A stretch of DNA of 59,072 bases from positions 1 through 59,072 of the forward strand of contig CAMDFC010000007.1 of NCBI GenBank assembly GCA_945897185.1, read 5' to 3'. How positions within the stretch are numbered: the first letter of the stretch is position 1; each line of letters begins with the position of its first letter. The notes below the pieces were generated by a model. That model did not search any database, was not told the DNA's origin, and was given only the letters and a program-made list of their open reading frames with translations. The DNA is from Chitinophaga pinensis (GTDB lineage: Bacteria > Bacteroidota > Bacteroidia > Chitinophagales > Chitinophagaceae). Position numbers and translations under genes: made by a program. This document shows positions 1 through 59,072 of this stretch, piece by piece.

Positions 1-756
1 CCCATTTTGTAATTTCTTTGCTTGGGCAACCAATTTAATTGATTGATTTCTGGCGGCTGCAACTTTAGCATCCATTTCATCTATTTGTGTAATGCCATTG
101 AAAAGCATTTGATCTATAGTGATGTTGATGCCGTAGCTATGTGCCAAAAGTAGTACCCATTTATTTGCAGCATCAAATCCTTCAATATCTAGTTTGGGAT
201 CTGATTCTGCAAACCCCAATTGTTGTGCAAGCAGAAGTGCTTCTTTGAAATTGAGTTTTTCCTCAAACATTTTGGTGAGGATAAAATTGGTGGAGCCATT
301 TACGATGGCTTTAATAGCATGCAACAAATCATTGTCGTAATACTCTTCAAGGTTTCTTATTATTGGGATAGAAGCACAAGCTGATGCTTCATACAACAAG
401 GACCTACCTGTTTTTTCCTGAAGTTTTATCAATTCTGGCAGGTGTTCTGCCAACATTTTTTTACTGGCACTTACAACATCTTTTCCGTTGTTTAGTGCAG
501 TTGTAACAATTTCGAAACCTGCCACGCTGTCGTTAATCACTTCTACAATCACATTGATTTCAGGATCGAACAACAATTCATCTTTGTCTGATGTAAAAAT
601 GGATGCAGGTGCATTTCTTTTTTTTGTTGTATTCTTGATACAAATTTTTTTAATCGAGGCTTTCAAGGAAGGCGTTTGCTTTAATACCTTATAAAGACCT
701 TCGCCAACAACACCAAATCCAAACATACCAATCACGAGTGTTTTTTCAGATCCCAT
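1..756 (-). CDS. hom: Homoserine dehydrogenase, 3' end outside window
   Basis: NADP-dependent homoserine dehydrogenase, which reduces aspartate semialdehyde to homoserine, the branch point to threonine and methionine. The first 252 codons are present and the gene runs off the left edge. Near the N-terminus is the Rossmann glycine motif GFGVVGEG. Further on are ASKKML and VNGSTNFILTKM, typical of the catalytic domain, and ESDPKLDIEGFDAANK, a family signature around the substrate lysine and aspartates. The ATG is 13 nt beyond the metX stop, so the two genes form one operon and share the SAM riboswitch leader upstream of metX. No N-terminal aspartokinase domain is fused, so this is the monofunctional form. 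Confidence 0.93.
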   Translation of the reverse strand, partial: MGSEKTLVIGMFGFGVVGEGLYKVLKQTPSLKASIKKICIKNTTKKRNAPASIFTSDKDELLFDPEINVIVEVINDSVAGFEIVTTALNNGKDVVSASKKMLAEHLPELIKLQEKTGRSLLYEASACASIPIIRNLEEYYDNDLLHAIKAIVNGSTNFILTKMFEEKLNFKEALLLAQQLGFAESDPKLDIEGFDAANKWVLLLAHSYGINITIDQMLFNGITQIDEMDAKVAAARNQSIKLVAQAKKLQNG

Positions 757-769
757 CTTTTATCTTTTA

Positions 770-1792
770 TTATTTAGTTGTAATAAATTCTTTTAAAATA
801 GTTGTCAGTTTTTTATCCTCCAATAAAAACCCATCATGTCCGTAAAAGGAATCAATAATTTTTAACTGAGCGCCAGGAATATGTTTTGCAAGAAATTCCT
901 GTTCCACTACCGGATAAAGTAAGTCAGAAGAAATAGCGATAACCAAGGTTTTGGATTGAATCCCCCCCAGTTTTTCTTCTGCTTCTACTAGGCCTCTGCC
1001 TACGTGGTGACTATCCATCGACTTTGTTAGCATGTAATAGCTCCATGCATTGAATCGCTTCGCTAATTTTTCTCCTTGGTATTTTTGGTAAGATTCGCTT
1101 CTTGTGTTATCAATTGCTTTGTCTATGTCTTGTTGTGTTTTTTCATAGGTGTCGTAGTGCCTGTAACTAATTAGCGCTATAGATCTTGCCACTTTCAATC
1201 CTTCTATACCTGCATTGGGTGTGTTTTCTTTCCAAGTACTATCTGCTTCAATGCACATGCGTTGAGAAGCATTGAATGCCTTTCCCCAAGGTGAATGGAA
1301 AGCATTTGTTGCAATTGGGACAATAAATTTAAATAAGGTTGGTTGTTCACAAGCCCAGGCGATTAATTGTTGTCCGCCCATTGAACCTCCAATCCCTACC
1401 AAGATCGATTGGATACCCAAGCTTATTCTCAGTTGCTCATAAGCCCTTACCATATCTAGTGGAGTGAAAAAAGGGAAGTCGTGAAAATAAACTTCTCCAG
1501 TATCCGGGTTGATGCTGAGTGGGTTTACACTACCGTAGCAAGACCCAGGCATGTTTACACAAACGATGAAATACGCTTTAGGGTCAAAAAATTTATTTTC
1601 TCCAACCATTACTCCCCACCAATCGGTAGGGTCGCTGTTTGCCGTCATGGCATGGAAAATCCAAATGACATTGTCTTTCTTGTCATTCAAATTTCCAATT
1701 GTGGTGTAAGCAAGTGGAAAATCACGAATACTTTTGCGCGACTCCAATTGAAGTATGCCCTTGTAATGATATGTTTGTATTTGTTTGTTCAT
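770..1792 (-). CDS. metX: Homoserine O-acetyltransferase (MetX, alpha/beta hydrolase fold)
   Basis: Transfers an acetyl group from acetyl-CoA to homoserine, the first committed step of methionine synthesis. The 340-residue product has the MetX alpha/beta-hydrolase layout: nucleophile serine in GIGGSMGGQQ, catalytic aspartate in SSDLLYP and histidine in YGHDGF. An in-frame ATG at 1819 lies inside the attenuator hairpin, so I take the ATG at 1792, which gives MNKQIQTYHY and follows the hairpin by about 25 nt. The gene is first in the metX-hom operon and is controlled by the SAM-I riboswitch at 1888-1990. Acyl-group specificity (acetyl versus succinyl) cannot be settled by reading alone. Confidence 0.92.
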   Translation of the reverse strand: MNKQIQTYHYKGILQLESRKSIRDFPLAYTTIGNLNDKKDNVIWIFHAMTANSDPTDWWGVMVGENKFFDPKAYFIVCVNMPGSCYGSVNPLSINPDTGEVYFHDFPFFTPLDMVRAYEQLRISLGIQSILVGIGGSMGGQQLIAWACEQPTLFKFIVPIATNAFHSPWGKAFNASQRMCIEADSTWKENTPNAGIEGLKVARSIALISYRHYDTYEKTQQDIDKAIDNTRSESYQKYQGEKLAKRFNAWSYYMLTKSMDSHHVGRGLVEAEEKLGGIQSKTLVIAISSDLLYPVVEQEFLAKHIPGAQLKIIDSFYGHDGFLLEDKKLTTILKEFITTK

Positions 1793-1817
1793 GTTGATGT
1801 TCGTTCCAAAAAAGCAC

Positions 1818-1846
1818 AAAAAAACCCACCTGAAGTCAGATGGGTT
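1818..1846 (-). terminator. Intrinsic terminator of the SAM riboswitch (attenuator)
   Basis: On the minus strand an 11-bp stem (AACCCATCTGA pairing with TCAGGTGGGTT, one G-U pair) is followed directly by a run of seven T. It sits between the riboswitch aptamer and the metX ATG. This is the expected expression platform: with SAM bound, transcription should stop here. Confidence 0.88.
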
Positions 1847-1887
1847 TCACTATAGATGTGTAAATCTTTTCTAGAGAAATAATCTGA

Positions 1888-1990
1888 CTTATCGTTCCCC
1901 GCATTTGCGGAGTGGAGTTGACACCTTATTGTTTTGTGTAACAGGTTGTCAAGGCTTCACAGGGCCAATCCCTCTGCCTTTCTGGATAAG
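1888..1990 (-). ncRNA. SAM-I (S-box) riboswitch
   Basis: Read on the minus strand, the segment starts CTTATCCAGA and ends GAACGATAAG, so the P1 stem closes. Between them are the S-box core blocks GGCAGAGGGATTGGCCC, TGAAGCC, GGCAACC-like TGACAACC, AAGGTG and the P4-type hairpin CCGCAAATGCGG. Order and spacing match SAM-I aptamers. It lies in the leader of metX-hom, between a Bacteroidota promoter and an intrinsic terminator, so it should switch off homoserine acetylation when S-adenosylmethionine is abundant. Confidence 0.95.
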
Positions 1991-2008
1991 AAATATAAAG
2001 AACTGATA

Positions 2009-2040
2009 CAAATTTACGATTTTAGATAATTTCCTCCAAA
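2009..2040 (-). promoter_or_regulatory. Promoter of the metX-hom riboswitch leader
   Basis: The minus strand reads TTTG (2040-2037), 20 nt, then TAAATTTG (2016-2009). This is a full match to the Bacteroidota housekeeping promoter (TTTG, 19-21 nt, TAnnTTTG). Transcription should begin about ten nucleotides before the riboswitch P1 stem. Confidence 0.8.
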
Positions 2041-2146
2041 TTCACTTTCATAATCCTTGCGAATGCGCATATATACTGCTCATTTTTGATTTATTTTGTT
2101 CCTCAAAACATTCGCTTTGCTTAGGTGTTAACAATTAAAATTTGCC

Positions 2147-4957
2147 ATGCGTTCAAAAGAAGAAAATATTGAGGTAATTGGAGCCAGGGCGCATAATTTA
2201 AAGAACATTGATATTTCGATACCCAAGAATAAGTTAGTGGTAATTACGGGTATCAGCGGAAGTGGGAAGTCCTCTCTTGCTTTTGATACCATTTATGCCG
2301 AGGGTCACCGTAGGTACATGGAAACCTTCGGCACCTATGCACGTCAGTTTATGGGAGAAATGGAAAGACCGGATGTAGATAAAATCAGCGGTTTATCTCC
2401 GGTAATTTCTATTGAACAAAAAACGACCAATAAAAATCCTCGTTCAACGGTAGGCACTGTTACTGAGGTATATGATTTTCTCCGCCTTTTCTTTGCAAGA
2501 GTAAGTGAAGCCTATTCTTTGAACACCGGAAAAAAGATGGTGAAGTTTAGCGATGAGGAAATTGTCGCCGACTTATTCAAAAAACTTCCTGGAAAAAAAA
2601 TTACAGTATTAGCACCCTTGGTGCGAGGCAGAAAGGGGCATTACCGCGAGCTATTTGAAGAGACCAGGAAAAAAGGTTTTGTTCGTGTTCGTGTGGATGG
2701 TGAACTGAAGGAGTTGGTACCGAAAATGCAAGTGGATCGCTACAAAATGCATGATATTGAAGTGGTGGTGGATAGGTTGGTGGTTGAAGCGGAAATGAAA
2801 GTTCGGATTGGTCAGAGCATACAGCAATCCATGCAAATAGGAAAAGGGCTGATATTTATATTTGATCATGATTCAGAAAAGCTAATTCAGTATAGTAAAA
2901 AATTGATGTGTGCTGATTCTGGAATTTCATATGAAGAGCCATCACCCAATACCTTTTCTTTTAACTCTCCCTATGGGGCTTGTACAACTTGTAAAGGAAT
3001 TGGACAGCAATATACAATCGACCTCCAAGCAGTTATTCCAGATAGGAGTTTATCCATTGTAGATGGTGCTATACTTCCTTTGGGTGAAGCAAGGGATTCT
3101 TTTTATTTCAAAATGGTGGAGCAGCTAGCGAAGAAGAAAAAATTCAGTTTAAAGACACCCATTGATCAATTGAGTGAAAGTGCGTTAAATTCAGTGTTGT
3201 TTGGTAATGAAGAGGGGTTGGATACGGAGGAGGTTGAATTGGAAAAAGGAGATTATCCTGGAGTGGTAAACATGGTGGTGAAATGGTTTACGGACAGTTC
3301 AAGTGATATGGTGAGGGAGTGGGCAGAAAAATACATGATGCTTAAGCCTTGCACTTCATGTAATGGAGCAAGATTGAAGCAAGAGAGTTTGTGGTTCAAA
3401 ATTGATGAAACCAATATTGCGGAATTGTCGGATATGGATTTGAGTCTATTGCATGATTGGTTCAATGATCTGGAAAAGCGAATAGATAAAAAGCAAAATG
3501 CGATTGCAAAAGATATTTTAAAAGAAATAAGAAGTCGTCTTCTTTTTTTACTTGATGTTGGTTTGGGATATCTTTCATTAAGTAGGCCATCAAGGTCATT
3601 GAGTGGAGGAGAATCGCAACGGATTCGATTGGCTACACAAATAGGTTCGCAATTACAAGGTATTACCTATATTTTGGATGAGCCTTCTATTGGTTTACAC
3701 CAGCGCGATAATCAACGGTTGATAAAGGCTTTGCATAATTTACGTGATATTGGAAATAGTGTGTTGGTAGTGGAACACGACAAAGATATTATGATGGCAT
3801 CCGACCATTTGATTGATGTTGGTCCGCGTGCAGGAATTCACGGAGGCACAATCGTGGCACAAGGAACTCCTCAAGAAGTTTGTAATTCTAACTCAGAAAC
3901 GGCCTTGTATTTAAATAACCGTAAAAAAATTGAGTTGCCCAAAGAAAGACGTCAGGGTAATGGAAACAAGATCCAATTGATGGGTGCAAAAGGAAACAAT
4001 TTAAAAGGAGTGAATGCAGACTTTCCTTTGGGTACTTTTATTGTGGTTTCTGGTGTGAGTGGAAGTGGAAAATCAACTTTAATCAATGAAACGCTTTATC
4101 CATTATTAAGCAAACATTGTTATGATTCAAAAGCAGACCCAATGCCGTATAAACGTATTGTGGGTTTGGAGCATGTAGATAAAGTAATTGAAATTGATCA
4201 GTCGCCTATTGGTCGAACACCCAGAAGTAATCCAGCTACCTATTGTAATTTTTTCACGGATATACGTCAGTTGTTCGCAGCTGTCCCAGAAGCAAAAATC
4301 AGGGGATACAATGCTGGCAGATTTTCTTTTAATGTAAAGGCGGGTCGCTGTGATGTTTGTGAAGGTGGAGGACTCCGCGTAATTGAAATGAATTTTTTAC
4401 CGGATGTTTATGTGCATTGTGAAAAATGCAATGGCAGAAGATACAACAGAGAAACACTTGAGATTAGGTATAAAGGAAAATCCATCAGTGATGTATTGGA
4501 TATGACAGTAGAAGAAGCTGTTGAGTTTTTTCAGCACGTACCTTATCTCTACAGAAAAATTAAAATTTTACAAGAAGTAGGATTGGGTTACATCACACTT
4601 GGTCAATCTGCGGTTACATTGAGTGGAGGTGAAGCGCAACGCGTGAAACTTGGGACAGAATTATCCAAAAAAGATACAGGTAAAACATTTTACATTTTAG
4701 ATGAACCTACGACTGGACTACATTTTCAAGATATCAATTTGTTATTAACTGTATTGAATAAACTGGTGAACAGAGGGAATACAGTTTTGGTCATTGAGCA
4801 CAACATGGATGTAATCAAAATGGCTGATTATATAATTGACATCGGAGTTGAAGGTGGAAATGGCGGCGGCGATATCTTGTATCAAGGGGATGTATATGGT
4901 TTACTAAAAGTGAAGGAAAGCCATACTGGAAAATATTTAAAGCAGGAATTACAATAG
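2147..4957 (+). CDS. uvrA: UvrABC excinuclease subunit A
   Basis: Damage-sensing ATPase of nucleotide excision repair, 936 residues. It has two ABC ATPase halves: Walker A GISGSGKSS near residue 35 with signature LSGGESQRIRLA, and Walker A GVSGSGKST near 650 with LSGGEAQRVKLG, followed by ILDEPTTGLH. The second zinc module (CDVC ... CEKC) is intact. In the first, the canonical first CxxC is reduced to CADS, leaving CTTC as the second pair. The insert motif that often has cysteines after FFARV is AYSLNT here. This suits the Bacteroidota UvrA subtype, in which paralogs are common. A second uvrA elsewhere in the genome is possible. The start ATG has A/T-rich upstream sequence and no Shine-Dalgarno. 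Confidence 0.95.
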   Translation: MRSKEENIEVIGARAHNLKNIDISIPKNKLVVITGISGSGKSSLAFDTIYAEGHRRYMETFGTYARQFMGEMERPDVDKISGLSPVISIEQKTTNKNPRSTVGTVTEVYDFLRLFFARVSEAYSLNTGKKMVKFSDEEIVADLFKKLPGKKITVLAPLVRGRKGHYRELFEETRKKGFVRVRVDGELKELVPKMQVDRYKMHDIEVVVDRLVVEAEMKVRIGQSIQQSMQIGKGLIFIFDHDSEKLIQYSKKLMCADSGISYEEPSPNTFSFNSPYGACTTCKGIGQQYTIDLQAVIPDRSLSIVDGAILPLGEARDSFYFKMVEQLAKKKKFSLKTPIDQLSESALNSVLFGNEEGLDTEEVELEKGDYPGVVNMVVKWFTDSSSDMVREWAEKYMMLKPCTSCNGARLKQESLWFKIDETNIAELSDMDLSLLHDWFNDLEKRIDKKQNAIAKDILKEIRSRLLFLLDVGLGYLSLSRPSRSLSGGESQRIRLATQIGSQLQGITYILDEPSIGLHQRDNQRLIKALHNLRDIGNSVLVVEHDKDIMMASDHLIDVGPRAGIHGGTIVAQGTPQEVCNSNSETALYLNNRKKIELPKERRQGNGNKIQLMGAKGNNLKGVNADFPLGTFIVVSGVSGSGKSTLINETLYPLLSKHCYDSKADPMPYKRIVGLEHVDKVIEIDQSPIGRTPRSNPATYCNFFTDIRQLFAAVPEAKIRGYNAGRFSFNVKAGRCDVCEGGGLRVIEMNFLPDVYVHCEKCNGRRYNRETLEIRYKGKSISDVLDMTVEEAVEFFQHVPYLYRKIKILQEVGLGYITLGQSAVTLSGGEAQRVKLGTELSKKDTGKTFYILDEPTTGLHFQDINLLLTVLNKLVNRGNTVLVIEHNMDVIKMADYIIDIGVEGGNGGGDILYQGDVYGLLKVKESHTGKYLKQELQ

Positions 4958-4973
4958 GGGTTGGTGATTGGTG

Positions 4974-5006
4974 CAAAAAAAGAATCCGGAGACCAAGGTC
5001 CCCGGA
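4974..5006 (-). terminator. Intrinsic terminator for the minus-strand outer-membrane gene
   Basis: TCCGGGGACC and GGTCTCCGGA form a GC-rich hairpin with one mismatch. On the minus strand it is followed within four bases by seven T. It lies just past the stop codon of the gene at 5029-6015. On the plus strand no T tract follows, so it does not serve uvrA. Confidence 0.8.
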
Positions 5007-5028
5007 CGTCTTCATATGTGTACGGACT

Positions 5029-6015
5029 CTAAAACCTAACTACAGGGCATTTAACACCACTATTTCTACCATAACTGGATTCATTATTTCTTCCAAGACG
5101 AATGCTTATTTTTAATGTAGATGCATAATATGCGTCTTTGTTTGATGCAGTGCCACGTTTGTTTCCTTCACCATAACTTGGCCTAAAAACTCCACCATTC
5201 GCAAATGCTGTTTTGTTTGCCATTTGAATTGCCATTTTTGCTTCTGGGCTTTCTTCACCAAAATGGGCATAAAAATCTTCGTTGCTGATGTAGTTTGTAC
5301 TTACATCATCGATATAGTCAGTGAATGTTTTTCTGTTTACTATTTCAAATGCGAGTGCAACATTTTGATTAAAATAGTATTTAACGCCAAAACCATAAGG
5401 CAGGTTCATTTGAGTGAGTTTATACTCTTTGCGGTCGGCATACTTTGCCATGCCCTGTCCTTCAGTTTTTAGTGGCTTTAAATCAACCCAGGTTTTTGTT
5501 CCGTCTTCTGCTTCATATTGCGCTTGTGGTTTGAAATTAAAAACGCCAACTCCCAAAACGAAGTAAGGTCTTATTCTGTGGTATACATCTTCAGGGTCAT
5601 ATTCAAATAAAGCGGTAGGATAAATTTCGGTAACCAACAAGGCCTCTTTTAAAGGCGATCTAAAATGTTGGTTTCTTGCTTTGCGTGCTTCTTCATATCC
5701 ACCTAATCCGTTTATTAGACTATCCGCACCAGCGAGTCTTCCGATATTTGCTGAGAGGCTAAATGAAATAAATTCATTCACGCGATAAGTTACGTGAGCG
5801 CCAGTCATGAATTTGGTAAGTGAAACCATGTTGTCTTTGAGAAAGGTTTTTCCTTTGCCTGCATTTCCGCCTAAGTCGCCAAGAAAATTTGAAAAACCGT
5901 AGTTGAAACCAACTTCCAATTTGGATTGCTGTGCACTTGCCATCCCTGTTTGGAGCAGGAGAACAAGCACAAAGGCACACAAAGTCTTGTATAGACTAAG
6001 TAATCTAGTTTTCAT
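5029..6015 (-). CDS. Outer membrane beta-barrel protein, DUF6089/PorG-like (paralog A)
   Basis: Exported protein of 328 residues with signal peptide MKTRLLSLYK...ASA-QQ. The mature part is rich in alternating beta strands, opens with GFNYGFSNFLGDLGG and ends in phenylalanine (KCPVVRF), as outer-membrane barrels do. It resembles DUF6089 proteins, the family that includes the T9SS component PorG; a role in T9SS is not shown. The gene at 8813-9805 is a clear paralog: both share WVDLKPL-x-TEGQGM near residue 176, TDYxDDVS, and a C-terminal KCPxxRF whose cysteine is the only one in the mature chain. It is followed by a strong terminator. Function unknown. Confidence 0.7.
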   Translation of the reverse strand: MKTRLLSLYKTLCAFVLVLLLQTGMASAQQSKLEVGFNYGFSNFLGDLGGNAGKGKTFLKDNMVSLTKFMTGAHVTYRVNEFISFSLSANIGRLAGADSLINGLGGYEEARKARNQHFRSPLKEALLVTEIYPTALFEYDPEDVYHRIRPYFVLGVGVFNFKPQAQYEAEDGTKTWVDLKPLKTEGQGMAKYADRKEYKLTQMNLPYGFGVKYYFNQNVALAFEIVNRKTFTDYIDDVSTNYISNEDFYAHFGEESPEAKMAIQMANKTAFANGGVFRPSYGEGNKRGTASNKDAYYASTLKISIRLGRNNESSYGRNSGVKCPVVRF

Positions 6016-6134
6016 GGGGTTGGATTAAAATTTATCTTTCGACATATTTTAAACGACAACCTTTAACCTTTTATTATACCATAAAGTAAAATCGAGGGGA
6101 AATGCGTTTAGAACCCTAGTGTTCTTCAGTAATT

Positions 6135-6587
6135 TTACGGATTTCTTAGCATTTTTACATGAGTAATATCATCTTCGAGATAGGTTTCACTGCATTGCAC
6201 AAACCCAAAACTTTCATAAAACTTTTTCAAATATTCTTGAGCACCAATTTTGATTGCGCAAGGTCCGTATAACGCCAATGTTTCTTTTATTGCATTGTTC
6301 ATTAATTCAATACCCACTCCTTGTCCTCGAAACATTGGAGATGAAACAACCCTTCCAATCGAGGGTTCTGTATAGGCCAACCCTGGTGGAAGTATCCTTA
6401 CAACAGCAGCCAGTACTCCATTTATTCTTCCTTGTAGATGGAATGCAAGTTGATCTCGATCATCCATATCTAAGAAAACACAGTTTTGCTCTACTACAAA
6501 AACTTCGCTTCTCAATTTGAGAATTTCATACATTTCTAGTGTAGTAAGTTCATCGAACTTTTTTAGAGACCAAGTAATTGCTTCCAT
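6135..6587 (-). CDS. elaA: ElaA-type GNAT N-acetyltransferase
   Basis: Small 150-residue acetyltransferase of the GNAT superfamily, ElaA subfamily. It starts with the family pattern ITWSLKKFDELT and has RSEVFVVEQNC and DDRDQLAFHL, then the acetyl-CoA loop RGQGVGIELM and the C-terminal YESFGFVQCSETYLEDDITHVKM. The substrate of ElaA proteins is not known. The gene stands alone, 119 nt upstream of the barrel gene on the same strand. A near-match -7 element (TAACTTTA) lies upstream. The family assignment is firm and the cellular role is open. Confidence 0.88.
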   Translation of the reverse strand: MEAITWSLKKFDELTTLEMYEILKLRSEVFVVEQNCVFLDMDDRDQLAFHLQGRINGVLAAVVRILPPGLAYTEPSIGRVVSSPMFRGQGVGIELMNNAIKETLALYGPCAIKIGAQEYLKKFYESFGFVQCSETYLEDDITHVKMLRNP

Positions 6588-6761
6588 GGTTTAAACTGGT
6601 GAGCTATAAAGTTACATTATCTTCTGTATTGCTGTTTAAATTCAACTTAGTTCACTCGCAAGAAATGAATTAAATTTGAAAGAAAAACAATAGCCAGTTT
6701 TTCTTTAATATTACCCAATCCCATAGAATACCTTAAAGGTGTTGGTCCAGTTCGTGCCGAT

Positions 6762-8801
6762 ATGCTTAAAAGGGAGCTTCAAATTTTTACATTTGAAGAC
6801 TTATTGAATCATTTTCCATTAAGGCATTTAGACCGTACAAGTATTCAGCTTATTGGTCAGATTAATCCAGAAATGGATCATGTGCAGGTTCGTGGTGTAG
6901 TCATTTCAATGGAAACACTTGGGGAACGAAGAGCAAAACGTTTGGTTGTTTATTTAAGAGACAAAACAGGAATTATTGAATTGATTTGGTTTCAAGGAAT
7001 CACTTGGGTAGAAAAATTAATTACTGTCGGAAACGAATATTTGGCTTTTGGGAAGCTTGGATTTTTTTTAGGAAAGCCGCAGTTGAATCATCCTGAAATA
7101 GAGTCGGTTAAGGAAAGTAACGCAGCAGGTAAATCTTATTTAGAGCCCATTTATCCTGTCACCGAAAAATTAAAAGCCAGGGGCTTAAATGGTAGGGCTA
7201 TTGGAAAACTCATGGAGCAACTTTTTTTGGTGTTAGAGGAAAAAGAAGTGGCAGAATTTATACCAATATCGTTGTTGCAAAAACACAATTACATCAGTAG
7301 ATACAAAGCCTATTTGCACTTGCATTTTCCAAAAACCCTTGCACATCATCAGGTTGCATTGGAAAGGATGAAATATGAGGAGTTGTTTGTGGCACAAATG
7401 CGATTGGGTATGTTGCGTTCTACGCGCCATCGTTTTTCAAGAGGCATTACCTTCGCGCAAGTTGGAGAAACCTTCAATACGTTTTATCACGAACATTTAC
7501 CTTTTGAACTGACCAATGCGCAGAAAAGGGTATTGAAGGAAATCAGGCAAGATACAGGCACGGGAAGGCAAATGAACAGGTTGTTACAAGGAGATGTAGG
7601 TAGTGGAAAAACCATAGTAGCCTTGATGTCTATGTTGATAGCAGTCGATAATGGGTTTCAATCTTGCATTATGGCACCGACTGAAATTTTAGCCAGACAA
7701 CATGCGGAACAGTTTGCGTTGTTATTGGCACCATTAGGGATTGAAGTTGGCCTGTTGACGGGCTCAACTAAAACTGCAGAGCGGAGGACAATTTTAACTG
7801 GTATAGAGCAAGGGACCATGAAGATTGTAGTTGGTACACATGCGTTAATAGAGGATGCGGTGAGGTTTAAAAACTTGGGACTGGCTGTGATTGATGAACA
7901 GCACAAGTTTGGGGTTGCACAACGTGCAAAACTCTGGGAGAAGAACAATGTGCCTCCACATGTATTGGTGATGACGGCAACACCTATTCCAAGAACTTTG
8001 GCCATGACTGCCTATGGAGATCTTGATTACAGTGTGATTGATGAGCTACCTCCTGGAAGGACACCCATAACAACGGTACATCGATTGGATGATGCAAGAC
8101 CACAGGTAATGGATTTTATTAAGTCGGAAATAAAACTGGGTCGTCAGATTTACTTTATTTTCCCGCTGATTGAAGAGAGTGAGAAATTGCAATATGAAGA
8201 TTTGATGCGCGGATATGAAAATATAAAATCATGGTTTCCAGAACCCCAGTATTGGATAAGTATGGTACATGGAAGAATGAATGGAGATCAAAAAGAGGTG
8301 AACATGAAAAGGTTTGTTGAAAGAGATACGCAAATCATGGTGGCCACAACAGTAATTGAAGTGGGTGTGAATGTGCCCAATGCTTCTGTGATGGTTATTG
8401 AAAGTGCGGAGAAATTTGGACTGAGCCAACTGCACCAATTAAGAGGAAGGGTAGGAAGGGGCAGCGAAAAAAGTTATTGTATTTTATTGTCTGGGAGTCA
8501 GGTTGGTAAAGATGCTAAGGACCGTTTAAAAGTAATGTGTTCAACCAATGACGGTTTCAAAATTGCAGAAAAAGACCTTGAATTACGTGGTCCGGGTGAC
8601 ATACAAGGAACAAGGCAAAGCGGGGCACTTGATTTTAAATTGGCCAATATTGTGGATGACAGGGCCTTGTTAGAGATTGCAAGAAATGAAGTAGAGCAAC
8701 TACTTTCAGTAGATCCAGAACTGAGTTTACCAGAACATCATCCATTATCAGTGCATCTGAAACAGAAACGGGGAGGCCATGCCTGGGCTAAAATCTCTTA
8801 A
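6762..8801 (+). CDS. recG: ATP-dependent DNA helicase RecG (N-terminus uncertain)
   Basis: Remodels stalled replication forks and Holliday junctions by branch migration. From the first ATG the product is 679 residues. It has the wedge/OB domain (about 50-160), helicase motif I GDVGSGKT, DEQH box in VIDEQHKFG, TATPIPRT, and the C-terminal VVGT/QLRGRVGRG motifs. Sequence upstream of 6762 continues in frame and reads NPIEYLKGVGPVRAD, the conserved RecG N-terminus, back to about 6690. That stretch has no ATG, GTG or TTG; the preceding in-frame stop is at 6666. Either a rare start (ATA 6690 or ATT 6669) is used, or a base is wrong or lost. Convergent with the next gene, 11 nt gap. Confidence 0.95.
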   Translation: MLKRELQIFTFEDLLNHFPLRHLDRTSIQLIGQINPEMDHVQVRGVVISMETLGERRAKRLVVYLRDKTGIIELIWFQGITWVEKLITVGNEYLAFGKLGFFLGKPQLNHPEIESVKESNAAGKSYLEPIYPVTEKLKARGLNGRAIGKLMEQLFLVLEEKEVAEFIPISLLQKHNYISRYKAYLHLHFPKTLAHHQVALERMKYEELFVAQMRLGMLRSTRHRFSRGITFAQVGETFNTFYHEHLPFELTNAQKRVLKEIRQDTGTGRQMNRLLQGDVGSGKTIVALMSMLIAVDNGFQSCIMAPTEILARQHAEQFALLLAPLGIEVGLLTGSTKTAERRTILTGIEQGTMKIVVGTHALIEDAVRFKNLGLAVIDEQHKFGVAQRAKLWEKNNVPPHVLVMTATPIPRTLAMTAYGDLDYSVIDELPPGRTPITTVHRLDDARPQVMDFIKSEIKLGRQIYFIFPLIEESEKLQYEDLMRGYENIKSWFPEPQYWISMVHGRMNGDQKEVNMKRFVERDTQIMVATTVIEVGVNVPNASVMVIESAEKFGLSQLHQLRGRVGRGSEKSYCILLSGSQVGKDAKDRLKVMCSTNDGFKIAEKDLELRGPGDIQGTRQSGALDFKLANIVDDRALLEIARNEVEQLLSVDPELSLPEHHPLSVHLKQKRGGHAWAKIS

Positions 8802-8812
8802 TTGATTAGTGT

Positions 8813-9805
8813 TTAAAATCTCGATGGCGGACATTTCAAATATTTATCGCCACCTATCCAAGATTCGTTGGTACCAGTAATTTTGCCCAAACTGATTAAT
8901 ATTTTTATGCTGGTGGTATAATAATAATCATTGAATTTATTCAATGAACCCCTAGGCTCAGTTGGAAGAAAGCCATTGACGTGAACACCATTGAGCCATG
9001 AAGGAAAATTTGCTTTCTGTTTGGCTTGATCTGCTAAAACGGTGCCTGCTCCAAAAAAGTTATCAAATTCAGCATTGTCGATATACCTGCCGCTCACATC
9101 ATCTAAATAATCTGTAGAAGTTGTCCTGTTCATCCATTCAAGGGCAATAGAAGTATTTTCAGTGATGTTAAAACGTACACCTATTCCAATTGGGAAAGAG
9201 AAGCTGGTTAGACTGTATTCTTTTGGCGCATTTGCAATAGGCATACCCTGACCTTCTGTTCTAAGTGGTTTTAAATCTACCCAATACAGTGCACCTGTTT
9301 TATCTAAGTACAAACTTCTTGGGTTAAACCTAAATACATTAATTCCACCAGCAATATAAGGGTTGAATCTGCCAAGGTTTTGTCCATATCTTTTGAAGAG
9401 AACGGGTAAAGGATAAAATTCACCAACGACTCCTACTTCTGCAATGGATGATCTGAAGGAGAAATTTCTAGCCAATTTATATAAGACAGTAGGATCTGCT
9501 TCTGGTTTTAATAATCGATCTGCGGCCTGAACTGAACCAATTAAAAGCGAAGCCCTCAAGGTAAAATAGTCGGTTAAATGGTATCCAAAATTAATACCAG
9601 CTCCAAGTCGGACTCTTGATGTAGGATTGTTTAAGTCATTGTAGATATAAGGAAAACGCCCCCCTATTTCACCTTCATATTGCATGGTGCTGAGGCTAGC
9701 ACCAAGCTCAAAACGACTTTGTGCATGAGTAGCTTCAGGAGCTAAAATAATAGATAATGTGCTGAAAAACAGCGTATTAAAATAAATCTTTTGAGATATC
9801 GACAT
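8813..9805 (-). CDS. Outer membrane beta-barrel protein, DUF6089/PorG-like (paralog B)
   Basis: Exported 330-residue protein with a signal peptide ending THA-QS. It then has barrel-like strands (FELGASLSTMQYEGEIGG) and ends KCPPSRF with terminal phenylalanine. It is homologous to the protein encoded at 5029-6015, sharing WVDLKPLRTEGQGM, TDYLDDVSGRYI and the same C-terminal cysteine motif. That cysteine is its only one. The two copies lie about 3 kb apart in the same orientation with elaA and recG between them, so they look like an old duplication. A T9SS or cell-envelope role is plausible from the DUF6089 resemblance but unproven. Confidence 0.7.
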   Translation of the reverse strand: MSISQKIYFNTLFFSTLSIILAPEATHAQSRFELGASLSTMQYEGEIGGRFPYIYNDLNNPTSRVRLGAGINFGYHLTDYFTLRASLLIGSVQAADRLLKPEADPTVLYKLARNFSFRSSIAEVGVVGEFYPLPVLFKRYGQNLGRFNPYIAGGINVFRFNPRSLYLDKTGALYWVDLKPLRTEGQGMPIANAPKEYSLTSFSFPIGIGVRFNITENTSIALEWMNRTTSTDYLDDVSGRYIDNAEFDNFFGAGTVLADQAKQKANFPSWLNGVHVNGFLPTEPRGSLNKFNDYYYTTSIKILISLGKITGTNESWIGGDKYLKCPPSRF

Positions 9806-9975
9806 ATTTTATAGACTTTGAGACATACAGTAAACGCAGCTTTAGGTGTTTTATTTTACCACAGCTATTTCTTTGTGTTGGATTTATGGGGCACGGAACT
9901 GTTGTCCCTTCCAAGCGTAAATTTATTATGAATTTTTGTTTGTTAATAGTAAAAGGGATTATTAACATGTTTTAA

Positions 9976-10002
9976 GGGTTTAAACCCCTAGATTTACCTT
10001 TG
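9976..10002 (+). promoter_or_regulatory. Promoter with 12-bp palindrome before the T9SS cargo gene
   Basis: TACCTTTG (9995-10002) matches the Bacteroidota -7 element and ends 11 nt before the ATG. Where a -33 box would be expected, the sequence has TTTA and a perfect 12-bp palindrome, GGGTTTAAACCC (9976-9987). The palindrome covers the spacer and could be an operator or an unusual -33 region. Confidence 0.55.
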
Positions 10003-10013
10003 GTCTAATCACT

Positions 10014-13000
10014 ATGAAAGTTTGGTTTTCACTCATATTGTTGTTGTTTTTAACTAGGTCAACTGGCCAGTCTTTTTATGGAGTAGAATTCATAGAAAAT
10101 AAGGGACAGTGGAAAGACGATTATGCATACAAATCTGTGCTTGGTAATGGAGTTGCTTATTTCCACAAAAATGGTTTCACAATTTCAGTTACCCATCCTG
10201 ATGATTTTGCTCGCGTGATTGAACGGGTTCATGGTGGGAGTTCTTCATCATCTATTTCTTCACCTGTAAATAATTTACCAGGTGCTGGGAATAAGGACAA
10301 TGCTAGCATTGAGGAGAATATTTCTTCAATTAACAACAACCAAGAATTACTCTTGAGATCACACGCATACCGTGTGAGTTTTATAGGAAGTTCACCTAAT
10401 GCAAATTTCATTCCATCAAAGCCAACTGGAAATGAGGCAAACTATTTTATTGGTAATGATCCAGATTTTTGGAAGACAGATGTGAAATCCTATGCAGAGG
10501 TTGTTTTGAAAGAGCTATATCCTGGAACAAATATTCGATATTACTCCGGCAACGAGAAAATAAAGTATGATTTGATATTGGCACCTGGTGCAGACCCACG
10601 TAAAATTAAATTGCAGTATACAGGTGCAGAAGGGTTACGTATTAAAAATGGAGAATTAATTATTAAGACATCAATTGGAGAAGTTAAAGAGGTTGCTCCA
10701 ATTGCCTATCAAATTGTAAATGGACAAAGACGAAGTATTTCATGTAAATATGTAGTTGCAGGTAATACACTTTCCTACAGTCTAGGTAATTATGATAGAA
10801 GTGTTGAGCTTGTTATAGACCCAACTTTGGTATTTTCAACCTATACGGGGAGTAAAAGCAACAATTGGGGTTATTCTGCTGCACCTGGTCCGGATGGAAG
10901 TCTCTATGCTGGAGGAATAGTATTTGGAAGCAGGTATGGTGCCATTGGGGGTTATCAAGAAATTTTTGGAGGAGGCGACATAGATATCTCTCTTACAAGG
11001 TTCGGTGCAAATGGAGGTACCAACAGTAAAATTTTTTCAACCTATTTTGGTGGAAATGGGGATGAATTTCCGCATAGTATAATTGTGGATCCTGCTGGCA
11101 ATCCAATTATTTTAGGAAGAACAACATCCAGTAATTTTCCAGTGTTAACCGCATCCAATTATCGCGGTGGTGGAAATACAGATATCGCAGTATTCAAGTT
11201 GTCTGCAGACGGCAGAAGTCTTTTGGGAAGCATGGTGATAGGAGGTGGGGGTATTGATGGTGCAAATATTGATGCCAGTATTACACCATCTCCAAAATCT
11301 TTGTTGTACAACTATGGTGATAATGCCAGGAGTGAGGTAATTATTGATGCTTCCAATTTTGTCTATATTGCTTCAAGTACTCAGTCAAGTAATTTCCCAT
11401 CCATTTCCAATGGAACTACCTTAGGGGGTGCACAAGACGGCGTTGTATTAAAACTCACCCCCAATCTCACCAATGTAGTTTTTGCTACCTTCCTCGGTGG
11501 GAGCGAGGATGATGCTGCATTTGTTTTGGCAAAACATCCAGTCAACAACCAGGTTTATGTTGCAGGTGCAACAAGTAGTTCTAACTTTCCAGGAGATCAT
11601 TCCGGTACAATTGGACCTAATGCGCAAGGTGGAATTGATGGATTTGTTGCCATACTTGATCAAAATGGAAATCTAATCAAAAGCACATTTCTTGGAACAG
11701 GCACTACAGATATTATTTACGGAATTCAATTTGATCAAAACATAGCGCCATTAATTAATCACCCTTATGTGATGGGTATTTCCTTAGGAAATTGGCCGGT
11801 TACAGGCATACCCAGTGGGGGCTATAGTAGGTCTGGTGCAAAACAATTCATTTCAAAGTTGCAACCAGATCTGAGCAGTTATGTTTACTCAACTCCTTTT
11901 GGGTTTAACGGGAGTGCAATTGTTCCCAATATATCACCCGTAGCTTTTTTGGTTGATCGGTGTGAGAATGTATACGTTTCTGGTTGGGGTGGAAGATTAA
12001 ATCTTTGTCAAACTTCACCATTTGATAGCAAGACACAAGGAACTTCTGGAATGGATATTGTAGGTATTCCAATTCAAAATTACACAGACAACAAGGATTT
12101 CTATTTTTTTGTAATGGAGAAGAATGCACAGCGTCAACTCTTTGGATCTTGGTTTGGACAAAGAGGTGGTGAAGGAGATCATGTGGATGGAGGGACATCT
12201 CGTTTTGATGAAAGGGGTGCAATTTATCAAGCACTCTGTGCCAATTGTGGGGGTAATGCAATTTGTCCACCACGAGGTCGACAGCCTGGAGATCCAATTC
12301 GTACTCCTATGATAGTTTGGCGTGCCGCTTTTCCTACAAATGGTGCATTGGCTAGGGATGGGGAAGGTGGATGTAATCTTGCTGCATTAAAAATTAGTTT
12401 TGATTTTGATGGAGTGGATGCTGGTATAAAGTCTTTTATCGATGGTGTTTTTGATACAGCTGGGTGTGCTCCCCTAACTATAACTTTCATAGATACTATT
12501 GGTATTGGAAAGACCTATCAATGGGATTTTGGAGATGGTACTACCGCTACAACAACAGATCCTGAAGTGAACCATACTTATTCGCCAACCACCAATACAC
12601 TGTATAGAGTTAGGCTGATTGCAATTGATAACGACAGGTGCATCACCAATGATACTTCTGAAATTACGGTGAGGGTGGGCATCAACGAGGCACTGTTGTC
12701 TGCATCTGCAGTACGTGTGGGGGACTGTTCCAGTCCGAGATTCAGATTTACCAATACATCTACAACTGCTTTACCTGCCTCCTCATTTACCGCATCATCC
12801 TTCATATGGAAATTTGATGATGGTACTCGAACAGGTCCAGTTGACCGCAGCTTTCAGCCTGAAAAAGATTTTAGTCCAGGTACACATAAAATTTGGTTAT
12901 TGCTCAACGATCCTACTTTCTGTAACAATCCAGACTCCATTGAGATTACGATCTCTGTTGAGCCCGATATTAAAATTAATTTAGAGGTTGCCGCAAATGA

Positions 13001-13736
13001 TGTTTGTGTGAACTCACCCTTGAATATCAAAAATTTCAGTGTTGGTGGTGTTGATTATGCTTGGAATTTTGATGAAGGAAAAACTGCAACCAATTACGGT
13101 CCGCACAATGTTACTTATTTTACACCCGGACCCAAAACGATTCGTCTTACCATTAGTGAAAACAGTCCCAGTTGTAGCAGAACAAAAGACACAACTTTTG
13201 TAATCAATGTTAGGCCTTTACCTGTAGCCGCTTTCACTGCATCACCTCAACCTCCACAGGAGAATACCTCCATACGGTTTACCAATCAAACTTTAGGGGC
13301 AAGCAGTTACCTCTGGGATTTTGGTGATGGTGCAACTGCAGTTTCTCGCGGAGACACTTCACATCTTTATACAAGCACCAATACTTGGGATGTCTATTTA
13401 TACGCTACCAGTTTGTTTGGTTGTAAAGACACGGCATTTGCAAAAATAAATTCATTGATATTGCCTCTTTGGGATATCCCCAACGCATTTACTCCCAATG
13501 GTGATGGCAAGAATGATATTTTCTTTGTGAACGCATATGGTGTTGATTTGATGGATTTCAGGATTTATAATCGATTTGGTCAAGTTATATTTGAGTCGGC
13601 AAATCCATCATTTGGTTGGGACGGAACCTATAAGGGAGTGCCACAACCAATGGATGCCTATGCCTATTCGTTGGTCATAAAGTTTTCTGATGGAAAACAG
13701 GCAAAGAGTTCGGGAAACATAACATTGATTCGTTAA
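10014..13736 (+). CDS. Large secreted PKD/beta-propeller protein with T9SS type B sorting domain
   Basis: A 1240-residue exported protein. The signal peptide ends near STGQS. It is followed by a DUF7948-type domain (VEFIENKGQWKDDYAYKSVL) and an SBBP-like propeller region from about 280 to 650 with repeats such as DPAGNPIILGRTTSSNFP and KHPVNNQVYVAGATSSSNFP. Then come about four PKD-like modules (YQWDFGDGTT, FIWKFDDGTR, YAWNFDEGKT, YLWDFGDGAT). The end is a gliding-motility-type CTD: IPNAFTPNGDGKND ... IYNRFGQVIFES ... GWDGTYKG. That is the T9SS type B sorting signal, so the protein should cross the outer membrane and stay at or leave the cell surface. PKD modules suggest binding or adhesion. 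The next gene encodes PorP/SprF, the usual partner of type B cargo. Confidence 0.9.
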   Translation: MKVWFSLILLLFLTRSTGQSFYGVEFIENKGQWKDDYAYKSVLGNGVAYFHKNGFTISVTHPDDFARVIERVHGGSSSSSISSPVNNLPGAGNKDNASIEENISSINNNQELLLRSHAYRVSFIGSSPNANFIPSKPTGNEANYFIGNDPDFWKTDVKSYAEVVLKELYPGTNIRYYSGNEKIKYDLILAPGADPRKIKLQYTGAEGLRIKNGELIIKTSIGEVKEVAPIAYQIVNGQRRSISCKYVVAGNTLSYSLGNYDRSVELVIDPTLVFSTYTGSKSNNWGYSAAPGPDGSLYAGGIVFGSRYGAIGGYQEIFGGGDIDISLTRFGANGGTNSKIFSTYFGGNGDEFPHSIIVDPAGNPIILGRTTSSNFPVLTASNYRGGGNTDIAVFKLSADGRSLLGSMVIGGGGIDGANIDASITPSPKSLLYNYGDNARSEVIIDASNFVYIASSTQSSNFPSISNGTTLGGAQDGVVLKLTPNLTNVVFATFLGGSEDDAAFVLAKHPVNNQVYVAGATSSSNFPGDHSGTIGPNAQGGIDGFVAILDQNGNLIKSTFLGTGTTDIIYGIQFDQNIAPLINHPYVMGISLGNWPVTGIPSGGYSRSGAKQFISKLQPDLSSYVYSTPFGFNGSAIVPNISPVAFLVDRCENVYVSGWGGRLNLCQTSPFDSKTQGTSGMDIVGIPIQNYTDNKDFYFFVMEKNAQRQLFGSWFGQRGGEGDHVDGGTSRFDERGAIYQALCANCGGNAICPPRGRQPGDPIRTPMIVWRAAFPTNGALARDGEGGCNLAALKISFDFDGVDAGIKSFIDGVFDTAGCAPLTITFIDTIGIGKTYQWDFGDGTTATTTDPEVNHTYSPTTNTLYRVRLIAIDNDRCITNDTSEITVRVGINEALLSASAVRVGDCSSPRFRFTNTSTTALPASSFTASSFIWKFDDGTRTGPVDRSFQPEKDFSPGTHKIWLLLNDPTFCNNPDSIEITISVEPDIKINLEVAANDVCVNSPLNIKNFSVGGVDYAWNFDEGKTATNYGPHNVTYFTPGPKTIRLTISENSPSCSRTKDTTFVINVRPLPVAAFTASPQPPQENTSIRFTNQTLGASSYLWDFGDGATAVSRGDTSHLYTSTNTWDVYLYATSLFGCKDTAFAKINSLILPLWDIPNAFTPNGDGKNDIFFVNAYGVDLMDFRIYNRFGQVIFESANPSFGWDGTYKGVPQPMDAYAYSLVIKFSDGKQAKSSGNITLIR

Positions 13737-13751
13737 AGCAATATAAAAAGG

Positions 13752-14780
13752 GTGAAAAGAAGTAGGAACATTCATGGCATTTTATTTTGGGTAGTTGCAT
13801 TTTGTACAATGCAACAGAGCACATTTGCCCAAGATCTTCGTTTCTCCCAGTTTTTTAATTCGCCGCTATCAACTAATCCAGCCAATACCGGTTTTATACC
13901 TTCCTCAGATTATCGATTGGGTGCACATTATCGAGAACAATGGGCTACTGTTCCTGTTCCGTATAAAACAATGAGTATATATGGCGATTTCCAATTCATG
14001 CGTAATCTTATTCCAAGTGGCTGGATGGGTTTGGGTGGATTGATTTTGCAAGATGTTGCTGGATCTGGAAGTTTGAGTTCCACCAAAGCCTATGCCTCAC
14101 TTGCCTACCACCAAATGGTTGGTTCATCCAGTTTACTTTCTGCTGGGTTTAATTTAGGATTTGCTACCAAACGCATCAATTCTTCAGCACTTCGGTTTGG
14201 AGATCAGTGGGATGGAAAGTTTTTTAGTAGGCCTACATCAGAAATTTTACTCAACAACTCAATTGGTTATTTTGATTTGCAGGCCGGTCTCAATTATTCG
14301 GTTTTCCCTACAGATAATATTTATTTTCATGGAGGATTCAGCATGCATCACCTCAATAAACCAAAAGAAAGTTTTTTTCAACAGAGTAATGGGGTAGAAA
14401 ATACCATACCGATTCGATCGATAGCGTTTTTAGATGCGATGTTCAAGTTAAACGACTTGGTTATTTTATCACCGGGCATGTATTTTACAAAACAGGCTGG
14501 TGCAGCAGAATTTGTTGGCGGATTTCACATTAACTACAACCTTACTGGCGACGGAAAGCAGCAGCTCATTGCGGGGGTCTATGCAAGACCTGGAGAAGCC
14601 ATTATCCCTATGGTGGGTTACCAATGGAGAAGTTTCAAGTTTACCTTTAGTTACGATGCAACTACTTCAGGATTACAAAGTTTTAATGGAGGGCGAGGTG
14701 CTACTGAAATGTATATGCAATACGATGGTATGTACACGTTGATGTATGCCAATAAACAAAGTTTTTGTCCAGCCTTCTAA
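13752..14780 (+). CDS. T9SS outer membrane protein, PorP/SprF family
   Basis: A 342-residue barrel protein whose signal peptide ends FAQ-DL. The mature N-terminus LRFSQFFNSPLSTNPANTGF is the hallmark of the PorP/SprF family, followed by YREQWATVPVPYKTMSIYGD. In gliding Bacteroidota a SprF-type protein is needed for export of the type B CTD protein encoded next to it. Here the start lies 15 nt after the cargo gene stop, so the pair is very likely co-transcribed and functionally matched. The start is GTG (GTGAAAAGA), the only start giving a complete signal peptide. Confidence 0.92.
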   Translation: MKRSRNIHGILFWVVAFCTMQQSTFAQDLRFSQFFNSPLSTNPANTGFIPSSDYRLGAHYREQWATVPVPYKTMSIYGDFQFMRNLIPSGWMGLGGLILQDVAGSGSLSSTKAYASLAYHQMVGSSSLLSAGFNLGFATKRINSSALRFGDQWDGKFFSRPTSEILLNNSIGYFDLQAGLNYSVFPTDNIYFHGGFSMHHLNKPKESFFQQSNGVENTIPIRSIAFLDAMFKLNDLVILSPGMYFTKQAGAAEFVGGFHINYNLTGDGKQQLIAGVYARPGEAIIPMVGYQWRSFKFTFSYDATTSGLQSFNGGRGATEMYMQYDGMYTLMYANKQSFCPAF

Positions 14781-14850
14781 ATGTCTCTCTTCTTGAATTT
14801 ATTTTTTCAACTGTTTTCTAAGTGCGACATTCGTTTAAATTTAAGTCAAC

Positions 14851-16254
14851 ATGACTAAAACGTTTATTCCCCTTCATGTTTATGAACAGTTTAAATTTAT
14901 TGTTGGGGAAGCGTATATAATCACCGATGAATCATTGTTGCAAGACTATGGCAGTGATGAAACAGAGAAACTGTTTTTTTTACCTCAAGTAGTGCTTCGT
15001 CCCAGAACTGCCTTCGAGATCAGTAAAATCATGCAGGTCTGTAACCTCGAAAAAATTCCAGTTACTCCTCGTGGAGCTGGAACAGGATTAAGTGGTGGGG
15101 CCTTACCTCATCTTGGAGGTGTTTTAATTTCTACTGATCGGTTAAATACAATTTTAAAAATTGATGAAGATAATCTTCAAGTTATAACAGAGCCGGGAGT
15201 GATTACTGAGGTGCTACAAAATGCAGTCAAAGAGAAAGGGTTGTTTTATCCGCCAGATCCTTCCAGTAAGGGCTCTTGTTTTATTGGTGGAAATATTGCT
15301 GAAAACAGCGGTGGGCCCAAAGCGGTTAAATATGGTGTGGTAAGAGATTATGTGTTGAATCTTGAAGTGGTTTTGCCAACTGGTGAAATCATCTGGACTG
15401 GCAGCAACGTGTTAAAAACTTCAACAGGGTATAATCTCACGCAATTGATGGTTGGTAGTGAAGGCACTTTGGGAATCGTTACAAAAATTGTGCTTAAGTT
15501 GATTCCCTTTCCCAAACATGATCTGTTGATGTTGGTCCCTTTTCGTTCTCTAGAAAAGGCGAGCGAAGCAGTAAGCGCAATTTTTAAAGCGGGTTTTACA
15601 CCTTCTGCATTGGAGTTGGTTGAAATTGATGCACTCCAAATTGTAAGTAAATATTTTTCTTCAAGCCCTGTAAAGTTAACTTCAGATACTGAAGCGCATT
15701 TGATTATTGAGGTGGATGGGAACCATTTAGAAACACTCCTTTCTGAAATGGAGTCCATCGGAGAATTGCTTTTGCAATTTGATTGTGGGGAGATTTATTT
15801 TGCAGATGATGCACAACAAAAAAATGCCTTGTGGAGCATGCGAAGGAAAGTAGCGGAATATGTAAAGTTAGAGGGATATACTATTGAGGAAGACACGGTT
15901 GTGCCGCGCGCATCATTACCAGCATTAATTAGGGGGTTAAAAAAACTCGGAGCACGACTAGATTTTAAAGTGGTTTGTTATGGACATGCGGGAGATGGAA
16001 ATCTGCATGTGCGGATAAACAAAGAAGGAGTTCCCAACAGCCACGATCATCCTGAAATGACAGCGATATTAAGGGAATTGTTTCAGCTCGTAAATGAATT
16101 GGGGGGAACCATTAGTGGTGAACACGGTATTGGCTTGATACAAAAACCCTACCTGGATATCGTAATTGATAAAACGCGTATGCACCTGATGAAGGAAATA
16201 AAAAAAGTATTTGATCCTAACAACATACTAAACGCCGGAAAGATATTTGACTAA
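14851..16254 (+). CDS. FAD-linked oxidase, GlcD / D-lactate dehydrogenase type
   Basis: Flavoprotein of 467 residues in the glycolate oxidase subunit D / D-2-hydroxyacid dehydrogenase family. The N-terminal PCMH FAD-binding domain shows TPRGAGTGLSGGALP, PPDPSSKGSCFIGGNIAENSGGP and TGYNLTQLMVGSEGTLGIVT. The C-terminal domain carries CYGHAGDGNLHVR and SGEHGIGLIQKP. It should oxidise a 2-hydroxyacid such as D-lactate or glycolate and pass electrons to quinone or another acceptor. No GlcE/GlcF partners are adjacent, which favours a single-subunit D-lactate dehydrogenase type. The 3' end overlaps the convergent LOG gene by 4 nt. Confidence 0.9.
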   Translation: MTKTFIPLHVYEQFKFIVGEAYIITDESLLQDYGSDETEKLFFLPQVVLRPRTAFEISKIMQVCNLEKIPVTPRGAGTGLSGGALPHLGGVLISTDRLNTILKIDEDNLQVITEPGVITEVLQNAVKEKGLFYPPDPSSKGSCFIGGNIAENSGGPKAVKYGVVRDYVLNLEVVLPTGEIIWTGSNVLKTSTGYNLTQLMVGSEGTLGIVTKIVLKLIPFPKHDLLMLVPFRSLEKASEAVSAIFKAGFTPSALELVEIDALQIVSKYFSSSPVKLTSDTEAHLIIEVDGNHLETLLSEMESIGELLLQFDCGEIYFADDAQQKNALWSMRRKVAEYVKLEGYTIEEDTVVPRASLPALIRGLKKLGARLDFKVVCYGHAGDGNLHVRINKEGVPNSHDHPEMTAILRELFQLVNELGGTISGEHGIGLIQKPYLDIVIDKTRMHLMKEIKKVFDPNNILNAGKIFD

Positions 16255-16820
16255 TCTAAGTTGAGCTGATTGTGCAGGGAGTGAACCAAATCCTCTGGAT
16301 TTTTATGGTGGGTTAGTCTCGTCCAAATTGGGTCATACACAAATCCTTTCTCTTCCAACATTGTTAAATGATTGATCAAGTGATCATAAAATCCTTCAGT
16401 GTTGAGTAGGTGAATTTTTTTATCATGGATGCTCAATTGGTTCCAGGTTAGCATTTCAAACAATTCATCTAGTGTGCCAAATCCACCCGGAAGAACTATT
16501 GCTGCAACGCAGGTTTCATATATGGTTTTTTTTCGGATATGCATGTCTTTGGTAACAATAAGTTCTGTAAGTCCACTATGTTGTTGTTCCCAGGCCAGCA
16601 GCACTTCCGGAATCACACCAGTCACATGAGCGCCATGTTCGATGGCATGATTGGCCAAAGCACCCATCATGCCTTTAGAAGAACCGCCATATACTATATT
16701 GAAACCTTTGAGGGCCAGTAGCTTTCCCAAAAGAGATGCATCTGCAATATAGCTTGGGTCTGATCCTGATTTAGAGCCACAAAAAACGGCAATGATTGGC
16801 TTTGGGTGATCAGGTGGCAT
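16251..16820 (-). CDS. LOG family protein (TIGR00730), cytokinin-activating type hydrolase
   Basis: A 189-residue Rossmann-like protein with the LOG signatures IAVFCGSKSG, IVYGGSSKGMMGALAN, RKKTIYE and PGGFGTLDELFE. Characterised relatives are nucleoside 5'-monophosphate phosphoribohydrolases that release bases such as cytokinins from their riboside monophosphates. In bacteria the physiological substrate is often unclear. The ATG shares one base with the upstream stop (TAATG), so it is co-transcribed with, and probably translationally coupled to, the carboxypeptidase-regulatory-domain protein. Confidence 0.9.
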   Translation of the reverse strand: MPPDHPKPIIAVFCGSKSGSDPSYIADASLLGKLLALKGFNIVYGGSSKGMMGALANHAIEHGAHVTGVIPEVLLAWEQQHSGLTELIVTKDMHIRKKTIYETCVAAIVLPGGFGTLDELFEMLTWNQLSIHDKKIHLLNTEGFYDHLINHLTMLEEKGFVYDPIWTRLTHHKNPEDLVHSLHNQLNLD

Positions 16821-17458
16821 TATTTCTTTTTATAATCGCCTCTTTTCCAAGAACGGACAAACTCTCCCCAGGCAAATGGATTAAATATATTCATTGGTGG
16901 CGTTTGACCAGTGTAATAATATTTTTGTGCACTCTTGGCTAAATTGAGGTTGACGGCTTCACGGCCATCACTAGGTAAAGTGCGCATGAGCATCCGCCTT
17001 GTGGCCATATCTGTGTTTCTTCTGGCTACTTCAATATTATCGTCTGGCACATCGGTTGATACAAAATCTCTTTCAAACTGCTCACGTGTTGGTCGTGGTT
17101 TAATGATGGCAGCAGGCAAATAAGTAGTGTCGTTGATCATCAATTGAATAATACTGAATTGGTTTCCTTCCAAATTGGTTGGAATAAGCGTAATTTTTTC
17201 TTTAAATCCAATGCAAGAAAATTCAATTTGATCTCCTTTTAACACTACAATGGAGAAAACGCCCTGGTTGTTGGTGAGTGTACCTCTTCCGGTTCCCTTT
17301 ACCATTACCGTTACAGCAGGCAGTCCTCTTAAGCTATCGGCTGTCATCACCACTCCATAGAGTTGGACCACGGAGTCCTTAAAGTTTTCAAACTGCGCTT
17401 TGGCAGCAAAAGGGAGGAAAGCAAGTAAAATAACGGAGCATTTTATGGCTTTTTTCAT
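16820..17458 (-). CDS. Exported protein with carboxypeptidase regulatory-like domain
   Basis: From MKKAIKC the product is 212 residues with signal peptide ending AAKA-QF. Two further ATGs lie 6 and 9 nt upstream, and a longer in-frame extension to 17536 looks non-coding because it would bury the signal peptide. Residues about 30-110 form a CarboxypepD_reg-like beta-sandwich (LYGVVMTADSLRGLPAVTVMVKGTGRGTLTNNQGVFSI), seen in TonB-dependent receptors and other Bacteroidota surface proteins. The rest (PRPTREQFERDF ... TRRMLMRTLP ... FNPFAWGEFVRSWKRG) resembles small DUF-type periplasmic proteins. No enzyme motif is visible. It is first in a two-gene operon with the LOG protein. Confidence 0.75.
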   Translation of the reverse strand: MKKAIKCSVILLAFLPFAAKAQFENFKDSVVQLYGVVMTADSLRGLPAVTVMVKGTGRGTLTNNQGVFSIVVLKGDQIEFSCIGFKEKITLIPTNLEGNQFSIIQLMINDTTYLPAAIIKPRPTREQFERDFVSTDVPDDNIEVARRNTDMATRRMLMRTLPSDGREAVNLNLAKSAQKYYYTGQTPPMNIFNPFAWGEFVRSWKRGDYKKK

Positions 17459-17520
17459 CGTCATCATTCTAGCACAAATTAAGTCCTTCTTTTTGATAAA
17501 CAAACTAGTCTCATAATGGT

Positions 17521-17528
17521 TATTTTTG
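17521..17528 (+). promoter_or_regulatory. -7 element of mrp
   Basis: TATTTTTG matches TAnnTTTG and lies 31 nt before the mrp ATG. The best TTTG upstream (17492-17495) is 25 nt away, which is a wide spacing. Confidence 0.5.
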
Positions 17529-17559
17529 CAGTACAATTGATTTTTAACATTTCAAGTTT

Positions 17560-18624
17560 ATGAATACAGAAGCGATTTTGAAGGCATTGGGTACTGTTCA
17601 GGAACCTGACTTAAAAAAGGACCTGGTTACACTGAACATGGTTAGGGATATTATTTTGGGTGAAAAATCAGTAGAATTCACCATTGTGCTCACAACTCCA
17701 GCATGTCCCCTGAAGGAAAAAATTCGAAAGGATTGTGAGAAAGCCATACACGACCATGTTGATGATTCACTTGAGGTGATTGTGAACTTCACTGCCAATA
17801 CGAGCTCCATTCGTGTAGACCTTACTTCGGTATTACCAGGGGTTAAAAACATTATTGCTGTAGTGAGCGGAAAGGGAGGCGTTGGGAAATCAACTGTAGC
17901 GGCCAATCTCGCTTTGGCGCTGGCCCAGCAAGGTGCTAAAGTGGGCTTGATGGATGCGGATATCTATGGTCCAAGTGTTCCAATCATGTTTGGGGTGCGC
18001 GGACAACGTCCTTTGATGGAGCATATTGATGGCAAGGATAAAATTGTCCCATTAGAGAAATACGGCATTAAGCTAATCAGCATTGGTTTTTTGGTGGATG
18101 AAAAAAGTGCTGTTGTTTGGCGTGGTCCTATGGCTAGCAGTGCCATTCGCCAGTTTGTTACCGATGTGCATTGGGGCGAGTTGGATTATTTGGTAATTGA
18201 TATGCCTCCTGGTACTGGTGATATACACCTTACTTTGGTGCAAACCATTCCCGTTACAGGTGCTGTTGTAGTAACCACACCTCAAGAAGTAGCCTTGGCT
18301 GATGCAAAAAAAGCTATTGCCATGTTTGCGCAAGCTCAGATCAGGGTTCCAATTATTGGACTTGTAGAAAATATGGCTTGGTTTACGCCTTTAGAACTGC
18401 CAGACAACAAATATTATATTTTCGGAAAGGATGGTGGAAAAAATTTGGCCGATCAGCTTGACCTAAATTTTCTTGGACAAATTCCTTTGGTTCAAAGTAT
18501 CAGAGAGGGTGGAGATCAGGGTGCACCTGCAATGTTGGGAAACGATGCTGATACAGCTGAAGCTTTTGCTTCTTTTGCAGCTGAAACTATTCGTGCCATT
18601 TCAATTGCCAATGCCGAAAAGTAG
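17560..18624 (+). CDS. mrp: Mrp/NBP35 (ApbC) family iron-sulfur carrier ATPase
   Basis: A 354-residue P-loop ATPase thought to carry and transfer Fe-S clusters. The N-terminal MIP18/DUF59 domain (about 1-90) contains TTPACPLKEKIR. The ATPase domain has the deviant Walker A SGKGGVGKSTVAANLA, MDADIYGPSVP and DMPPGTGDIHLTL. Many Mrp proteins have a CxxC after VENM. Here the segment reads VENMAWFTPLELPDNKYYIFGKDGG with no cysteine pair, so cluster binding would have to differ. The gene is divergent from the operon at 16820-17458 and shares a 100-nt control region with it. Confidence 0.93.
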   Translation: MNTEAILKALGTVQEPDLKKDLVTLNMVRDIILGEKSVEFTIVLTTPACPLKEKIRKDCEKAIHDHVDDSLEVIVNFTANTSSIRVDLTSVLPGVKNIIAVVSGKGGVGKSTVAANLALALAQQGAKVGLMDADIYGPSVPIMFGVRGQRPLMEHIDGKDKIVPLEKYGIKLISIGFLVDEKSAVVWRGPMASSAIRQFVTDVHWGELDYLVIDMPPGTGDIHLTLVQTIPVTGAVVVTTPQEVALADAKKAIAMFAQAQIRVPIIGLVENMAWFTPLELPDNKYYIFGKDGGKNLADQLDLNFLGQIPLVQSIREGGDQGAPAMLGNDADTAEAFASFAAETIRAISIANAEK

Positions 18625-18641
18625 GAAGTTGGAGCTCCTGT

Positions 18642-19136
18642 CTAGTTTTGAATAGTGATTGTTGTGTTGGGCGCACTCAGTTTGTGACTCGATTGCACCC
18701 CATTCAATGTAATGTGTATGATATTGGTCTGTTCAGACTTGTAGTCGTACATCACATCACTATTTACTTTCAATAATTTAATACTGTTGATTTTTGGGAT
18801 ATTAAAATAAACCCAAATCGCTTCTTTGTCCAACTCGTATCCAAGGTAATGTAATTCTTTGCGTATTTTATTTACATCGATTGAAAGGTGTTTTTTGAGA
18901 TAGGCCTCAATAAGTTGATTGTTTTCTGGGTTGTTTTTTTTTGCGAGGTCCAGTTTTTTTCCTGAAAAGCCCCGAAGGGTTTCTTCTAAATCGTCTGGGA
19001 ACGTCTTGAACGCAATACCAATTTCTTTGGTTTTTGGATTGAATTCTATTTCAGTTGTAGAAACATAAAAAGGATGGTTGCCGCTGGTTAATAAAAAGCA
19101 GAAGGCAATCGCTATGGACAATTTGATTATTTTCAT
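18642..19136 (-). CDS. DUF6702 family exported protein
   Basis: A 164-residue protein with an N-terminal signal peptide (MKIIKLSIAIAFCFLLTSG) followed directly by NHPFYVSTTEIEFNPKTKEIGI, the recognisable opening of DUF6702. The family is beta-rich, and the motif of interest is HPFYVS at the mature N-terminus. Function unknown. In Bacteroidota genomes such genes often sit near secreted M1 peptidases, and here an M1 peptidase lies divergently downstream at 19418. That link is context only. Confidence 0.75.
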   Translation of the reverse strand: MKIIKLSIAIAFCFLLTSGNHPFYVSTTEIEFNPKTKEIGIAFKTFPDDLEETLRGFSGKKLDLAKKNNPENNQLIEAYLKKHLSIDVNKIRKELHYLGYELDKEAIWVYFNIPKINSIKLLKVNSDVMYDYKSEQTNIIHITLNGVQSSHKLSAPNTTITIQN

Positions 19137-19417
19137 TTAGGCAAAATTCGGATTTATTTCTTAGACCCTTTGAAAGGATGAAAGATTTTATATTTTTTTA
19201 AGGTTGTATGGACCCATATCTTGAGCTGGGGTGCTACCGATCGTATCAATTTATTTACAAGCGGGTAGGAACAAAAGACTAATTAATAAATTATATTGCA
19301 ATAGAGAAAAATTGTGCAATTTCTTCCTTTGATTTGAGATTAGGGTATATGTTGTTTTCATACATCTAACCTAGTTTTAGAAATGTGTACTGTTCAGTAA
19401 AAAGTAAATTATAAAAC

Positions 19418-21751
19418 ATGAGAAAAGGTTTTTTTCTACTCTCCGTTTGTCTTCTTATCGGCCTGCTTTCTTTTGCACAGCCTATGCGTAACGCTGGTTC
19501 AAATCATGGCAATAGATTTGAACAATTGGATTATTTAATGCAGGATCCCAATGAGTACAGAACAGCGAGTGGTGCGCCCGGTCCCAAATACTGGCAGCAG
19601 CGGGCAGATTATGACATCAATGTAGAAATCAATGAAGAAGAGAATGTGCTGACAGGTTCAGAGACGGTTACTTATTTTAATAATTCACCGGATATACTCA
19701 CTTATATCTGGTTACAGATTGATGAGAATTTTCATCATCCCAACAGCGATAACAATTACGATAAGCCATCTGCCATGGGTAATAGGCTCACACATCAGCA
19801 GTTGTTGCAGATGAATCCAAAGCAATATTTAAAAGGGTATGGTGTGAACGTAACCTCGTTGACAGATGCTACTGGCAGGCCGTTGAAGTACACCGTTAAC
19901 CAAACCATGATGAGGGTAGAGATGCTAATTCCATTGAAACCCGGACAAAAATTTATATTTAAAGTAAGCTGGAATTATAAAATTCCTGATAAGCTCACAA
20001 GATATGGTAGAGGTGGTTATGAGTATTTTGCAGAAGATGACAATAATCTGTATTCCATTGCACAATGGTTTCCAAGATTAGCGGTGTACAGTGATTTCCA
20101 AGGATGGCAAAACTTGCAATTTACAGGGGGCGCTGAATTTGCGCTTACTTTTGGTAATTACAAAGTAAATATCACTGTTCCTGAAGATCATATTGTGGCG
20201 TCTACTGGTGAATGTAAAAATTTGGCAGCTGTTCTGTCTCCCACACAACTATCAAGGTGGCAACAAGCTCAAACTGCAAATGATCCTATTGAAATTGTAA
20301 CCTTGGCCGAGGCAAATGAAAATGCAAAGGATAAATCAAAAGGAAAAAAAACATGGATGTATGAAGCGCAGAATGTGCGCGACTTTGCTTTCAACAGTTC
20401 AAGACGTTTGGTTTGGGATGCTATGGCCGTAGATGTAGAAGGCAAAAAAGTAATGTGCATGAGCTATTATGGTAAAGAAGCCTATCCTATTTATAGAAAG
20501 TATTCTACAAAAGCAACTGCACATACAGTAAAAGTATATTCTAAATACACCATCCCATATCCTTATCCTGTTGCAATTTCAGTAGAGGCGGCTATTGGTA
20601 TGGAATATCCCATGTTGGCGATGAATTTTGGTCGCGCTGAAAAAGATGGCACCTACAGTGAAGCCGTTAAATATGGTGCGATTGGAGTGATCATTCATGA
20701 AGTGGGTCATAATTTTTTTCCAATGATCATCAATTCAGATGAGCGTCAATATTGGTGGATGGATGAAGGATTGAATACGTTCTGTCAGTTTTTAACAGAG
20801 CAAGAATTTGACAACAACTATCCCTCTAGAAGAGGTCCCGCACATTTGATTGCAGATTACATGAAGCTGCCAAAAGATTTGCTAGAGCCCATCATGACCA
20901 AAGGCGACAATGTTGCAAACGTGGGTTCCAATGCTTATGCAAAAGCAGCAACTGGTTTAAATATTTTACGTGAAACCATTATGGGTCGTGAGTTATTTGA
21001 TTATGCATTTAAAGAGTATGCGCGCAGATGGGCATTTAAACACCCAACTCCTTATGATTTATTTAGAACGATGGAAGATGGAAGTGCGGTTGATTTGGAT
21101 TGGTTCTGGCGCGGTTGGTATTATGGAACTGAGCCCGTAGACATTTCATTGGATTCTGTAAAATGGTACAGACTTGATTCAGAAAAGAATTTGGCGCAAA
21201 TGAAGGGGGCTGATTTCGAAAGCATAAGCAAGCAAAGAAACCGAGACGATAAATCGATTTCTTACTATACAGATAGAGATACCACTTTAAGGGACTTCTA
21301 TTATTTCAATCGAAATGCAGATGTGCAAATGATGCAAGAAATGTCTCAACAACAATTGAATACACAAAAAGACAAGGATAATTATACAGCATGGGAGAAT
21401 AAACATTTCTATGAGCTTAGTTTCACAAATAAAGGCGGTATGGTAATGCCCATTATTGTTGAGTTTACTTATAAAGATGGTTCTAAGGAAGTGGATAGAC
21501 TGCCTGTAACCATTTGGAGATTGAACGAACAGAAAGTAAGTAAGCTTTTTGTGAAAGAAAAAGAGGTGACTTCAATCAGGCTGGATCCTATGCGTGAGAC
21601 TGCAGACATCAATGAGGCTAATGGAATGTGGCCTATTAAAGAAATGCCAACTAGATTCCAGTTGTTTAAAGGTGCTGCTACTATCAGTGGATTAGGCGCT
21701 CCAAGAGTTTCAGGTGGTGCTGTCAATGCCATGCAAAAAGTCAAGAACTAA
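19418..21751 (+). CDS. Secreted M1 family zinc metallopeptidase
   Basis: A 777-residue exported aminopeptidase-like enzyme. The signal peptide ends SFA-QP. The N-terminal beta domain is followed by the gluzincin catalytic site: HEVGH near residue 428, then 18 residues and a glutamate in WWMDEGLN, giving three zinc ligands plus the general base. The exopeptidase loop appears as IGMEYPMLAMNF in place of GAMEN. The C-terminal part (from about 540) is all-beta with no T9SS tail, so the enzyme is probably periplasmic. It would trim peptides for uptake. The 281-nt region upstream holds no gene and no clear promoter match; the stop is 4 nt from the convergent thioredoxin gene. Confidence 0.9.
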   Translation: MRKGFFLLSVCLLIGLLSFAQPMRNAGSNHGNRFEQLDYLMQDPNEYRTASGAPGPKYWQQRADYDINVEINEEENVLTGSETVTYFNNSPDILTYIWLQIDENFHHPNSDNNYDKPSAMGNRLTHQQLLQMNPKQYLKGYGVNVTSLTDATGRPLKYTVNQTMMRVEMLIPLKPGQKFIFKVSWNYKIPDKLTRYGRGGYEYFAEDDNNLYSIAQWFPRLAVYSDFQGWQNLQFTGGAEFALTFGNYKVNITVPEDHIVASTGECKNLAAVLSPTQLSRWQQAQTANDPIEIVTLAEANENAKDKSKGKKTWMYEAQNVRDFAFNSSRRLVWDAMAVDVEGKKVMCMSYYGKEAYPIYRKYSTKATAHTVKVYSKYTIPYPYPVAISVEAAIGMEYPMLAMNFGRAEKDGTYSEAVKYGAIGVIIHEVGHNFFPMIINSDERQYWWMDEGLNTFCQFLTEQEFDNNYPSRRGPAHLIADYMKLPKDLLEPIMTKGDNVANVGSNAYAKAATGLNILRETIMGRELFDYAFKEYARRWAFKHPTPYDLFRTMEDGSAVDLDWFWRGWYYGTEPVDISLDSVKWYRLDSEKNLAQMKGADFESISKQRNRDDKSISYYTDRDTTLRDFYYFNRNADVQMMQEMSQQQLNTQKDKDNYTAWENKHFYELSFTNKGGMVMPIIVEFTYKDGSKEVDRLPVTIWRLNEQKVSKLFVKEKEVTSIRLDPMRETADINEANGMWPIKEMPTRFQLFKGAATISGLGAPRVSGGAVNAMQKVKN

Positions 21752-21755
21752 ATTA

Positions 21756-22442
21756 TTACAGCCAGGAGCTAAACTCTTCCTTGCTTACGATGCCTTGTTT
21801 TCTTTTCATCTCTTTTCCGTTTTTATAGAGAATAAAAGTTGGCAAGGCATCTACTTTTAATGTCTTCATCAATTCAGTTTCTACTCCACCATCCATCTTT
21901 ACAAGGGTGAGTTTATTGGCATTCTCTTTCATGAACTGGTTAAGTACAGGTTCCATTTTTTTGCAGGGGGGGCACCAATCTGCTCCGAAATCGACCAACA
22001 CAATTTGGGTACTTCTAATTTGACCCTGGTATGCAGAAGTTGTCGTTTGTTTTATATTGGCGTCTATACCAACCAAGGGTTGTTTATTTCTTTTCCAAGC
22101 ATTAATGCCTCCATCCATGTTCGTTACCATATATCCTTTGGCGCGCAATGCTTCTGCAGCAGCGCCACTTCGTCCACCACTTAAGCAGTAGATGTAAACA
22201 GGAATATTTTTATCCAAATGAGAAGTTCTGTCATTAAATTCTTTTCCATCTAGCCAGTTGGCCTGCATCGCTTTATCAAGATGTCCACTTTTGTATTCGT
22301 CAGCTGTCCTCACATCCAATACCTGCACTTTACTAGTTTGCACAGCCTTTGCAAAATCCTGGGTACTTAAAGAAGCGGGTTGTTGAGAAAAAACGGGAAA
22401 GCTAATAAATAACAATCCAGCTAAAAGTACAGTTGTTTTCAT
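21756..22442 (-). CDS. Periplasmic rhodanese-thioredoxin fusion protein
   Basis: A 228-residue exported protein with two domains. After the signal peptide (PVFS-QQ) comes a rhodanese-like domain (about 25-120) with LDVRTADEY and active-site loop CLSGGRSG. This is followed by a thioredoxin domain (about 130-228) with the redox motif DWCPPCKKM and cis-proline segment ALPTF. The likely role is periplasmic thiol or sulfur handling, for example reducing disulfides or persulfides produced by the rhodanese half. Single-chain fusions of these two folds are known in Bacteroidota. The stop codon is 4 nt from the convergent peptidase gene. Confidence 0.88.
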   Translation of the reverse strand: MKTTVLLAGLLFISFPVFSQQPASLSTQDFAKAVQTSKVQVLDVRTADEYKSGHLDKAMQANWLDGKEFNDRTSHLDKNIPVYIYCLSGGRSGAAAEALRAKGYMVTNMDGGINAWKRNKQPLVGIDANIKQTTTSAYQGQIRSTQIVLVDFGADWCPPCKKMEPVLNQFMKENANKLTLVKMDGGVETELMKTLKVDALPTFILYKNGKEMKRKQGIVSKEEFSSWL

Positions 22443-22582
22443 GTTGACTATTTTTGTAAAATTAGTCTATCTTTTTAGCACACCAATCTCCAACAATAAA
22501 CCCGTACCCGATAAAAGCAGGTAAAATAGAAAAAAGCGACAGAAAATTTAGAATTAACAGTAATGCTATTTTGGGAAAGGTT

Positions 22583-22639
22583 CAAAACAAGACCACCGCA
22601 AGAACTTCCTTTGACTTCAATGGAATGCTCCTGCGGTGG
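22583..22639 (-). terminator. Long hairpin after slyD, probable terminator
   Basis: Two arms (CCACCGCAGGAGCATTCC and GGAAGTTCTTGCGGTGG on the minus strand) pair over about 17 bp with two G-U pairs and one bulged A, leaving a 12-nt loop. TCTTGTTTTG follows on the minus strand. It lies 23 nt past the slyD stop, so a terminator for slyD is the simplest reading. The stem is unusually long for one, and a processed RNA end is also possible. Confidence 0.6.
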
Positions 22640-22661
22640 CACTATGTAAAACAGAGATGAA

Positions 22662-23090
22662 TTAGCCAACGATTTCAACCAATTCCACTTCAAATACCAG
22701 GTCTTTGCCTGCAAGGAAATGGTTGGCATCCATGATAATGATGTCTTCTTTAAGTTCAACAACTTCTACCGGAACTGGTTGTCCGTATTGGTTTTGAAGA
22801 TTTAGTTTCATTCCCACTTCAACAGCCATTCCTTCAGGAATATTTGAAGAAGGGAATTCTATGATAGCCGTTGGGTCTTTCTGACCATACCCATTATCAG
22901 GATCAACCTGAATGGTCTTTTTGTCTCCAACAATCATTCCTAGTACACCTGCGTCAAATCCCGCAATCATTTGTCCGGCGCCAACGGTAAATTCCAAAGG
23001 TGCACGGCCTACTGAACTGTCAAATTGCGATCCATCTACAAGGGTGCCGGTATAATGTACACGAACTACATCGCCCTTTTTTACTTGCAT
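22662..23090 (-). CDS. FKBP-type peptidyl-prolyl isomerase, SlyD-like
   Basis: A 142-residue cytoplasmic isomerase and chaperone of the SlyD type: FKBP half-domain VRVHYTGTLVDGSQFDSS, ARPLEF-like APLEFTVGAGQMIAGFDAGVLGM, an insert-in-flap domain (about 70-125), and the closing DANHFLAGKDLVFEVELVEI. E. coli SlyD has a long histidine/cysteine metal-binding tail. This protein stops at VEIVG, so it lacks the nickel-storage tail. It has no signal peptide and stands alone, followed by a strong hairpin. Confidence 0.93.
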   Translation of the reverse strand: MQVKKGDVVRVHYTGTLVDGSQFDSSVGRAPLEFTVGAGQMIAGFDAGVLGMIVGDKKTIQVDPDNGYGQKDPTAIIEFPSSNIPEGMAVEVGMKLNLQNQYGQPVPVEVVELKEDIIIMDANHFLAGKDLVFEVELVEIVG

Positions 23091-23179
23091 AATTTTTGTT
23101 TAAATGATGAAAATTGAAACGAAACGAGCAGCGAATCTAACTTTATTCTTTTATTTTTAATCCATAATGTTCCAAAACC

Positions 23180-24400
23180 ATGCAAAAAAGGTTTGTTTTT
23201 AACGTACTCCTTTGCTTTTTTCTCATTTCTGTTGAAGCCCAGAATATAGTTCCAGGTGCTGTGCGTATTGAGCAATACTTACCCTTCTTGCAAGATAAGC
23301 AGGTGGCAGTTTTTGCAAACCAAACTTCGCTGGTTGGGGGCAAGCATTTGGTGGATGTGTTGAAGGAAAATAAGGTGAATGTCAAGTTGATTTTTGGTCC
23401 TGAACATGGTTTTAGGGGTGAAGCAGATGCTGGGGAGAAGGTTGGAAATTACACCGATGCAAAAACAGGAATTCGTGTGGTTTCCTTATACGGTCAAAAA
23501 AGTAAACCATCTTCAGAAGATTTAGCTGACATTGATGTTATGCTTTTTGATATCCAGGATATAGGAGTTCGTTTTTATACATTTATTTCTTCACTAGAAG
23601 GATACATGGAGTCTGCATTTTTAAACAACAAAAAACTCATTTTACTGGATAGGCCAAATCCCAACATCCATTATGTAGATGGTCCAGTCTTAGATAAGAA
23701 ATACCGTTCTTTCGTCGGCATGCAGCCTGTCCCAGTTGTCTATGGCATGACCATTGGTGAATATGCAAACCTGTTAGTGGGTGAAAAATGGTTACAACCA
23801 GCTGTAATGCAGGCCTTCGAAAACAGTATTAAAAACGGAGATCAGCCCCTGCAGGTAGTTCCATGCAGCAACTACACAAGAAATTCAACTTACATACTTC
23901 CTGTAAAGCCTTCGCCCAATCTTCCAAACAATGCAGCTATTTATTGGTATCCATCCATTTGTTTTTTTGAAGGGACGGTGCTCAGTGAGGGAAGAGGGAC
24001 CAAGACACCATTTCAAGTATTTGGTCATCCATCTTTACCCAATCATTTGTATGCCTTTACGCCTGTTGCTCTGCCTGGTGCTACACAGCCCAAATTAAAA
24101 GACCAACTTTGTTATGGTTGGAACATTTCAGATGCCGATGCGGTGGTATTCAAAAAAGTGAATGGTCGTTTACACCTCAGTTATTTGTTGGAAGCTTACC
24201 GTTTGTTCCCCGATAAAGAAAAGTTTTTTATTCTGCCGAAGTCGGGCGACCCCGATGGTGCTTTCTTCAATAAATTGGCGGGCAATGCAAGCTTGATGCA
24301 ACAAATCAAAAGCGGAATGTCTGAAGCCGACATTCGGGCAAGCTGGCAACCAGGAATCGAAGCATTTAAAGCAATCCGAAAAAAATACCTGCTTTATTAG
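23180..24400 (+). CDS. namZ: NamZ-like exo-beta-N-acetylmuramidase (DUF1343)
   Basis: A 406-residue exported protein of the DUF1343 family, whose characterised member NamZ removes N-acetylmuramic acid from the non-reducing end of peptidoglycan fragments. The signal peptide ends VEA-QN. Conserved blocks are VAVFANQTSLVG, FGPEHGFRGEADAGEKV, VSLYGQ, MLFDIQDIGVRFYTFISSL, LDRPNPN, GMTIGEYA and FFEGTVLSEGRGTKTPFQ. Product recovery would need other MurNAc catabolic genes, none of which is in the window. The gene ends 12 nt before fmt. Confidence 0.9.
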   Translation: MQKRFVFNVLLCFFLISVEAQNIVPGAVRIEQYLPFLQDKQVAVFANQTSLVGGKHLVDVLKENKVNVKLIFGPEHGFRGEADAGEKVGNYTDAKTGIRVVSLYGQKSKPSSEDLADIDVMLFDIQDIGVRFYTFISSLEGYMESAFLNNKKLILLDRPNPNIHYVDGPVLDKKYRSFVGMQPVPVVYGMTIGEYANLLVGEKWLQPAVMQAFENSIKNGDQPLQVVPCSNYTRNSTYILPVKPSPNLPNNAAIYWYPSICFFEGTVLSEGRGTKTPFQVFGHPSLPNHLYAFTPVALPGATQPKLKDQLCYGWNISDADAVVFKKVNGRLHLSYLLEAYRLFPDKEKFFILPKSGDPDGAFFNKLAGNASLMQQIKSGMSEADIRASWQPGIEAFKAIRKKYLLY

Positions 24401-24408
24401 TTTCTTTG
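24401..24408 (+). promoter_or_regulatory. Near-match -7 element of fmt, 4 nt before ATG
   Basis: TTTCTTTG differs from TAnnTTTG at one fixed base. It ends exactly 4 nt (CACC) before the fmt ATG, the same spacing and linker seen at trpS. Confidence 0.4.
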
Positions 24409-24412
24409 CACC

Positions 24413-25354
24413 ATGAAGCCCCTTAAGGATTGTCGCATTGTGTTTATGGGTACACCAGAATTTGCTGTAGCCATTCTGGATAAATTGGTCAATGAAAATT
24501 GCAATATAGTTGCTGTGGTTACAGCACCAGATAAACCTGCGGGAAGAGGGATGCAACTTTCGCAAAATGCAGTAAAACAATACGCTGTTCAACATGCATT
24601 AAAAGTGTTACAACCTGCAAAGTTGAAGGATCAATTATTTATTGAGGAATTGCAAATCTTGGATGCCGACGTGCAGGTGGTAGTTGCATTTCGCATGTTG
24701 CCAGAAATGGTGTGGAATATGCCTACGATGGGCACCATCAATTTGCATGCATCGCTGCTTCCCAAATACCGTGGCGCCGCACCAATCAATTGGGCAATTA
24801 TGCATGGAGAAAACGAAACCGGTATTACCACATTCAAGTTACAGCACGCAATTGATACCGGTGATGTATTGATGCAACTAATAATCCCGATTCGTCCGGA
24901 TGAAACTGCAGGTGAACTCCACGACGAAATGAAAGTACTTGGTGCGCAGTTGGTATATGATACATTAGAAGGTTATTGCAAGGGATCACTTAAGCCTGTC
25001 GCTCAGAAAGAATTATTGAATAAAAGTATGGATGAGGTTCCTGAGGCGCCAAAGTTGCACACCGAAACCTGTAAAATCAATTGGGAAAAAACTTCTCAGG
25101 AAGTGTTTAATCTTGTCCGGGGTCTTTCACCTTATCCAGGAGCCTTTACTTATTTAGATGATAAAGTTTTAAAAGTATATCGTGCTAGTTTTGAACAGGG
25201 AAATCCAACTGTTTCCATTGGGCATTTTGAAACAGATAGCAAAACATTTTTGAGGTTTGCAACAGCTGATGGATGGCTCTATGTTAGAGAGCTTCAGCTC
25301 GAAGGCAAAAAAAGAATGGTGGTTGAAGATTTTTTAAGAGGGTATAGGTTTTAG
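24413..25354 (+). CDS. fmt: Methionyl-tRNA formyltransferase
   Basis: Formylates initiator Met-tRNA using 10-formyl-tetrahydrofolate, 313 residues. The N-terminal formyltransferase fold has IVFMGTPEFAV, TAPDKPAGRGMQ, catalytic NLHASLLPKYRGAAPINWAI (Asn and His) and DTGDVLMQ. The C-terminal OB-like domain follows from about residue 205. The start 4 nt after a -7-like element suggests a leaderless transcript, though read-through from namZ is possible. FolD, which makes one-carbon folates, is encoded at 55129. Confidence 0.97.
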   Translation: MKPLKDCRIVFMGTPEFAVAILDKLVNENCNIVAVVTAPDKPAGRGMQLSQNAVKQYAVQHALKVLQPAKLKDQLFIEELQILDADVQVVVAFRMLPEMVWNMPTMGTINLHASLLPKYRGAAPINWAIMHGENETGITTFKLQHAIDTGDVLMQLIIPIRPDETAGELHDEMKVLGAQLVYDTLEGYCKGSLKPVAQKELLNKSMDEVPEAPKLHTETCKINWEKTSQEVFNLVRGLSPYPGAFTYLDDKVLKVYRASFEQGNPTVSIGHFETDSKTFLRFATADGWLYVRELQLEGKKRMVVEDFLRGYRF

Positions 25355-25374
25355 AAGAATAAAAAACAAAATCA

Positions 25375-26613
25375 GTGAAATCAATTGTTGAAAGATTTGT
25401 AAGTTATGTGCAAATAGATACACAGAGCGATCCTGAAAGCACGAGCTTCCCTTCCACAGAAAAACAGAAAGACCTGGCAAAGCTTCTGGCAAAGGAATTG
25501 CAGGAAATGGGATTGGCAGATGCGCACATGGACGAATGGGGTTATGTGTATGCTAGTATTCCGGCCAATACAAATAAAAAAGTTCCTGTCATTTGTTTGT
25601 GCTCCCACATGGATACTGCTCCAGATTGTTCGGGCTTCAACGTTAAACCCATTGTGCATCTTAATTACCAGGGGCAGGACTTGGTTCTGCCGGATGATCC
25701 AACGCAAATAATCACCACTAAAGAACACCCGTATTTGCTGGAGAAAATTGGTGACGATATTGTTACTGCAAGTGGATTAACCTTATTAGGGGCAGACGAT
25801 AAAGCAGGTGTAGCAATTATCATCGAGGTTGCGAAAAGGTTGATGCAAGATCCATCCATCGTACATGGGACTGTTAAAATTTTATTTACGCCCGATGAGG
25901 AAGTTGGAAGAGGTGTTGATCATGTGGATATAAAGAAGTTAGGTGCGGATTTTGGATATACTTTAGATGGAGGAGAACTTGGGTCTTTTGAACACGAAAC
26001 ATTTTCAGCAAATGGTATTGAAATAACCATCCACGGCGTAATTGCACATCCTGGAAGTGCAAAAGGGAAAATGGTGAATGCCATAAAATTGGTAAGTGAG
26101 TTTGTTGCTTCTTTACCCAAAGATGTACTTGCGCCGGAAGTGACAGAAGGAACGCAAGGTTTTGTACACCCAACTGACATCAAAGGTTTAGCAGAAGTAG
26201 CATCTGTGAAATTAATCATTCGAGATTTTGATACAGCCAAGCTTGAAGAGCACCAGCAAGTGCTTCGACAATTGTTGGATGCATTAATGGTTAACTATCC
26301 CAAAGCGAAATACGATTTCAAGGTGACGGAGCAATATAGAAACATGGGAGAGGTATTGCGAAATCATCCTGCAGTTTTGAGGCACGCAATTACAGCAATT
26401 GAACAGATGGGTATAATGCCGATATCCCATCCTGTAAGAGGAGGCACAGATGGATCAAGATTATCGTTTATGGGTTTACCTTGTCCCAATCTTTTTACTG
26501 GAGAAATGGCTTTGCATTCTAGGCATGAATTTGTTTCTGTTCAAGACATGGAGAAGTCGGCAAGTGTTGTAGTACGCATGTTGCAAAATTGGGAGCAGGC
26601 CACCTTAGGATAA
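25375..26613 (+). CDS. pepT: Peptidase T (tripeptide aminopeptidase)
   Basis: M20-family dizinc peptidase that removes the N-terminal residue of tripeptides, 412 residues. Metal and catalytic motifs are CSHMDTAPD (first zinc histidine and following Asp), LLGADDKAGVA, TPDEEVGRG (catalytic Glu and zinc Glu), DGG and the terminal HSRHEFVS histidine. The start is GTG, 20 nt after fmt; there is no better codon nearby. No signal peptide, so it acts in the cytoplasm on imported or recycled peptides. Probably co-transcribed with fmt. Confidence 0.95.
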   Translation: MKSIVERFVSYVQIDTQSDPESTSFPSTEKQKDLAKLLAKELQEMGLADAHMDEWGYVYASIPANTNKKVPVICLCSHMDTAPDCSGFNVKPIVHLNYQGQDLVLPDDPTQIITTKEHPYLLEKIGDDIVTASGLTLLGADDKAGVAIIIEVAKRLMQDPSIVHGTVKILFTPDEEVGRGVDHVDIKKLGADFGYTLDGGELGSFEHETFSANGIEITIHGVIAHPGSAKGKMVNAIKLVSEFVASLPKDVLAPEVTEGTQGFVHPTDIKGLAEVASVKLIIRDFDTAKLEEHQQVLRQLLDALMVNYPKAKYDFKVTEQYRNMGEVLRNHPAVLRHAITAIEQMGIMPISHPVRGGTDGSRLSFMGLPCPNLFTGEMALHSRHEFVSVQDMEKSASVVVRMLQNWEQATLG

Positions 26614-26701
26614 CTTTATCAACTCTTTAATAAATAAAGTTGCATCTTCATATTCGATATTTGGTAGTTGCTGTTTTAACTTTTAGCACAAAATAAAAAT
26701 T

Positions 26702-27391
26702 ATGTCCATTCATTTTTTGCAAATCACACCAAGCACCGAACTCCAGCAAACAGCTGTTACGCAGGTATCAAAACAAATGCAGTTGTGGGATATTTTGCAG
26801 TCGGGTGGTGCATTGATGATACCGCTTGGTTTGCTGTTGATACTGGCTGTTTTCTTTTTCTTTGAAAGATACATTGCTATCAAAAAAGCAGCAAAAATTG
26901 ATGACAATTTCATGCGCATCATACGAGATCATATTTTGAATGGCAATGTGTTGGCTGCGAGGGCAATGACAAAAAACACAGACAATCCAGTTGCCCGAAT
27001 AATTGACAAAGGAATTCAGCGAATAGGGAAGCCAATTGATGCAGTTGAACGCAGCATGGAAAATGTGGCGCGTTTGGAAATGTATAACCTGGAAAGAAAC
27101 CTGAGTGTATTGAGTGTGATTTCCAGAGCAGCCCCCATCTTTGGATTTGTAGGAACCCTTGCGGGTTTGATGCAATTGTTTTTCGACATCAATACAACTG
27201 GTGAATTTGTATTAAATACAATTGCCGGTGGTTTGTATGTTAAATTGGTGACTTCCATAACTGGTTTGGTGATTGGTTTACTTTCTTTTCTTGGCTCTAG
27301 CTTCTTGCATACACAAATTGACAAGACGGCCAACAAAATGGAAGTAGCTGCTGCAGATTTTCTTGATATCATCCAGGAGCCTTCAAAATAA
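26702..27391 (+). CDS. exbB: ExbB/TolQ/MotA-family proton channel protein
   Basis: Inner-membrane stator subunit of a TonB- or Tol-type energy transducer, 229 residues. The first membrane span lies at about 37-56 (LMIPLGLLLILAVFFFFERY), followed by a cytoplasmic loop. Two further spans carry the family motif APIFGFVGTLAGLMQLF and GGLYVKLVTSITGLVIGLLSF. The next gene, 5 nt away, encodes ExbD, which separates it from flagellar MotA. No TonB or TolA gene is adjacent. Confidence 0.92.
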   Translation: MSIHFLQITPSTELQQTAVTQVSKQMQLWDILQSGGALMIPLGLLLILAVFFFFERYIAIKKAAKIDDNFMRIIRDHILNGNVLAARAMTKNTDNPVARIIDKGIQRIGKPIDAVERSMENVARLEMYNLERNLSVLSVISRAAPIFGFVGTLAGLMQLFFDINTTGEFVLNTIAGGLYVKLVTSITGLVIGLLSFLGSSFLHTQIDKTANKMEVAAADFLDIIQEPSK

Positions 27392-27396
27392 AATGC

Positions 27397-27795
27397 ATGC
27401 AGATTAGAAAGGCACATAGGGGAGAAACAGAGGTCTTTACAGAGGCGTTGAACGACATCTTGTTCATCCTGTTGATGTTCTTCCTCATTGTCTCTACTTT
27501 GGCCAATCCGAACGTAATCAAACTTTCTCAGCCCAAATCTGATGGAGACACCAAGGCCAAGCAGAATGTTGTAGTGTCCATTGATGCGAACAAACAATTT
27601 TATGTAGGCACTACGGCAGTAAGTATTGATTCATTAAAGAGTGTACTAACTCCAATAATTTCAAAAGAGAAAACTGAAGTGCCAACCATAGTGATCAATG
27701 CAGACAAAACAGTAGCTATTGATGAAGTAGTTGCAGTAATGCGTGTTGCAAAAGAATTGGGGGCCCGAACAGTTTTGTCTGTAGAAAAAAAATAA
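27397..27795 (+). CDS. exbD: ExbD/TolR biopolymer transport protein
   Basis: Partner of the preceding ExbB, 132 residues. It has a short cytoplasmic N-terminus, one membrane span with the essential proton-path aspartate in TEALNDILFILLMFFLI, and a periplasmic domain ending GARTVLSVEKK. An overlapping ATG lies 4 nt earlier in another frame; the frame at 27397 is the coding one. It converges on prmC with only 1 nt between stop codons. Confidence 0.93.
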   Translation: MQIRKAHRGETEVFTEALNDILFILLMFFLIVSTLANPNVIKLSQPKSDGDTKAKQNVVVSIDANKQFYVGTTAVSIDSLKSVLTPIISKEKTEVPTIVINADKTVAIDEVVAVMRVAKELGARTVLSVEKK

Positions 27796-27796
27796 A

Positions 27797-28678
27797 CTAT
27801 AACGAATCGCCGGTTTTTTTCGCAGTAACAATTCTATCTTTTCCTTGAAAATCTTTTAGCACAAACACATTTTCGTAATCGTTTTCTCTTAAAAAGGTTG
27901 CTACATCATTGGCATAATCCATATGGGTTTCAAACCAAAGCGTTCCACCTCTTCGAAGATGAAATTCACTAAATTTTACAATCGCTTTGTAAAATTGTAA
28001 GGGATCTTTGTTTGAAATAAATAAAGCAAGATGTGGTTCGTGGTTCAAAACCTGTTTGGTCATTTCTTCTTTATTTTCAATTGGAATGTAGGGTGGGTTG
28101 CTCACAATTAGATCAAAGACAGGAAGGTGATCAATTTTCAAATCAGTGAGTATATCTGCTTGCTTGAAATGTATTTCTAGATTAAGCTGTTTCGCATTTT
28201 CTGTAGCAATCGAGAGTGCTGTGGCACTTGTATCAATGGCCCATACTTCCCAATCAGCAAATTCATGTTGTAAGGCAATTGCAATACAACCGCTTCCTGT
28301 ACCAATGTCCATTGCCTTTAAATTGATATCACCAACATGTTTGTTTTGGGCATGATATTTTTTTATGGCTTCTATTATTTCTTCTGTTTCTGGTCTTGGT
28401 ATTAGCACATGTTCATTTACTTTAAGTTGAAGTCCCCTAAACCAAGAATAACCAAGTATGTATTGAATAGGTCTGCCTTGTTGCAGCTCATTTTTAAAAT
28501 GAAGTAGTACATCAACTTGTTCATCAGACAATGGCTGGTTATGGTGGATGATTTGCTGCGATTTTGTCCATTTCGTAATATCTTCCATCACCCAATCTGC
28601 TATGTTGGCGGCCTCTCGGTTATCATACAAAGTGGATAAGTCGGATTGAAGAATATGATAGGCTTCTTTCATTAACAT
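27797..28678 (-). CDS. prmC: Release factor glutamine methyltransferase
   Basis: Methylates the GGQ glutamine of peptide release factors, 293 residues from MLMKEAYHIL. The N-terminal helical domain recognises the release factor (REAANIADWV, QYILGYSWFRGL, VLIPRPETEEII). The C-terminal Rossmann domain binds SAM (DIGTGSGCIAIAL) and holds the catalytic SNPPYIP. A longer start at 28696 would lie inside the promoter. The -7 element TACTTTTG ends 4 nt before this ATG, so I prefer it and predict a leaderless mRNA. Confidence 0.96.
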   Translation of the reverse strand: MLMKEAYHILQSDLSTLYDNREAANIADWVMEDITKWTKSQQIIHHNQPLSDEQVDVLLHFKNELQQGRPIQYILGYSWFRGLQLKVNEHVLIPRPETEEIIEAIKKYHAQNKHVGDINLKAMDIGTGSGCIAIALQHEFADWEVWAIDTSATALSIATENAKQLNLEIHFKQADILTDLKIDHLPVFDLIVSNPPYIPIENKEEMTKQVLNHEPHLALFISNKDPLQFYKAIVKFSEFHLRRGGTLWFETHMDYANDVATFLRENDYENVFVLKDFQGKDRIVTAKKTGDSL

Positions 28679-28682
28679 GGCC

Positions 28683-28705
28683 CAAAAGTAAATCAATTAC
28701 CTTTG
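28683..28705. promoter_or_regulatory. Compact divergent promoter pair, prmC and IMPACT gene
   Basis: Two exact -7 elements lie back to back: TACTTTTG on the minus strand (28690-28683, for prmC, 4 nt before its ATG) and TACCTTTG on the plus strand (28698-28705, 19 nt before the IMPACT gene ATG). Only 7 nt separate them, so polymerase footprints must overlap. Neither has a good TTTG -33 box. Confidence 0.6.
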
Positions 28706-28724
28706 CTTGCTTAGTTGAAGTACC

Positions 28725-29345
28725 ATGGAGGATCAGAATTTTTACCATACCATAGAAAAACCATCAGTAGCTGAATTTTCAGATCGTGGTAGTAAGTTTA
28801 TTGGGATGGCTTATCCAGTGAATGATTTTGTTACATTCAAACTTGCACTTGCGGAAGTAAAGCGGTTGCATCCCAAGGCTTCGCATTATTGTTTCGCCTA
28901 TCGCTTTGGTACAGATGGCAGCATATACAGGGTTGCTGATGCTGGAGAACCATCTGGGACAGCTGGAAGGCCTATATTGGGACAAATTGACAGCAAGGGA
29001 TTAACCAACGTGCTAGTTATTGTTGTTAGGTATTTTGGGGGTACTCTTTTGGGCGTACCTGGGTTGATCAACGCTTACAAGAGCACTGCATCAATGTCTT
29101 TGCAGTTAACACCGATCATTAGAAAACCAATTGAAACTATCTTCGAATTGCAGTTCGATTATACAGTTTCCAATGACGTAATACGCGTGCTCAAAAAGTT
29201 CAACTGCAATATGGTTAAACAAGACATGCAGTTGTTCTGTGATTTTACAATTGGTATAGCCAAGCAAAATGAATTGTTATGCATAAATGAATTAGAAGAA
29301 ATTCGGGGGGTTGTACTAAAAAAGAAAAGCGATTCAGAAACCTGA
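28725..29345 (+). CDS. IMPACT/YigZ family protein
   Basis: A 206-residue member of the YigZ/IMPACT family. The N-terminal UPF0029 domain has SRG-like FSDRGSKFIGMAYPV, HPKASHYCFAYRFG, DAGEPSGTAGRPILGQI and VVRYFGGTLLGVPGLINAYK. A C-terminal EF-G-like ferredoxin fold (about 135-200) follows. Eukaryotic IMPACT modulates the Gcn2 kinase; bacterial members probably act around ribosomes, but their role is not settled. The stop codon lies within the stem of the terminator at 29326-29353. Confidence 0.92.
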   Translation: MEDQNFYHTIEKPSVAEFSDRGSKFIGMAYPVNDFVTFKLALAEVKRLHPKASHYCFAYRFGTDGSIYRVADAGEPSGTAGRPILGQIDSKGLTNVLVIVVRYFGGTLLGVPGLINAYKSTASMSLQLTPIIRKPIETIFELQFDYTVSNDVIRVLKKFNCNMVKQDMQLFCDFTIGIAKQNELLCINELEEIRGVVLKKKSDSET

Positions 29346-29353
29346 ATCGCTTT
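29326..29353. terminator. Perfect 12-bp hairpin, convergent terminator
   Basis: AAAGCGATTCAG and CTGAATCGCTTT pair perfectly around a 4-nt loop. On the minus strand the stem is followed by TCTTTTTT, a good T tract for the zinc-ribbon gene ending at 29372. On the plus strand it covers the last codons of the IMPACT gene, and only a short T run follows. Confidence 0.82.
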
Positions 29354-29371
29354 AAAATATGTGAGATGAAT

Positions 29372-30118
29372 TTACTTTTCTGAATTCATATCTTCCTCTA
29401 CCAAAACCCTGCCGCAGTTTTCACATACGATGATTTTTTTGTGCTGGCGAATTTCGCTCTGGCGTTGAGGCGGAATCGCATTGAAACAGCCCCCGCAAGC
29501 ATCACGAACAACAGGAACTACTGCAAGGCCATTGCGGAAATTTTTTCTTATTCTGTCGAATGAAGTCAACAAACGAGCGTCAACAGATGCACGTGCTTTT
29601 TGAGAAAGAACAGCATATTCTTTTTCTTCTTTTTCTGTTTCAGCAATGATTTTATCCAACTCGGATTTCTTAACCTTAAGGTTGGCCTCTTTATTGGCTA
29701 TGTTTTTCTTAACCACTTCCAAAGCCCTTGCTTTGTCACCAATTTCTTCACTGGCATCTTTCATGTGTCTTTCACCCAATTTAACTTCAAGGGTTTGCAT
29801 TTCCAATTCCTTGTTGATGGCTTCGAACTCGCGGTTATTTTTTACGTTATCACTTTGCTTTTCATATTTCTTGATTAGCTCTTGTGACTGAACGATGCTT
29901 TGCTTTTTTTGCTCAATGAATTCATTGATTCCATTCACTTCCTCCTCCATTCTTGTCTCTCTAGAATGAAGACCTTCGATTTCGTCTTCTAAATCACGTA
30001 CTTCAATTGGAAGCTCACCTTTCAGGATAGCAATCGTATCCAATTTGCTCTCTACTTTTTGAAGGTTGAGTAACGCGGCCAATTTTTCCTCGACTGAATA
30101 TTCTTTTACAGTAGCCAT
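29372..30118 (-). CDS. Coiled-coil protein with C4 zinc ribbon
   Basis: A 248-residue protein. Residues about 10-185 are heptad-rich, charged coiled coil (EDEIEGLHSRETRMEEEV, LGERHMKDASEEIG). The C-terminus has a zinc ribbon with ligands in CGGCFNAIPP and CENCGRVLV. This is the C4-type zinc-ribbon family (CT398/CdsZ-like and relatives), whose bacterial role is unclear; nucleic-acid or partner binding is likely. It lies 6 nt downstream of the Nif3 gene on the same strand, a pairing common in Bacteroidota, and ends at a strong terminator. Confidence 0.9.
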   Translation of the reverse strand: MATVKEYSVEEKLAALLNLQKVESKLDTIAILKGELPIEVRDLEDEIEGLHSRETRMEEEVNGINEFIEQKKQSIVQSQELIKKYEKQSDNVKNNREFEAINKELEMQTLEVKLGERHMKDASEEIGDKARALEVVKKNIANKEANLKVKKSELDKIIAETEKEEKEYAVLSQKARASVDARLLTSFDRIRKNFRNGLAVVPVVRDACGGCFNAIPPQRQSEIRQHKKIIVCENCGRVLVEEDMNSEK

Positions 30119-30124
30119 AATGAG

Positions 30125-31225
30125 TTATAAAAAATAGTTGACTGGATTGGTATTTTTACCTGTTTTTTGGACCGCAAAGGTAGGGAATTTTTCTATTATT
30201 GCCTTCTCTAGAAGTTCAGAAGTGTATTGCTCACTCTCAAAATGTCCAATATCAGCCAAAAGTAATTTTCCATCGGCCTCAAAGAAATCGTGGTACCCAA
30301 GATCAGCGGTAACATAGGCATCCACTTTATTTCTTAACGCATTGATTATCAATGACTTTCCAGATCCTCCACACAAAGCCACCGTTTTTATCTTTTTGGC
30401 TGTGTATGGGGAGTGCTTAATTACACCGGTTTTGAAGGTGGTTTTTAGCAACAATAGAAGCTCTTTTTCGTCAATTGGTGCCGGAAATTCTCCAATTGCA
30501 CCAGCACCAAGTTCATCAAATTTGTTGTTTAATGGAAAAATATCATAAGCCACTGTCTCGTAAGGGTGACTATTGTGTAGTGCCGTGAGGATGAGCGGTT
30601 GGAGCTGTTTTGGTAAAATGACCTCAATTCTTATTTCCTCCTCTTTGTGCTGCTGGTATTTTTCGCCAACAAATGGATTGGCGTTTTCTAAAGCTTTGAA
30701 AGTTCCCATTCCGGAAGTGTTGAAACTGCATTCCCGGTAATTGCCAATGGCTCCTGCGCCTGCTTGAAATAGACTTTCACGGACCATTTCAGCATGTGTA
30801 AGGGGTACAAAAGTGACTAATTTTTGGTGGGTGTCTGAGAGCGGAGATAATACTCGGGTATTTTTAAGGCCAATTCTGTTGGCTATTTCTCCATTTACAC
30901 CCCAAAGTACATTGTCGAGGTTGGTATGAATGGCATAAACACACAAATCAGATTTAATGGCTTTTGTCAGCATCCTTGCAACCGGGTTCGTTGGCAGTAT
31001 TTGTTTTAGGCCCTTAAAAATGGGGGGATGGTGAACCACAATGAGGTTAAGATTTTTTTCAATGGCTTCATCCATAACCTCAAGAGTTAGGTCTAGCGCT
31101 GTTAAGACGCCATTACAGACTTGCTCAGGATCCCCCACAACCCATCCGGAATTGTCGTAAGATTCTTGTAAATGCAAAGGAGCTAATGTTTCTAAAAAGT
31201 TAATTATGTCTTTTACTTGCACCAT
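30125..31225 (-). CDS. Nif3-like dinuclear metal center protein with middle insert
   Basis: A 366-residue NIF3/YqfO-type protein. Metal-ligand motifs are VVHHPPIFKGL (two His), IHTNLDN (Asp) and, at the C-terminus, DIGHFESEQYTSE (His and Glu). The length and the central segment (about 130-235) show the PII-like insert found in YqfO-type members and absent from E. coli YbgI. The family forms a hexameric ring with two metals per subunit; substrate specificity is debated. It is the first gene of a two-gene unit with the zinc-ribbon protein. Confidence 0.92.
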   Translation of the reverse strand: MVQVKDIINFLETLAPLHLQESYDNSGWVVGDPEQVCNGVLTALDLTLEVMDEAIEKNLNLIVVHHPPIFKGLKQILPTNPVARMLTKAIKSDLCVYAIHTNLDNVLWGVNGEIANRIGLKNTRVLSPLSDTHQKLVTFVPLTHAEMVRESLFQAGAGAIGNYRECSFNTSGMGTFKALENANPFVGEKYQQHKEEEIRIEVILPKQLQPLILTALHNSHPYETVAYDIFPLNNKFDELGAGAIGEFPAPIDEKELLLLLKTTFKTGVIKHSPYTAKKIKTVALCGGSGKSLIINALRNKVDAYVTADLGYHDFFEADGKLLLADIGHFESEQYTSELLEKAIIEKFPTFAVQKTGKNTNPVNYFL

Positions 31226-31275
31226 TAATTTTCTCGTTTGTAGGAATTGAAATTACTTTACTTTCTTAACTACAG

Positions 31276-32088
31276 TTGTTGAACAAGCCAATTTTATTTC
31301 TTCTCCTTGGATTTGCTCCATTCATTGGGCATACGCAGAAAATTATACATGACTGGGAGAACTATGTTACATCAGTGGGGGGTAAACCCATTTCTGTGAA
31401 TGTAGATTTAGCGCTTGGTCAGGTGGCGCCCATCAAAGAAAATCCTTTTGTAGTTATCCTCAGAATTAAACTAAGAGCACCAAATACCAATGGTTTACCT
31501 GGTATTGATGAAATGAAAGAATTGGACAAATTGGAGGCTCGTTTGGTTGAACTACTTGCAAGGCAAGTAGGGGCTATGTTTGCGGGAAGGTTTACCCAAA
31601 GGGGGATAAGGGAGTTTTATTTTTATTCACCAGATACTTTAGGTTATCAAAAAGCAATAAATCAGTCCCTTTTTTCGTTAAATGAAGGTGAATGGCTTTG
31701 TCAGGCCAAGCGCGACGAGAAATGGGAGAATTATTTTACCGTTTTGTATCCTTCAACCCTTGATCTGTTAAAGATAGAGAGTAGAAAGAAATTAGAATTG
31801 ATGGGGGTTGGCGAAGGAACTGTATTGAGAAATGTTGAAGTAGAACACTATTTTGAGTTTGAAAACGTCGATAACAGAAGGAAGTTTTTATCGGCCCCTG
31901 AAAATACTGGTTTCAAAATTGTAGAGATGCCTGCTTTACCTGACAAATCCAAAGGAAAATTTGTGTTGGTCCTGAGGAGAAAAGAAGACCCTGATTTTAG
32001 CTGGATCGAGAGGCGAATTGTTTCATTATTCAATTTGGCTCAAAAAAACGGTGGTAGCTACAAGGGTTGGAGTGAAATTGTCAAGTAA
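31276..32088 (+). CDS. DUF695 domain protein with RraB-like C-terminal domain
   Basis: A 270-residue exported protein whose signal peptide ends GHT-QK. Residues about 22-155 match the DUF695 pattern (DWENYVTSVGGKPISVNVDLAL, LRAPNTNGLPGIDEMKELDKLEARL). The C-terminal part (about 180-268) resembles the RraB fold (VEVEHYFEFENVDNRRKF, GFKIVEM, LVLRRKEDPDFSWIERRIVSLFNLAQKNGGSYKGW). Similar pairs occur in cytoplasmic proteins, so export here is unusual. The start is TTG at 31276; no ATG or GTG gives the signal peptide. The lipoprotein gene follows at 17 nt, probably in one operon. Confidence 0.75.
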   Translation: MLNKPILFLLLGFAPFIGHTQKIIHDWENYVTSVGGKPISVNVDLALGQVAPIKENPFVVILRIKLRAPNTNGLPGIDEMKELDKLEARLVELLARQVGAMFAGRFTQRGIREFYFYSPDTLGYQKAINQSLFSLNEGEWLCQAKRDEKWENYFTVLYPSTLDLLKIESRKKLELMGVGEGTVLRNVEVEHYFEFENVDNRRKFLSAPENTGFKIVEMPALPDKSKGKFVLVLRRKEDPDFSWIERRIVSLFNLAQKNGGSYKGWSEIVK

Positions 32089-32105
32089 ACCCTAATCCGA
32101 ACAAT

Positions 32106-32525
32106 ATGAAATTCAAGACTACTCCAATTTTGGCAGTATTTATGCTGTCGTGCTTATTCATTTCTTGCGAGAAAGCAGAACAATTTATTCAAAAGGCAGT
32201 CCTTACACAAATCATCACAACCGACCGATGGGGTGTAGAAGCTTTTACTGTTTCTGGTGCAGACGTTACTACCGAGTACAATGCTTACGAGTTTGAGTTT
32301 AATAAAAATGGGATTGTCACTGCTTTTGAAGCAACTAGCACCATGCAGGGCGATTGGAAAGAAGATATTCAGGCATTAAGTATTCAAACAAATTTCAACA
32401 ACCCTAATGCAGTTTTAGCTAGGTTTAACAATGTTTGGTATATCTCCAAATCAGCTGCAACCTTTGTGGAAGCCCGCGCTATCACTCCCAATGGTATCTT
32501 TTATTTGAAGTTGATCAAAAAATAA
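32106..32525 (+). CDS. Small lipoprotein, unknown function
   Basis: A 139-residue protein with a lipoprotein signal: hydrophobic stretch ILAVFMLSCLFISC with cysteine 21 in a lipobox (LFISC). The mature part is predicted beta-rich (RWGVEAFTVSGADVTTEY, NGIVTAFEATSTMQGDWK), lipocalin-like in style, and about the size of small META or lipocalin-like proteins. I recognise no catalytic motif. It sits 17 nt after the DUF695/RraB-like gene. Confidence 0.72.
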   Translation: MKFKTTPILAVFMLSCLFISCEKAEQFIQKAVLTQIITTDRWGVEAFTVSGADVTTEYNAYEFEFNKNGIVTAFEATSTMQGDWKEDIQALSIQTNFNNPNAVLARFNNVWYISKSAATFVEARAITPNGIFYLKLIKK

Positions 32526-32574
32526 CAACAATTGATTTGTTTGGATGAACATAACTCTAAATGATATGTTTTTG

Positions 32575-32582
32575 TATTTTTG
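32575..32582 (+). promoter_or_regulatory. -7 element of peroxiredoxin gene
   Basis: TATTTTTG matches TAnnTTTG, 27 nt before the ATG. No good -33 box was found. Confidence 0.45.
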
Positions 32583-32609
32583 TCATCTAATTAATAAAAA
32601 TTTTATCTC

Positions 32610-33080
32610 ATGTCTATTCAAAAAGGTCAACAAGCCCCAGATTTTTCTTTATTTAATTCAGAAAAGAACAAGGTTGCATTAACCGATTACAAAGGCAAAA
32701 ACCTTGTCATTTTATTTTTTCCATTGGCTTTTACTGGTGTATGTACTACAGAGCTTTGTACTGTAAGAGACAACCTTACTACCTACACGAGCTTAAATGC
32801 TGAAATAGTAGGTATTTCTGTAGACTCTCTTTTTACCTTGGGAAAATTTAAGGAGGAGCAACAATACAATTTTCCTTTGCTTTCTGATTTTAACAAAACT
32901 ACAGCTCAGGCATATGGTGCTTTTTATGATGAGTTTGTTTTGGATATGAAGGGAGTTGCCAAAAGAGCATCTTTTGTAGTGGATAAAGATGGTACCGTTC
33001 AATATGCTGAAGTCTTGGAAAGTGCAGGCGACTTACCCAACTTTGAGGCAATCAAAGAGGTTCTAGCTGGTTTAAACTAG
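32610..33080 (+). CDS. Peroxiredoxin (AhpC/TSA family, redoxin domain)
   Basis: A 156-residue cytoplasmic thioredoxin-fold peroxidase that reduces hydroperoxides. The peroxidatic cysteine is in PLAFTGVCTTELCTVRD, with the conserved Pro and Thr before it; a second cysteine lies five residues later in the same helix. VGISVDSLFTLGKFKEE and RASFVVDKDGTVQY complete the fold. There is no C-terminal resolving cysteine, so it is an AhpE/1-Cys-like or atypical 2-Cys type. It has its own -7 element and a terminator 18 nt after the stop. Confidence 0.92.
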   Translation: MSIQKGQQAPDFSLFNSEKNKVALTDYKGKNLVILFFPLAFTGVCTTELCTVRDNLTTYTSLNAEIVGISVDSLFTLGKFKEEQQYNFPLLSDFNKTTAQAYGAFYDEFVLDMKGVAKRASFVVDKDGTVQYAEVLESAGDLPNFEAIKEVLAGLN

Positions 33081-33098
33081 TTTTAAATAAGTTTTCTG

Positions 33099-33131
33099 AA
33101 AAAGCCACACCTCATGGGTGTTGGCTTTTTT
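33099..33131 (+). terminator. Intrinsic terminator after the peroxiredoxin gene
   Basis: AAAAGCCACACC and GGGTGTTGGCTTTT form a stem around a short loop, followed by TTTTTT. It ends about 14 nt before the -7 element of the next gene. Confidence 0.85.
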
Positions 33132-33152
33132 CGGTTAAATAGGCTAATTTTG
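33121..33152 (+). promoter_or_regulatory. Promoter of the mini T9SS-tail gene
   Basis: TTG (33121-33123), 21 nt, then TAATTTTG (33145-33152), 8 nt before the ATG. The TTG sits within the 3' arm of the upstream terminator stem. Confidence 0.55.
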
Positions 33153-33160
33153 TTATCAAT

Positions 33161-33493
33161 ATGAAATACCTCTTCACCATTTTGTTTTGCTTATTCAGCT
33201 TCGTGGGTTTTACCCAGGTGAAAAGAGTGATGTTGAGTGATCATGTAAAAAGGACAAGCATCTACCCCAATCCGGCAAGGTCTTTTGTCCGCATTCAATA
33301 CAAACAGGCTACGCCACTTCCAGCAACCCTAACTATTTATAATTTTTTAGGTAAGAAACAACTGGAGATCAACCAACCCGGAAACAATGTCTACATTGAT
33401 CTTGCTGAGTTCAATCGTGGGGTTTACATTTTCCAGTTCCGAGACCGAAATGGTAAGGTAATTGACTCAGGAAAATTCCATGTTGAAAAATAA
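33161..33493 (+). CDS. Tiny exported protein consisting of a T9SS type A sorting domain
   Basis: A 110-residue protein with a signal peptide (FVGFT-QV) and, after only about 15 residues, a complete Por-secretion tail: SIYPNPARSFVRIQY, TLTIYNFLGKKQLE, YIDLAEFNRGVYIFQFRDRNGKVIDSGKFHV. That is the type A C-terminal domain normally found at the end of large secreted proteins. No cargo domain precedes it, and the gene has its own promoter and a terminator upstream, so it is not an obvious fragment. Possible roles are a decoy or regulator of the secretion machinery, a small surface peptide, or a decayed cargo gene. Confidence 0.85.
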   Translation: MKYLFTILFCLFSFVGFTQVKRVMLSDHVKRTSIYPNPARSFVRIQYKQATPLPATLTIYNFLGKKQLEINQPGNNVYIDLAEFNRGVYIFQFRDRNGKVIDSGKFHVEK

Positions 33494-34663
33494 CTAGAGT
33501 ACCTGCACAATCAAAAATTTTAGGTAGTTCGTATTTTCCCACCCCCTAATGATTGGATGGTCTGGTGATTGCGCTTGGTATACCACTTGCTTAAGTGTTC
33601 TTTTTGTGTCTCTGGCAGCCATTTCAATGGTTTGGTAAAAAAGTTCGGGAGATATCAAATTGGTGCAGGAGGACGTTACTAAAAACCCTCCGGGTTTAAG
33701 GAGTTTCATTCCCCTAAGGTTTATTTCCTTATAGCCGCTAAGGGCATTTTGAATATTTTCTCTTGTTTTGGTAAACGATGGTGGGTCTAGCATTACTACA
33801 TCCCATCGTTTTTCTTCTTTACTCCATTGTTTCAATGCATCAAAAGCATTGATGGCTTGGAAACTAATGTTGTCAAGATGATTAAGCCTGGCATTTTCTC
33901 TTGCTTGTTCAACAGCATTTTCAGAAATATCTAATCCCAATACACTTTTTGCGCCATAGGCTGCTGCATGAATTTCAAATGTTCCCGTATAACAAAATGC
34001 GCCTAATACATCTGCATCTTTAACAATATGCTTTATAGCCCTTCTGTTGTCTTGTTGATCAAGAAAGTATCCTGTTTTTTGTCCCTTTTCTATATCCACA
34101 ATAAACTTTAGTCCGTTTTCAGTAATGGGGATTTTTGTGTCAAATGGGGTGGATAAAAACCCTTTTTTTTGCTCCATACCTTCAAGTTCACGAATGGGTA
34201 CATCATTTCTTTCAAAGATCCCTTTAGGGGTGAAAAGCTGATTTAATACATCAACGATGTCGTTTTTCCATTTGTCAATACCCAAGGCCAAAGTTTGTAT
34301 CACGAAATAGTCGTTGAATTTATCAATGATCAATTGTGGTAGTCCATCTGCCTCTCCAAATACAAGTCTACAATTTTCAGTGTACCCTATTTTCTTACGG
34401 TATTCCCAAGCTTCTTTGATCTTTTGTAGAAAAAAAGCAGCATTAATTTCCTCGCTTTTTTTCCGGGTGAGCAGCCGCACAGGAATTCTAGACATCGCGT
34501 TCACGTATCCTTTCCCAATGAATGATCCATCGTAGGCCTCTACTGAAGCGATATCACCAGGGAGCAATTCATCGTCCATTAAATTGATTTCATTTGAGAA
34601 TATCCAAGGATGACCATTTGCTATTCTGGTGCTGATTTTTCGCTTTAATACTACTTTCTTCAT
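33494..34663 (-). CDS. 23S rRNA cytosine-5 methyltransferase, RlmI-like
   Basis: A 389-residue class I SAM methyltransferase with N-terminal PUA domain (RIANGHPWIFSNEI), EEHVD-like middle domain, and the RlmI/RlmK signature GQKTGYFLDQQDNR, then SAM site LGAFCYTGTFEIHAA and catalytic LDPPSFTK. It should methylate a cytosine in 23S rRNA; the exact position is not readable from sequence. The open frame extends 60 codons upstream, but the conserved start is MKKVVLKRK at 34663. The -7 element TACCTTTG lies 4 nt before that ATG, which excludes the longer form. Confidence 0.92.
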   Translation of the reverse strand: MKKVVLKRKISTRIANGHPWIFSNEINLMDDELLPGDIASVEAYDGSFIGKGYVNAMSRIPVRLLTRKKSEEINAAFFLQKIKEAWEYRKKIGYTENCRLVFGEADGLPQLIIDKFNDYFVIQTLALGIDKWKNDIVDVLNQLFTPKGIFERNDVPIRELEGMEQKKGFLSTPFDTKIPITENGLKFIVDIEKGQKTGYFLDQQDNRRAIKHIVKDADVLGAFCYTGTFEIHAAAYGAKSVLGLDISENAVEQARENARLNHLDNISFQAINAFDALKQWSKEEKRWDVVMLDPPSFTKTRENIQNALSGYKEINLRGMKLLKPGGFLVTSSCTNLISPELFYQTIEMAARDTKRTLKQVVYQAQSPDHPIIRGWENTNYLKFLIVQVL

Positions 34664-34667
34664 AGCA

Positions 34668-34675
34668 CAAAGGTA
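34668..34675 (-). promoter_or_regulatory. -7 element 4 nt before the RlmI-like gene ATG
   Basis: The minus strand reads TACCTTTG, then TGCT, then ATG. With a start site about 5 nt past the element, the mRNA would begin at or near the ATG itself. Confidence 0.6.
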
Positions 34676-34780
34676 AACTTTCGTGGAAATGACTGAAATT
34701 TGCATTTTGTTGAAAAAATCAGACAATTTGACTTGTTTTTTGAGTGTGGCAAGCCATTTGAACAACACAAACGCAAACCA

Positions 34781-35317
34781 ATGAACATGGAAGAAAAAGA
34801 AATGATGAATAACGAAGAGCAGGCTCCACAGGCTGAGGACCAAGAACTAAACAGTGCAGAAGTATTTTCAGAAACCGATCTTTTGAGGAAAGAGCTGGAG
34901 GAACAAAAGGAAAAGTTCATTAGGCTTTATGCAGATTTCGATAATTCCAAGCGCAGAAATGCCAAAGAAAGGGTGGAGTTGATACAAACTGCAGGCAGAG
35001 AAGTGATACAATCGATGTTAGAAGTAATGGACGATTGTGATAGGGCTGAAAAACAGTTGCAAAAGAGCGAAGATCTTACGCAGATTAAACAGGGAATTCA
35101 ACTGGTTTTTGCCAAGTTTAGAAGTACCATGCATGCCAAAGGGGTAAAAGAAATGAAAACGATTGGGGAAGAATTTAATCCAGATTTCCATGAAGCCATT
35201 ACTGAAATTCCTGTCCCGGATGAAAACATGAAGGGAAAGGTAGTAGACGAAGTGGAAAAGGGATACACCTTAAGTGATAAAATCATTCGATTTGCAAAAG
35301 TGGTGGTGGGTAAATAA
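34781..35317 (+). CDS. grpE: Nucleotide exchange factor GrpE
   Basis: Exchange factor for the DnaK chaperone, 178 residues from MNMEEKEMMN. A charged disordered N-terminus and long dimer helix (about 30-75, ELEEQKEKFIRLYADFDNSKRR) precede the GrpE signature (GVKEMKTIGEEFNPDFHEAI, VVDEVEKGYTLSDKIIRFAKVVV). An open frame back to 34700 crosses the divergent promoter region, so I reject the longer start. It is followed by dnaJ at 24 nt; dnaK is not in the window. Confidence 0.96.
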   Translation: MNMEEKEMMNNEEQAPQAEDQELNSAEVFSETDLLRKELEEQKEKFIRLYADFDNSKRRNAKERVELIQTAGREVIQSMLEVMDDCDRAEKQLQKSEDLTQIKQGIQLVFAKFRSTMHAKGVKEMKTIGEEFNPDFHEAITEIPVPDENMKGKVVDEVEKGYTLSDKIIRFAKVVVGK

Positions 35318-35341
35318 CCTTTCTCCAAAACTAATTTGACT

Positions 35342-36505
35342 ATGGCTAAAAGAGATTACTACGAAATACTGGGTGTTGTTAAATCATCCACGGCTGATGA
35401 AATTAAAAAAGCATACCGCAAAGTGGCCATGCAGTTTCACCCGGATAGAAATCCAGGTGATAAAGAATCGGAAGAGAAGTTTAAAGAAGCTGCAGAAGCT
35501 TATGAAGTATTGAGTGATCAAGAAAAGCGAGCACAATACGACAGGTTTGGCCATGCTGGTGTAAATGGGCGGGGTGGTGCTGGTGGTGCCCAGGGAATGA
35601 ACATGGATGATATTTTTAGTAATTTTGGAGACATTTTTGGTGAGGATATTTTTGGTAGTTTTTTTGGTGGTGGTGGCGGGCGTCAACGCAGCGGCGGCGG
35701 ACGCGCAAGGGGGACAAGAGGAAGCAACCTCAGGATTAAATTAAAGATGAATTATGAGGAGATTGCAAAAGGCGCAAACAAAACAGTCAAGGTTAAAAAA
35801 TACACCACATGTACATCATGTACTGGATCTGGTGCAAAAGACAAAAATGCCATTCAAAATTGTGGGACTTGTGGGGGTAGCGGACAAGTAAGAAAAGTGA
35901 CCAATACTTTTCTTGGTCAAATGCAAACCGTAGGTACTTGTCCAACATGTAGCGGAGAGGGTTCTACCATTACAAGCAAGTGTGGCGCTTGCAAAGGGGA
36001 GGGCAGGGTATATACAGAAGAAACAATCGCCATTGATATTCCAGCTGGGGTTCAAGATGGTATGCAACTTAGCTTGAGCGGCAAGGGCAATGCGGGTGAA
36101 CGGGGAGGTGCTCCGGGTGATTTGATTGTTCTCATTGAAGAAGAGCATCATCCAGAATTGCAAAGAGACAATTTAAATGTGATTTACGATATGCACATCA
36201 GTTTTACTGATGCAGTTTTTGGGGCAAATCCTGAAGTGCCTACCATTGATGGGAGAGCAAAAATTAAAATTCCGGCAGGAACACAAAGTGGGAAAATATT
36301 CAGGTTGAAAGGGAAGGGATTTCCTTCCATTAATTCTTATGAAAAAGGGGATCAGTTGATTCATATCAACATCTGGACACCTCAAACATTGTCAGCAGAG
36401 GAAAAAGAATTGATGGAGAAACTCAAAGACGCAAAAAACTTTCAGCCCCAGCCAGAAAAAAACGAGAAAAGTTTTTACAGCAAGATGAAAGAAATGTTTA
36501 GCTAA
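35342..36505 (+). CDS. dnaJ: Chaperone DnaJ (Hsp40)
   Basis: Co-chaperone that delivers substrates to DnaK and stimulates its ATPase, 387 residues. It has a J domain with HPD in [10 protein letters not shown], a Gly/Phe-rich linker (about 78-125, [11 protein letters not shown]), four zinc-binding repeats ([32 protein letters not shown]) and two substrate-binding beta domains. The start is ATG 35342 ([10 protein letters not shown]); a TTG 6 nt earlier is in frame but unneeded. It forms an operon with grpE. The stop overlaps the convergent hpt stop by 4 nt. Confidence 0.97.
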
Positions 36506-37047
36506 TCACCCAAGGGTTCTTCAAGCTGCATGATTTGGTCTAAGTTTCTTCCAAAGCCATTGTAATCAAGACCATAGCCAACAACAAAAAGGTTTGGAAT
36601 TTCAAAACCCAAGAAGTCTATATCTATTGGATATTGGGTAGCCACTTTTTTGTGAAGCAAGGCGCACACTTTTAAAGATTGTGGTTGTTGGTGTTTCAAT
36701 TGAGGAAGAAATGCAGAAAGTGTTTTTCCAGTATCAATGATGTCCTCAATAATGACCACATGCCTATCGAATAGGTCAATCTCTAATCCAATGGAGGTGA
36801 TAACAGTCCCCGTTGATTTAGTTCCTTGATAAGAGGCCAACTTTATAAAACTAATTTCCGCCGAGATAGTTATTTTTTTGAAAAGGTCTGATGCAAACAT
36901 AAATGCACCATTTAAGATAGCTATGAATAAAGGATTTTTATCAGCATAGTCGTTGTTGATTTCTTTTGCTATTTTCTCAATGGCTTTTTCAATTTCAGTC
37001 TTGTTTAGGTAAGGCTTAAAAGACTTGTCTAGAATTTGTTTGTTCAT
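36502..37047 (-). CDS. hpt: Hypoxanthine phosphoribosyltransferase
   Basis: Purine salvage enzyme that converts hypoxanthine (and often guanine) plus PRPP to the nucleotide, 181 residues. It has the type I PRTase PRPP loop [14 protein letters not shown], the pyrophosphate-loop region [11 protein letters not shown] and the base-binding region [16 protein letters not shown]. It starts 4 nt after the LysM-glucosaminidase gene stop, the last of a three-gene minus-strand operon. Confidence 0.95.
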
Positions 37048-37051
37048 CGGT

Positions 37052-38311
37052 TTATTTTAGAATCTTGAGTGATTGGCCAATGGAAAGGTTGTTGTTTTTC
37101 ATTTTGTTGGTATCCTTGATGGAGTCAACCGTCACACTGTATTTTTTTGCAATGGTGGATAAAGATTCTCCTTTTTTAACTATATGCACGGCTGCGTTCT
37201 TATTTTTTTTTATTTTTTTGTTCTCGCTGGACTTAGCCAATTGTGGGGTCTTTGACAATTTATTTTTTAATGAAATTTTTTGTCCTGCTTTTGGAACCTG
37301 ACCTGCTTTCATCTTGTTTAACTCAAGTAAATTGGCAAGTCGTATGCCTTCAACCTGACTAATATCCACTAAGGTCTCACCTTGTTTTACGCGATGGAAT
37401 GATTTTTTCCCGGTCTTCTTTTTTCTTTGCAAATAAACCAATTGGTCTTTCTTTAAAAGGGCTGCTTTCTTAGGTAGTTCGTTGAAAAGTACAATGGAAG
37501 ACATTTGCACTTTATATTTTCTTGCCAAAGACAACAGTGATGTCCCTTCTTCTGCATATACTACTTTAGCCCCATTGATTTTAAAAATACCACTTGGATA
37601 TAAGGCGTTACTTTTTTTTGTGTTGTTGGATCTGATACTTTTCTCTGCTTCTTCAAATGCATTGTTTGCTCCGAATTTACTCACCAATACAGGAGCACTT
37701 ACAGTAGAAGCAGGCAAGTTGCTTCTCACCATGCTAAAGTACTCTGAGAGATCAATCTCTTCTTCATCAGCTTCCGCATATTGGTTGAGTTCATTTAATT
37801 GGTAAGTCTCTACGTATTTGATGATGGTTTCGGCGTAAACGGGACTTGTAGCATATCCAGCTTTTTTTAAACCCCATGCCCATGAAGTATGGTCGTCTGC
37901 ATCGTATTCAAACAAGAACGCATACCTGGATTGTGATTTTAGATAATCAGAATGGTCTAAATAAGAGTCTTCTGCAGATTCATATTTTCTAAAACATTCC
38001 CCTTCCGCATCGTCGTCGTGATAAACCTTATCTCCCTCCCAACTGGATTTACACTTGATGCCAAAATGGTTGTTAGATCTTGAAACAAGGTTGCTCTTTC
38101 CGGCACCAGACTCATGAATGCCTTGTGCTATTTTTATGGATGCAGGAAAACCAGTCCTTGACATTTCTTTGATGGCAAGTGGTGCATATGTTTCAATGTA
38201 CAGTATAATTTGTTCCCTGTAGGAGTCTTGTGCTTCTGCTTTGGGGTTAAGAAAGGCAAGTGCCAAAATGGCTAAAACAATATTCAGGTTTTTCAATCGC
38301 ATCATGTTCAT
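37052..38311 (-). CDS. Exported glucosaminidase (GH73) with three LysM domains
   Basis: Peptidoglycan hydrolase of 419 residues. The signal peptide ends AEA-QD. The GH73 Mannosyl-glycoprotein endo-beta-N-acetylglucosaminidase domain (about 28-195) includes PASIKIAQGIHESGAGKSNL with the catalytic glutamate, NNHFGIKC and GLKKAGYATSPVYAETII. Three LysM repeats follow: one starting near 245 (VVYAEEGTSLLSLARKY), one near 305 (FHRVKQGETLVDIS) and one near 373 (VHIVKKGESLSTIAKKY), to hold the enzyme on the wall. The ATG overlaps the stop of the upstream methyltransferase gene (ATGA), so the two are coupled. Confidence 0.92.
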   Translation of the reverse strand: MNMMRLKNLNIVLAILALAFLNPKAEAQDSYREQIILYIETYAPLAIKEMSRTGFPASIKIAQGIHESGAGKSNLVSRSNNHFGIKCKSSWEGDKVYHDDDAEGECFRKYESAEDSYLDHSDYLKSQSRYAFLFEYDADDHTSWAWGLKKAGYATSPVYAETIIKYVETYQLNELNQYAEADEEEIDLSEYFSMVRSNLPASTVSAPVLVSKFGANNAFEEAEKSIRSNNTKKSNALYPSGIFKINGAKVVYAEEGTSLLSLARKYKVQMSSIVLFNELPKKAALLKKDQLVYLQRKKKTGKKSFHRVKQGETLVDISQVEGIRLANLLELNKMKAGQVPKAGQKISLKNKLSKTPQLAKSSENKKIKKNKNAAVHIVKKGESLSTIAKKYSVTVDSIKDTNKMKNNNLSIGQSLKILK

Positions 38312-38946
38312 TTTTTATACAAAAGGGTTAATCCATCCCTAATTGTTAACATTAATTGTTCCACACGTGGATCGTCCATTATGCCTTTGTTAAAGGCATC
38401 GATGGCTTTGGCATTTTTTCCAGTGAGTGGTTCCTTAAACACCTCACCATGAAAAAACACATTGTCAAATATCAGCCAAGTTCCTGGTTTTACTGTTTCA
38501 ACCAAGAATTCATAATACCCAACATACCCTGTTTTATCAGCATCTACAAAAACCAGGTCCCAATCCATGTGTAAATCCTTCAGTACATTTTTTGCATCAC
38601 CTACATGCAGACAAATTTGTTTCTTGTATAGGCTCTTATCAAAAAAACGTTGGGCTACATCAGCCTCTGAGGACCTGCGTTCTATGGTGTGTAGAACTCC
38701 ACCTTTTTGAAGTCCTTTTGCCAAACAAAGTGCACTATACCCAGTAAATGTTCCAATTTCCAGGATATACTTGGGTTGGATCATTTTACTGATCATGGTG
38801 AGCAAGTTGCCCTGCAAGGCACCGCTGATCATATGGGCTTCGGGGTGGTTGTTGATTGTGTATTGGGTTACTTCACTCAGTAGATCATCTATCTGTGAGC
38901 TGTGTTTCAACGCATAATCATTGGCCAACTGATGAACTAAATCCAT
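38308..38946 (-). CDS. Class I SAM-dependent O-methyltransferase (COMT-like)
   Basis: A 212-residue cytoplasmic methyltransferase of the caffeoyl-CoA/catechol O-methyltransferase family. The SAM site is ILEIGTFTGYSALCLAKGL, followed by TIERRSSE, LVFVDADKTGYVGYYE (metal-binding aspartate region) and LIFDNVFFHG. The native substrate is not evident. It is first gene of an operon with the LysM-glucosaminidase and hpt and has a good promoter. Confidence 0.9.
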   Translation of the reverse strand: MDLVHQLANDYALKHSSQIDDLLSEVTQYTINNHPEAHMISGALQGNLLTMISKMIQPKYILEIGTFTGYSALCLAKGLQKGGVLHTIERRSSEADVAQRFFDKSLYKKQICLHVGDAKNVLKDLHMDWDLVFVDADKTGYVGYYEFLVETVKPGTWLIFDNVFFHGEVFKEPLTGKNAKAIDAFNKGIMDDPRVEQLMLTIRDGLTLLYKK

Positions 38947-38952
38947 GTTAGG

Positions 38953-38984
38953 CGAATTTACGACTCTACAACTTTTTTATCAAA
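38953..38984 (-). promoter_or_regulatory. Promoter of the O-methyltransferase/LysM/hpt operon
   Basis: On the minus strand TTTG (38984-38981) is followed by 20 nt and TAAATTCG (38960-38953), one mismatch to TAnnTTTG. The -7 element ends 6 nt before the ATG, so the leader would be very short. Confidence 0.65.
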
Positions 38985-39014
38985 CCTATGGTGTTGTAAA
39001 AAAGCAAAAATTTG

Positions 39015-40517
39015 TTAATCGGGCTTTTTAGAGAGCATCCACAATCCGAAGAAGGTGAGCATACCGTTAATCAACAACATTTCAAATCCAATCTGGTATT
39101 CATTAAATAGTGAAGGGGCTGCTTTTCCTAAAGCGTAACAGATTGCAGGTGCCAACAAGCAAACTACAGTAACGCCATAGCCTTTGGGTAATATCCGTTT
39201 GGTGAGCATGCCAAAAGAAAACAATCCCAATAAAGGCCCGTAGGTATATCCTGCAAGATCCAATATGATGCCAATGATTGATTTGTTATTTATCCATTTG
39301 AAGGCCATAACACAGATGAGAAAAACAATTGCAAAGCTGAGGTGGACAAAAATTCTGGTCCTTTTTTGTTTTTCTTCTGTTAACCCCTCTTGTCTTCTAA
39401 TGCCCAAGATATCGATACAAAAAGAAGAGGTTAATGCAGTAAGTGCACCATCCGCACTGGGGAAGAGTGCAGATATAAGTGCGATAATAAAAATAACACC
39501 AATTGCCGGTGGAAGGTGAAAAAGTGCGATGGTGGGAAAAAGGTCGTCACCAATTATATTTTTTCCTTCAAAAAGCAATTGGTTTCCATCATAGGCGCCA
39601 CCATTTAATGTAGTGTAGAGGTAAAGGAGTCCTCCTAAAAAAAGAAAAAGCAAATTGACAATTACCATGATGGTGGTGAACGTGAGTATGTTTTTCTGGG
39701 AATCTTTCATGGTGCGTACACTGATATTTTTTTGCATCATTTCCTGGTCTAGTCCAGTCATGGCAATCGCAATTACCGCTCCACCAATGATATTTTTTAA
39801 TACATGGGATTTACTGTTGAAGTTGGTGATCCAAAGTTTGGTATATCCTTTCTCTTGCATAGAATCAATGACCTGGAGAAACGATAGGTCTATTTGTGTA
39901 AGTATATAAACAATGCAAATAATCAGTCCCGCTAACATAAAAGTGGTCTGTAACGTATCTGTGTAGACAATTGTTTTTACTCCTCCTTTGAAAGTGTACA
40001 ACAAAATCATGAAAAGAATGATGGATGAGGTAAGTACAAAGGGAACGCCCATTTCATCCAATATAAAAATTTGCAAAACGTTAATTACCAAGAACAATCT
40101 GGCAGTTGCTCCAAAGGTTCTTGAAATAATAAAGAAAAGCGCACCCGTTTTATAGCTTTCCCTTCCAAAACGTTGATCAAGGTAATGGTAAATTGAGGTG
40201 AGGTTCAATTTGTAATAAAGCGGAATCAACACATAGGCAATAACCATATAGCCCAAAATATAACCCAAGACCACTTGAAAATAACTGAATCCATTGTAGC
40301 TGAGTCCGCTGATGTTGCCCACCGTACCCGGAACGGAAACAAAGGTTACACCTGAAAGTGAGGTGCCTATCATCCCAAAGGCCACCAACATCCAGTTCGA
40401 ATTTCTGTTGCCAATAAAAAAAGATTCATTGGTGGCATTTCTGGCCGTATACATTGATACTCCCAATAAAAGGAGGAAATACCCCAGTACAAAAGAAAAA
40501 AGCAATACGGGCGACAT
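39015..40517 (-). CDS. Sodium:solute symporter family protein
   Basis: A 500-residue inner-membrane transporter of the SSS family with about 13 hydrophobic spans. Family marks include GNRNSNWMLVAFGMIGTSLSGVTFVSVPG near the start (broken first core helix), QYFQ-like FSYFQVVLGYILGY, FKGGVKTIVYTDTLQT and the late SALFPSADGALTAL sodium-site region. The solute is unknown. The gene is divergent from recN, with 55 nt between starts; a near-match -7 element (TACCTTGC) lies upstream on its strand. Confidence 0.9.
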   Translation of the reverse strand: MSPVLLFSFVLGYFLLLLGVSMYTARNATNESFFIGNRNSNWMLVAFGMIGTSLSGVTFVSVPGTVGNISGLSYNGFSYFQVVLGYILGYMVIAYVLIPLYYKLNLTSIYHYLDQRFGRESYKTGALFFIISRTFGATARLFLVINVLQIFILDEMGVPFVLTSSIILFMILLYTFKGGVKTIVYTDTLQTTFMLAGLIICIVYILTQIDLSFLQVIDSMQEKGYTKLWITNFNSKSHVLKNIIGGAVIAIAMTGLDQEMMQKNISVRTMKDSQKNILTFTTIMVIVNLLFLFLGGLLYLYTTLNGGAYDGNQLLFEGKNIIGDDLFPTIALFHLPPAIGVIFIIALISALFPSADGALTALTSSFCIDILGIRRQEGLTEEKQKRTRIFVHLSFAIVFLICVMAFKWINNKSIIGIILDLAGYTYGPLLGLFSFGMLTKRILPKGYGVTVVCLLAPAICYALGKAAPSLFNEYQIGFEMLLINGMLTFFGLWMLSKKPD

Positions 40518-40560
40518 GTTTTTCCGTTTAATGTGGCAAGGTAATACATTTAAAAATATC

Positions 40561-40568
40561 TACTTTTG
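40561..40568 (+). promoter_or_regulatory. -7 element 4 nt before recN ATG
   Basis: TACTTTTG, then GCAT, then ATG. It is an exact TAnnTTTG match with the same 4-nt spacing as prmC, trpS and the RlmI-like gene. No good -33 box. Confidence 0.6.
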
Positions 40569-40572
40569 GCAT

Positions 40573-42228
40573 ATGCTTCAGCGTTTGTGTATTCAGAATT
40601 ACGCCATCATCGCTCAATTGGAAATATCATTTTCTGAGGGGATGGTCATCATCACTGGGGAAACTGGTGCAGGTAAAAGTATTTTAATGGGGGCATTGGG
40701 ACTAACCCTGGGGGAAAGAGCGGATAGCGCAATGGTTGGAGATAAAGGAACAAAGACCATTATTGAGGCTGTATTTAAAGTTAAGCCGACAAATAAAATT
40801 ATTCAACTTCTGAAGAATGCTGAAATTGACGTAGACGATGAAGTAATCGTTAGAAGAGACATTCAAGCTAGCGGTAAGTCGAGGGCTTTTGTAAATGATA
40901 CCCCCGTTTCTCTAGCACAGCTACAACAATATTCTGCTTTACTGGTAGACCTCCATCAACAATTTGATACATTGGAATTGGGTAGTCAAGAGTTTCAGCG
41001 TTTGCTATTGGATGCAAAAGCAGATGCGTTGAACCTGCTTTCAGACTATGGTAAATTGTATCAAGGTTTTGCGCAAACACAAAAGAAGGTGAATGCACTG
41101 CGCAGCAACATACAAAAAGCAGAACAAGAAAAAGAGTACAAACTTTTTTTATTAAATGAATTAGAAGCGTTGAATTGGCAATCAGGTGAAGAAAAAATAT
41201 TGGAAGAGGAATTAAATTTGCTAACGCATGCTGAGCAAATCAAGACCAATCTAGCAAAGGTTTCCGTAGGGATGAATGAAGGGGAACAACCCATTCTGCC
41301 TGCAGTGAAATCACTCATCACCCAATTGCAATCTGTAAGTAAATATCAGCCACAACTCCCAGATTTATTAAATCGGTTTGATTCGGTTTATTTAGAGTTG
41401 AAAGACATTGCATCGGATCTAGATACAATTTTAGACGGAGTTTCAGTAGATGACCAACGGTTAGATCAACTTAACCAGCGATTGGCGTTTGCACAACGGT
41501 TGTTTAAAAAGCATGCCCTGGTTTCAGCAGATCAATTGACTGAGCTTCAAGTAAGTTTGTCGAAGGAAATGGATGTTTTGTCGCATTCCGAAGAAGATTT
41601 GGAAAAGTTAGAAAAAGAATTGGCAGCACTAAATGCAAAGGCAGTTGAGTTGGCAATGGACTTGAGTAAAAAAAGAAAAAAGACGATACCCGGGTTAGAA
41701 AAATCTACAAATGAATTACTCACGCGAGTGGGTATGCCCAATGCTAAATTTAAAATTGATATTGAGCATGCAGCATTGAATGCATCTGGTATGGATCAGG
41801 TTTCTTTTTTGTTTGATGCAAACAAGAGTGGAAAATTTGAACCCTTAGGTAAAGTGGCTAGTGGTGGTGAATTGAGCAGACTTATGCTTGTATTAAAATC
41901 ACTTGTGGCTGGTTCATTAGAAATGCCCACCTTAATTTTTGATGAAATTGACAGTGGAATTAGCGGTGAGGCTGCGAAACAAGTGGGGGTACTGATGGAT
42001 GAAATTTCTATTTCACATCAGTTGATTGCCATAACCCATCAGCCCCAGATTGCAGCAAAAGCAGACCAGCATCTTTTTGTGTTTAAAAAAGAAATAGACG
42101 GTAAAATCAATACGGGCATTATGGAGTTGAAAGGAGAGGAACGTGTGGTAAGCATTGCACAAATGATGGCAGGAGTAAACCCGAGTGATGCTGTGTTGGC
42201 CAGCGCCAAGGAAATGATGAAAGGCTAA
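40573..42228 (+). CDS. recN: DNA repair protein RecN
   Basis: SMC-like ATPase for double-strand-break repair, 551 residues from MLQRLCIQNYAII. It has N-terminal Walker A GETGAGKSILMGAL, a long central coiled coil (about 150-390), and the C-terminal signature ASGGELSRLMLVLKSL and Walker B LIFDEIDSGISG with HQPQIAAKADQH. The open frame reaches back to 40312 within the antisense symporter gene, which is not coding. The -7 element 4 nt before this ATG supports the chosen start. Confidence 0.96.
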   Translation: MLQRLCIQNYAIIAQLEISFSEGMVIITGETGAGKSILMGALGLTLGERADSAMVGDKGTKTIIEAVFKVKPTNKIIQLLKNAEIDVDDEVIVRRDIQASGKSRAFVNDTPVSLAQLQQYSALLVDLHQQFDTLELGSQEFQRLLLDAKADALNLLSDYGKLYQGFAQTQKKVNALRSNIQKAEQEKEYKLFLLNELEALNWQSGEEKILEEELNLLTHAEQIKTNLAKVSVGMNEGEQPILPAVKSLITQLQSVSKYQPQLPDLLNRFDSVYLELKDIASDLDTILDGVSVDDQRLDQLNQRLAFAQRLFKKHALVSADQLTELQVSLSKEMDVLSHSEEDLEKLEKELAALNAKAVELAMDLSKKRKKTIPGLEKSTNELLTRVGMPNAKFKIDIEHAALNASGMDQVSFLFDANKSGKFEPLGKVASGGELSRLMLVLKSLVAGSLEMPTLIFDEIDSGISGEAAKQVGVLMDEISISHQLIAITHQPQIAAKADQHLFVFKKEIDGKINTGIMELKGEERVVSIAQMMAGVNPSDAVLASAKEMMKG

Positions 42229-42233
42229 TTGCT

Positions 42234-42241
42234 TATATTTG
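42234..42241 (+). promoter_or_regulatory. -7 element of fabI
   Basis: TATATTTG matches TAnnTTTG and lies 19 nt before the fabI ATG, just after the recN stop. Confidence 0.5.
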
Positions 42242-42260
42242 CGGACTAAATTGATAAAAC

Positions 42261-43073
42261 ATGTCAAACCAATTGCTAAAAGGAAAAAAAGGAATCATAT
42301 TTGGTGCGCTGGATGAGAAATCGATTGCTTGGAAAACAGCAGTGGCTTGTCATGAGCAGGGTGCACAACTTGTACTCACCAACGCGCCAGTTGCACTTAG
42401 GATGGGAGAGATCAACAAACTCGCAGAACAAATAAATGCTCCTGTTATTGGTGCAGATGTAGTTAATATGGACGACCTCAAGAATTTGTTTGAACAAAGC
42501 ATGACACATTTTGGCGGAGGTATTGATTTTATTTTGCATTCAATTGGCATGAGTCTCAATGTTAGAAAAGGAAAAGGATATACTGAGATTGATTATGGTT
42601 TCAATCAGAAGACCTTGGATATTTCAGCAATGTCGCTGCATAGGGTTTTACGCACTGCTTGGGATATGGATGCATTGAATGAGTGGGGAAGCGTTGTAGC
42701 ACTTACCTATATTGCTGCACAACGTGTATTTCCAGATTACAATGAAATGGCAGACGCAAAGGCCTTATTGGAAAGCGTATCGCGCAGCTTTGGTTATCAT
42801 TATGGAGTGAAGAAAAAAGTAAGGGTGAACACCATTTCACAATCTCCTACAAGAACTACTGCAGGAAGTGGCGTTAAAGGGTTCGACGGTTTTGTTACCT
42901 ATGCCGAGAAAATGAGCCCCTTAGGAAATGCTTCAGGAGAAGATTGCGCAAACTATTGTGTAGCTATGTTTTCAGACATGACCAAGATGGTTACCATGCA
43001 GAACCTTTTCCATGATGGAGGATTTTCTTTTACTGGAGTCACCAATGCGGTGATAGAGAAAATGGAAAATTAA
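42261..43073 (+). CDS. fabI: Enoyl-ACP reductase FabI
   Basis: Final reductase of each fatty-acid elongation cycle, 270 residues. Short-chain dehydrogenase fold: GKKGIIFGALDEKSIAWKTAVA (FabI-type nucleotide site), HSIGMSLN and catalytic tyrosine-lysine pair Y-x6-K in YNEMADAK. The late loop VNTISQSPTRTTAGSGVKGF is the triclosan/substrate loop. The gene has its own -7 element behind recN and is followed by the SemiSWEET gene at 12 nt. Confidence 0.96.
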   Translation: MSNQLLKGKKGIIFGALDEKSIAWKTAVACHEQGAQLVLTNAPVALRMGEINKLAEQINAPVIGADVVNMDDLKNLFEQSMTHFGGGIDFILHSIGMSLNVRKGKGYTEIDYGFNQKTLDISAMSLHRVLRTAWDMDALNEWGSVVALTYIAAQRVFPDYNEMADAKALLESVSRSFGYHYGVKKKVRVNTISQSPTRTTAGSGVKGFDGFVTYAEKMSPLGNASGEDCANYCVAMFSDMTKMVTMQNLFHDGGFSFTGVTNAVIEKMEN

Positions 43074-43085
43074 AAAACTAAAAAT

Positions 43086-43337
43086 ATGAAGTTTAGAGAA
43101 AGTTTAGGTTATGTTGGCGTAGTTACTGGTTCACTCACATTCGTGCCTCAAGTTTATCAGGCATGGGTGTCTAAGTCTGTAGGTGATCTATCGATTTGGA
43201 TGATTTTGATTTTGTTACTTAACGTAAGCATCTGGCTGATTTATGGAATTATGGGAAAGGACAAAGCAATGATACTTGCAAATACAATCATTATGGTACT
43301 TTCCTTATTGATGCTTTATTTTAAGCTGACTTTTTAA
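43086..43337 (+). CDS. SemiSWEET family sugar transporter (PQ-loop)
   Basis: An 83-residue membrane protein with three predicted spans (about 6-24, 36-55, 61-80), the size of a bacterial SemiSWEET, which works as a dimer to move sugars. The PQ-loop signature is GSLTFVPQVYQAWVSKSVGDLS, and the second span has SIWLIYGIMGKDKAMILANT. Substrate not known. It lies 12 nt after fabI and before a bidirectional terminator, so it probably shares the fabI transcript. Confidence 0.93.
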   Translation: MKFRESLGYVGVVTGSLTFVPQVYQAWVSKSVGDLSIWMILILLLNVSIWLIYGIMGKDKAMILANTIIMVLSLLMLYFKLTF

Positions 43338-43356
43338 AAACTAAAATTCTAAGAAT

Positions 43357-43385
43357 AAAAAAAACCACCGAAAGGTGGTTTTTTT
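43357..43385. terminator. Bidirectional intrinsic terminator
   Basis: AAAACCACC GAAA GGTGGTTTT: a stem closed by a stable GAAA tetraloop, with an A run upstream and a T run downstream. It can end both the fabI-SemiSWEET transcript and the convergent DUF2795 gene. Confidence 0.92.
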
Positions 43386-43396
43386 GTGTAATTCTT

Positions 43397-43618
43397 TTAG
43401 TATTCATCTTCATTAAAGAAGAAATCTTCCTGACTTGGATAGTCTGGCCAAATGTCGTCTATGCCTTCGTAAATATCACCCTCGTCTTCAAGTTCCTGAA
43501 GGTTTTCAATAACTTCAATAGGTGCTCCGCTTCTGATTGAGTAATCAATCAGTTCATCCTTGGTGGCAGGCCAAGGTGCGTCTTCAAGATAAGATGCAAG
43601 TTCGAGTGTCCAGAACAT
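43397..43618 (-). CDS. DUF2795 domain protein
   Basis: A 73-residue very acidic protein: MFWTLELASYLEDAPWPATKDELIDYSIRSG... The central ASYLEDAPWPATKDELIDYA-type pattern is the DUF2795 motif, and the tail is rich in Asp, Glu and Phe (DDIWPDYPSQEDFFFNEDEY). The function of the family is not established. It is a monocistronic gene with a textbook promoter and the bidirectional terminator, so it is clearly expressed despite its size. Confidence 0.88.
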   Translation of the reverse strand: MFWTLELASYLEDAPWPATKDELIDYSIRSGAPIEVIENLQELEDEGDIYEGIDDIWPDYPSQEDFFFNEDEY

Positions 43619-43641
43619 AAGGACCTGTTTTTTATTTCCGG

Positions 43642-43672
43642 CAAAAGTAATGGTTAATTCGAATATACCAAA
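43642..43672 (-). promoter_or_regulatory. Consensus promoter of the DUF2795 gene
   Basis: The minus strand reads TTTG (43672-43669), 19 nt, TACTTTTG (43649-43642), then a 23-nt leader to the ATG. This is the best consensus match in the window besides metX. Confidence 0.78.
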
Positions 43673-43708
43673 CGCGAAGATTGGTTAACTTCATCACAAA
43701 TTTGTTAC

Positions 43709-44359
43709 ATGCTTGAGGCCAGGGGCATAATTAAACAATACGGAGATCTGAAAGTACTTCAGGAAATTGATTTGTCCATCGGAACTGGAGAAATTGTAAG
43801 CATTGTAGGTTCTTCTGGCGCTGGAAAAACTACCTTATTGCATATTTTAGGAACATTAGACAAGCCAGATGGTGGTGAATTAATGCTCCACGGCAAAAGA
43901 TTTGATCATTTAAGTGGGAAATCACTTTCTTTTTTTAGAAACCAACACCTGGGTTTCGTATTTCAATTTCACCATTTGTTACCTGAATTTACAGCGCTCG
44001 AAAATGTTTGTATTCCCGGTTGGATAGCAGGTGTAAAAAAACAGGCAGTGGAGAAAAAGGCAATGGAGTTGTTGGAAAGGCTTGGTATTCATTCAAGGGC
44101 AGAACACAAGCCAAATGCATTGTCTGGCGGAGAACAGCAACGTGTTGCTGTTGCAAGGGCATTGATTAATGGGGCGGATATTATTTTTGCCGACGAGCCC
44201 ACGGGAAACCTAGACTCTGTGAATGCGAACGCGTTACACCTTCTATTCAAAGAATTAAGAGACGAATTTAACCGCTCTTTTGTGATTGTAACGCACAACA
44301 AAGAATTGGCTGCAATGAGCGATAGGGTACTTGAGTTGAAAGATGGACAATGGTCTTGA
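43709..44359 (+). CDS. ABC transporter ATP-binding protein, LolD-like
   Basis: A 216-residue ATPase with Walker A GSSGAGKTTLLHILG, Q-loop LGFVFQFHHLLPEFTALENV, signature LSGGEQQRVAVARALI and Walker [14 protein letters not shown]. These features and the EFTALENV block fit the LolD/MacB branch, so lipoprotein release is the most likely job. The matching LolC/E permease is not in the window. It is convergent with the adenosyltransferase gene (1 nt gap). Confidence 0.9.
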   Translation: MLEARGIIKQYGDLKVLQEIDLSIGTGEIVSIVGSSGAGKTTLLHILGTLDKPDGGELMLHGKRFDHLSGKSLSFFRNQHLGFVFQFHHLLPEFTALENVCIPGWIAGVKKQAVEKKAMELLERLGIHSRAEHKPNALSGGEQQRVAVARALINGADIIFADEPTGNLDSVNANALHLLFKELRDEFNRSFVIVTHNKELAAMSDRVLELKDGQWS

Positions 44360-44360
44360 T

Positions 44361-44924
44361 TTAAGAAATTCTTGGATTCCAAGGAATTTCCTCTGCATGA
44401 AGTTGTTTAGCAACGTACCTGCCTAGCGTGAATAAGTAATCACTCAAGCGATTAATGTATTTGATGATGAGAATTTCATGTTCTCCATTTTCTGTTAGTA
44501 AATGCACCACCAACCTTTCAGCTCTTCTGCAAATACACCTGGCAATATGGATATGTGAAACAGTGGGGTGGCCACCTGGAAGAATAAACTGTTGCAGGGG
44601 CGTTAGCGACTCATCCATTTTGTCCATTTCATCTTCCAACAGTTGGATATCGGCTTCTTTGATGTCTGGAATTTTTAACTTGGTTTCCTTTTCGGGATCA
44701 CATGCCAGGGCTGAGCCAATGGTAAATAAACGGTCTTGTATTTCTTGTAAAAGTAATTTGATGGATATGTCATTGACTAAATCTCTGCACAGACCCAAAT
44801 AGGAATTTAATTCATCTACTGTGCCGTAGGCTTCTATACGCGCATGAGATTTTAATACTTTTGTTCCTCCAATAAGTGAAGTTGTTCCTTTATCTCCCGT
44901 CTTTGTATAGATTTTCATTGCCAT
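44361..44924 (-). CDS. PduO-type cob(I)alamin adenosyltransferase
   Basis: Makes adenosylcobalamin from cob(I)alamin and ATP, about 187 residues. Signatures are MKIYTKTGDKGTTSLIGG (ATP loop), EAYGTVDELNSYLGL and ICRRAERLVVHL (ATP and cobalamin contacts). Two ATGs (44924 and 44918) and a GTG (44930) are possible; the conserved sequence begins at MKIYTKTG (44918). No other B12 genes are nearby, which suits a salvaging organism. Confidence 0.93.
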   Translation of the reverse strand: MAMKIYTKTGDKGTTSLIGGTKVLKSHARIEAYGTVDELNSYLGLCRDLVNDISIKLLLQEIQDRLFTIGSALACDPEKETKLKIPDIKEADIQLLEDEMDKMDESLTPLQQFILPGGHPTVSHIHIARCICRRAERLVVHLLTENGEHEILIIKYINRLSDYLFTLGRYVAKQLHAEEIPWNPRIS

Positions 44925-44989
44925 AGCCACTATTTATTTCCTTGATAATGTAGCAATGGGCCAATTGTTCGCAGAAACCCAGTTTTTTT

Positions 44990-45694
44990 TTACACAACGC
45001 TAGCGGCATCCTTTCGTTTGTCGCTTTCAATTACGCCATCACGCAAACGAATTACCCTTTTTGCGTAGTTGGAAATATCCTCTTCGTGGGTAACCAAAAC
45101 AACGGTATTGCCATCGTCATGGATTTTTGCGAAGATGTTCATGATTTCATAAGAGGTTTTGGAGTCAAGGTTTCCTGTTGGCTCATCGGCAAGGATGATG
45201 GAAGGATTATTTACAAGTGCACGTGCGATGGCTACACGCTGACATTGTCCGCCTGATAGTTCATTGGGTCTGTGATGACTCCTGTCGGTTAAGTCCACTT
45301 TCCTTAACACCTCATGTGCCATTTCTAATCTTATTTTCTTGGGAATACCGGCATAGACCAAGGGTAATGCAACGTTTTCCAAAGCAGTGAGTCGGGGTAA
45401 CAAATTAAACTGTTGAAACACAAAGCCAATTTCTTTGTTACGAATTTCTGCAAGGTCGTTGTCTAGCATGGTACTCACATCATGGCCATTCAGAATGTAC
45501 TTTCCTGAAGTTGGGGAATCTAGACATCCCAAGATGTTCATTAGGGTGCTTTTACCAGAACCAGAAGGTCCCATTAATGCAACATATTCATTACGCAGGA
45601 TATCCAATGAAATATCCTTTAGGACTTGCAATTCCTGCTTGCCCATGTAATAACTTTTATTGATTTCTTCAAGATGAATAACGGAACTGGACAT
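44990..45694 (-). CDS. ABC transporter ATP-binding protein, MacB/LolD type
   Basis: A 234-residue ATPase with Walker [17 protein letters not shown]-loop [20 protein letters not shown], signature [16 protein letters not shown] and Walker [14 protein letters not shown]. The N-terminal [21 protein letters not shown] is typical of MacB-type export ATPases. No permease is adjacent, so its partner is elsewhere. It starts 4 nt after the gatC stop and is probably in the gatC transcript. It is a different subfamily member from the ATPase at 43709. Confidence 0.9.
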
Positions 45695-45698
45695 GTAA

Positions 45699-45989
45699 TT
45701 ATTTTTTTATCACTTTTGGTACAGCAAAAAAATCACCCACTTTAAGTGGTGCATTTTCAAAGGCCAATGTTGAATCGATTGAGCCTTTTACTTCATCTTC
45801 TCTGAGTCGATTTCCTAATGTACCAATATGGGTTAGGGGTGCAATGCCATTTGTATCTACCTCGTTGAGTTTCTCAACAAATTCGATCATTTGAGATAGG
45901 TCTTTTTGCATTTCTTCCAGTTCATTGGGAGAAAAGGACAATCTGGCCAATTGTGCAATTTTAAGTGTGGTTTCTTTGTTGAGCTCCAT
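45699..45989 (-). CDS. gatC: Asp-tRNA(Asn)/Glu-tRNA(Gln) amidotransferase subunit C
   Basis: A 96-residue clamp subunit that stabilises the GatA-GatB amidotransferase, which makes Gln-tRNA(Gln) or Asn-tRNA(Asn). Family pattern: [42 protein letters not shown] and [10 protein letters not shown]. It is first in a two-gene unit with an ABC ATPase. GatA and GatB are not in the window. Confidence 0.94.
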
Positions 45990-46006
45990 CCGGGGTGTCT
46001 AATCAG

Positions 46007-46014
46007 CAAAAATA
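46007..46014 (-). promoter_or_regulatory. -7 element of gatC
   Basis: TATTTTTG on the minus strand, 17 nt before the gatC ATG, exact TAnnTTTG match. Confidence 0.5.
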
Positions 46015-46077
46015 TATATTATCGGCCCAATACTGCTATTTTATTGATGAGTGGAAATAGGAAAGCCATCCGGCTAT

Positions 46078-46106
46078 TTTGTGGTCATCTACATTTATTA
46101 TCTTTG
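46078..46106 (+). promoter_or_regulatory. trpS promoter, -7 element 4 nt before ATG
   Basis: TTTG (46078-46081), 17 nt, then TATCTTTG (46099-46106), CACC and ATG. The -7 element is an exact match. The short distance predicts a leaderless mRNA. Confidence 0.65.
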
Positions 46107-46110
46107 CACC

Positions 46111-47112
46111 ATGATCAAAGGGAAAGCAATCGTTATGAGTGGCATCAGGCCGACAGGCTTTTTGCATTTAGGTAATTATTTTGGGGCCATTCAGAATTAT
46201 GTAAAACTCCAGGAATCCTATACCTGCTATTTTATGGTGGCGGATCTTCATGCCCTTACAACCCACCCAGACACCAAGACGCTCAATGATAATGTACACC
46301 GGGTGTTGGCTGAAAATATCGCTTGTGGAATTGACCCCGAGAAAGCTGCACTTTATTGTCAAAGTCATGTTAGAGAAACAGCTGAACTTTATTTGTATTT
46401 GAATATGTTGGCCTACTTGGGTGAACTAGAGAAAACAACCACTTTCAAAGAGAAGGCCAGGTTACAACCAGACAATATCAATGCTGGGCTGTTAACATAC
46501 CCTGTTTTGCAAGCAGCTGATATAATTCTTCATAGGGCTACATGGGTGCCTGTGGGGAAGGACCAGGAACAACATTTGGAAATGGCCAGGAATTATGTAA
46601 AAAGATTTAACCACAGGTACGGCGAAATCTTTCCTGAACCAATGGCCTATAACTTTGGGGAAGACCTGGTAAAAGTTCCAAGTTTGGATGGTGAAGGGAA
46701 AATGAGTAAAAGTGAAAATCAGCTGGCAACGCTTTATTTGGCGGATACCGACGAGTTGATTACCAAAAAAGTGATGAAAGCCAAGACGGATGGTGGTCCC
46801 ACATCGCCAGGTATGCCCAAACCTGATTATATTGAAAATATTTTCCAACTGATGAAATTGGTCTGCGACCAAAATGCAATTGATCATTTTGAGGAAGCTT
46901 ACCAAAACTGCAATATCCGATACGGAGATTTGAAAAAGCAGTTGGCAGACGATATGGTCAAGTTCATTTCCCCTATCCGAGAAAAAGCAGAGTCGATTCA
47001 AAACGACAAAAAATACCTTTCTCAAGTGATGGAAATGGGAGCCATAAAAGCCAATGCAAGTGCTGCGGAAACGATGAGCTTGGTTAGAGCAGCGATGGGG
47101 CTCAATTACTAG
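46111..47112 (+). CDS. trpS: Tryptophanyl-tRNA synthetase
   Basis: Class I aminoacyl-tRNA synthetase charging tRNA(Trp), 333 residues from MIKGKAIVMSG. HIGH-type motif in TGFLHLGNYFGA, KMSKS in GKMSKSENQ, and the tryptophan-pocket region PVLQAADIILHRATWVPVGKDQEQH. An in-frame ATG at 46051 exists, but the -7 element lies between it and 46111, so the longer form is rejected. Confidence 0.97.
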   Translation: MIKGKAIVMSGIRPTGFLHLGNYFGAIQNYVKLQESYTCYFMVADLHALTTHPDTKTLNDNVHRVLAENIACGIDPEKAALYCQSHVRETAELYLYLNMLAYLGELEKTTTFKEKARLQPDNINAGLLTYPVLQAADIILHRATWVPVGKDQEQHLEMARNYVKRFNHRYGEIFPEPMAYNFGEDLVKVPSLDGEGKMSKSENQLATLYLADTDELITKKVMKAKTDGGPTSPGMPKPDYIENIFQLMKLVCDQNAIDHFEEAYQNCNIRYGDLKKQLADDMVKFISPIREKAESIQNDKKYLSQVMEMGAIKANASAAETMSLVRAAMGLNY

Positions 47113-47215
47113 CTGTTTTTTCCACACCCAAAAAAAATAGGGTTGAATGGATCTAATCTCAAAATGAAATTGTATTTTGTTTGGCTATCCAAATAAGGAC
47201 AAGAATCGAAAATAT

Positions 47216-47851
47216 ATGGCAAAAGCAAAAAAACCAAAACACATAGCAATTGCAGGCAATATTGGTGCTGGTAAAACTACCCTCACCGAAATGTTGAGTA
47301 AGCATTACAAGTGGATTCCTCAATTTGAGGACGTTGATCAAAATCCATATTTATTTGATTTTTATGATGACATGCCCAGGTGGAGTTTCAATCTTCAGAT
47401 TTACTTTCTAAACAGCAGGCTAAATCAATTATTGGAAATTAGCCGAGGTACTGAAACCATCATCCAAGACCGAACGATCTTTGAAGATGCGTATATTTTT
47501 GCACCTAATCTCCATGAAATGGGTTTAATGAGCAAACGCGATTTCGATAACTATTTTGATTTTTTTCAGAACCTTCGTCAAATGGTAAAACCACCAGATT
47601 TGATGATCTATCTTCAAGCGTCAGTCCCTACCTTGGTAGGCCAAATTCAAAAAAGAGGAAGGGAGTATGAAGAAAATATTCGTTTAGACTACCTTAAGCG
47701 GCTGAATGATTATTACAACAAATGGATAGCAGGTTATAAGGAAGGGCCCTTGCTTATTATCAATGTAGACAACATGAAGTTTGCGGAAAACGAAGAACAC
47801 CTGGGTGAAATTATTGCCAAGGTTGATGCTGAATTATACGGGTTGTTTTAA
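47216..47851 (+). CDS. Deoxynucleoside kinase
   Basis: Phosphorylates deoxynucleosides for salvage, 211 residues. P-loop GNIGAGKTTLTEML, the DRS-like catalytic/lid motif in IIQDRTIFEDAYIF, QxxF-like LNSRLNQLLEI and the arginine-rich lid QKRGREYEENIRLDYLKRL. Whether dA/dG or dC/dT is preferred is unclear. The in-frame ATG at 47177 adds 13 unlikely residues, and MAKAKKPKHIAIAGNIG is the family start. It converges on mqnD with a 3-nt gap. Confidence 0.9.
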   Translation: MAKAKKPKHIAIAGNIGAGKTTLTEMLSKHYKWIPQFEDVDQNPYLFDFYDDMPRWSFNLQIYFLNSRLNQLLEISRGTETIIQDRTIFEDAYIFAPNLHEMGLMSKRDFDNYFDFFQNLRQMVKPPDLMIYLQASVPTLVGQIQKRGREYEENIRLDYLKRLNDYYNKWIAGYKEGPLLIINVDNMKFAENEEHLGEIIAKVDAELYGLF

Positions 47852-47854
47852 AAC

Positions 47855-48694
47855 CTAATCAATAAATACTTCGAAATCACCACCTACAGGGTAGCTGTGT
47901 ATTTGATTGTAAAGCTCAAGTAATTTCCAAACAGCAGACCTGCCTGTAGAGCCAAGGTTCAAAGAAAAATCATTTACATAAAGGTGAATATGATTTCTCA
48001 TAATTTCTTCGCTCATTTCTTGTGCATTTGTAGTTACAAAATCAGGTAACACCTCCTGATGCGCAAATGCGTATGCTAGACTATTGTAAATGATGCGGTT
48101 GATTTTTTGCAATAACGAAAGGTCATAGTCTCTTCGCGCAACAATACCGCCCAATGGAATTGGATGTCTTGTATTTTTTTCCCAAATTTCTCCAAGATCG
48201 GCCAGTTTGTTCAACCCTTTTTCTTGGTAGGTAAACCTGTTTTCATGTATAATTACTCCTGCATCTACGGTGTCTTGTAGCACAGCCGTTTCAATTTCAT
48301 GAAAGGGTATAAATGATTTATTTTTTACTTCTGGATAAGCCAGCGAAAATAAAAGATGGGCGGTAGTTTGAATACCGGGCAGTGCAACTACCATAGTAGA
48401 TAAATCTGGATTTGATGCGGCATCAAACTTTTTCGAAATAAAAATTGGTCCAACTCCTCTGCCAAGTGCTCCACCCGCATTTAATACACGGTAGTGAGGC
48501 AATAAGGGGGGTAAAGTGCCGTAGCTGATTTTGCTAATATCTAAGCTGCCTGTTTTGGCTAATCTATTTAAAGTTTCAACATCTTCTAGCTGGTATGTGA
48601 AAGTTAAATCCTCGGTATCAATTTTACCATTGAGCATGGCATCAAAAATGAAAGTGTCGTTTGGACAAGGAGATAGACCTATAGTTAGGTTCAT
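47855..48694 (-). CDS. mqnD: 1,4-dihydroxy-6-naphthoate synthase (futalosine menaquinone pathway)
   Basis: A 279-residue periplasmic-binding-protein-like enzyme that converts cyclic dehypoxanthine futalosine to 1,4-dihydroxy-6-naphthoate. MqnD marks are IGLSPCPNDTFIFDAML at the start and the serine-rich KISYGTLPPLL, then GALGRGVGPIF. The catalytic histidine region FHEIETAVL and IIHENRFTY fit MqnD better than MqnA. The ATG overlaps the mqnB stop by 4 nt (ATGA), giving a coupled two-gene operon. Confidence 0.94.
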   Translation of the reverse strand: MNLTIGLSPCPNDTFIFDAMLNGKIDTEDLTFTYQLEDVETLNRLAKTGSLDISKISYGTLPPLLPHYRVLNAGGALGRGVGPIFISKKFDAASNPDLSTMVVALPGIQTTAHLLFSLAYPEVKNKSFIPFHEIETAVLQDTVDAGVIIHENRFTYQEKGLNKLADLGEIWEKNTRHPIPLGGIVARRDYDLSLLQKINRIIYNSLAYAFAHQEVLPDFVTTNAQEMSEEIMRNHIHLYVNDFSLNLGSTGRSAVWKLLELYNQIHSYPVGGDFEVFID

Positions 48695-49344
48695 TTGGAT
48701 AGCATTAATTTTTTTATCAATTGATTACATACATCCGAATAGGAAAGAATAGCTTCTTTAATTTTCCAGTTATTTTTGTCTCTATCACCTACATAGTTTG
48801 ATATACCCCTAAGCTGGATAAATGAAATGGATTTCATGATGGCAACATAATGAAATGCGCCACCTTCCATAGATTCAATTTCCGCACCATATTTCTCGTT
48901 GTATAATTTGATTTTAGTTGCAGAAGTTGAAATTTCATTGTTGGTGATGGCTATTGCTTTTTTCAATCCAGTCAAGTCTAACAAGACGGTATGCGGGTTT
49001 ATCAATGTACTGCTGGTAAATGGCTTTGTGTCGCCATCAATTAACCCCATTTCGAATACAGTTTTGTAATGGTTGTTTTCAAATACACCCATTTCATAGA
49101 GAAGTTCTTTTTCAACTGCTACGGCGTCTCCTAATGCCAATCGTTTGTCAAAGCTTCCAGCAATTCCAACTTGAATAACAATGTCAAATTTCTCTTTATG
49201 CAGTATTTCTGAAAGATTGAATACAGTGGAAACTGCACCTACCCCCGTAACATAAAAAATAATTTCAACCCCATCATAGCGGATGGTTTCACTTTTAATG
49301 AGTTCTAATTCCATGGCAGTTGCCGCCGTAATAAGCACCTTCAT
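48691..49344 (-). CDS. mqnB: Futalosine hydrolase
   Basis: Removes the base from futalosine in the futalosine menaquinone pathway, 217 residues. Nucleosidase fold with VTGVGAVSTVFNL, VQVGIAGSFDKRL (phosphorylase/nucleosidase glycine loop), IESMEGGAFHYVA (ESMEG, substrate-ribose glutamate) and RGISNYVGDRD with the catalytic aspartate. It might be confused with MTA/SAH nucleosidase, but the length and its coupling with mqnD identify mqnB. mqnA, mqnC and mqnE are not in the window. Confidence 0.93.
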   Translation of the reverse strand: MKVLITAATAMELELIKSETIRYDGVEIIFYVTGVGAVSTVFNLSEILHKEKFDIVIQVGIAGSFDKRLALGDAVAVEKELLYEMGVFENNHYKTVFEMGLIDGDTKPFTSSTLINPHTVLLDLTGLKKAIAITNNEISTSATKIKLYNEKYGAEIESMEGGAFHYVAIMKSISFIQLRGISNYVGDRDKNNWKIKEAILSYSDVCNQLIKKLMLSK

Positions 49345-49400
49345 TTGACAAATTTCAGCATTTCATTCGAATAGTTCTTGATTTCAATACAAATGAATAA

Positions 49401-49430
49401 TTGGTCTTTTCCCTTTGATCCTTAACTTTG
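49401..49430 (+). promoter_or_regulatory. Promoter of the queD-like/folE cluster
   Basis: TTG (49401-49403), 19 nt, then TAACTTTG (49423-49430), 10 nt before the first ATG. Exact -7 match and correct spacing. Confidence 0.7.
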
Positions 49431-49440
49431 CATCCCAATT

Positions 49441-49857
49441 ATGGCAATTTTTCACATTACCAGGAGAGAACATTTTAACGCTGCCCATAAACTTTTCAAT
49501 CCAAAATGGACAAAGGAAAGAAATGATGAGGTATACGGAAAATGTGCAAATGAAAATTGGCATGGGCACAATTTCGAGATTTTTGTCACCGTTAAAGGGG
49601 AGCCTAACCCCAATTCGGGCTTTGTTATTGATGCAAAGCTGCTCAGCAGAATAATTAAAGAACATGTAATTGAGGTGCTAGATCATAAAAACCTCAACTT
49701 GGATGTCCCTTTCATGCATGGTAAACTTTGTTCCATAGAAAATCTCAGTTACGAGATCTGGAATCAGTTGGCCCCATTGATGCCCACGGGGGTATTTTTA
49801 CATTGTATCCGGTTGGTAGAAACTCCCCGTATTTTTGTAGAGTATTTTGGCGAATAA
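49441..49857 (+). CDS. 6-pyruvoyl-tetrahydropterin synthase/QueD family protein (copy 1)
   Basis: A 138-residue tunnelling-fold enzyme. Zinc ligands are HFNAAHKL and HGHNF; the catalytic cysteine is in YGKCANENWHGHN, and the DHKNLN aspartate/histidine and ETP glutamate are present. It can convert dihydroneopterin triphosphate to 6-carboxy-tetrahydropterin (QueD) or to 6-pyruvoyl-tetrahydropterin (PTPS). Its helical segment (KLCSIENLSYEIW) departs from the usual NPTAENI pattern. Copy 2 follows after 62 nt. Confidence 0.9.
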   Translation: MAIFHITRREHFNAAHKLFNPKWTKERNDEVYGKCANENWHGHNFEIFVTVKGEPNPNSGFVIDAKLLSRIIKEHVIEVLDHKNLNLDVPFMHGKLCSIENLSYEIWNQLAPLMPTGVFLHCIRLVETPRIFVEYFGE

Positions 49858-49919
49858 CGCCAGTTTAATCGAACGATTTCGTTTTATTATTGTTTTATTA
49901 TTCAATTCAAGTTATTTAT

Positions 49920-50339
49920 ATGGGTGAAAAAGTAGCGGTATTTAGACAAGAACATTTTAATGCAGCTCATCGATTGCACAACCGAGCATGGACTGCCGAA
50001 AAGAATGCTGAGGTTTTTGGGAAGTGTAACTTACCCAACTACCATGGCCACAATTATGAATTAATTGTAAAGGTTATTGGTGAAGTAGATCCAGAAACCG
50101 GCTATGTAATGGATATGAAAGTGTTGTCAGATCTTATAGCAGAAAATGTATTAGAGCGATTTGACCACAAGAACCTAAATGAAGATGTACCAGAGTTTAA
50201 AACCTTAAATCCCTCAGCTGAAAACATCTCAATTGTCATATTTAAAATTTTAAGGCCATTGATAGACCAAACTTTATCGCTTCAGATACGTTTATATGAA
50301 ACACCACGAAATTTCGTGGAATATCCAACACACATTTAA
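49920..50339 (+). CDS. 6-pyruvoyl-tetrahydropterin synthase/QueD family protein (copy 2)
   Basis: A 139-residue paralog of the preceding gene: [33 protein letters not shown] and [10 protein letters not shown], all active residues kept. NPSAENIS is closer to the standard QueD motif than copy 1. The start is MGEKVAV at 49920; an ATG 30 nt earlier is less likely. The following folE gene starts 10 nt past the stop, so this copy is the better candidate for the folE-QueD (queuosine) step, with copy 1 for another pterin reaction. This is inference. Confidence 0.9.
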
Positions 50340-50349
50340 CCCAAGAACA

Positions 50350-50946
50350 ATGGCGTATACAAAAACAGAACAATTCGACGAGCAAATTACCTCAGGGTTA
50401 ATTGAAAATTATAGAAATAGTATTTCTTTGTTGGGAGAAGACCCCAACAGGGAGGGCCTTCAAAAGACACCCGAGCGCGTTGCCAAATCGATGCAATTCC
50501 TTACGCAAGGCTATCAAATTGACCCCAAGGCCATTTTAAATTCTGCTAAATTTCATGAGGATGTTAGCGAAATGATTATTGTGAAAGACATTGAGCTTTA
50601 CAGTTTGTGTGAGCACCATATGTTGCCTTTTTTTGGTAAAGCACACGTTGCGTACATCCCCAATGGTTGGATTACTGGTTTAAGTAAGATTGCCCGTGTT
50701 GTAGATACCTACAGTAGGCGTTTACAGGTGCAAGAGCGACTGACCTCTCAAATTCTAGATGCAGTGAAAGAGACCTTAAATCCACTTGGTGTGGCCGTTG
50801 TAATTGAAGCATCCCATTTGTGTATGATGATGCGTGGTGTACAAAAACAGAATTCTGTCACTACAACTTCTGCCTTTTGGGGTGAATTTCAAAAGAACGA
50901 ATCTAGGAGTGAATTTATTCGTTTAATTGGATCGAAATTGCATTAA
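50350..50946 (+). CDS. folE: GTP cyclohydrolase I
   Basis: Opens GTP to dihydroneopterin triphosphate, the shared precursor of folate, pterins and queuosine, 198 residues. Zinc and catalytic motifs are [54 protein letters not shown] and [11 protein letters not shown]. The in-frame ATG at 50296 lies inside the preceding gene; MAYTKTEQF at 50350 is 10 nt after that gene's stop. A terminator follows the stop by 24 nt. Confidence 0.97.
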
Positions 50947-50970
50947 TTCTTTTGATTTGTAATATTGATT

Positions 50971-50999
50971 AAGCCCGGCATTTGTCGGGCTTTTCTTTT
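50971..50999 (+). terminator. Intrinsic terminator after folE
   Basis: AAGCCCG and CGGGCTT pair over 7 bp with an 8-nt loop, followed by TTTTCTTTT. The T tract runs directly into the -7 element of fabD. Confidence 0.85.
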
Positions 51000-51006
51000 A
51001 CATTTG
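50999..51006 (+). promoter_or_regulatory. -7 element of fabD, abutting the folE terminator
   Basis: TACATTTG, an exact -7 match. It begins at the last T of the folE terminator tract. An ATG at 51009 is only 2 nt downstream and would probably lie at or before the transcript start, which favours the ATG at 51024. Confidence 0.55.
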
Positions 51007-51023
51007 CAATGTCAAAGTACACT

Positions 51024-51914
51024 ATGTTTAAAGCTTATGTTTTTCCGGGACAAGGTTCCCAATTTCCAGGTATGGGAAGGTCCCATTACGAGGGTAATGC
51101 ATTTGCCAGAAGATTTTTTGACCAAGCCAACGAGGTTCTTGGATTCAAATTATCTGAAATCATGTTTAACGGATCAGAGGAAGACTTGAAGCAAACGAAT
51201 GTTACACAACCTGCCATTTTCTTGCATTCTTTTGTGGCCTATAAAATGATTGATGGTGCAACCCCTCACATGGTTGCAGGCCACTCTCTTGGTGAATTTA
51301 CTGCACTGGTTGTTAATGGTACATTGCCTTTTGAGGAAGCACTTAAATTGGTCAGCATCAGAGCAATGGCAATGCAAAGGGCTTGCGAATTAAACCCCTC
51401 TGCAATGGCTGCCGTTTTGGCTTTGCCTGATGAAGTAGCTGAAAGAATTTGTAACGAAATTACCGATGAAACAGGCGAGGTAGTAGTTCCTGCCAATTTT
51501 AACTGTCCGGGTCAGCTTGTAATCAGTGGCTCTAATGCTGGTATAGATATTGCTTGTGAAAGAATGAAATTAGCAGGTGCTAAGCGGGCAATTAAATTGC
51601 CAGTTGGAGGTGCTTTTCACTCTCCATTAATGGAACCTGCAAAAGAGGAATTGGCCAAAGCCATCATGTCTACAAACTTCCATCGTCCTTTCTGTCCTGT
51701 ATATCAGAATGTTGTAGCCAAGGCAGTTAAAGAGCCAGAAGAAATTAAAGAAAACTTGGTTGAACAACTTACGGCACCTGTTAAATGGACACAGTCGATT
51801 GAGTCAATGGTACAAGATGGTGCAACAAGTTTTATTGAGGTTGGTCCGGGTAAAGTACTTCAAGGGTTGATCAATAAAATCAACAAGAACATCGCTGTAG
51901 AGTCTATCAATTAA
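51024..51914 (+). CDS. fabD: Malonyl-CoA:ACP transacylase
   Basis: Loads malonyl groups onto acyl carrier protein for fatty-acid synthesis, 296 residues from MFKAYVFPGQGSQFPGMG. The active serine is in AGHSLGEFTALV, with the arginine in LVSIRAMAMQRA and the catalytic histidine in GGAFHSPLM. Earlier in-frame starts at 51009 (5 residues longer) and 50982 exist. The -7 element at 50999-51006 excludes the longest and makes 51024, the conserved start, most likely. It converges on the DUF3467 gene with a 5-nt gap. Confidence 0.96.
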   Translation: MFKAYVFPGQGSQFPGMGRSHYEGNAFARRFFDQANEVLGFKLSEIMFNGSEEDLKQTNVTQPAIFLHSFVAYKMIDGATPHMVAGHSLGEFTALVVNGTLPFEEALKLVSIRAMAMQRACELNPSAMAAVLALPDEVAERICNEITDETGEVVVPANFNCPGQLVISGSNAGIDIACERMKLAGAKRAIKLPVGGAFHSPLMEPAKEELAKAIMSTNFHRPFCPVYQNVVAKAVKEPEEIKENLVEQLTAPVKWTQSIESMVQDGATSFIEVGPGKVLQGLINKINKNIAVESIN

Positions 51915-51919
51915 AATAG

Positions 51920-52225
51920 CTAGGCCTGAGCTTGCGGTCCGCCAAACTGAAAAGGAATTTGTACTTCTTCAAAATCTTTAATAGCCCCATTTATATCTTC
52001 GAATTTGTTGATATTGTCTGCCAATGCATTCAATAAACGTTTTGCGTGTTGAGGGGTTAATATGATTCTTGACTTTACCTTGCTTTTGGGTGTTCCAGGC
52101 ATCACACTTACAAAATCGACTACAAATTCTGCATAGCTATGGGTAATGATTGCAAGATTGGCATATTGACCTTCTGCAACCTCTTCTGAGATTTCAATGT
52201 TGATTTGGTTCTGCTGTTCACTCAT
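51920..52225 (-). CDS. DUF3467 family protein
   Basis: A 101-residue protein from MSEQQNQINIEI. Family pattern: GQYANLAIITHSYAEFVVDFVSVMPGTPKSKVKSRIILTPQHAKRLLNALADNI. A longer open frame to 52306 overlaps the upstream gene and the promoter region, so it is rejected. DUF3467 proteins occur widely, and some studies place them near RNA-polymerase or gas-vesicle-unrelated loci; no firm function. Cytoplasmic, no signal peptide. Confidence 0.9.
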   Translation of the reverse strand: MSEQQNQINIEISEEVAEGQYANLAIITHSYAEFVVDFVSVMPGTPKSKVKSRIILTPQHAKRLLNALADNINKFEDINGAIKDFEEVQIPFQFGGPQAQA

Positions 52226-52243
52226 AATTGTCAATTTAATAGT

Positions 52244-52251
52244 CAAATATA
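52244..52251 (-). promoter_or_regulatory. -7 element of the DUF3467 gene
   Basis: TATATTTG on the minus strand, 18 nt before the ATG. No clear -33 box within range. Confidence 0.5.
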
Positions 52252-52269
52252 CATCTTCAGGTTTATTTG

Positions 52270-54252
52270 CTAATTGCCAAATTCCCAAATTATTTGAAAT
52301 CTCCATTCCTTGTTTTGAATACTGTTTTTCGTGAGCGCAGCTACATCATTTTTGGGTCTTTTTTGCTCTCCCATTATTTTCAATTGAAGCTTTACTGTTT
52401 TTTTATACGCGTATTGGGCAAGTAAGTAAGTTCTTCCTCCTTGATCAAAATGTGCTGGAATGGCATAATAGGAAAGTAGATCCCTTTCGTAGGCATAAAT
52501 TCTGGCGCTATAAGTATCCGTGGAATAAAAGGTATAACGCAAGCTGATTGTCAGTGGTTCTGTTTGTGGTTTAATGATCAGTTCAAGATAGCTTAATTGT
52601 CCAGTTGCTGGTGTTTCATTTTCCTGAAACACTTTCACTACTTCATTTCTGCATCTTAAGTTGATTCCTTCCCATGGGGTAAATGAGAAATGCATTCTCC
52701 AGCGATGCACGGTGGTATTTCCAATTTTATTGGTGCGGTTGTCATCAGCGCCTTGATTTCCTGTTCTTTTTTCAATTTGAAAGCGGGTATAAAATTCAGT
52801 CTTCTTACTTGGTTTCCAGTTGTATTGAAGTGAATAAAGACTTCCTACTTCGTTTCTGTCTGAGGTAAATGTTGGCCAGTGATTTTGGTAGATATCGGCA
52901 AATCCTTCGATGCTGTGTTTGGGTTGTGGATGAAGATTGAAGCTAAATAATAATCCAGTTTCATTGCCTGCCTCTGAGTTTCTGGAAATACAATTTGATT
53001 CAAGTGCTTGGTATTTGGCAGCCATATTTCGGTAAATAAGTGATAGGTCTAACTTTGGATCTAGGCTTTTTAATAGTCCCACATTCATTGCATAATCGGT
53101 ATTTTTATCAATTGAAAACTCGCCAAACAAAAATCCTATTTTTGTTGTAAATCCTCCGTCTATACTTGCATTTCTCCATTCATTTCCTTCAATGGAATAG
53201 AGATTATACGGCAACTTTCTTTTTTGTATGGGCGAAGAAAAATGGGTTTGTATAAAGTTGAGTCCAATAGATCCCTTGTTGAAATGCAATTTCAGTCTAC
53301 CTCCAAAACTTGTTTTTGTAACGGCATCCTTATCCAGCATTTCTGATTCTGATCTGTGAATGCCTGACAAAAGAAAAGAACTTATCCAGCTTTTTTGTGC
53401 TAATGTATCTGTCACCAGATTGGCATCTATTTTTAAGCGGCTTAAAAAAAATCCAAATTCGGTATTTCTTTTTTTAAAATTGATTGCGAGTCCACGTTGA
53501 AAACGATTTTCATCTGTCCCCGTTTGGGCTTGAATAAAGTTGCCTTGCCTGTATCCACTGAGTATGTTACTGCTTCTGCCAAAAGCATAGCCCTGCCAAT
53601 GCGCCAATCCTTGTCCCATATTGATATTATAATCTCCAATGATAAAATCCTTGATGATGCCTCTGTTTCTAAATAGGGCATATATCCCTACATGGTCAAA
53701 AATATTTTTTTCTCCTGCATCTTTTTCAATCATTAGTCCCAATTGAAAACGGTCGCTGTATTTAAATTTGTAATTGAGCATTTGTTTGTTCCTCGTTATC
53801 CACGAATCCTTATTTGAGAATCCACTTCTGTTATTTCCTGTCCGGTACAACAGCGTGTGAGCGCCTTCTTTTAAGCTTTGTTTCCATCCGGGTTGAATAT
53901 TCATTTCCTTGTTAAAATGTAAGTAGGGAATTAGTTTTTTTATTGTGTTGAGGTTCCATGATGGAATTACTTGTAGCTCCATCAGGCTAAGAAATTGACC
54001 AAATTGATTTCTGTGTTGAATGAAATCATGGATTTGTTCTGGCGTTAAGATCATTAAGCCCGAAAGTGTTTCTGAAGAAACTGTATTGATGTTGTAGGTG
54101 TTGCGTTGAAGGTTGCTGTTCACTTCTGTGGGGTCACGTAATTGTAAATCATCTGTTGTTACGAGCTGTTCAATTTCTTGTTCGTGTTCTTCCTGCGCAA
54201 TTGCTGATTTGCAAAATAGCAGCAGAAAAACAAATAGGCTATTTCTCAACAT
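52270..54252 (-). CDS. Exported helix-hairpin-helix protein with large beta-rich domain
   Basis: A 660-residue exported protein, signal peptide [21 protein letters not shown]. Residues about 52-112 form a ComEA-like helix-hairpin-helix domain: YNINTVSSETLSGLMILTPEQIHDFIQHR, then LMELQVIPSWNLNTIKKLIPYL. The remaining 540 residues are beta-strand rich with aromatic residues alternating in barrel style (FQLGLMIEKD, YNINMGQGLAHWQGYAFG, TEFYTRFQIEKRTG). It is probably an outer-membrane barrel that carries a DNA-binding-type domain. Its start overlaps the end of the preceding gene by 14 nt, so it is in an operon with it. dprA lies about 4 kb away on the other strand. Confidence 0.8.
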   Translation of the reverse strand: MLRNSLFVFLLLFCKSAIAQEEHEQEIEQLVTTDDLQLRDPTEVNSNLQRNTYNINTVSSETLSGLMILTPEQIHDFIQHRNQFGQFLSLMELQVIPSWNLNTIKKLIPYLHFNKEMNIQPGWKQSLKEGAHTLLYRTGNNRSGFSNKDSWITRNKQMLNYKFKYSDRFQLGLMIEKDAGEKNIFDHVGIYALFRNRGIIKDFIIGDYNINMGQGLAHWQGYAFGRSSNILSGYRQGNFIQAQTGTDENRFQRGLAINFKKRNTEFGFFLSRLKIDANLVTDTLAQKSWISSFLLSGIHRSESEMLDKDAVTKTSFGGRLKLHFNKGSIGLNFIQTHFSSPIQKRKLPYNLYSIEGNEWRNASIDGGFTTKIGFLFGEFSIDKNTDYAMNVGLLKSLDPKLDLSLIYRNMAAKYQALESNCISRNSEAGNETGLLFSFNLHPQPKHSIEGFADIYQNHWPTFTSDRNEVGSLYSLQYNWKPSKKTEFYTRFQIEKRTGNQGADDNRTNKIGNTTVHRWRMHFSFTPWEGINLRCRNEVVKVFQENETPATGQLSYLELIIKPQTEPLTISLRYTFYSTDTYSARIYAYERDLLSYYAIPAHFDQGGRTYLLAQYAYKKTVKLQLKIMGEQKRPKNDVAALTKNSIQNKEWRFQIIWEFGN

Positions 54253-55042
54253 CAAACAATAAATTAAAGTGGAGTAAAATCGAATAGCCCAATTGGGGGT
54301 GTTGTGCAACGGCAACCGCTGTTGTGGTTCGTTTATTTTTTGTTTGTCCGCCTAAATAAAAATGGCCACTGCTGTTGGTTCCTCCAAAGAAGCCAATCTT
54401 ATAGAATGGGGTCCAAATGAGCGTTGATGTAATTTGTGTTTGTTGTTTTTTTTGTAGTTCAAGTTGAATAAAAACAACTTCACTTAATCGATATCCAATG
54501 CCCAAGGTTAGTCCCTCTACCTTTTTCGTAATCGCCCTGTTTTCTTTGGTAAGGGGTTGCCCATAGGTATAATGAATACCCATGGTTGTTTTCTCGTTAA
54601 TACAATGTGATAATCCTGCCGTGGCAACTATTTCCAAATCGGATGCATCGCCTTGGTATTGAAATTGTTCAATTCCAATAGCAATACCTATAGTGGTGTT
54701 TGAGTTGATTAATCGTCCGAAACCTAGGTTTCCTGCATAATGTTTGTGAATTTGGCCACCTTGAAATTGTCCATTAATCAGGAAATAACCAGATCCTAGG
54801 GGCTGTCCGTATGCTACCCTTATTGCACTCAATTCTTTGAGACCGAACTTGTTTTCTAGAATAATCCCCAATTGTTGTGCTTTTCTGAATCCCAACAAAG
54901 CCGGCAATTCAGCATTTGCCAATGCTGTGCTATTCATTTTCTGGTATGCACCCATACCAATTGGGATCACATTCGCACTGCTTTTTACTTGCCCTTTACT
55001 CCCCAAAGGGAAGAACAACAATACACAAATCCATTTCCTCAT
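54239..55042 (-). CDS. Exported putative outer membrane protein, unknown family
   Basis: A 267-residue protein with signal peptide ending SKG-QV. Strands such as [35 protein letters not shown] and [21 protein letters not shown] suggest a small barrel. The opening [28 protein letters not shown] is reminiscent of the PorV/PorQ and long-chain fatty acid transport (FadL-like) style, but I cannot assign a family. It overlaps the downstream helix-hairpin-helix gene by 14 nt, so the two proteins are probably made together and may form an outer-membrane pair. Confidence 0.7.
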
Positions 55043-55092
55043 GCATTAAAATTGCATTAGCGCGTTGTTTTTGCCATGTGGAAAACAACTTA

Positions 55093-55124
55093 TTTGGGTG
55101 TCATTTTCCTCGACTGTACCTTTA
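55093..55124 (+). promoter_or_regulatory. folD promoter, -7 element 4 nt before ATG
   Basis: TTTG (55093-55096), 20 nt, then TACCTTTA (55117-55124; one mismatch to TAnnTTTG), CTCC and ATG. Spacing is ideal. It also has the 4-nt leaderless-type distance. Confidence 0.65.
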
Positions 55125-55128
55125 CTCC

Positions 55129-56007
55129 ATGAAATTATTAGATGGCAAACTGGTATCGCAAGCGTTAAAAGATAAATTGAAAGTACAAACTGCTGTGCGT
55201 GCAGCCCAGGGTAAAAAAACGCCTCACTTGGCCGCTATTTTGATTGGCAACAATGGGGCTAGTGAAACCTATGTTGGATCGAAGGTAAAATCTTGTGAAG
55301 AAGTTGGATTTAAATCAACCTTGATCAGACTAGAGGAAACTATATCAGAGGATGATTTGTTATTCAAGTTGAATGAGTTAAATGAAGATGATGACGTGGA
55401 TGGTATTTTGGTCCAATTGCCTTTACCTAAACACATTGGAGAACAAAAAATAATTGAGACCATCTTGCCTTCTAAAGATGTAGATGGGTTTCATTCTGAA
55501 AGCGTTGGAAGAATGGTGCAAGGCTTACCTGCCTTTTATTCGGCTACGCCTTATGGTATTTTATTGTTGTTGGAACATTACCAAATTGAAACCAAAGGCA
55601 AGCATGCAGTAGTTATTGGCAGAAGTAATATTGTAGGTAGACCAATCAGTATCATGCTAAGTAAAAATGAGTATCCGGGAAATTGTACTGTTACAGTCTG
55701 CCATTCTCATACGCCCAATTTGAAAGAGATTTGTTTGCAGGCAGATATCATAATAGCAGCTTTAGGCCGACTAGAATTTCTTAGAGCAGATATGGTAAAA
55801 GAAGGCGCAGTAATTGTGGATGTGGGTATTACGCGAGTAGCTGACAGTAGCAAAAAGTCTGGCTTCGCAATCAAGGGAGATGTTGCCTTTGATGAAGTTT
55901 CTACCAAATGCAGTTACATTACACCGGTTCCTGGAGGGGTGGGTCCCATGACCATCGCTGCGCTAATGATGAATACCTTTAAGGCCTGTGCCGCAAAAGA
56001 TAATTAA
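55129..56007 (+). CDS. folD: Methylenetetrahydrofolate dehydrogenase/cyclohydrolase
   Basis: Bifunctional one-carbon folate enzyme, 292 residues from [13 protein letters not shown]. Motifs are [27 protein letters not shown] (catalytic Lys and substrate Tyr), [37 protein letters not shown] and [21 protein letters not shown]. The reading frame is open back to 54916, but that part lies antisense to the upstream gene, and the promoter sits between. queE starts directly at the next base after the stop. Confidence 0.97.
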
Positions 56008-56622
56008 ATGGATAAGATGCAAGCTGTCGCTCTCCCTTTGATGGAACATTTTTGTACCCTGCAAGGAGAGGGGCGATTTACTGGTCAGGCTACCTATTTT
56101 CTTCGCCTTGGCGGATGTGATGTGGGTTGTGTTTGGTGTGATGTAAAAGAAAGCTGGGACGCCAACAAACATCCTATGGTGTCTGTTGATGCCATGGTAG
56201 AATGGGTGGTGGCTTCTGGTGTTAAAATTGCTGTAATCACGGGAGGTGAGCCACTCATGCATGATTTGACAGCGCTTACCGCTGCGTTAAAAGAAAAAGG
56301 GATTCGAACACATGTTGAAACATCAGGTGCGCATCCTCTTTCCGGAGTATGGGATTGGATATGTTTGTCTCCAAAAAAATTCAAATCCCCAATCCCTGGA
56401 CTGATTGCATCCGCAAATGAACTGAAAGTAGTACTGTATAATAAAACTGATTTTGATTGGGCTGAAAAATATGCCGATCTAGTAAGTGATAACTGTCTTT
56501 TGTATCTACAACCAGAATGGAGTCGTTCTGCACAAATAAACCCCGAAATCATTTCCTATATCAAGCATCATCCGCAATGGATATTGTCACTTCAGACCCA
56601 TAAGTACATAGATATTCCATGA
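56008..56622 (+). CDS. queE: 7-carboxy-7-deazaguanine synthase
   Basis: Radical-SAM ring contraction step of preQ0/queuosine synthesis, 204 residues. The cluster ligands are in GGCDVGCVWCD (CxxxCxxC), the SAM-binding glycines in ITGGEPLMHD, and EHFCTLQGEGRFTGQATYFLRLGG is the family start. It uses the 6-carboxy-tetrahydropterin made by QueD, encoded with folE at 49441-50946. The ATG follows the folD stop with no gap, and its own stop overlaps the next ATG (ATGA). Confidence 0.95.
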   Translation: MDKMQAVALPLMEHFCTLQGEGRFTGQATYFLRLGGCDVGCVWCDVKESWDANKHPMVSVDAMVEWVVASGVKIAVITGGEPLMHDLTALTAALKEKGIRTHVETSGAHPLSGVWDWICLSPKKFKSPIPGLIASANELKVVLYNKTDFDWAEKYADLVSDNCLLYLQPEWSRSAQINPEIISYIKHHPQWILSLQTHKYIDIP

Positions 56623-58541
56623 AAATCAAGATTGTATCCATCCTGCTCTTTATTTTTCTTCTTTTTGGAGAAGTTACAAAAGCACAGGTTTATGATGCAA
56701 ACAAGGTTTCAAAAAAAGCAAAAAAAGACCATGAGCAGGCCATGCTAAAAGTGGATGAGGGTGATTATTCTTCTGCTTTGTTATTGCTCAATCAAGCAAT
56801 TAATAGAAACCCGACTTACTTGGATGCAGTTCTTTCAAAAGCCGGAATTTTATCTGAACTCAAGCGATACAATGAGTCTGCTTTAGCCTACGAACAGGCA
56901 TTTGTAATTGACCTTGATCAATCACGTGAATATTTATTTACGTACGCTATTGCCCTTGCTGGTAATGGTGATTTTAAGAAAGCACTTCAGGCCCTGGATC
57001 GATTTATAATTTTACCTAATCTTTCAGCATCGAGTATTCAAGCAGCAAAATATCGTAAAAAAAGTTTTGAGTTTGCAGTGGATAAAATAAATGCAGAAGG
57101 ATTATCAGTTCCTGCATCAATAGAAAATGCTGGTGATGCGATCAATACTTCATCTTCTGAATATTATCCAACCATGACCATCAATGGAAAACAGTTGATC
57201 GTTACAAGAAGGACAAGGGGCGGTGCCGATGAAGATTTTTTTTCAACAGAGTTGACCAAAGGGAAATGGACCCAGGCAATACCACTTTCAGGCAAGATTA
57301 ATACTAACTATAAAGAAGGGGGTCAACAAATTTCACCAGATGGCAACTGGATGGTTTTTACAGCAAAGGATTATCCTGAAGGATATGGGAGTTTTGATAT
57401 TTATATTTCTTACCAAACTCCAAATGGGTGGAGTGAACGTAAAAATTTAGGAGAGTCAATAAATTCAGCCTATTGGGAATCAGCACCTTGTTTGTCGTCC
57501 GACAAAAAACAACTCTATTTCGCATCAGATAGGCCTGGTGGTTATGGCGGTACAGATCTTTATGTAGCTACAAAAATGGCAAACGGTAAATGGTCTGCTC
57601 CAAGAAATCTGGGTGCTGTAATTAATACGGAAGGCGACGAAAGTTGTCCTTTTATTCATACCGACAATGAAACACTGTATTTTAATTCCAACGGACATCC
57701 AGGAATTGGAGGTACGGATTTGTTCTATTCTAAAAAATCAATGAATGGTTTTTTGACTCCCCAAAACCTTGGCTATCCAATCAATACAATCAATGATGAA
57801 GGTAGTTTGTTCGTAACCGCAGACGCCACTACAGGGTATTTCGCTAGCGACCGAAGTGATTCGAAAGGGGGCTTAGATATTTATGTAATTCAATTGAACC
57901 AAAGTAATAAAGCAAATGCCACTTCTTGGGTTGAAGGAAGAATATACGATAGTTTGAATGGCAAAGGTTTAATGGCTGTTGTTGAAGTGATCGACCTAGA
58001 CAGTAAGCTTGTTGTTTCTGAAGTAGAAGCGGATGAACAAGGAAATTACCTCTCTGTTCTTCCACTTGGAAAGAATTACGCTTTCAATGTAAGTAAAAAG
58101 GGATACTTGTTTTATTCTGGGCGATTTGAAATGAAAGAGGACGCTGGTCAAACACAATTTAAAAATGACATACCCTTGCAGCCGCTTCAAAAAGGCACCA
58201 GCATGGTATTGCGGAATATTCAATTTGAAACCGGTAAATATGATTTACTGGCATCATCATTTATAGAGATTGATAAAATCGTAGGAGTGTTATCAGACAA
58301 TCCACAATTGAGGGTGCAGATTATAGGGCATACTGATTCAATAGGAAAAGAGAAAGAGAACCTCAGCTTGTCTTTCCAACGGGCAAAGGTGGTTGTGGCT
58401 TATTTGGTAAGTAAAGGAATACAAGCCGACCGACTGAATGCAGAGGGACTTGGAGATAAACAACCTATTGGCGATAATTCAACGGAGCAAGGCCGTGCAT
58501 TAAACCGAAGGACTGAATTGGTAATTATTTCGAACGACTAA
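56619..58541 (+). CDS. PorE-like OmpA family protein (TPR, PD40 propeller, OmpA)
   Basis: A 640-residue exported protein. Signal peptide ends TKA-QV; no lipobox cysteine. TPR-like repeats at about 35-150 (DEGDYSSALLLLNQAINRNPTY) precede five PD40/WD40-like blades (QQISPDGNWMVFTAKDYP, PCLSSDKKQLYFASDRPGGYGGTDLYVA, PFIHTDNETLYFNSNGHPGIGGTDLF). Next come a CarboxypepD_reg-like domain (about 435-525) and a C-terminal OmpA domain with IGHTDSIGK and NRRTELVI for peptidoglycan binding. This order matches PorE of the type IX secretion system, which anchors the complex to the wall. Several OmpA-PD40 paralogs exist in Bacteroidota, so PorE identity is likely but not certain. Confidence 0.85.
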   Translation: MKIKIVSILLFIFLLFGEVTKAQVYDANKVSKKAKKDHEQAMLKVDEGDYSSALLLLNQAINRNPTYLDAVLSKAGILSELKRYNESALAYEQAFVIDLDQSREYLFTYAIALAGNGDFKKALQALDRFIILPNLSASSIQAAKYRKKSFEFAVDKINAEGLSVPASIENAGDAINTSSSEYYPTMTINGKQLIVTRRTRGGADEDFFSTELTKGKWTQAIPLSGKINTNYKEGGQQISPDGNWMVFTAKDYPEGYGSFDIYISYQTPNGWSERKNLGESINSAYWESAPCLSSDKKQLYFASDRPGGYGGTDLYVATKMANGKWSAPRNLGAVINTEGDESCPFIHTDNETLYFNSNGHPGIGGTDLFYSKKSMNGFLTPQNLGYPINTINDEGSLFVTADATTGYFASDRSDSKGGLDIYVIQLNQSNKANATSWVEGRIYDSLNGKGLMAVVEVIDLDSKLVVSEVEADEQGNYLSVLPLGKNYAFNVSKKGYLFYSGRFEMKEDAGQTQFKNDIPLQPLQKGTSMVLRNIQFETGKYDLLASSFIEIDKIVGVLSDNPQLRVQIIGHTDSIGKEKENLSLSFQRAKVVVAYLVSKGIQADRLNAEGLGDKQPIGDNSTEQGRALNRRTELVIISND

Positions 58542-58643
58542 GCGCAAACCCTCATTGTTGTTCGTTTTTATTCTCCTGATCTATCGAGGCAAGAACAACA
58601 TCATTCTATTTCAATCGAAATACATTGCGTTCAATTTTAAGCA

Positions 58644-59072
58644 ATGGAAGAAGATGTTTTTTTTCATTTGTCTCTTACCAAAGTGCCCCATATAGGGCAC
58701 GTACATATTGGCGTCTTACTGTCCCATTTTCGTAATCCATCTGAAGTGTTTAAAGCCAGTCGTAAGACATTAGAACAAATACCAGGTATTGGTGAAGTTC
58801 GGGCTACAGAAATAAAAAGGTTTAAAGATTACAAACGCATCGAATCTGAATTGTCCTTTACCGTAAAAAGTAATATTTCTATTCTTGTTAAACACAAGGA
58901 TAATTATCCTAAAAGACTAGAGAACTGTATTGATGCTCCGCATGTACTTTATTACAAAGGGACTGCCAATTTGAATCAGCGTCAGGTGGTAGCGGTTGTT
59001 GGAACGCGCGCACCCACTGACTATGGTAAAGATAGGGTTACAGAGTTGGTAACCTCACTTACAGATCTTGGT
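58644..59072 (+). CDS. dprA: DNA-processing protein DprA, 3' end outside window
   Basis: The first 143 codons of DprA, which loads RecA on incoming single-stranded DNA in natural transformation. The N-terminal helix-hairpin-helix/SAM-like domain is visible (LTKVPHIGHVHIGVLLSHF, IPGIGEVRATEIKRF), then NYPKRLENCIDAPHVLYYKG and the start of the Rossmann domain, VVAVVGTRAPTDYGKDRV. The gene is in frame with no stop to the window edge. The start is ATG at 58644, 102 nt after the PorE-like gene. Confidence 0.94.
   Translation, partial: MEEDVFFHLSLTKVPHIGHVHIGVLLSHFRNPSEVFKASRKTLEQIPGIGEVRATEIKRFKDYKRIESELSFTVKSNISILVKHKDNYPKRLENCIDAPHVLYYKGTANLNQRQVVAVVGTRAPTDYGKDRVTELVTSLTDLG

Follow-up and report, generated by a model that had tools for sequence, protein, structure and literature searches.

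The PilQ secretin serves type IV-pilus DNA uptake, and ComEA-type helix-hairpin-helix (HHH) motifs carry hairpins of the form glycine-hydrophobic-glycine (GhG). In P. gingivalis, the outer-membrane step of DNA uptake is stated to be unclear in the available part of PMC11532111. According to the available part of PMC8459023, the factors required for transformation of Riemerella anatipestifer include a predicted outer-membrane protein and one with DUF5689, the DUF5689-marked RA0C_RS04920 being essential. With regard to outer-membrane machines of the same phylum, BamG is described in the accessible text of PMC12611786 and PMC12578637 (both 2025) as the FadL-family partner of BamA in the Bacteroidota BAM, and Chlorobiota are given in the accessible text of one of the two as devoid of BamG, BamH and SprA.

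Here we describe a gene pair in the window (the whole 59,072-nt stretch of Chitinophaga pinensis DNA that was analysed), with the working labels HHHOMP for the 660-aa HHH and barrel protein and OMP2 for its upstream partner. Our best explanation, to which we give a probability of about 0.6, is that OMP2 and HHHOMP join in an outer-membrane complex of two barrels, by which extracellular DNA is imported into the periplasm. HHHOMP resembles the PilQ secretin in its proposed outer-membrane DNA passage and differs from it as a single predicted barrel in place of a secretin ring, with OMP2 as its sole recurrent neighbour. With ComEA it shares an exported HHH domain and a profile match to the ComEA structure 8dss; unlike ComEA, it is barrel-fused, its GhG hairpins are lost, and its domain is acidic. 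Like RA0C_RS04915/RA0C_RS04920 of R. anatipestifer (available part of PMC8459023), OMP2-HHHOMP is a Bacteroidota outer-membrane pair with a proposed role in delivering DNA to the periplasm. The two occupy complementary sets of genomes, and the Riemerella pair, known here by description, consists of a receptor-like barrel and a DUF5689 protein, whereas the present one joins an HHH-bearing large barrel to a PorV-type barrel. In the open-access literature, no paper was recognised as being about the HHHOMP barrel protein. If the import reading is true, the pair may be the route by which DNA crosses the outer membrane in many Bacteroidota, and a conserved barrel pair that is in one operon with comEC in a single family provides two named genes through which the outer-membrane question becomes directly testable.

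The locus and its two predicted barrels

The HHHOMP reading frame runs on the minus strand from an ATG at 54252 to a stop that ends at 52270, encoding 660 aa. The features of the locus are:

52270..54252, minus strand: HHHOMP gene, 660-aa exported HHH and large beta-barrel protein
54193..54252, minus strand: signal-peptide-like N-terminus of HHHOMP, residues 1-20 (from the sequence; similar starts in aligned relatives)
53911..54096, minus strand: degenerate HHH domain of HHHOMP, about residues 53-114
52273..53862, minus strand: predicted large barrel of HHHOMP, residues 131-660, 24-25 long strands (AlphaFold2)
54239..55042, minus strand: OMP2, the partner gene, predicted 14-stranded PorV/FadL-type barrel of 267 aa
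54239..54252, minus strand: coding overlap of OMP2 and HHHOMP, 14 nt (from the sequence)
51920..52225, minus strand: DUF3467 gene, downstream of the pair (profile match, E 3.1e-30)
58644..59072, plus strand: 5' part of dprA, running off the window end

The exported 660-residue protein of the initial annotation is recovered with a signal-peptide-like start ending in ...AIAQ, and the 14-nt overlap reported there lies at 54239-54252; similarly short overlaps or gaps separate the two genes in the relatives. The DUF3467 gene is outside the conserved OMP2-HHHOMP module: although 13 of the 14 closest own-genus loci have it, it occurs in just 20 of 136 loci overall. Promoter and terminator scans were near chance (10 found against 10.8 expected, and 3 against 2.8, respectively). 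At 49441-50339, two consecutive, mutually similar ORFs of about 140 aa both carry H.L......W and GKC....HGHN; we take them to be tandem QueD/6-pyruvoyl-tetrahydropterin-synthase-like paralogues.

The AlphaFold2 model of HHHOMP, based on 77 aligned sequences, has a pLDDT of 87.4 and a pTM of 0.86, with HHH helices at residues 41-129 followed by 24-25 long strands at 131-659, up to the C-terminus (the two structure alignments drew on the window sequence and on 76 and 56, respectively, of the 80 named loci). HHHOMP would thus be a barrel of about 24 strands, their exact number being approximate. Structure prediction, which the initial annotation had put forward as a check, and the HHH profile matches described below agree with its proposal of an HHH domain joined to an outer-membrane-type barrel. 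The barrel has the conserved motifs EKDAGE, GDY....GQGL and SGLHRT..E in the aligned relatives and a median net charge of +15, compared with -2 for the HHH domain and -9 for the linker in front of that domain. Fold matches of the barrel include AlgE, the alginate exporter (Z about 16), and the FimD/PapC ushers (Z about 15; 356-379 residues aligned at an rmsd of 3.9-5.5); LptD (9fz5) ranks low among those listed. Assignment to a specific fold family was rejected, as AlgE, ushers, TonB receptors and MtrB score alike (Foldseek, VIA-align 2). SprA and secretins are absent among the fold matches listed, which is no proof of difference. PDB searches with the two single sequences returned one match, at E 0.14, in one case and none in the other.

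In the OMP2 model (pLDDT 84.6, the N-terminal 36 residues at low confidence), 14 strands follow short helices. The best fold matches are FadL (Z 27.6), PorV (Z 25.8 and 25.1) and BamG (Z 22-24), the first of the PorV alignments giving 2.4 A over 243 residues. The PorV/PorQ model NF033709 (PorV_fam) matches 56 of the 57 aligned OMP2 members, with the window's own divergent sequence as the sole exception, and the family profile finds PorV in the PDB at 7e-5, while the BamG model NF053685 matches two of the 57 (best E 0.0026). By its predicted 14-stranded fold and by profile alike, OMP2 would belong to the PorV/PorQ-FadL family, which narrows the second putative outer-membrane protein of the initial annotation to a predicted PorV/FadL-type barrel.

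Conservation of the pair and comparison with other envelope machines

At E <= 0.001, HHHOMP is matched in 52 of 60 relatives and in 222 of 247 genomes of the phylum, a count that includes matches of HHH strength only in families such as f24; a strong full-length match is absent in f24 (Flavobacteriaceae-like, an inferred label), f23, f43 and f48. Judging by these matches, HHHOMP is not a chance ORF. Conservation of the pair in Bacteroidota, also suggested for checking, was found to hold: OMP2 is the only recurrent neighbour of HHHOMP, occurring beside it in 105 of 136 loci, usually immediately upstream, with the next commonest gene in 37. It is present in 63 of the 80 named Bacteroidota loci, mostly overlapping or touching HHHOMP (commonest gap -1 nt), and in five of the 17 loci devoid of it the upstream sequence is shorter than 900 nt. 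In family f22, 26 of 29 additional loci have it as well. In a smaller count of OMP2, over 86 locus entries, 61 passed (62 with the window's own), seven of the 86 repeating a place; L098, L109 and L114 also carry OMP2, outside that count. The pair persists between families while the remaining synteny disappears. In Chlorobium-like loci (an inferred label), OMP2 is missing upstream of HHHOMP, and a rluB-like gene, as read from its sequence, is situated where it would be.

Regarding the type IX secretion system (T9SS), HHHOMP is INDEPENDENCE from other machines. SprA occurs in 190 of 247 genomes; families f36 and f30 and genome G061, all with full-length HHHOMP, have no listed SprA match, whereas in f24 SprA is present in all 26 listed genomes and full-length HHHOMP in none of them. 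Because of this double dissociation, the pair is independent of the T9SS. The PorV-like partner could otherwise have pointed to a T9SS component, a reading that the same distribution largely refutes and that we regard as extremely improbable; T9SS membership was accordingly rejected.

PorV-SprA in the T9SS translocon and BamG-BamA both combine a FadL-fold barrel with a larger machine of the outer membrane. The arrangement thus recurs in the phylum, and OMP2-HHHOMP, distributed independently of SprA, would by analogy be another case. An envelope biogenesis or scaffold complex of the BamG-BamA kind, with a housekeeping role and the HHH as a protein-docking domain, could account for the phylum-wide distribution of HHHOMP and for the resemblance of OMP2 to BamG noted above. 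However, full-length HHHOMP is absent from whole families and from more than half of the 127 genomes of the window's own family, and so is not generally essential, and OMP2 finds its best matches in PorV_fam, with BamG models matching the two members only. We therefore hold this explanation to be improbable.

The helix-hairpin-helix domain

The sole Pfam match of HHHOMP is a sub-threshold one to HHH_3 (19.4 bits, cut-off 27; residues 55-112), and its NCBIfam match to comE is weak (23.2 bits, cut-off 152), so the domain reaches neither cut-off of the ComEA family. A profile of 77 relatives finds ComEA (8dss) at 4.1e-5 and EEPD1 (9yi2) at 1e-5 in the PDB, via the HHH region. On these profile comparisons, the HHH match is real, though weak for the window sequence.

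The hairpins themselves have changed. GhG, sought in both hairpins of the 77 aligned sequences including the window's, was found in none in either: hairpin 1 has glycine at neither GhG position, and hairpin 2 has the first glycine in 45 sequences and the second in 0. In the window member, ILT and SWN stand in its place, and the family-specific motif T/N/S..QI...YR...G...S..ELQ..P has replaced it; the domain is slightly acidic. Because GhG is lost, the domain acidic and the motif specific to the family, we read the HHH domain in the window's lineage as a docking or gating module. In a deeper sample, GhG is kept in hairpin 2 in six of 48 rows, at five places, in some deep-branching relatives, and for this reason DNA binding by the domain may be ancestral.

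The initial annotation envisaged a barrel-tethered ComEA that binds DNA itself through its HHH domain. The homology of the domain (Pfam, NCBIfam and PDB profile matches) and the GhG of those deep-branching relatives speak for such a protein, but its loss in 77 of 77 aligned relatives together with a median charge of -2 leaves ComEA-like DNA binding by the N-terminal domain unsupported in the window's lineage, and the same genome has a separate ComEA-like ORF. We consider this version unlikely. The separate ORF, of 243 aa, is located at G000:C12:36847-37236 (L067 8833-9564, minus strand) and combines a hydrophobic segment near its N-terminus with two HHH matches; judging by these features, this multi-HHH protein is the likely periplasmic DNA receptor of the window's genome. 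BT3167 is an HHH protein named in the available part of PMC10434189, with no tie to the HHHOMP family established.

Links to comEC, the Riemerella-type pair and the proposed import path

In family f22, comEC, which encodes the inner-membrane DNA channel, follows HHHOMP directly and in the same orientation in L076, L080, L082 and L093/L112, and the same arrangement is found in 26 of 29 newly fetched loci, with gaps of -13 to +62 nt, mostly -13 to +6. Of the remaining three, one has a comEC match at a distance of 1160 nt, and the flanks of the other two contain none. In total, comEC directly follows HHHOMP in 30 of the 33 f22 genomes examined, from 15 genera, the loci being those of the 30 best-scoring of 61 genomes (the previously sampled L076 among them) plus lower-scoring ones sampled earlier. 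Most of them have the order OMP2-HHHOMP-comEC, with genes overlapping or touching. In genome G061, also of f22, the single PF03772 (ComEC) match adjoins HHHOMP. Outside f22, no comEC was found beside HHHOMP in L034-L201, also with a broadened comEC profile, nor HHHOMP near the comEC loci of 20 genomes of other families, where the comEC profile, as a control, finds comEC in 20 of 20 loci; in the window's own genome, comEC is not linked to HHHOMP. Given 30 of 33 f22 genomes and none among the other loci, the linkage belongs to a single family, in which it is stable. All 46 genomes tested have ComEC, whether or not HHHOMP is present, and therefore HHHOMP cannot be its only outer-membrane route. 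In family f18, a multi-HHH ComEA-like ORF adjoins comEC on the same strand in two of 20 comEC loci (L328, genome G053, 3710-6945; L327, genome G122, 3717-6712).

The link to DNA uptake thus stands through comEC in f22 and falls through dprA, the transformation gene to which the initial annotation had pointed. Its start at 58644 was confirmed, but its proximity does not support uptake: of the 136 loci, 27 carry dprA (13 from L034-L047, the 14 closest own-genus loci, plus three further own-genus loci and 11 others), mostly where relatives of the window share its folD-queE-OmpA-dprA block, and dprA linkage was rejected as uptake evidence. The proximity reflects lineage synteny, with a block of divergent transcription in between. 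The finding itself is real and stands on better ground than the reason first given for it.

The comEC operon, maintained in 15 genera, also bears on a dedicated translocon for protein or glycan export, in which a large barrel and a PorV-like shuttle would act in the manner of SprA-PorV, separate from the T9SS, the comEC linkage of f22 being incidental. The PorV/PorQ type of OMP2, by profile and fold, and the usher and AlgE matches of the HHHOMP barrel would suit such a role; with the operon so maintained and no conserved substrate or synthesis gene adjoining the pair at the 136 loci, it seems rather unlikely.

Complementary distribution with the Riemerella-type pair is the second line of evidence. 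Among 50 chosen genomes, 18 of the 21 from the class that lack HHHOMP have strong DUF5689 (PF18942, E < 1e-40), versus three of 26 HHHOMP-plus genomes; the three f43 genomes among the 50, also HHHOMP-minus, have no strong DUF5689. Of 127 genomes of the window's own family, 53 have HHHOMP, 61 have strong DUF5689 (here E <= 4.3e-40), four have both and 17 neither, an anti-correlation with a raw Fisher p of 6.6e-16, ignoring kinship. Counted by genus, HHHOMP is present in 35, DUF5689 in 42 and both in four of 87 genera (p 1.3e-8, again ignoring kinship). An rpoB tree of 75 family genomes requires six or more changes of state for HHHOMP, and only three well-supported independent contrasts are available, which give a mean of 2.1 in the opposite (expected) way versus 0.2 in the same way, a difference that is not significant; three of 80 genomes were left out, two with no rpoB match and one with a split rpoB. 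With phylogeny taken into account, the near-exclusion of the two modules is still consistent with a DNA-uptake role, but non-significant. In two DUF5689 loci read, the DUF5689 gene is directly downstream of a receptor-like barrel gene. The window's pair is not of the Riemerella type, as PF18942 has no match in the window's genome and the Pfam match of HHHOMP is to HHH only.

DNA import is the role best supported because of the f22 comEC operon and this complementary distribution. Counted in its favour, besides these, are the conservation of the pair, the f18 adjacency of ComEA-like ORF and comEC, the PorV-family fold of OMP2, the positive charge of the barrel and the GhG of hairpin 2 in the deeper sample. 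Counted against it are the restriction of comEC adjacency to f22, ComEC occurring regardless of HHHOMP, the degenerate acidic HHH, the own-family genomes with neither module or both, the three non-significant contrasts, a large barrel that has no specific fold family, and the Chlorobium-like loci in which OMP2 is missing.

Under the import reading, DNA would meet HHHOMP at the cell surface and cross its barrel, the channel, with OMP2 attached as a partner for structure or substrate handling, comparable to PorV beside SprA and BamG beside BamA. On the periplasmic side, the HHH domain, its hairpins in the window's lineage no longer of the DNA-binding type, may dock or gate. Incoming DNA would then meet this HHH region and the separate multi-HHH ComEA-like protein, before ComEC takes over, and the pair would act as an import module with no known pilus. 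Gene content, gene order, sequence and predicted fold are what the analysis shows; the complex, the passage of DNA with its direction and the part played by the HHH domain are deduced from them. For the fuller formulation, a secretin-free, pilus-free and phylum-ancient Bacteroidota import through a ~24-strand HHH barrel and a PorV-type barrel, coupled to ComEC in one family and repeatedly swapped in evolution for the Riemerella-type receptor/DUF5689 pair, we see the chances as even.

The 53 own-family genomes with HHHOMP include G388, whose gene has in-frame TGA codons. In its locus (L314, G388:C1:826000-842000), OMP2 (local 6176-6964) has eight and HHHOMP (local 6904-8904) 14 in-frame TGA, with no TAA or TAG in either, and TGA often falls at hydrophobic or aromatic columns of the alignments. 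Three neighbour genes were counted as free of in-frame TGA, and the rpoB match is devoid of stops. From these codon patterns, it looks as if TGA is read as Trp in the OMP2/HHHOMP pair alone, which was perhaps transferred from a recoded lineage.
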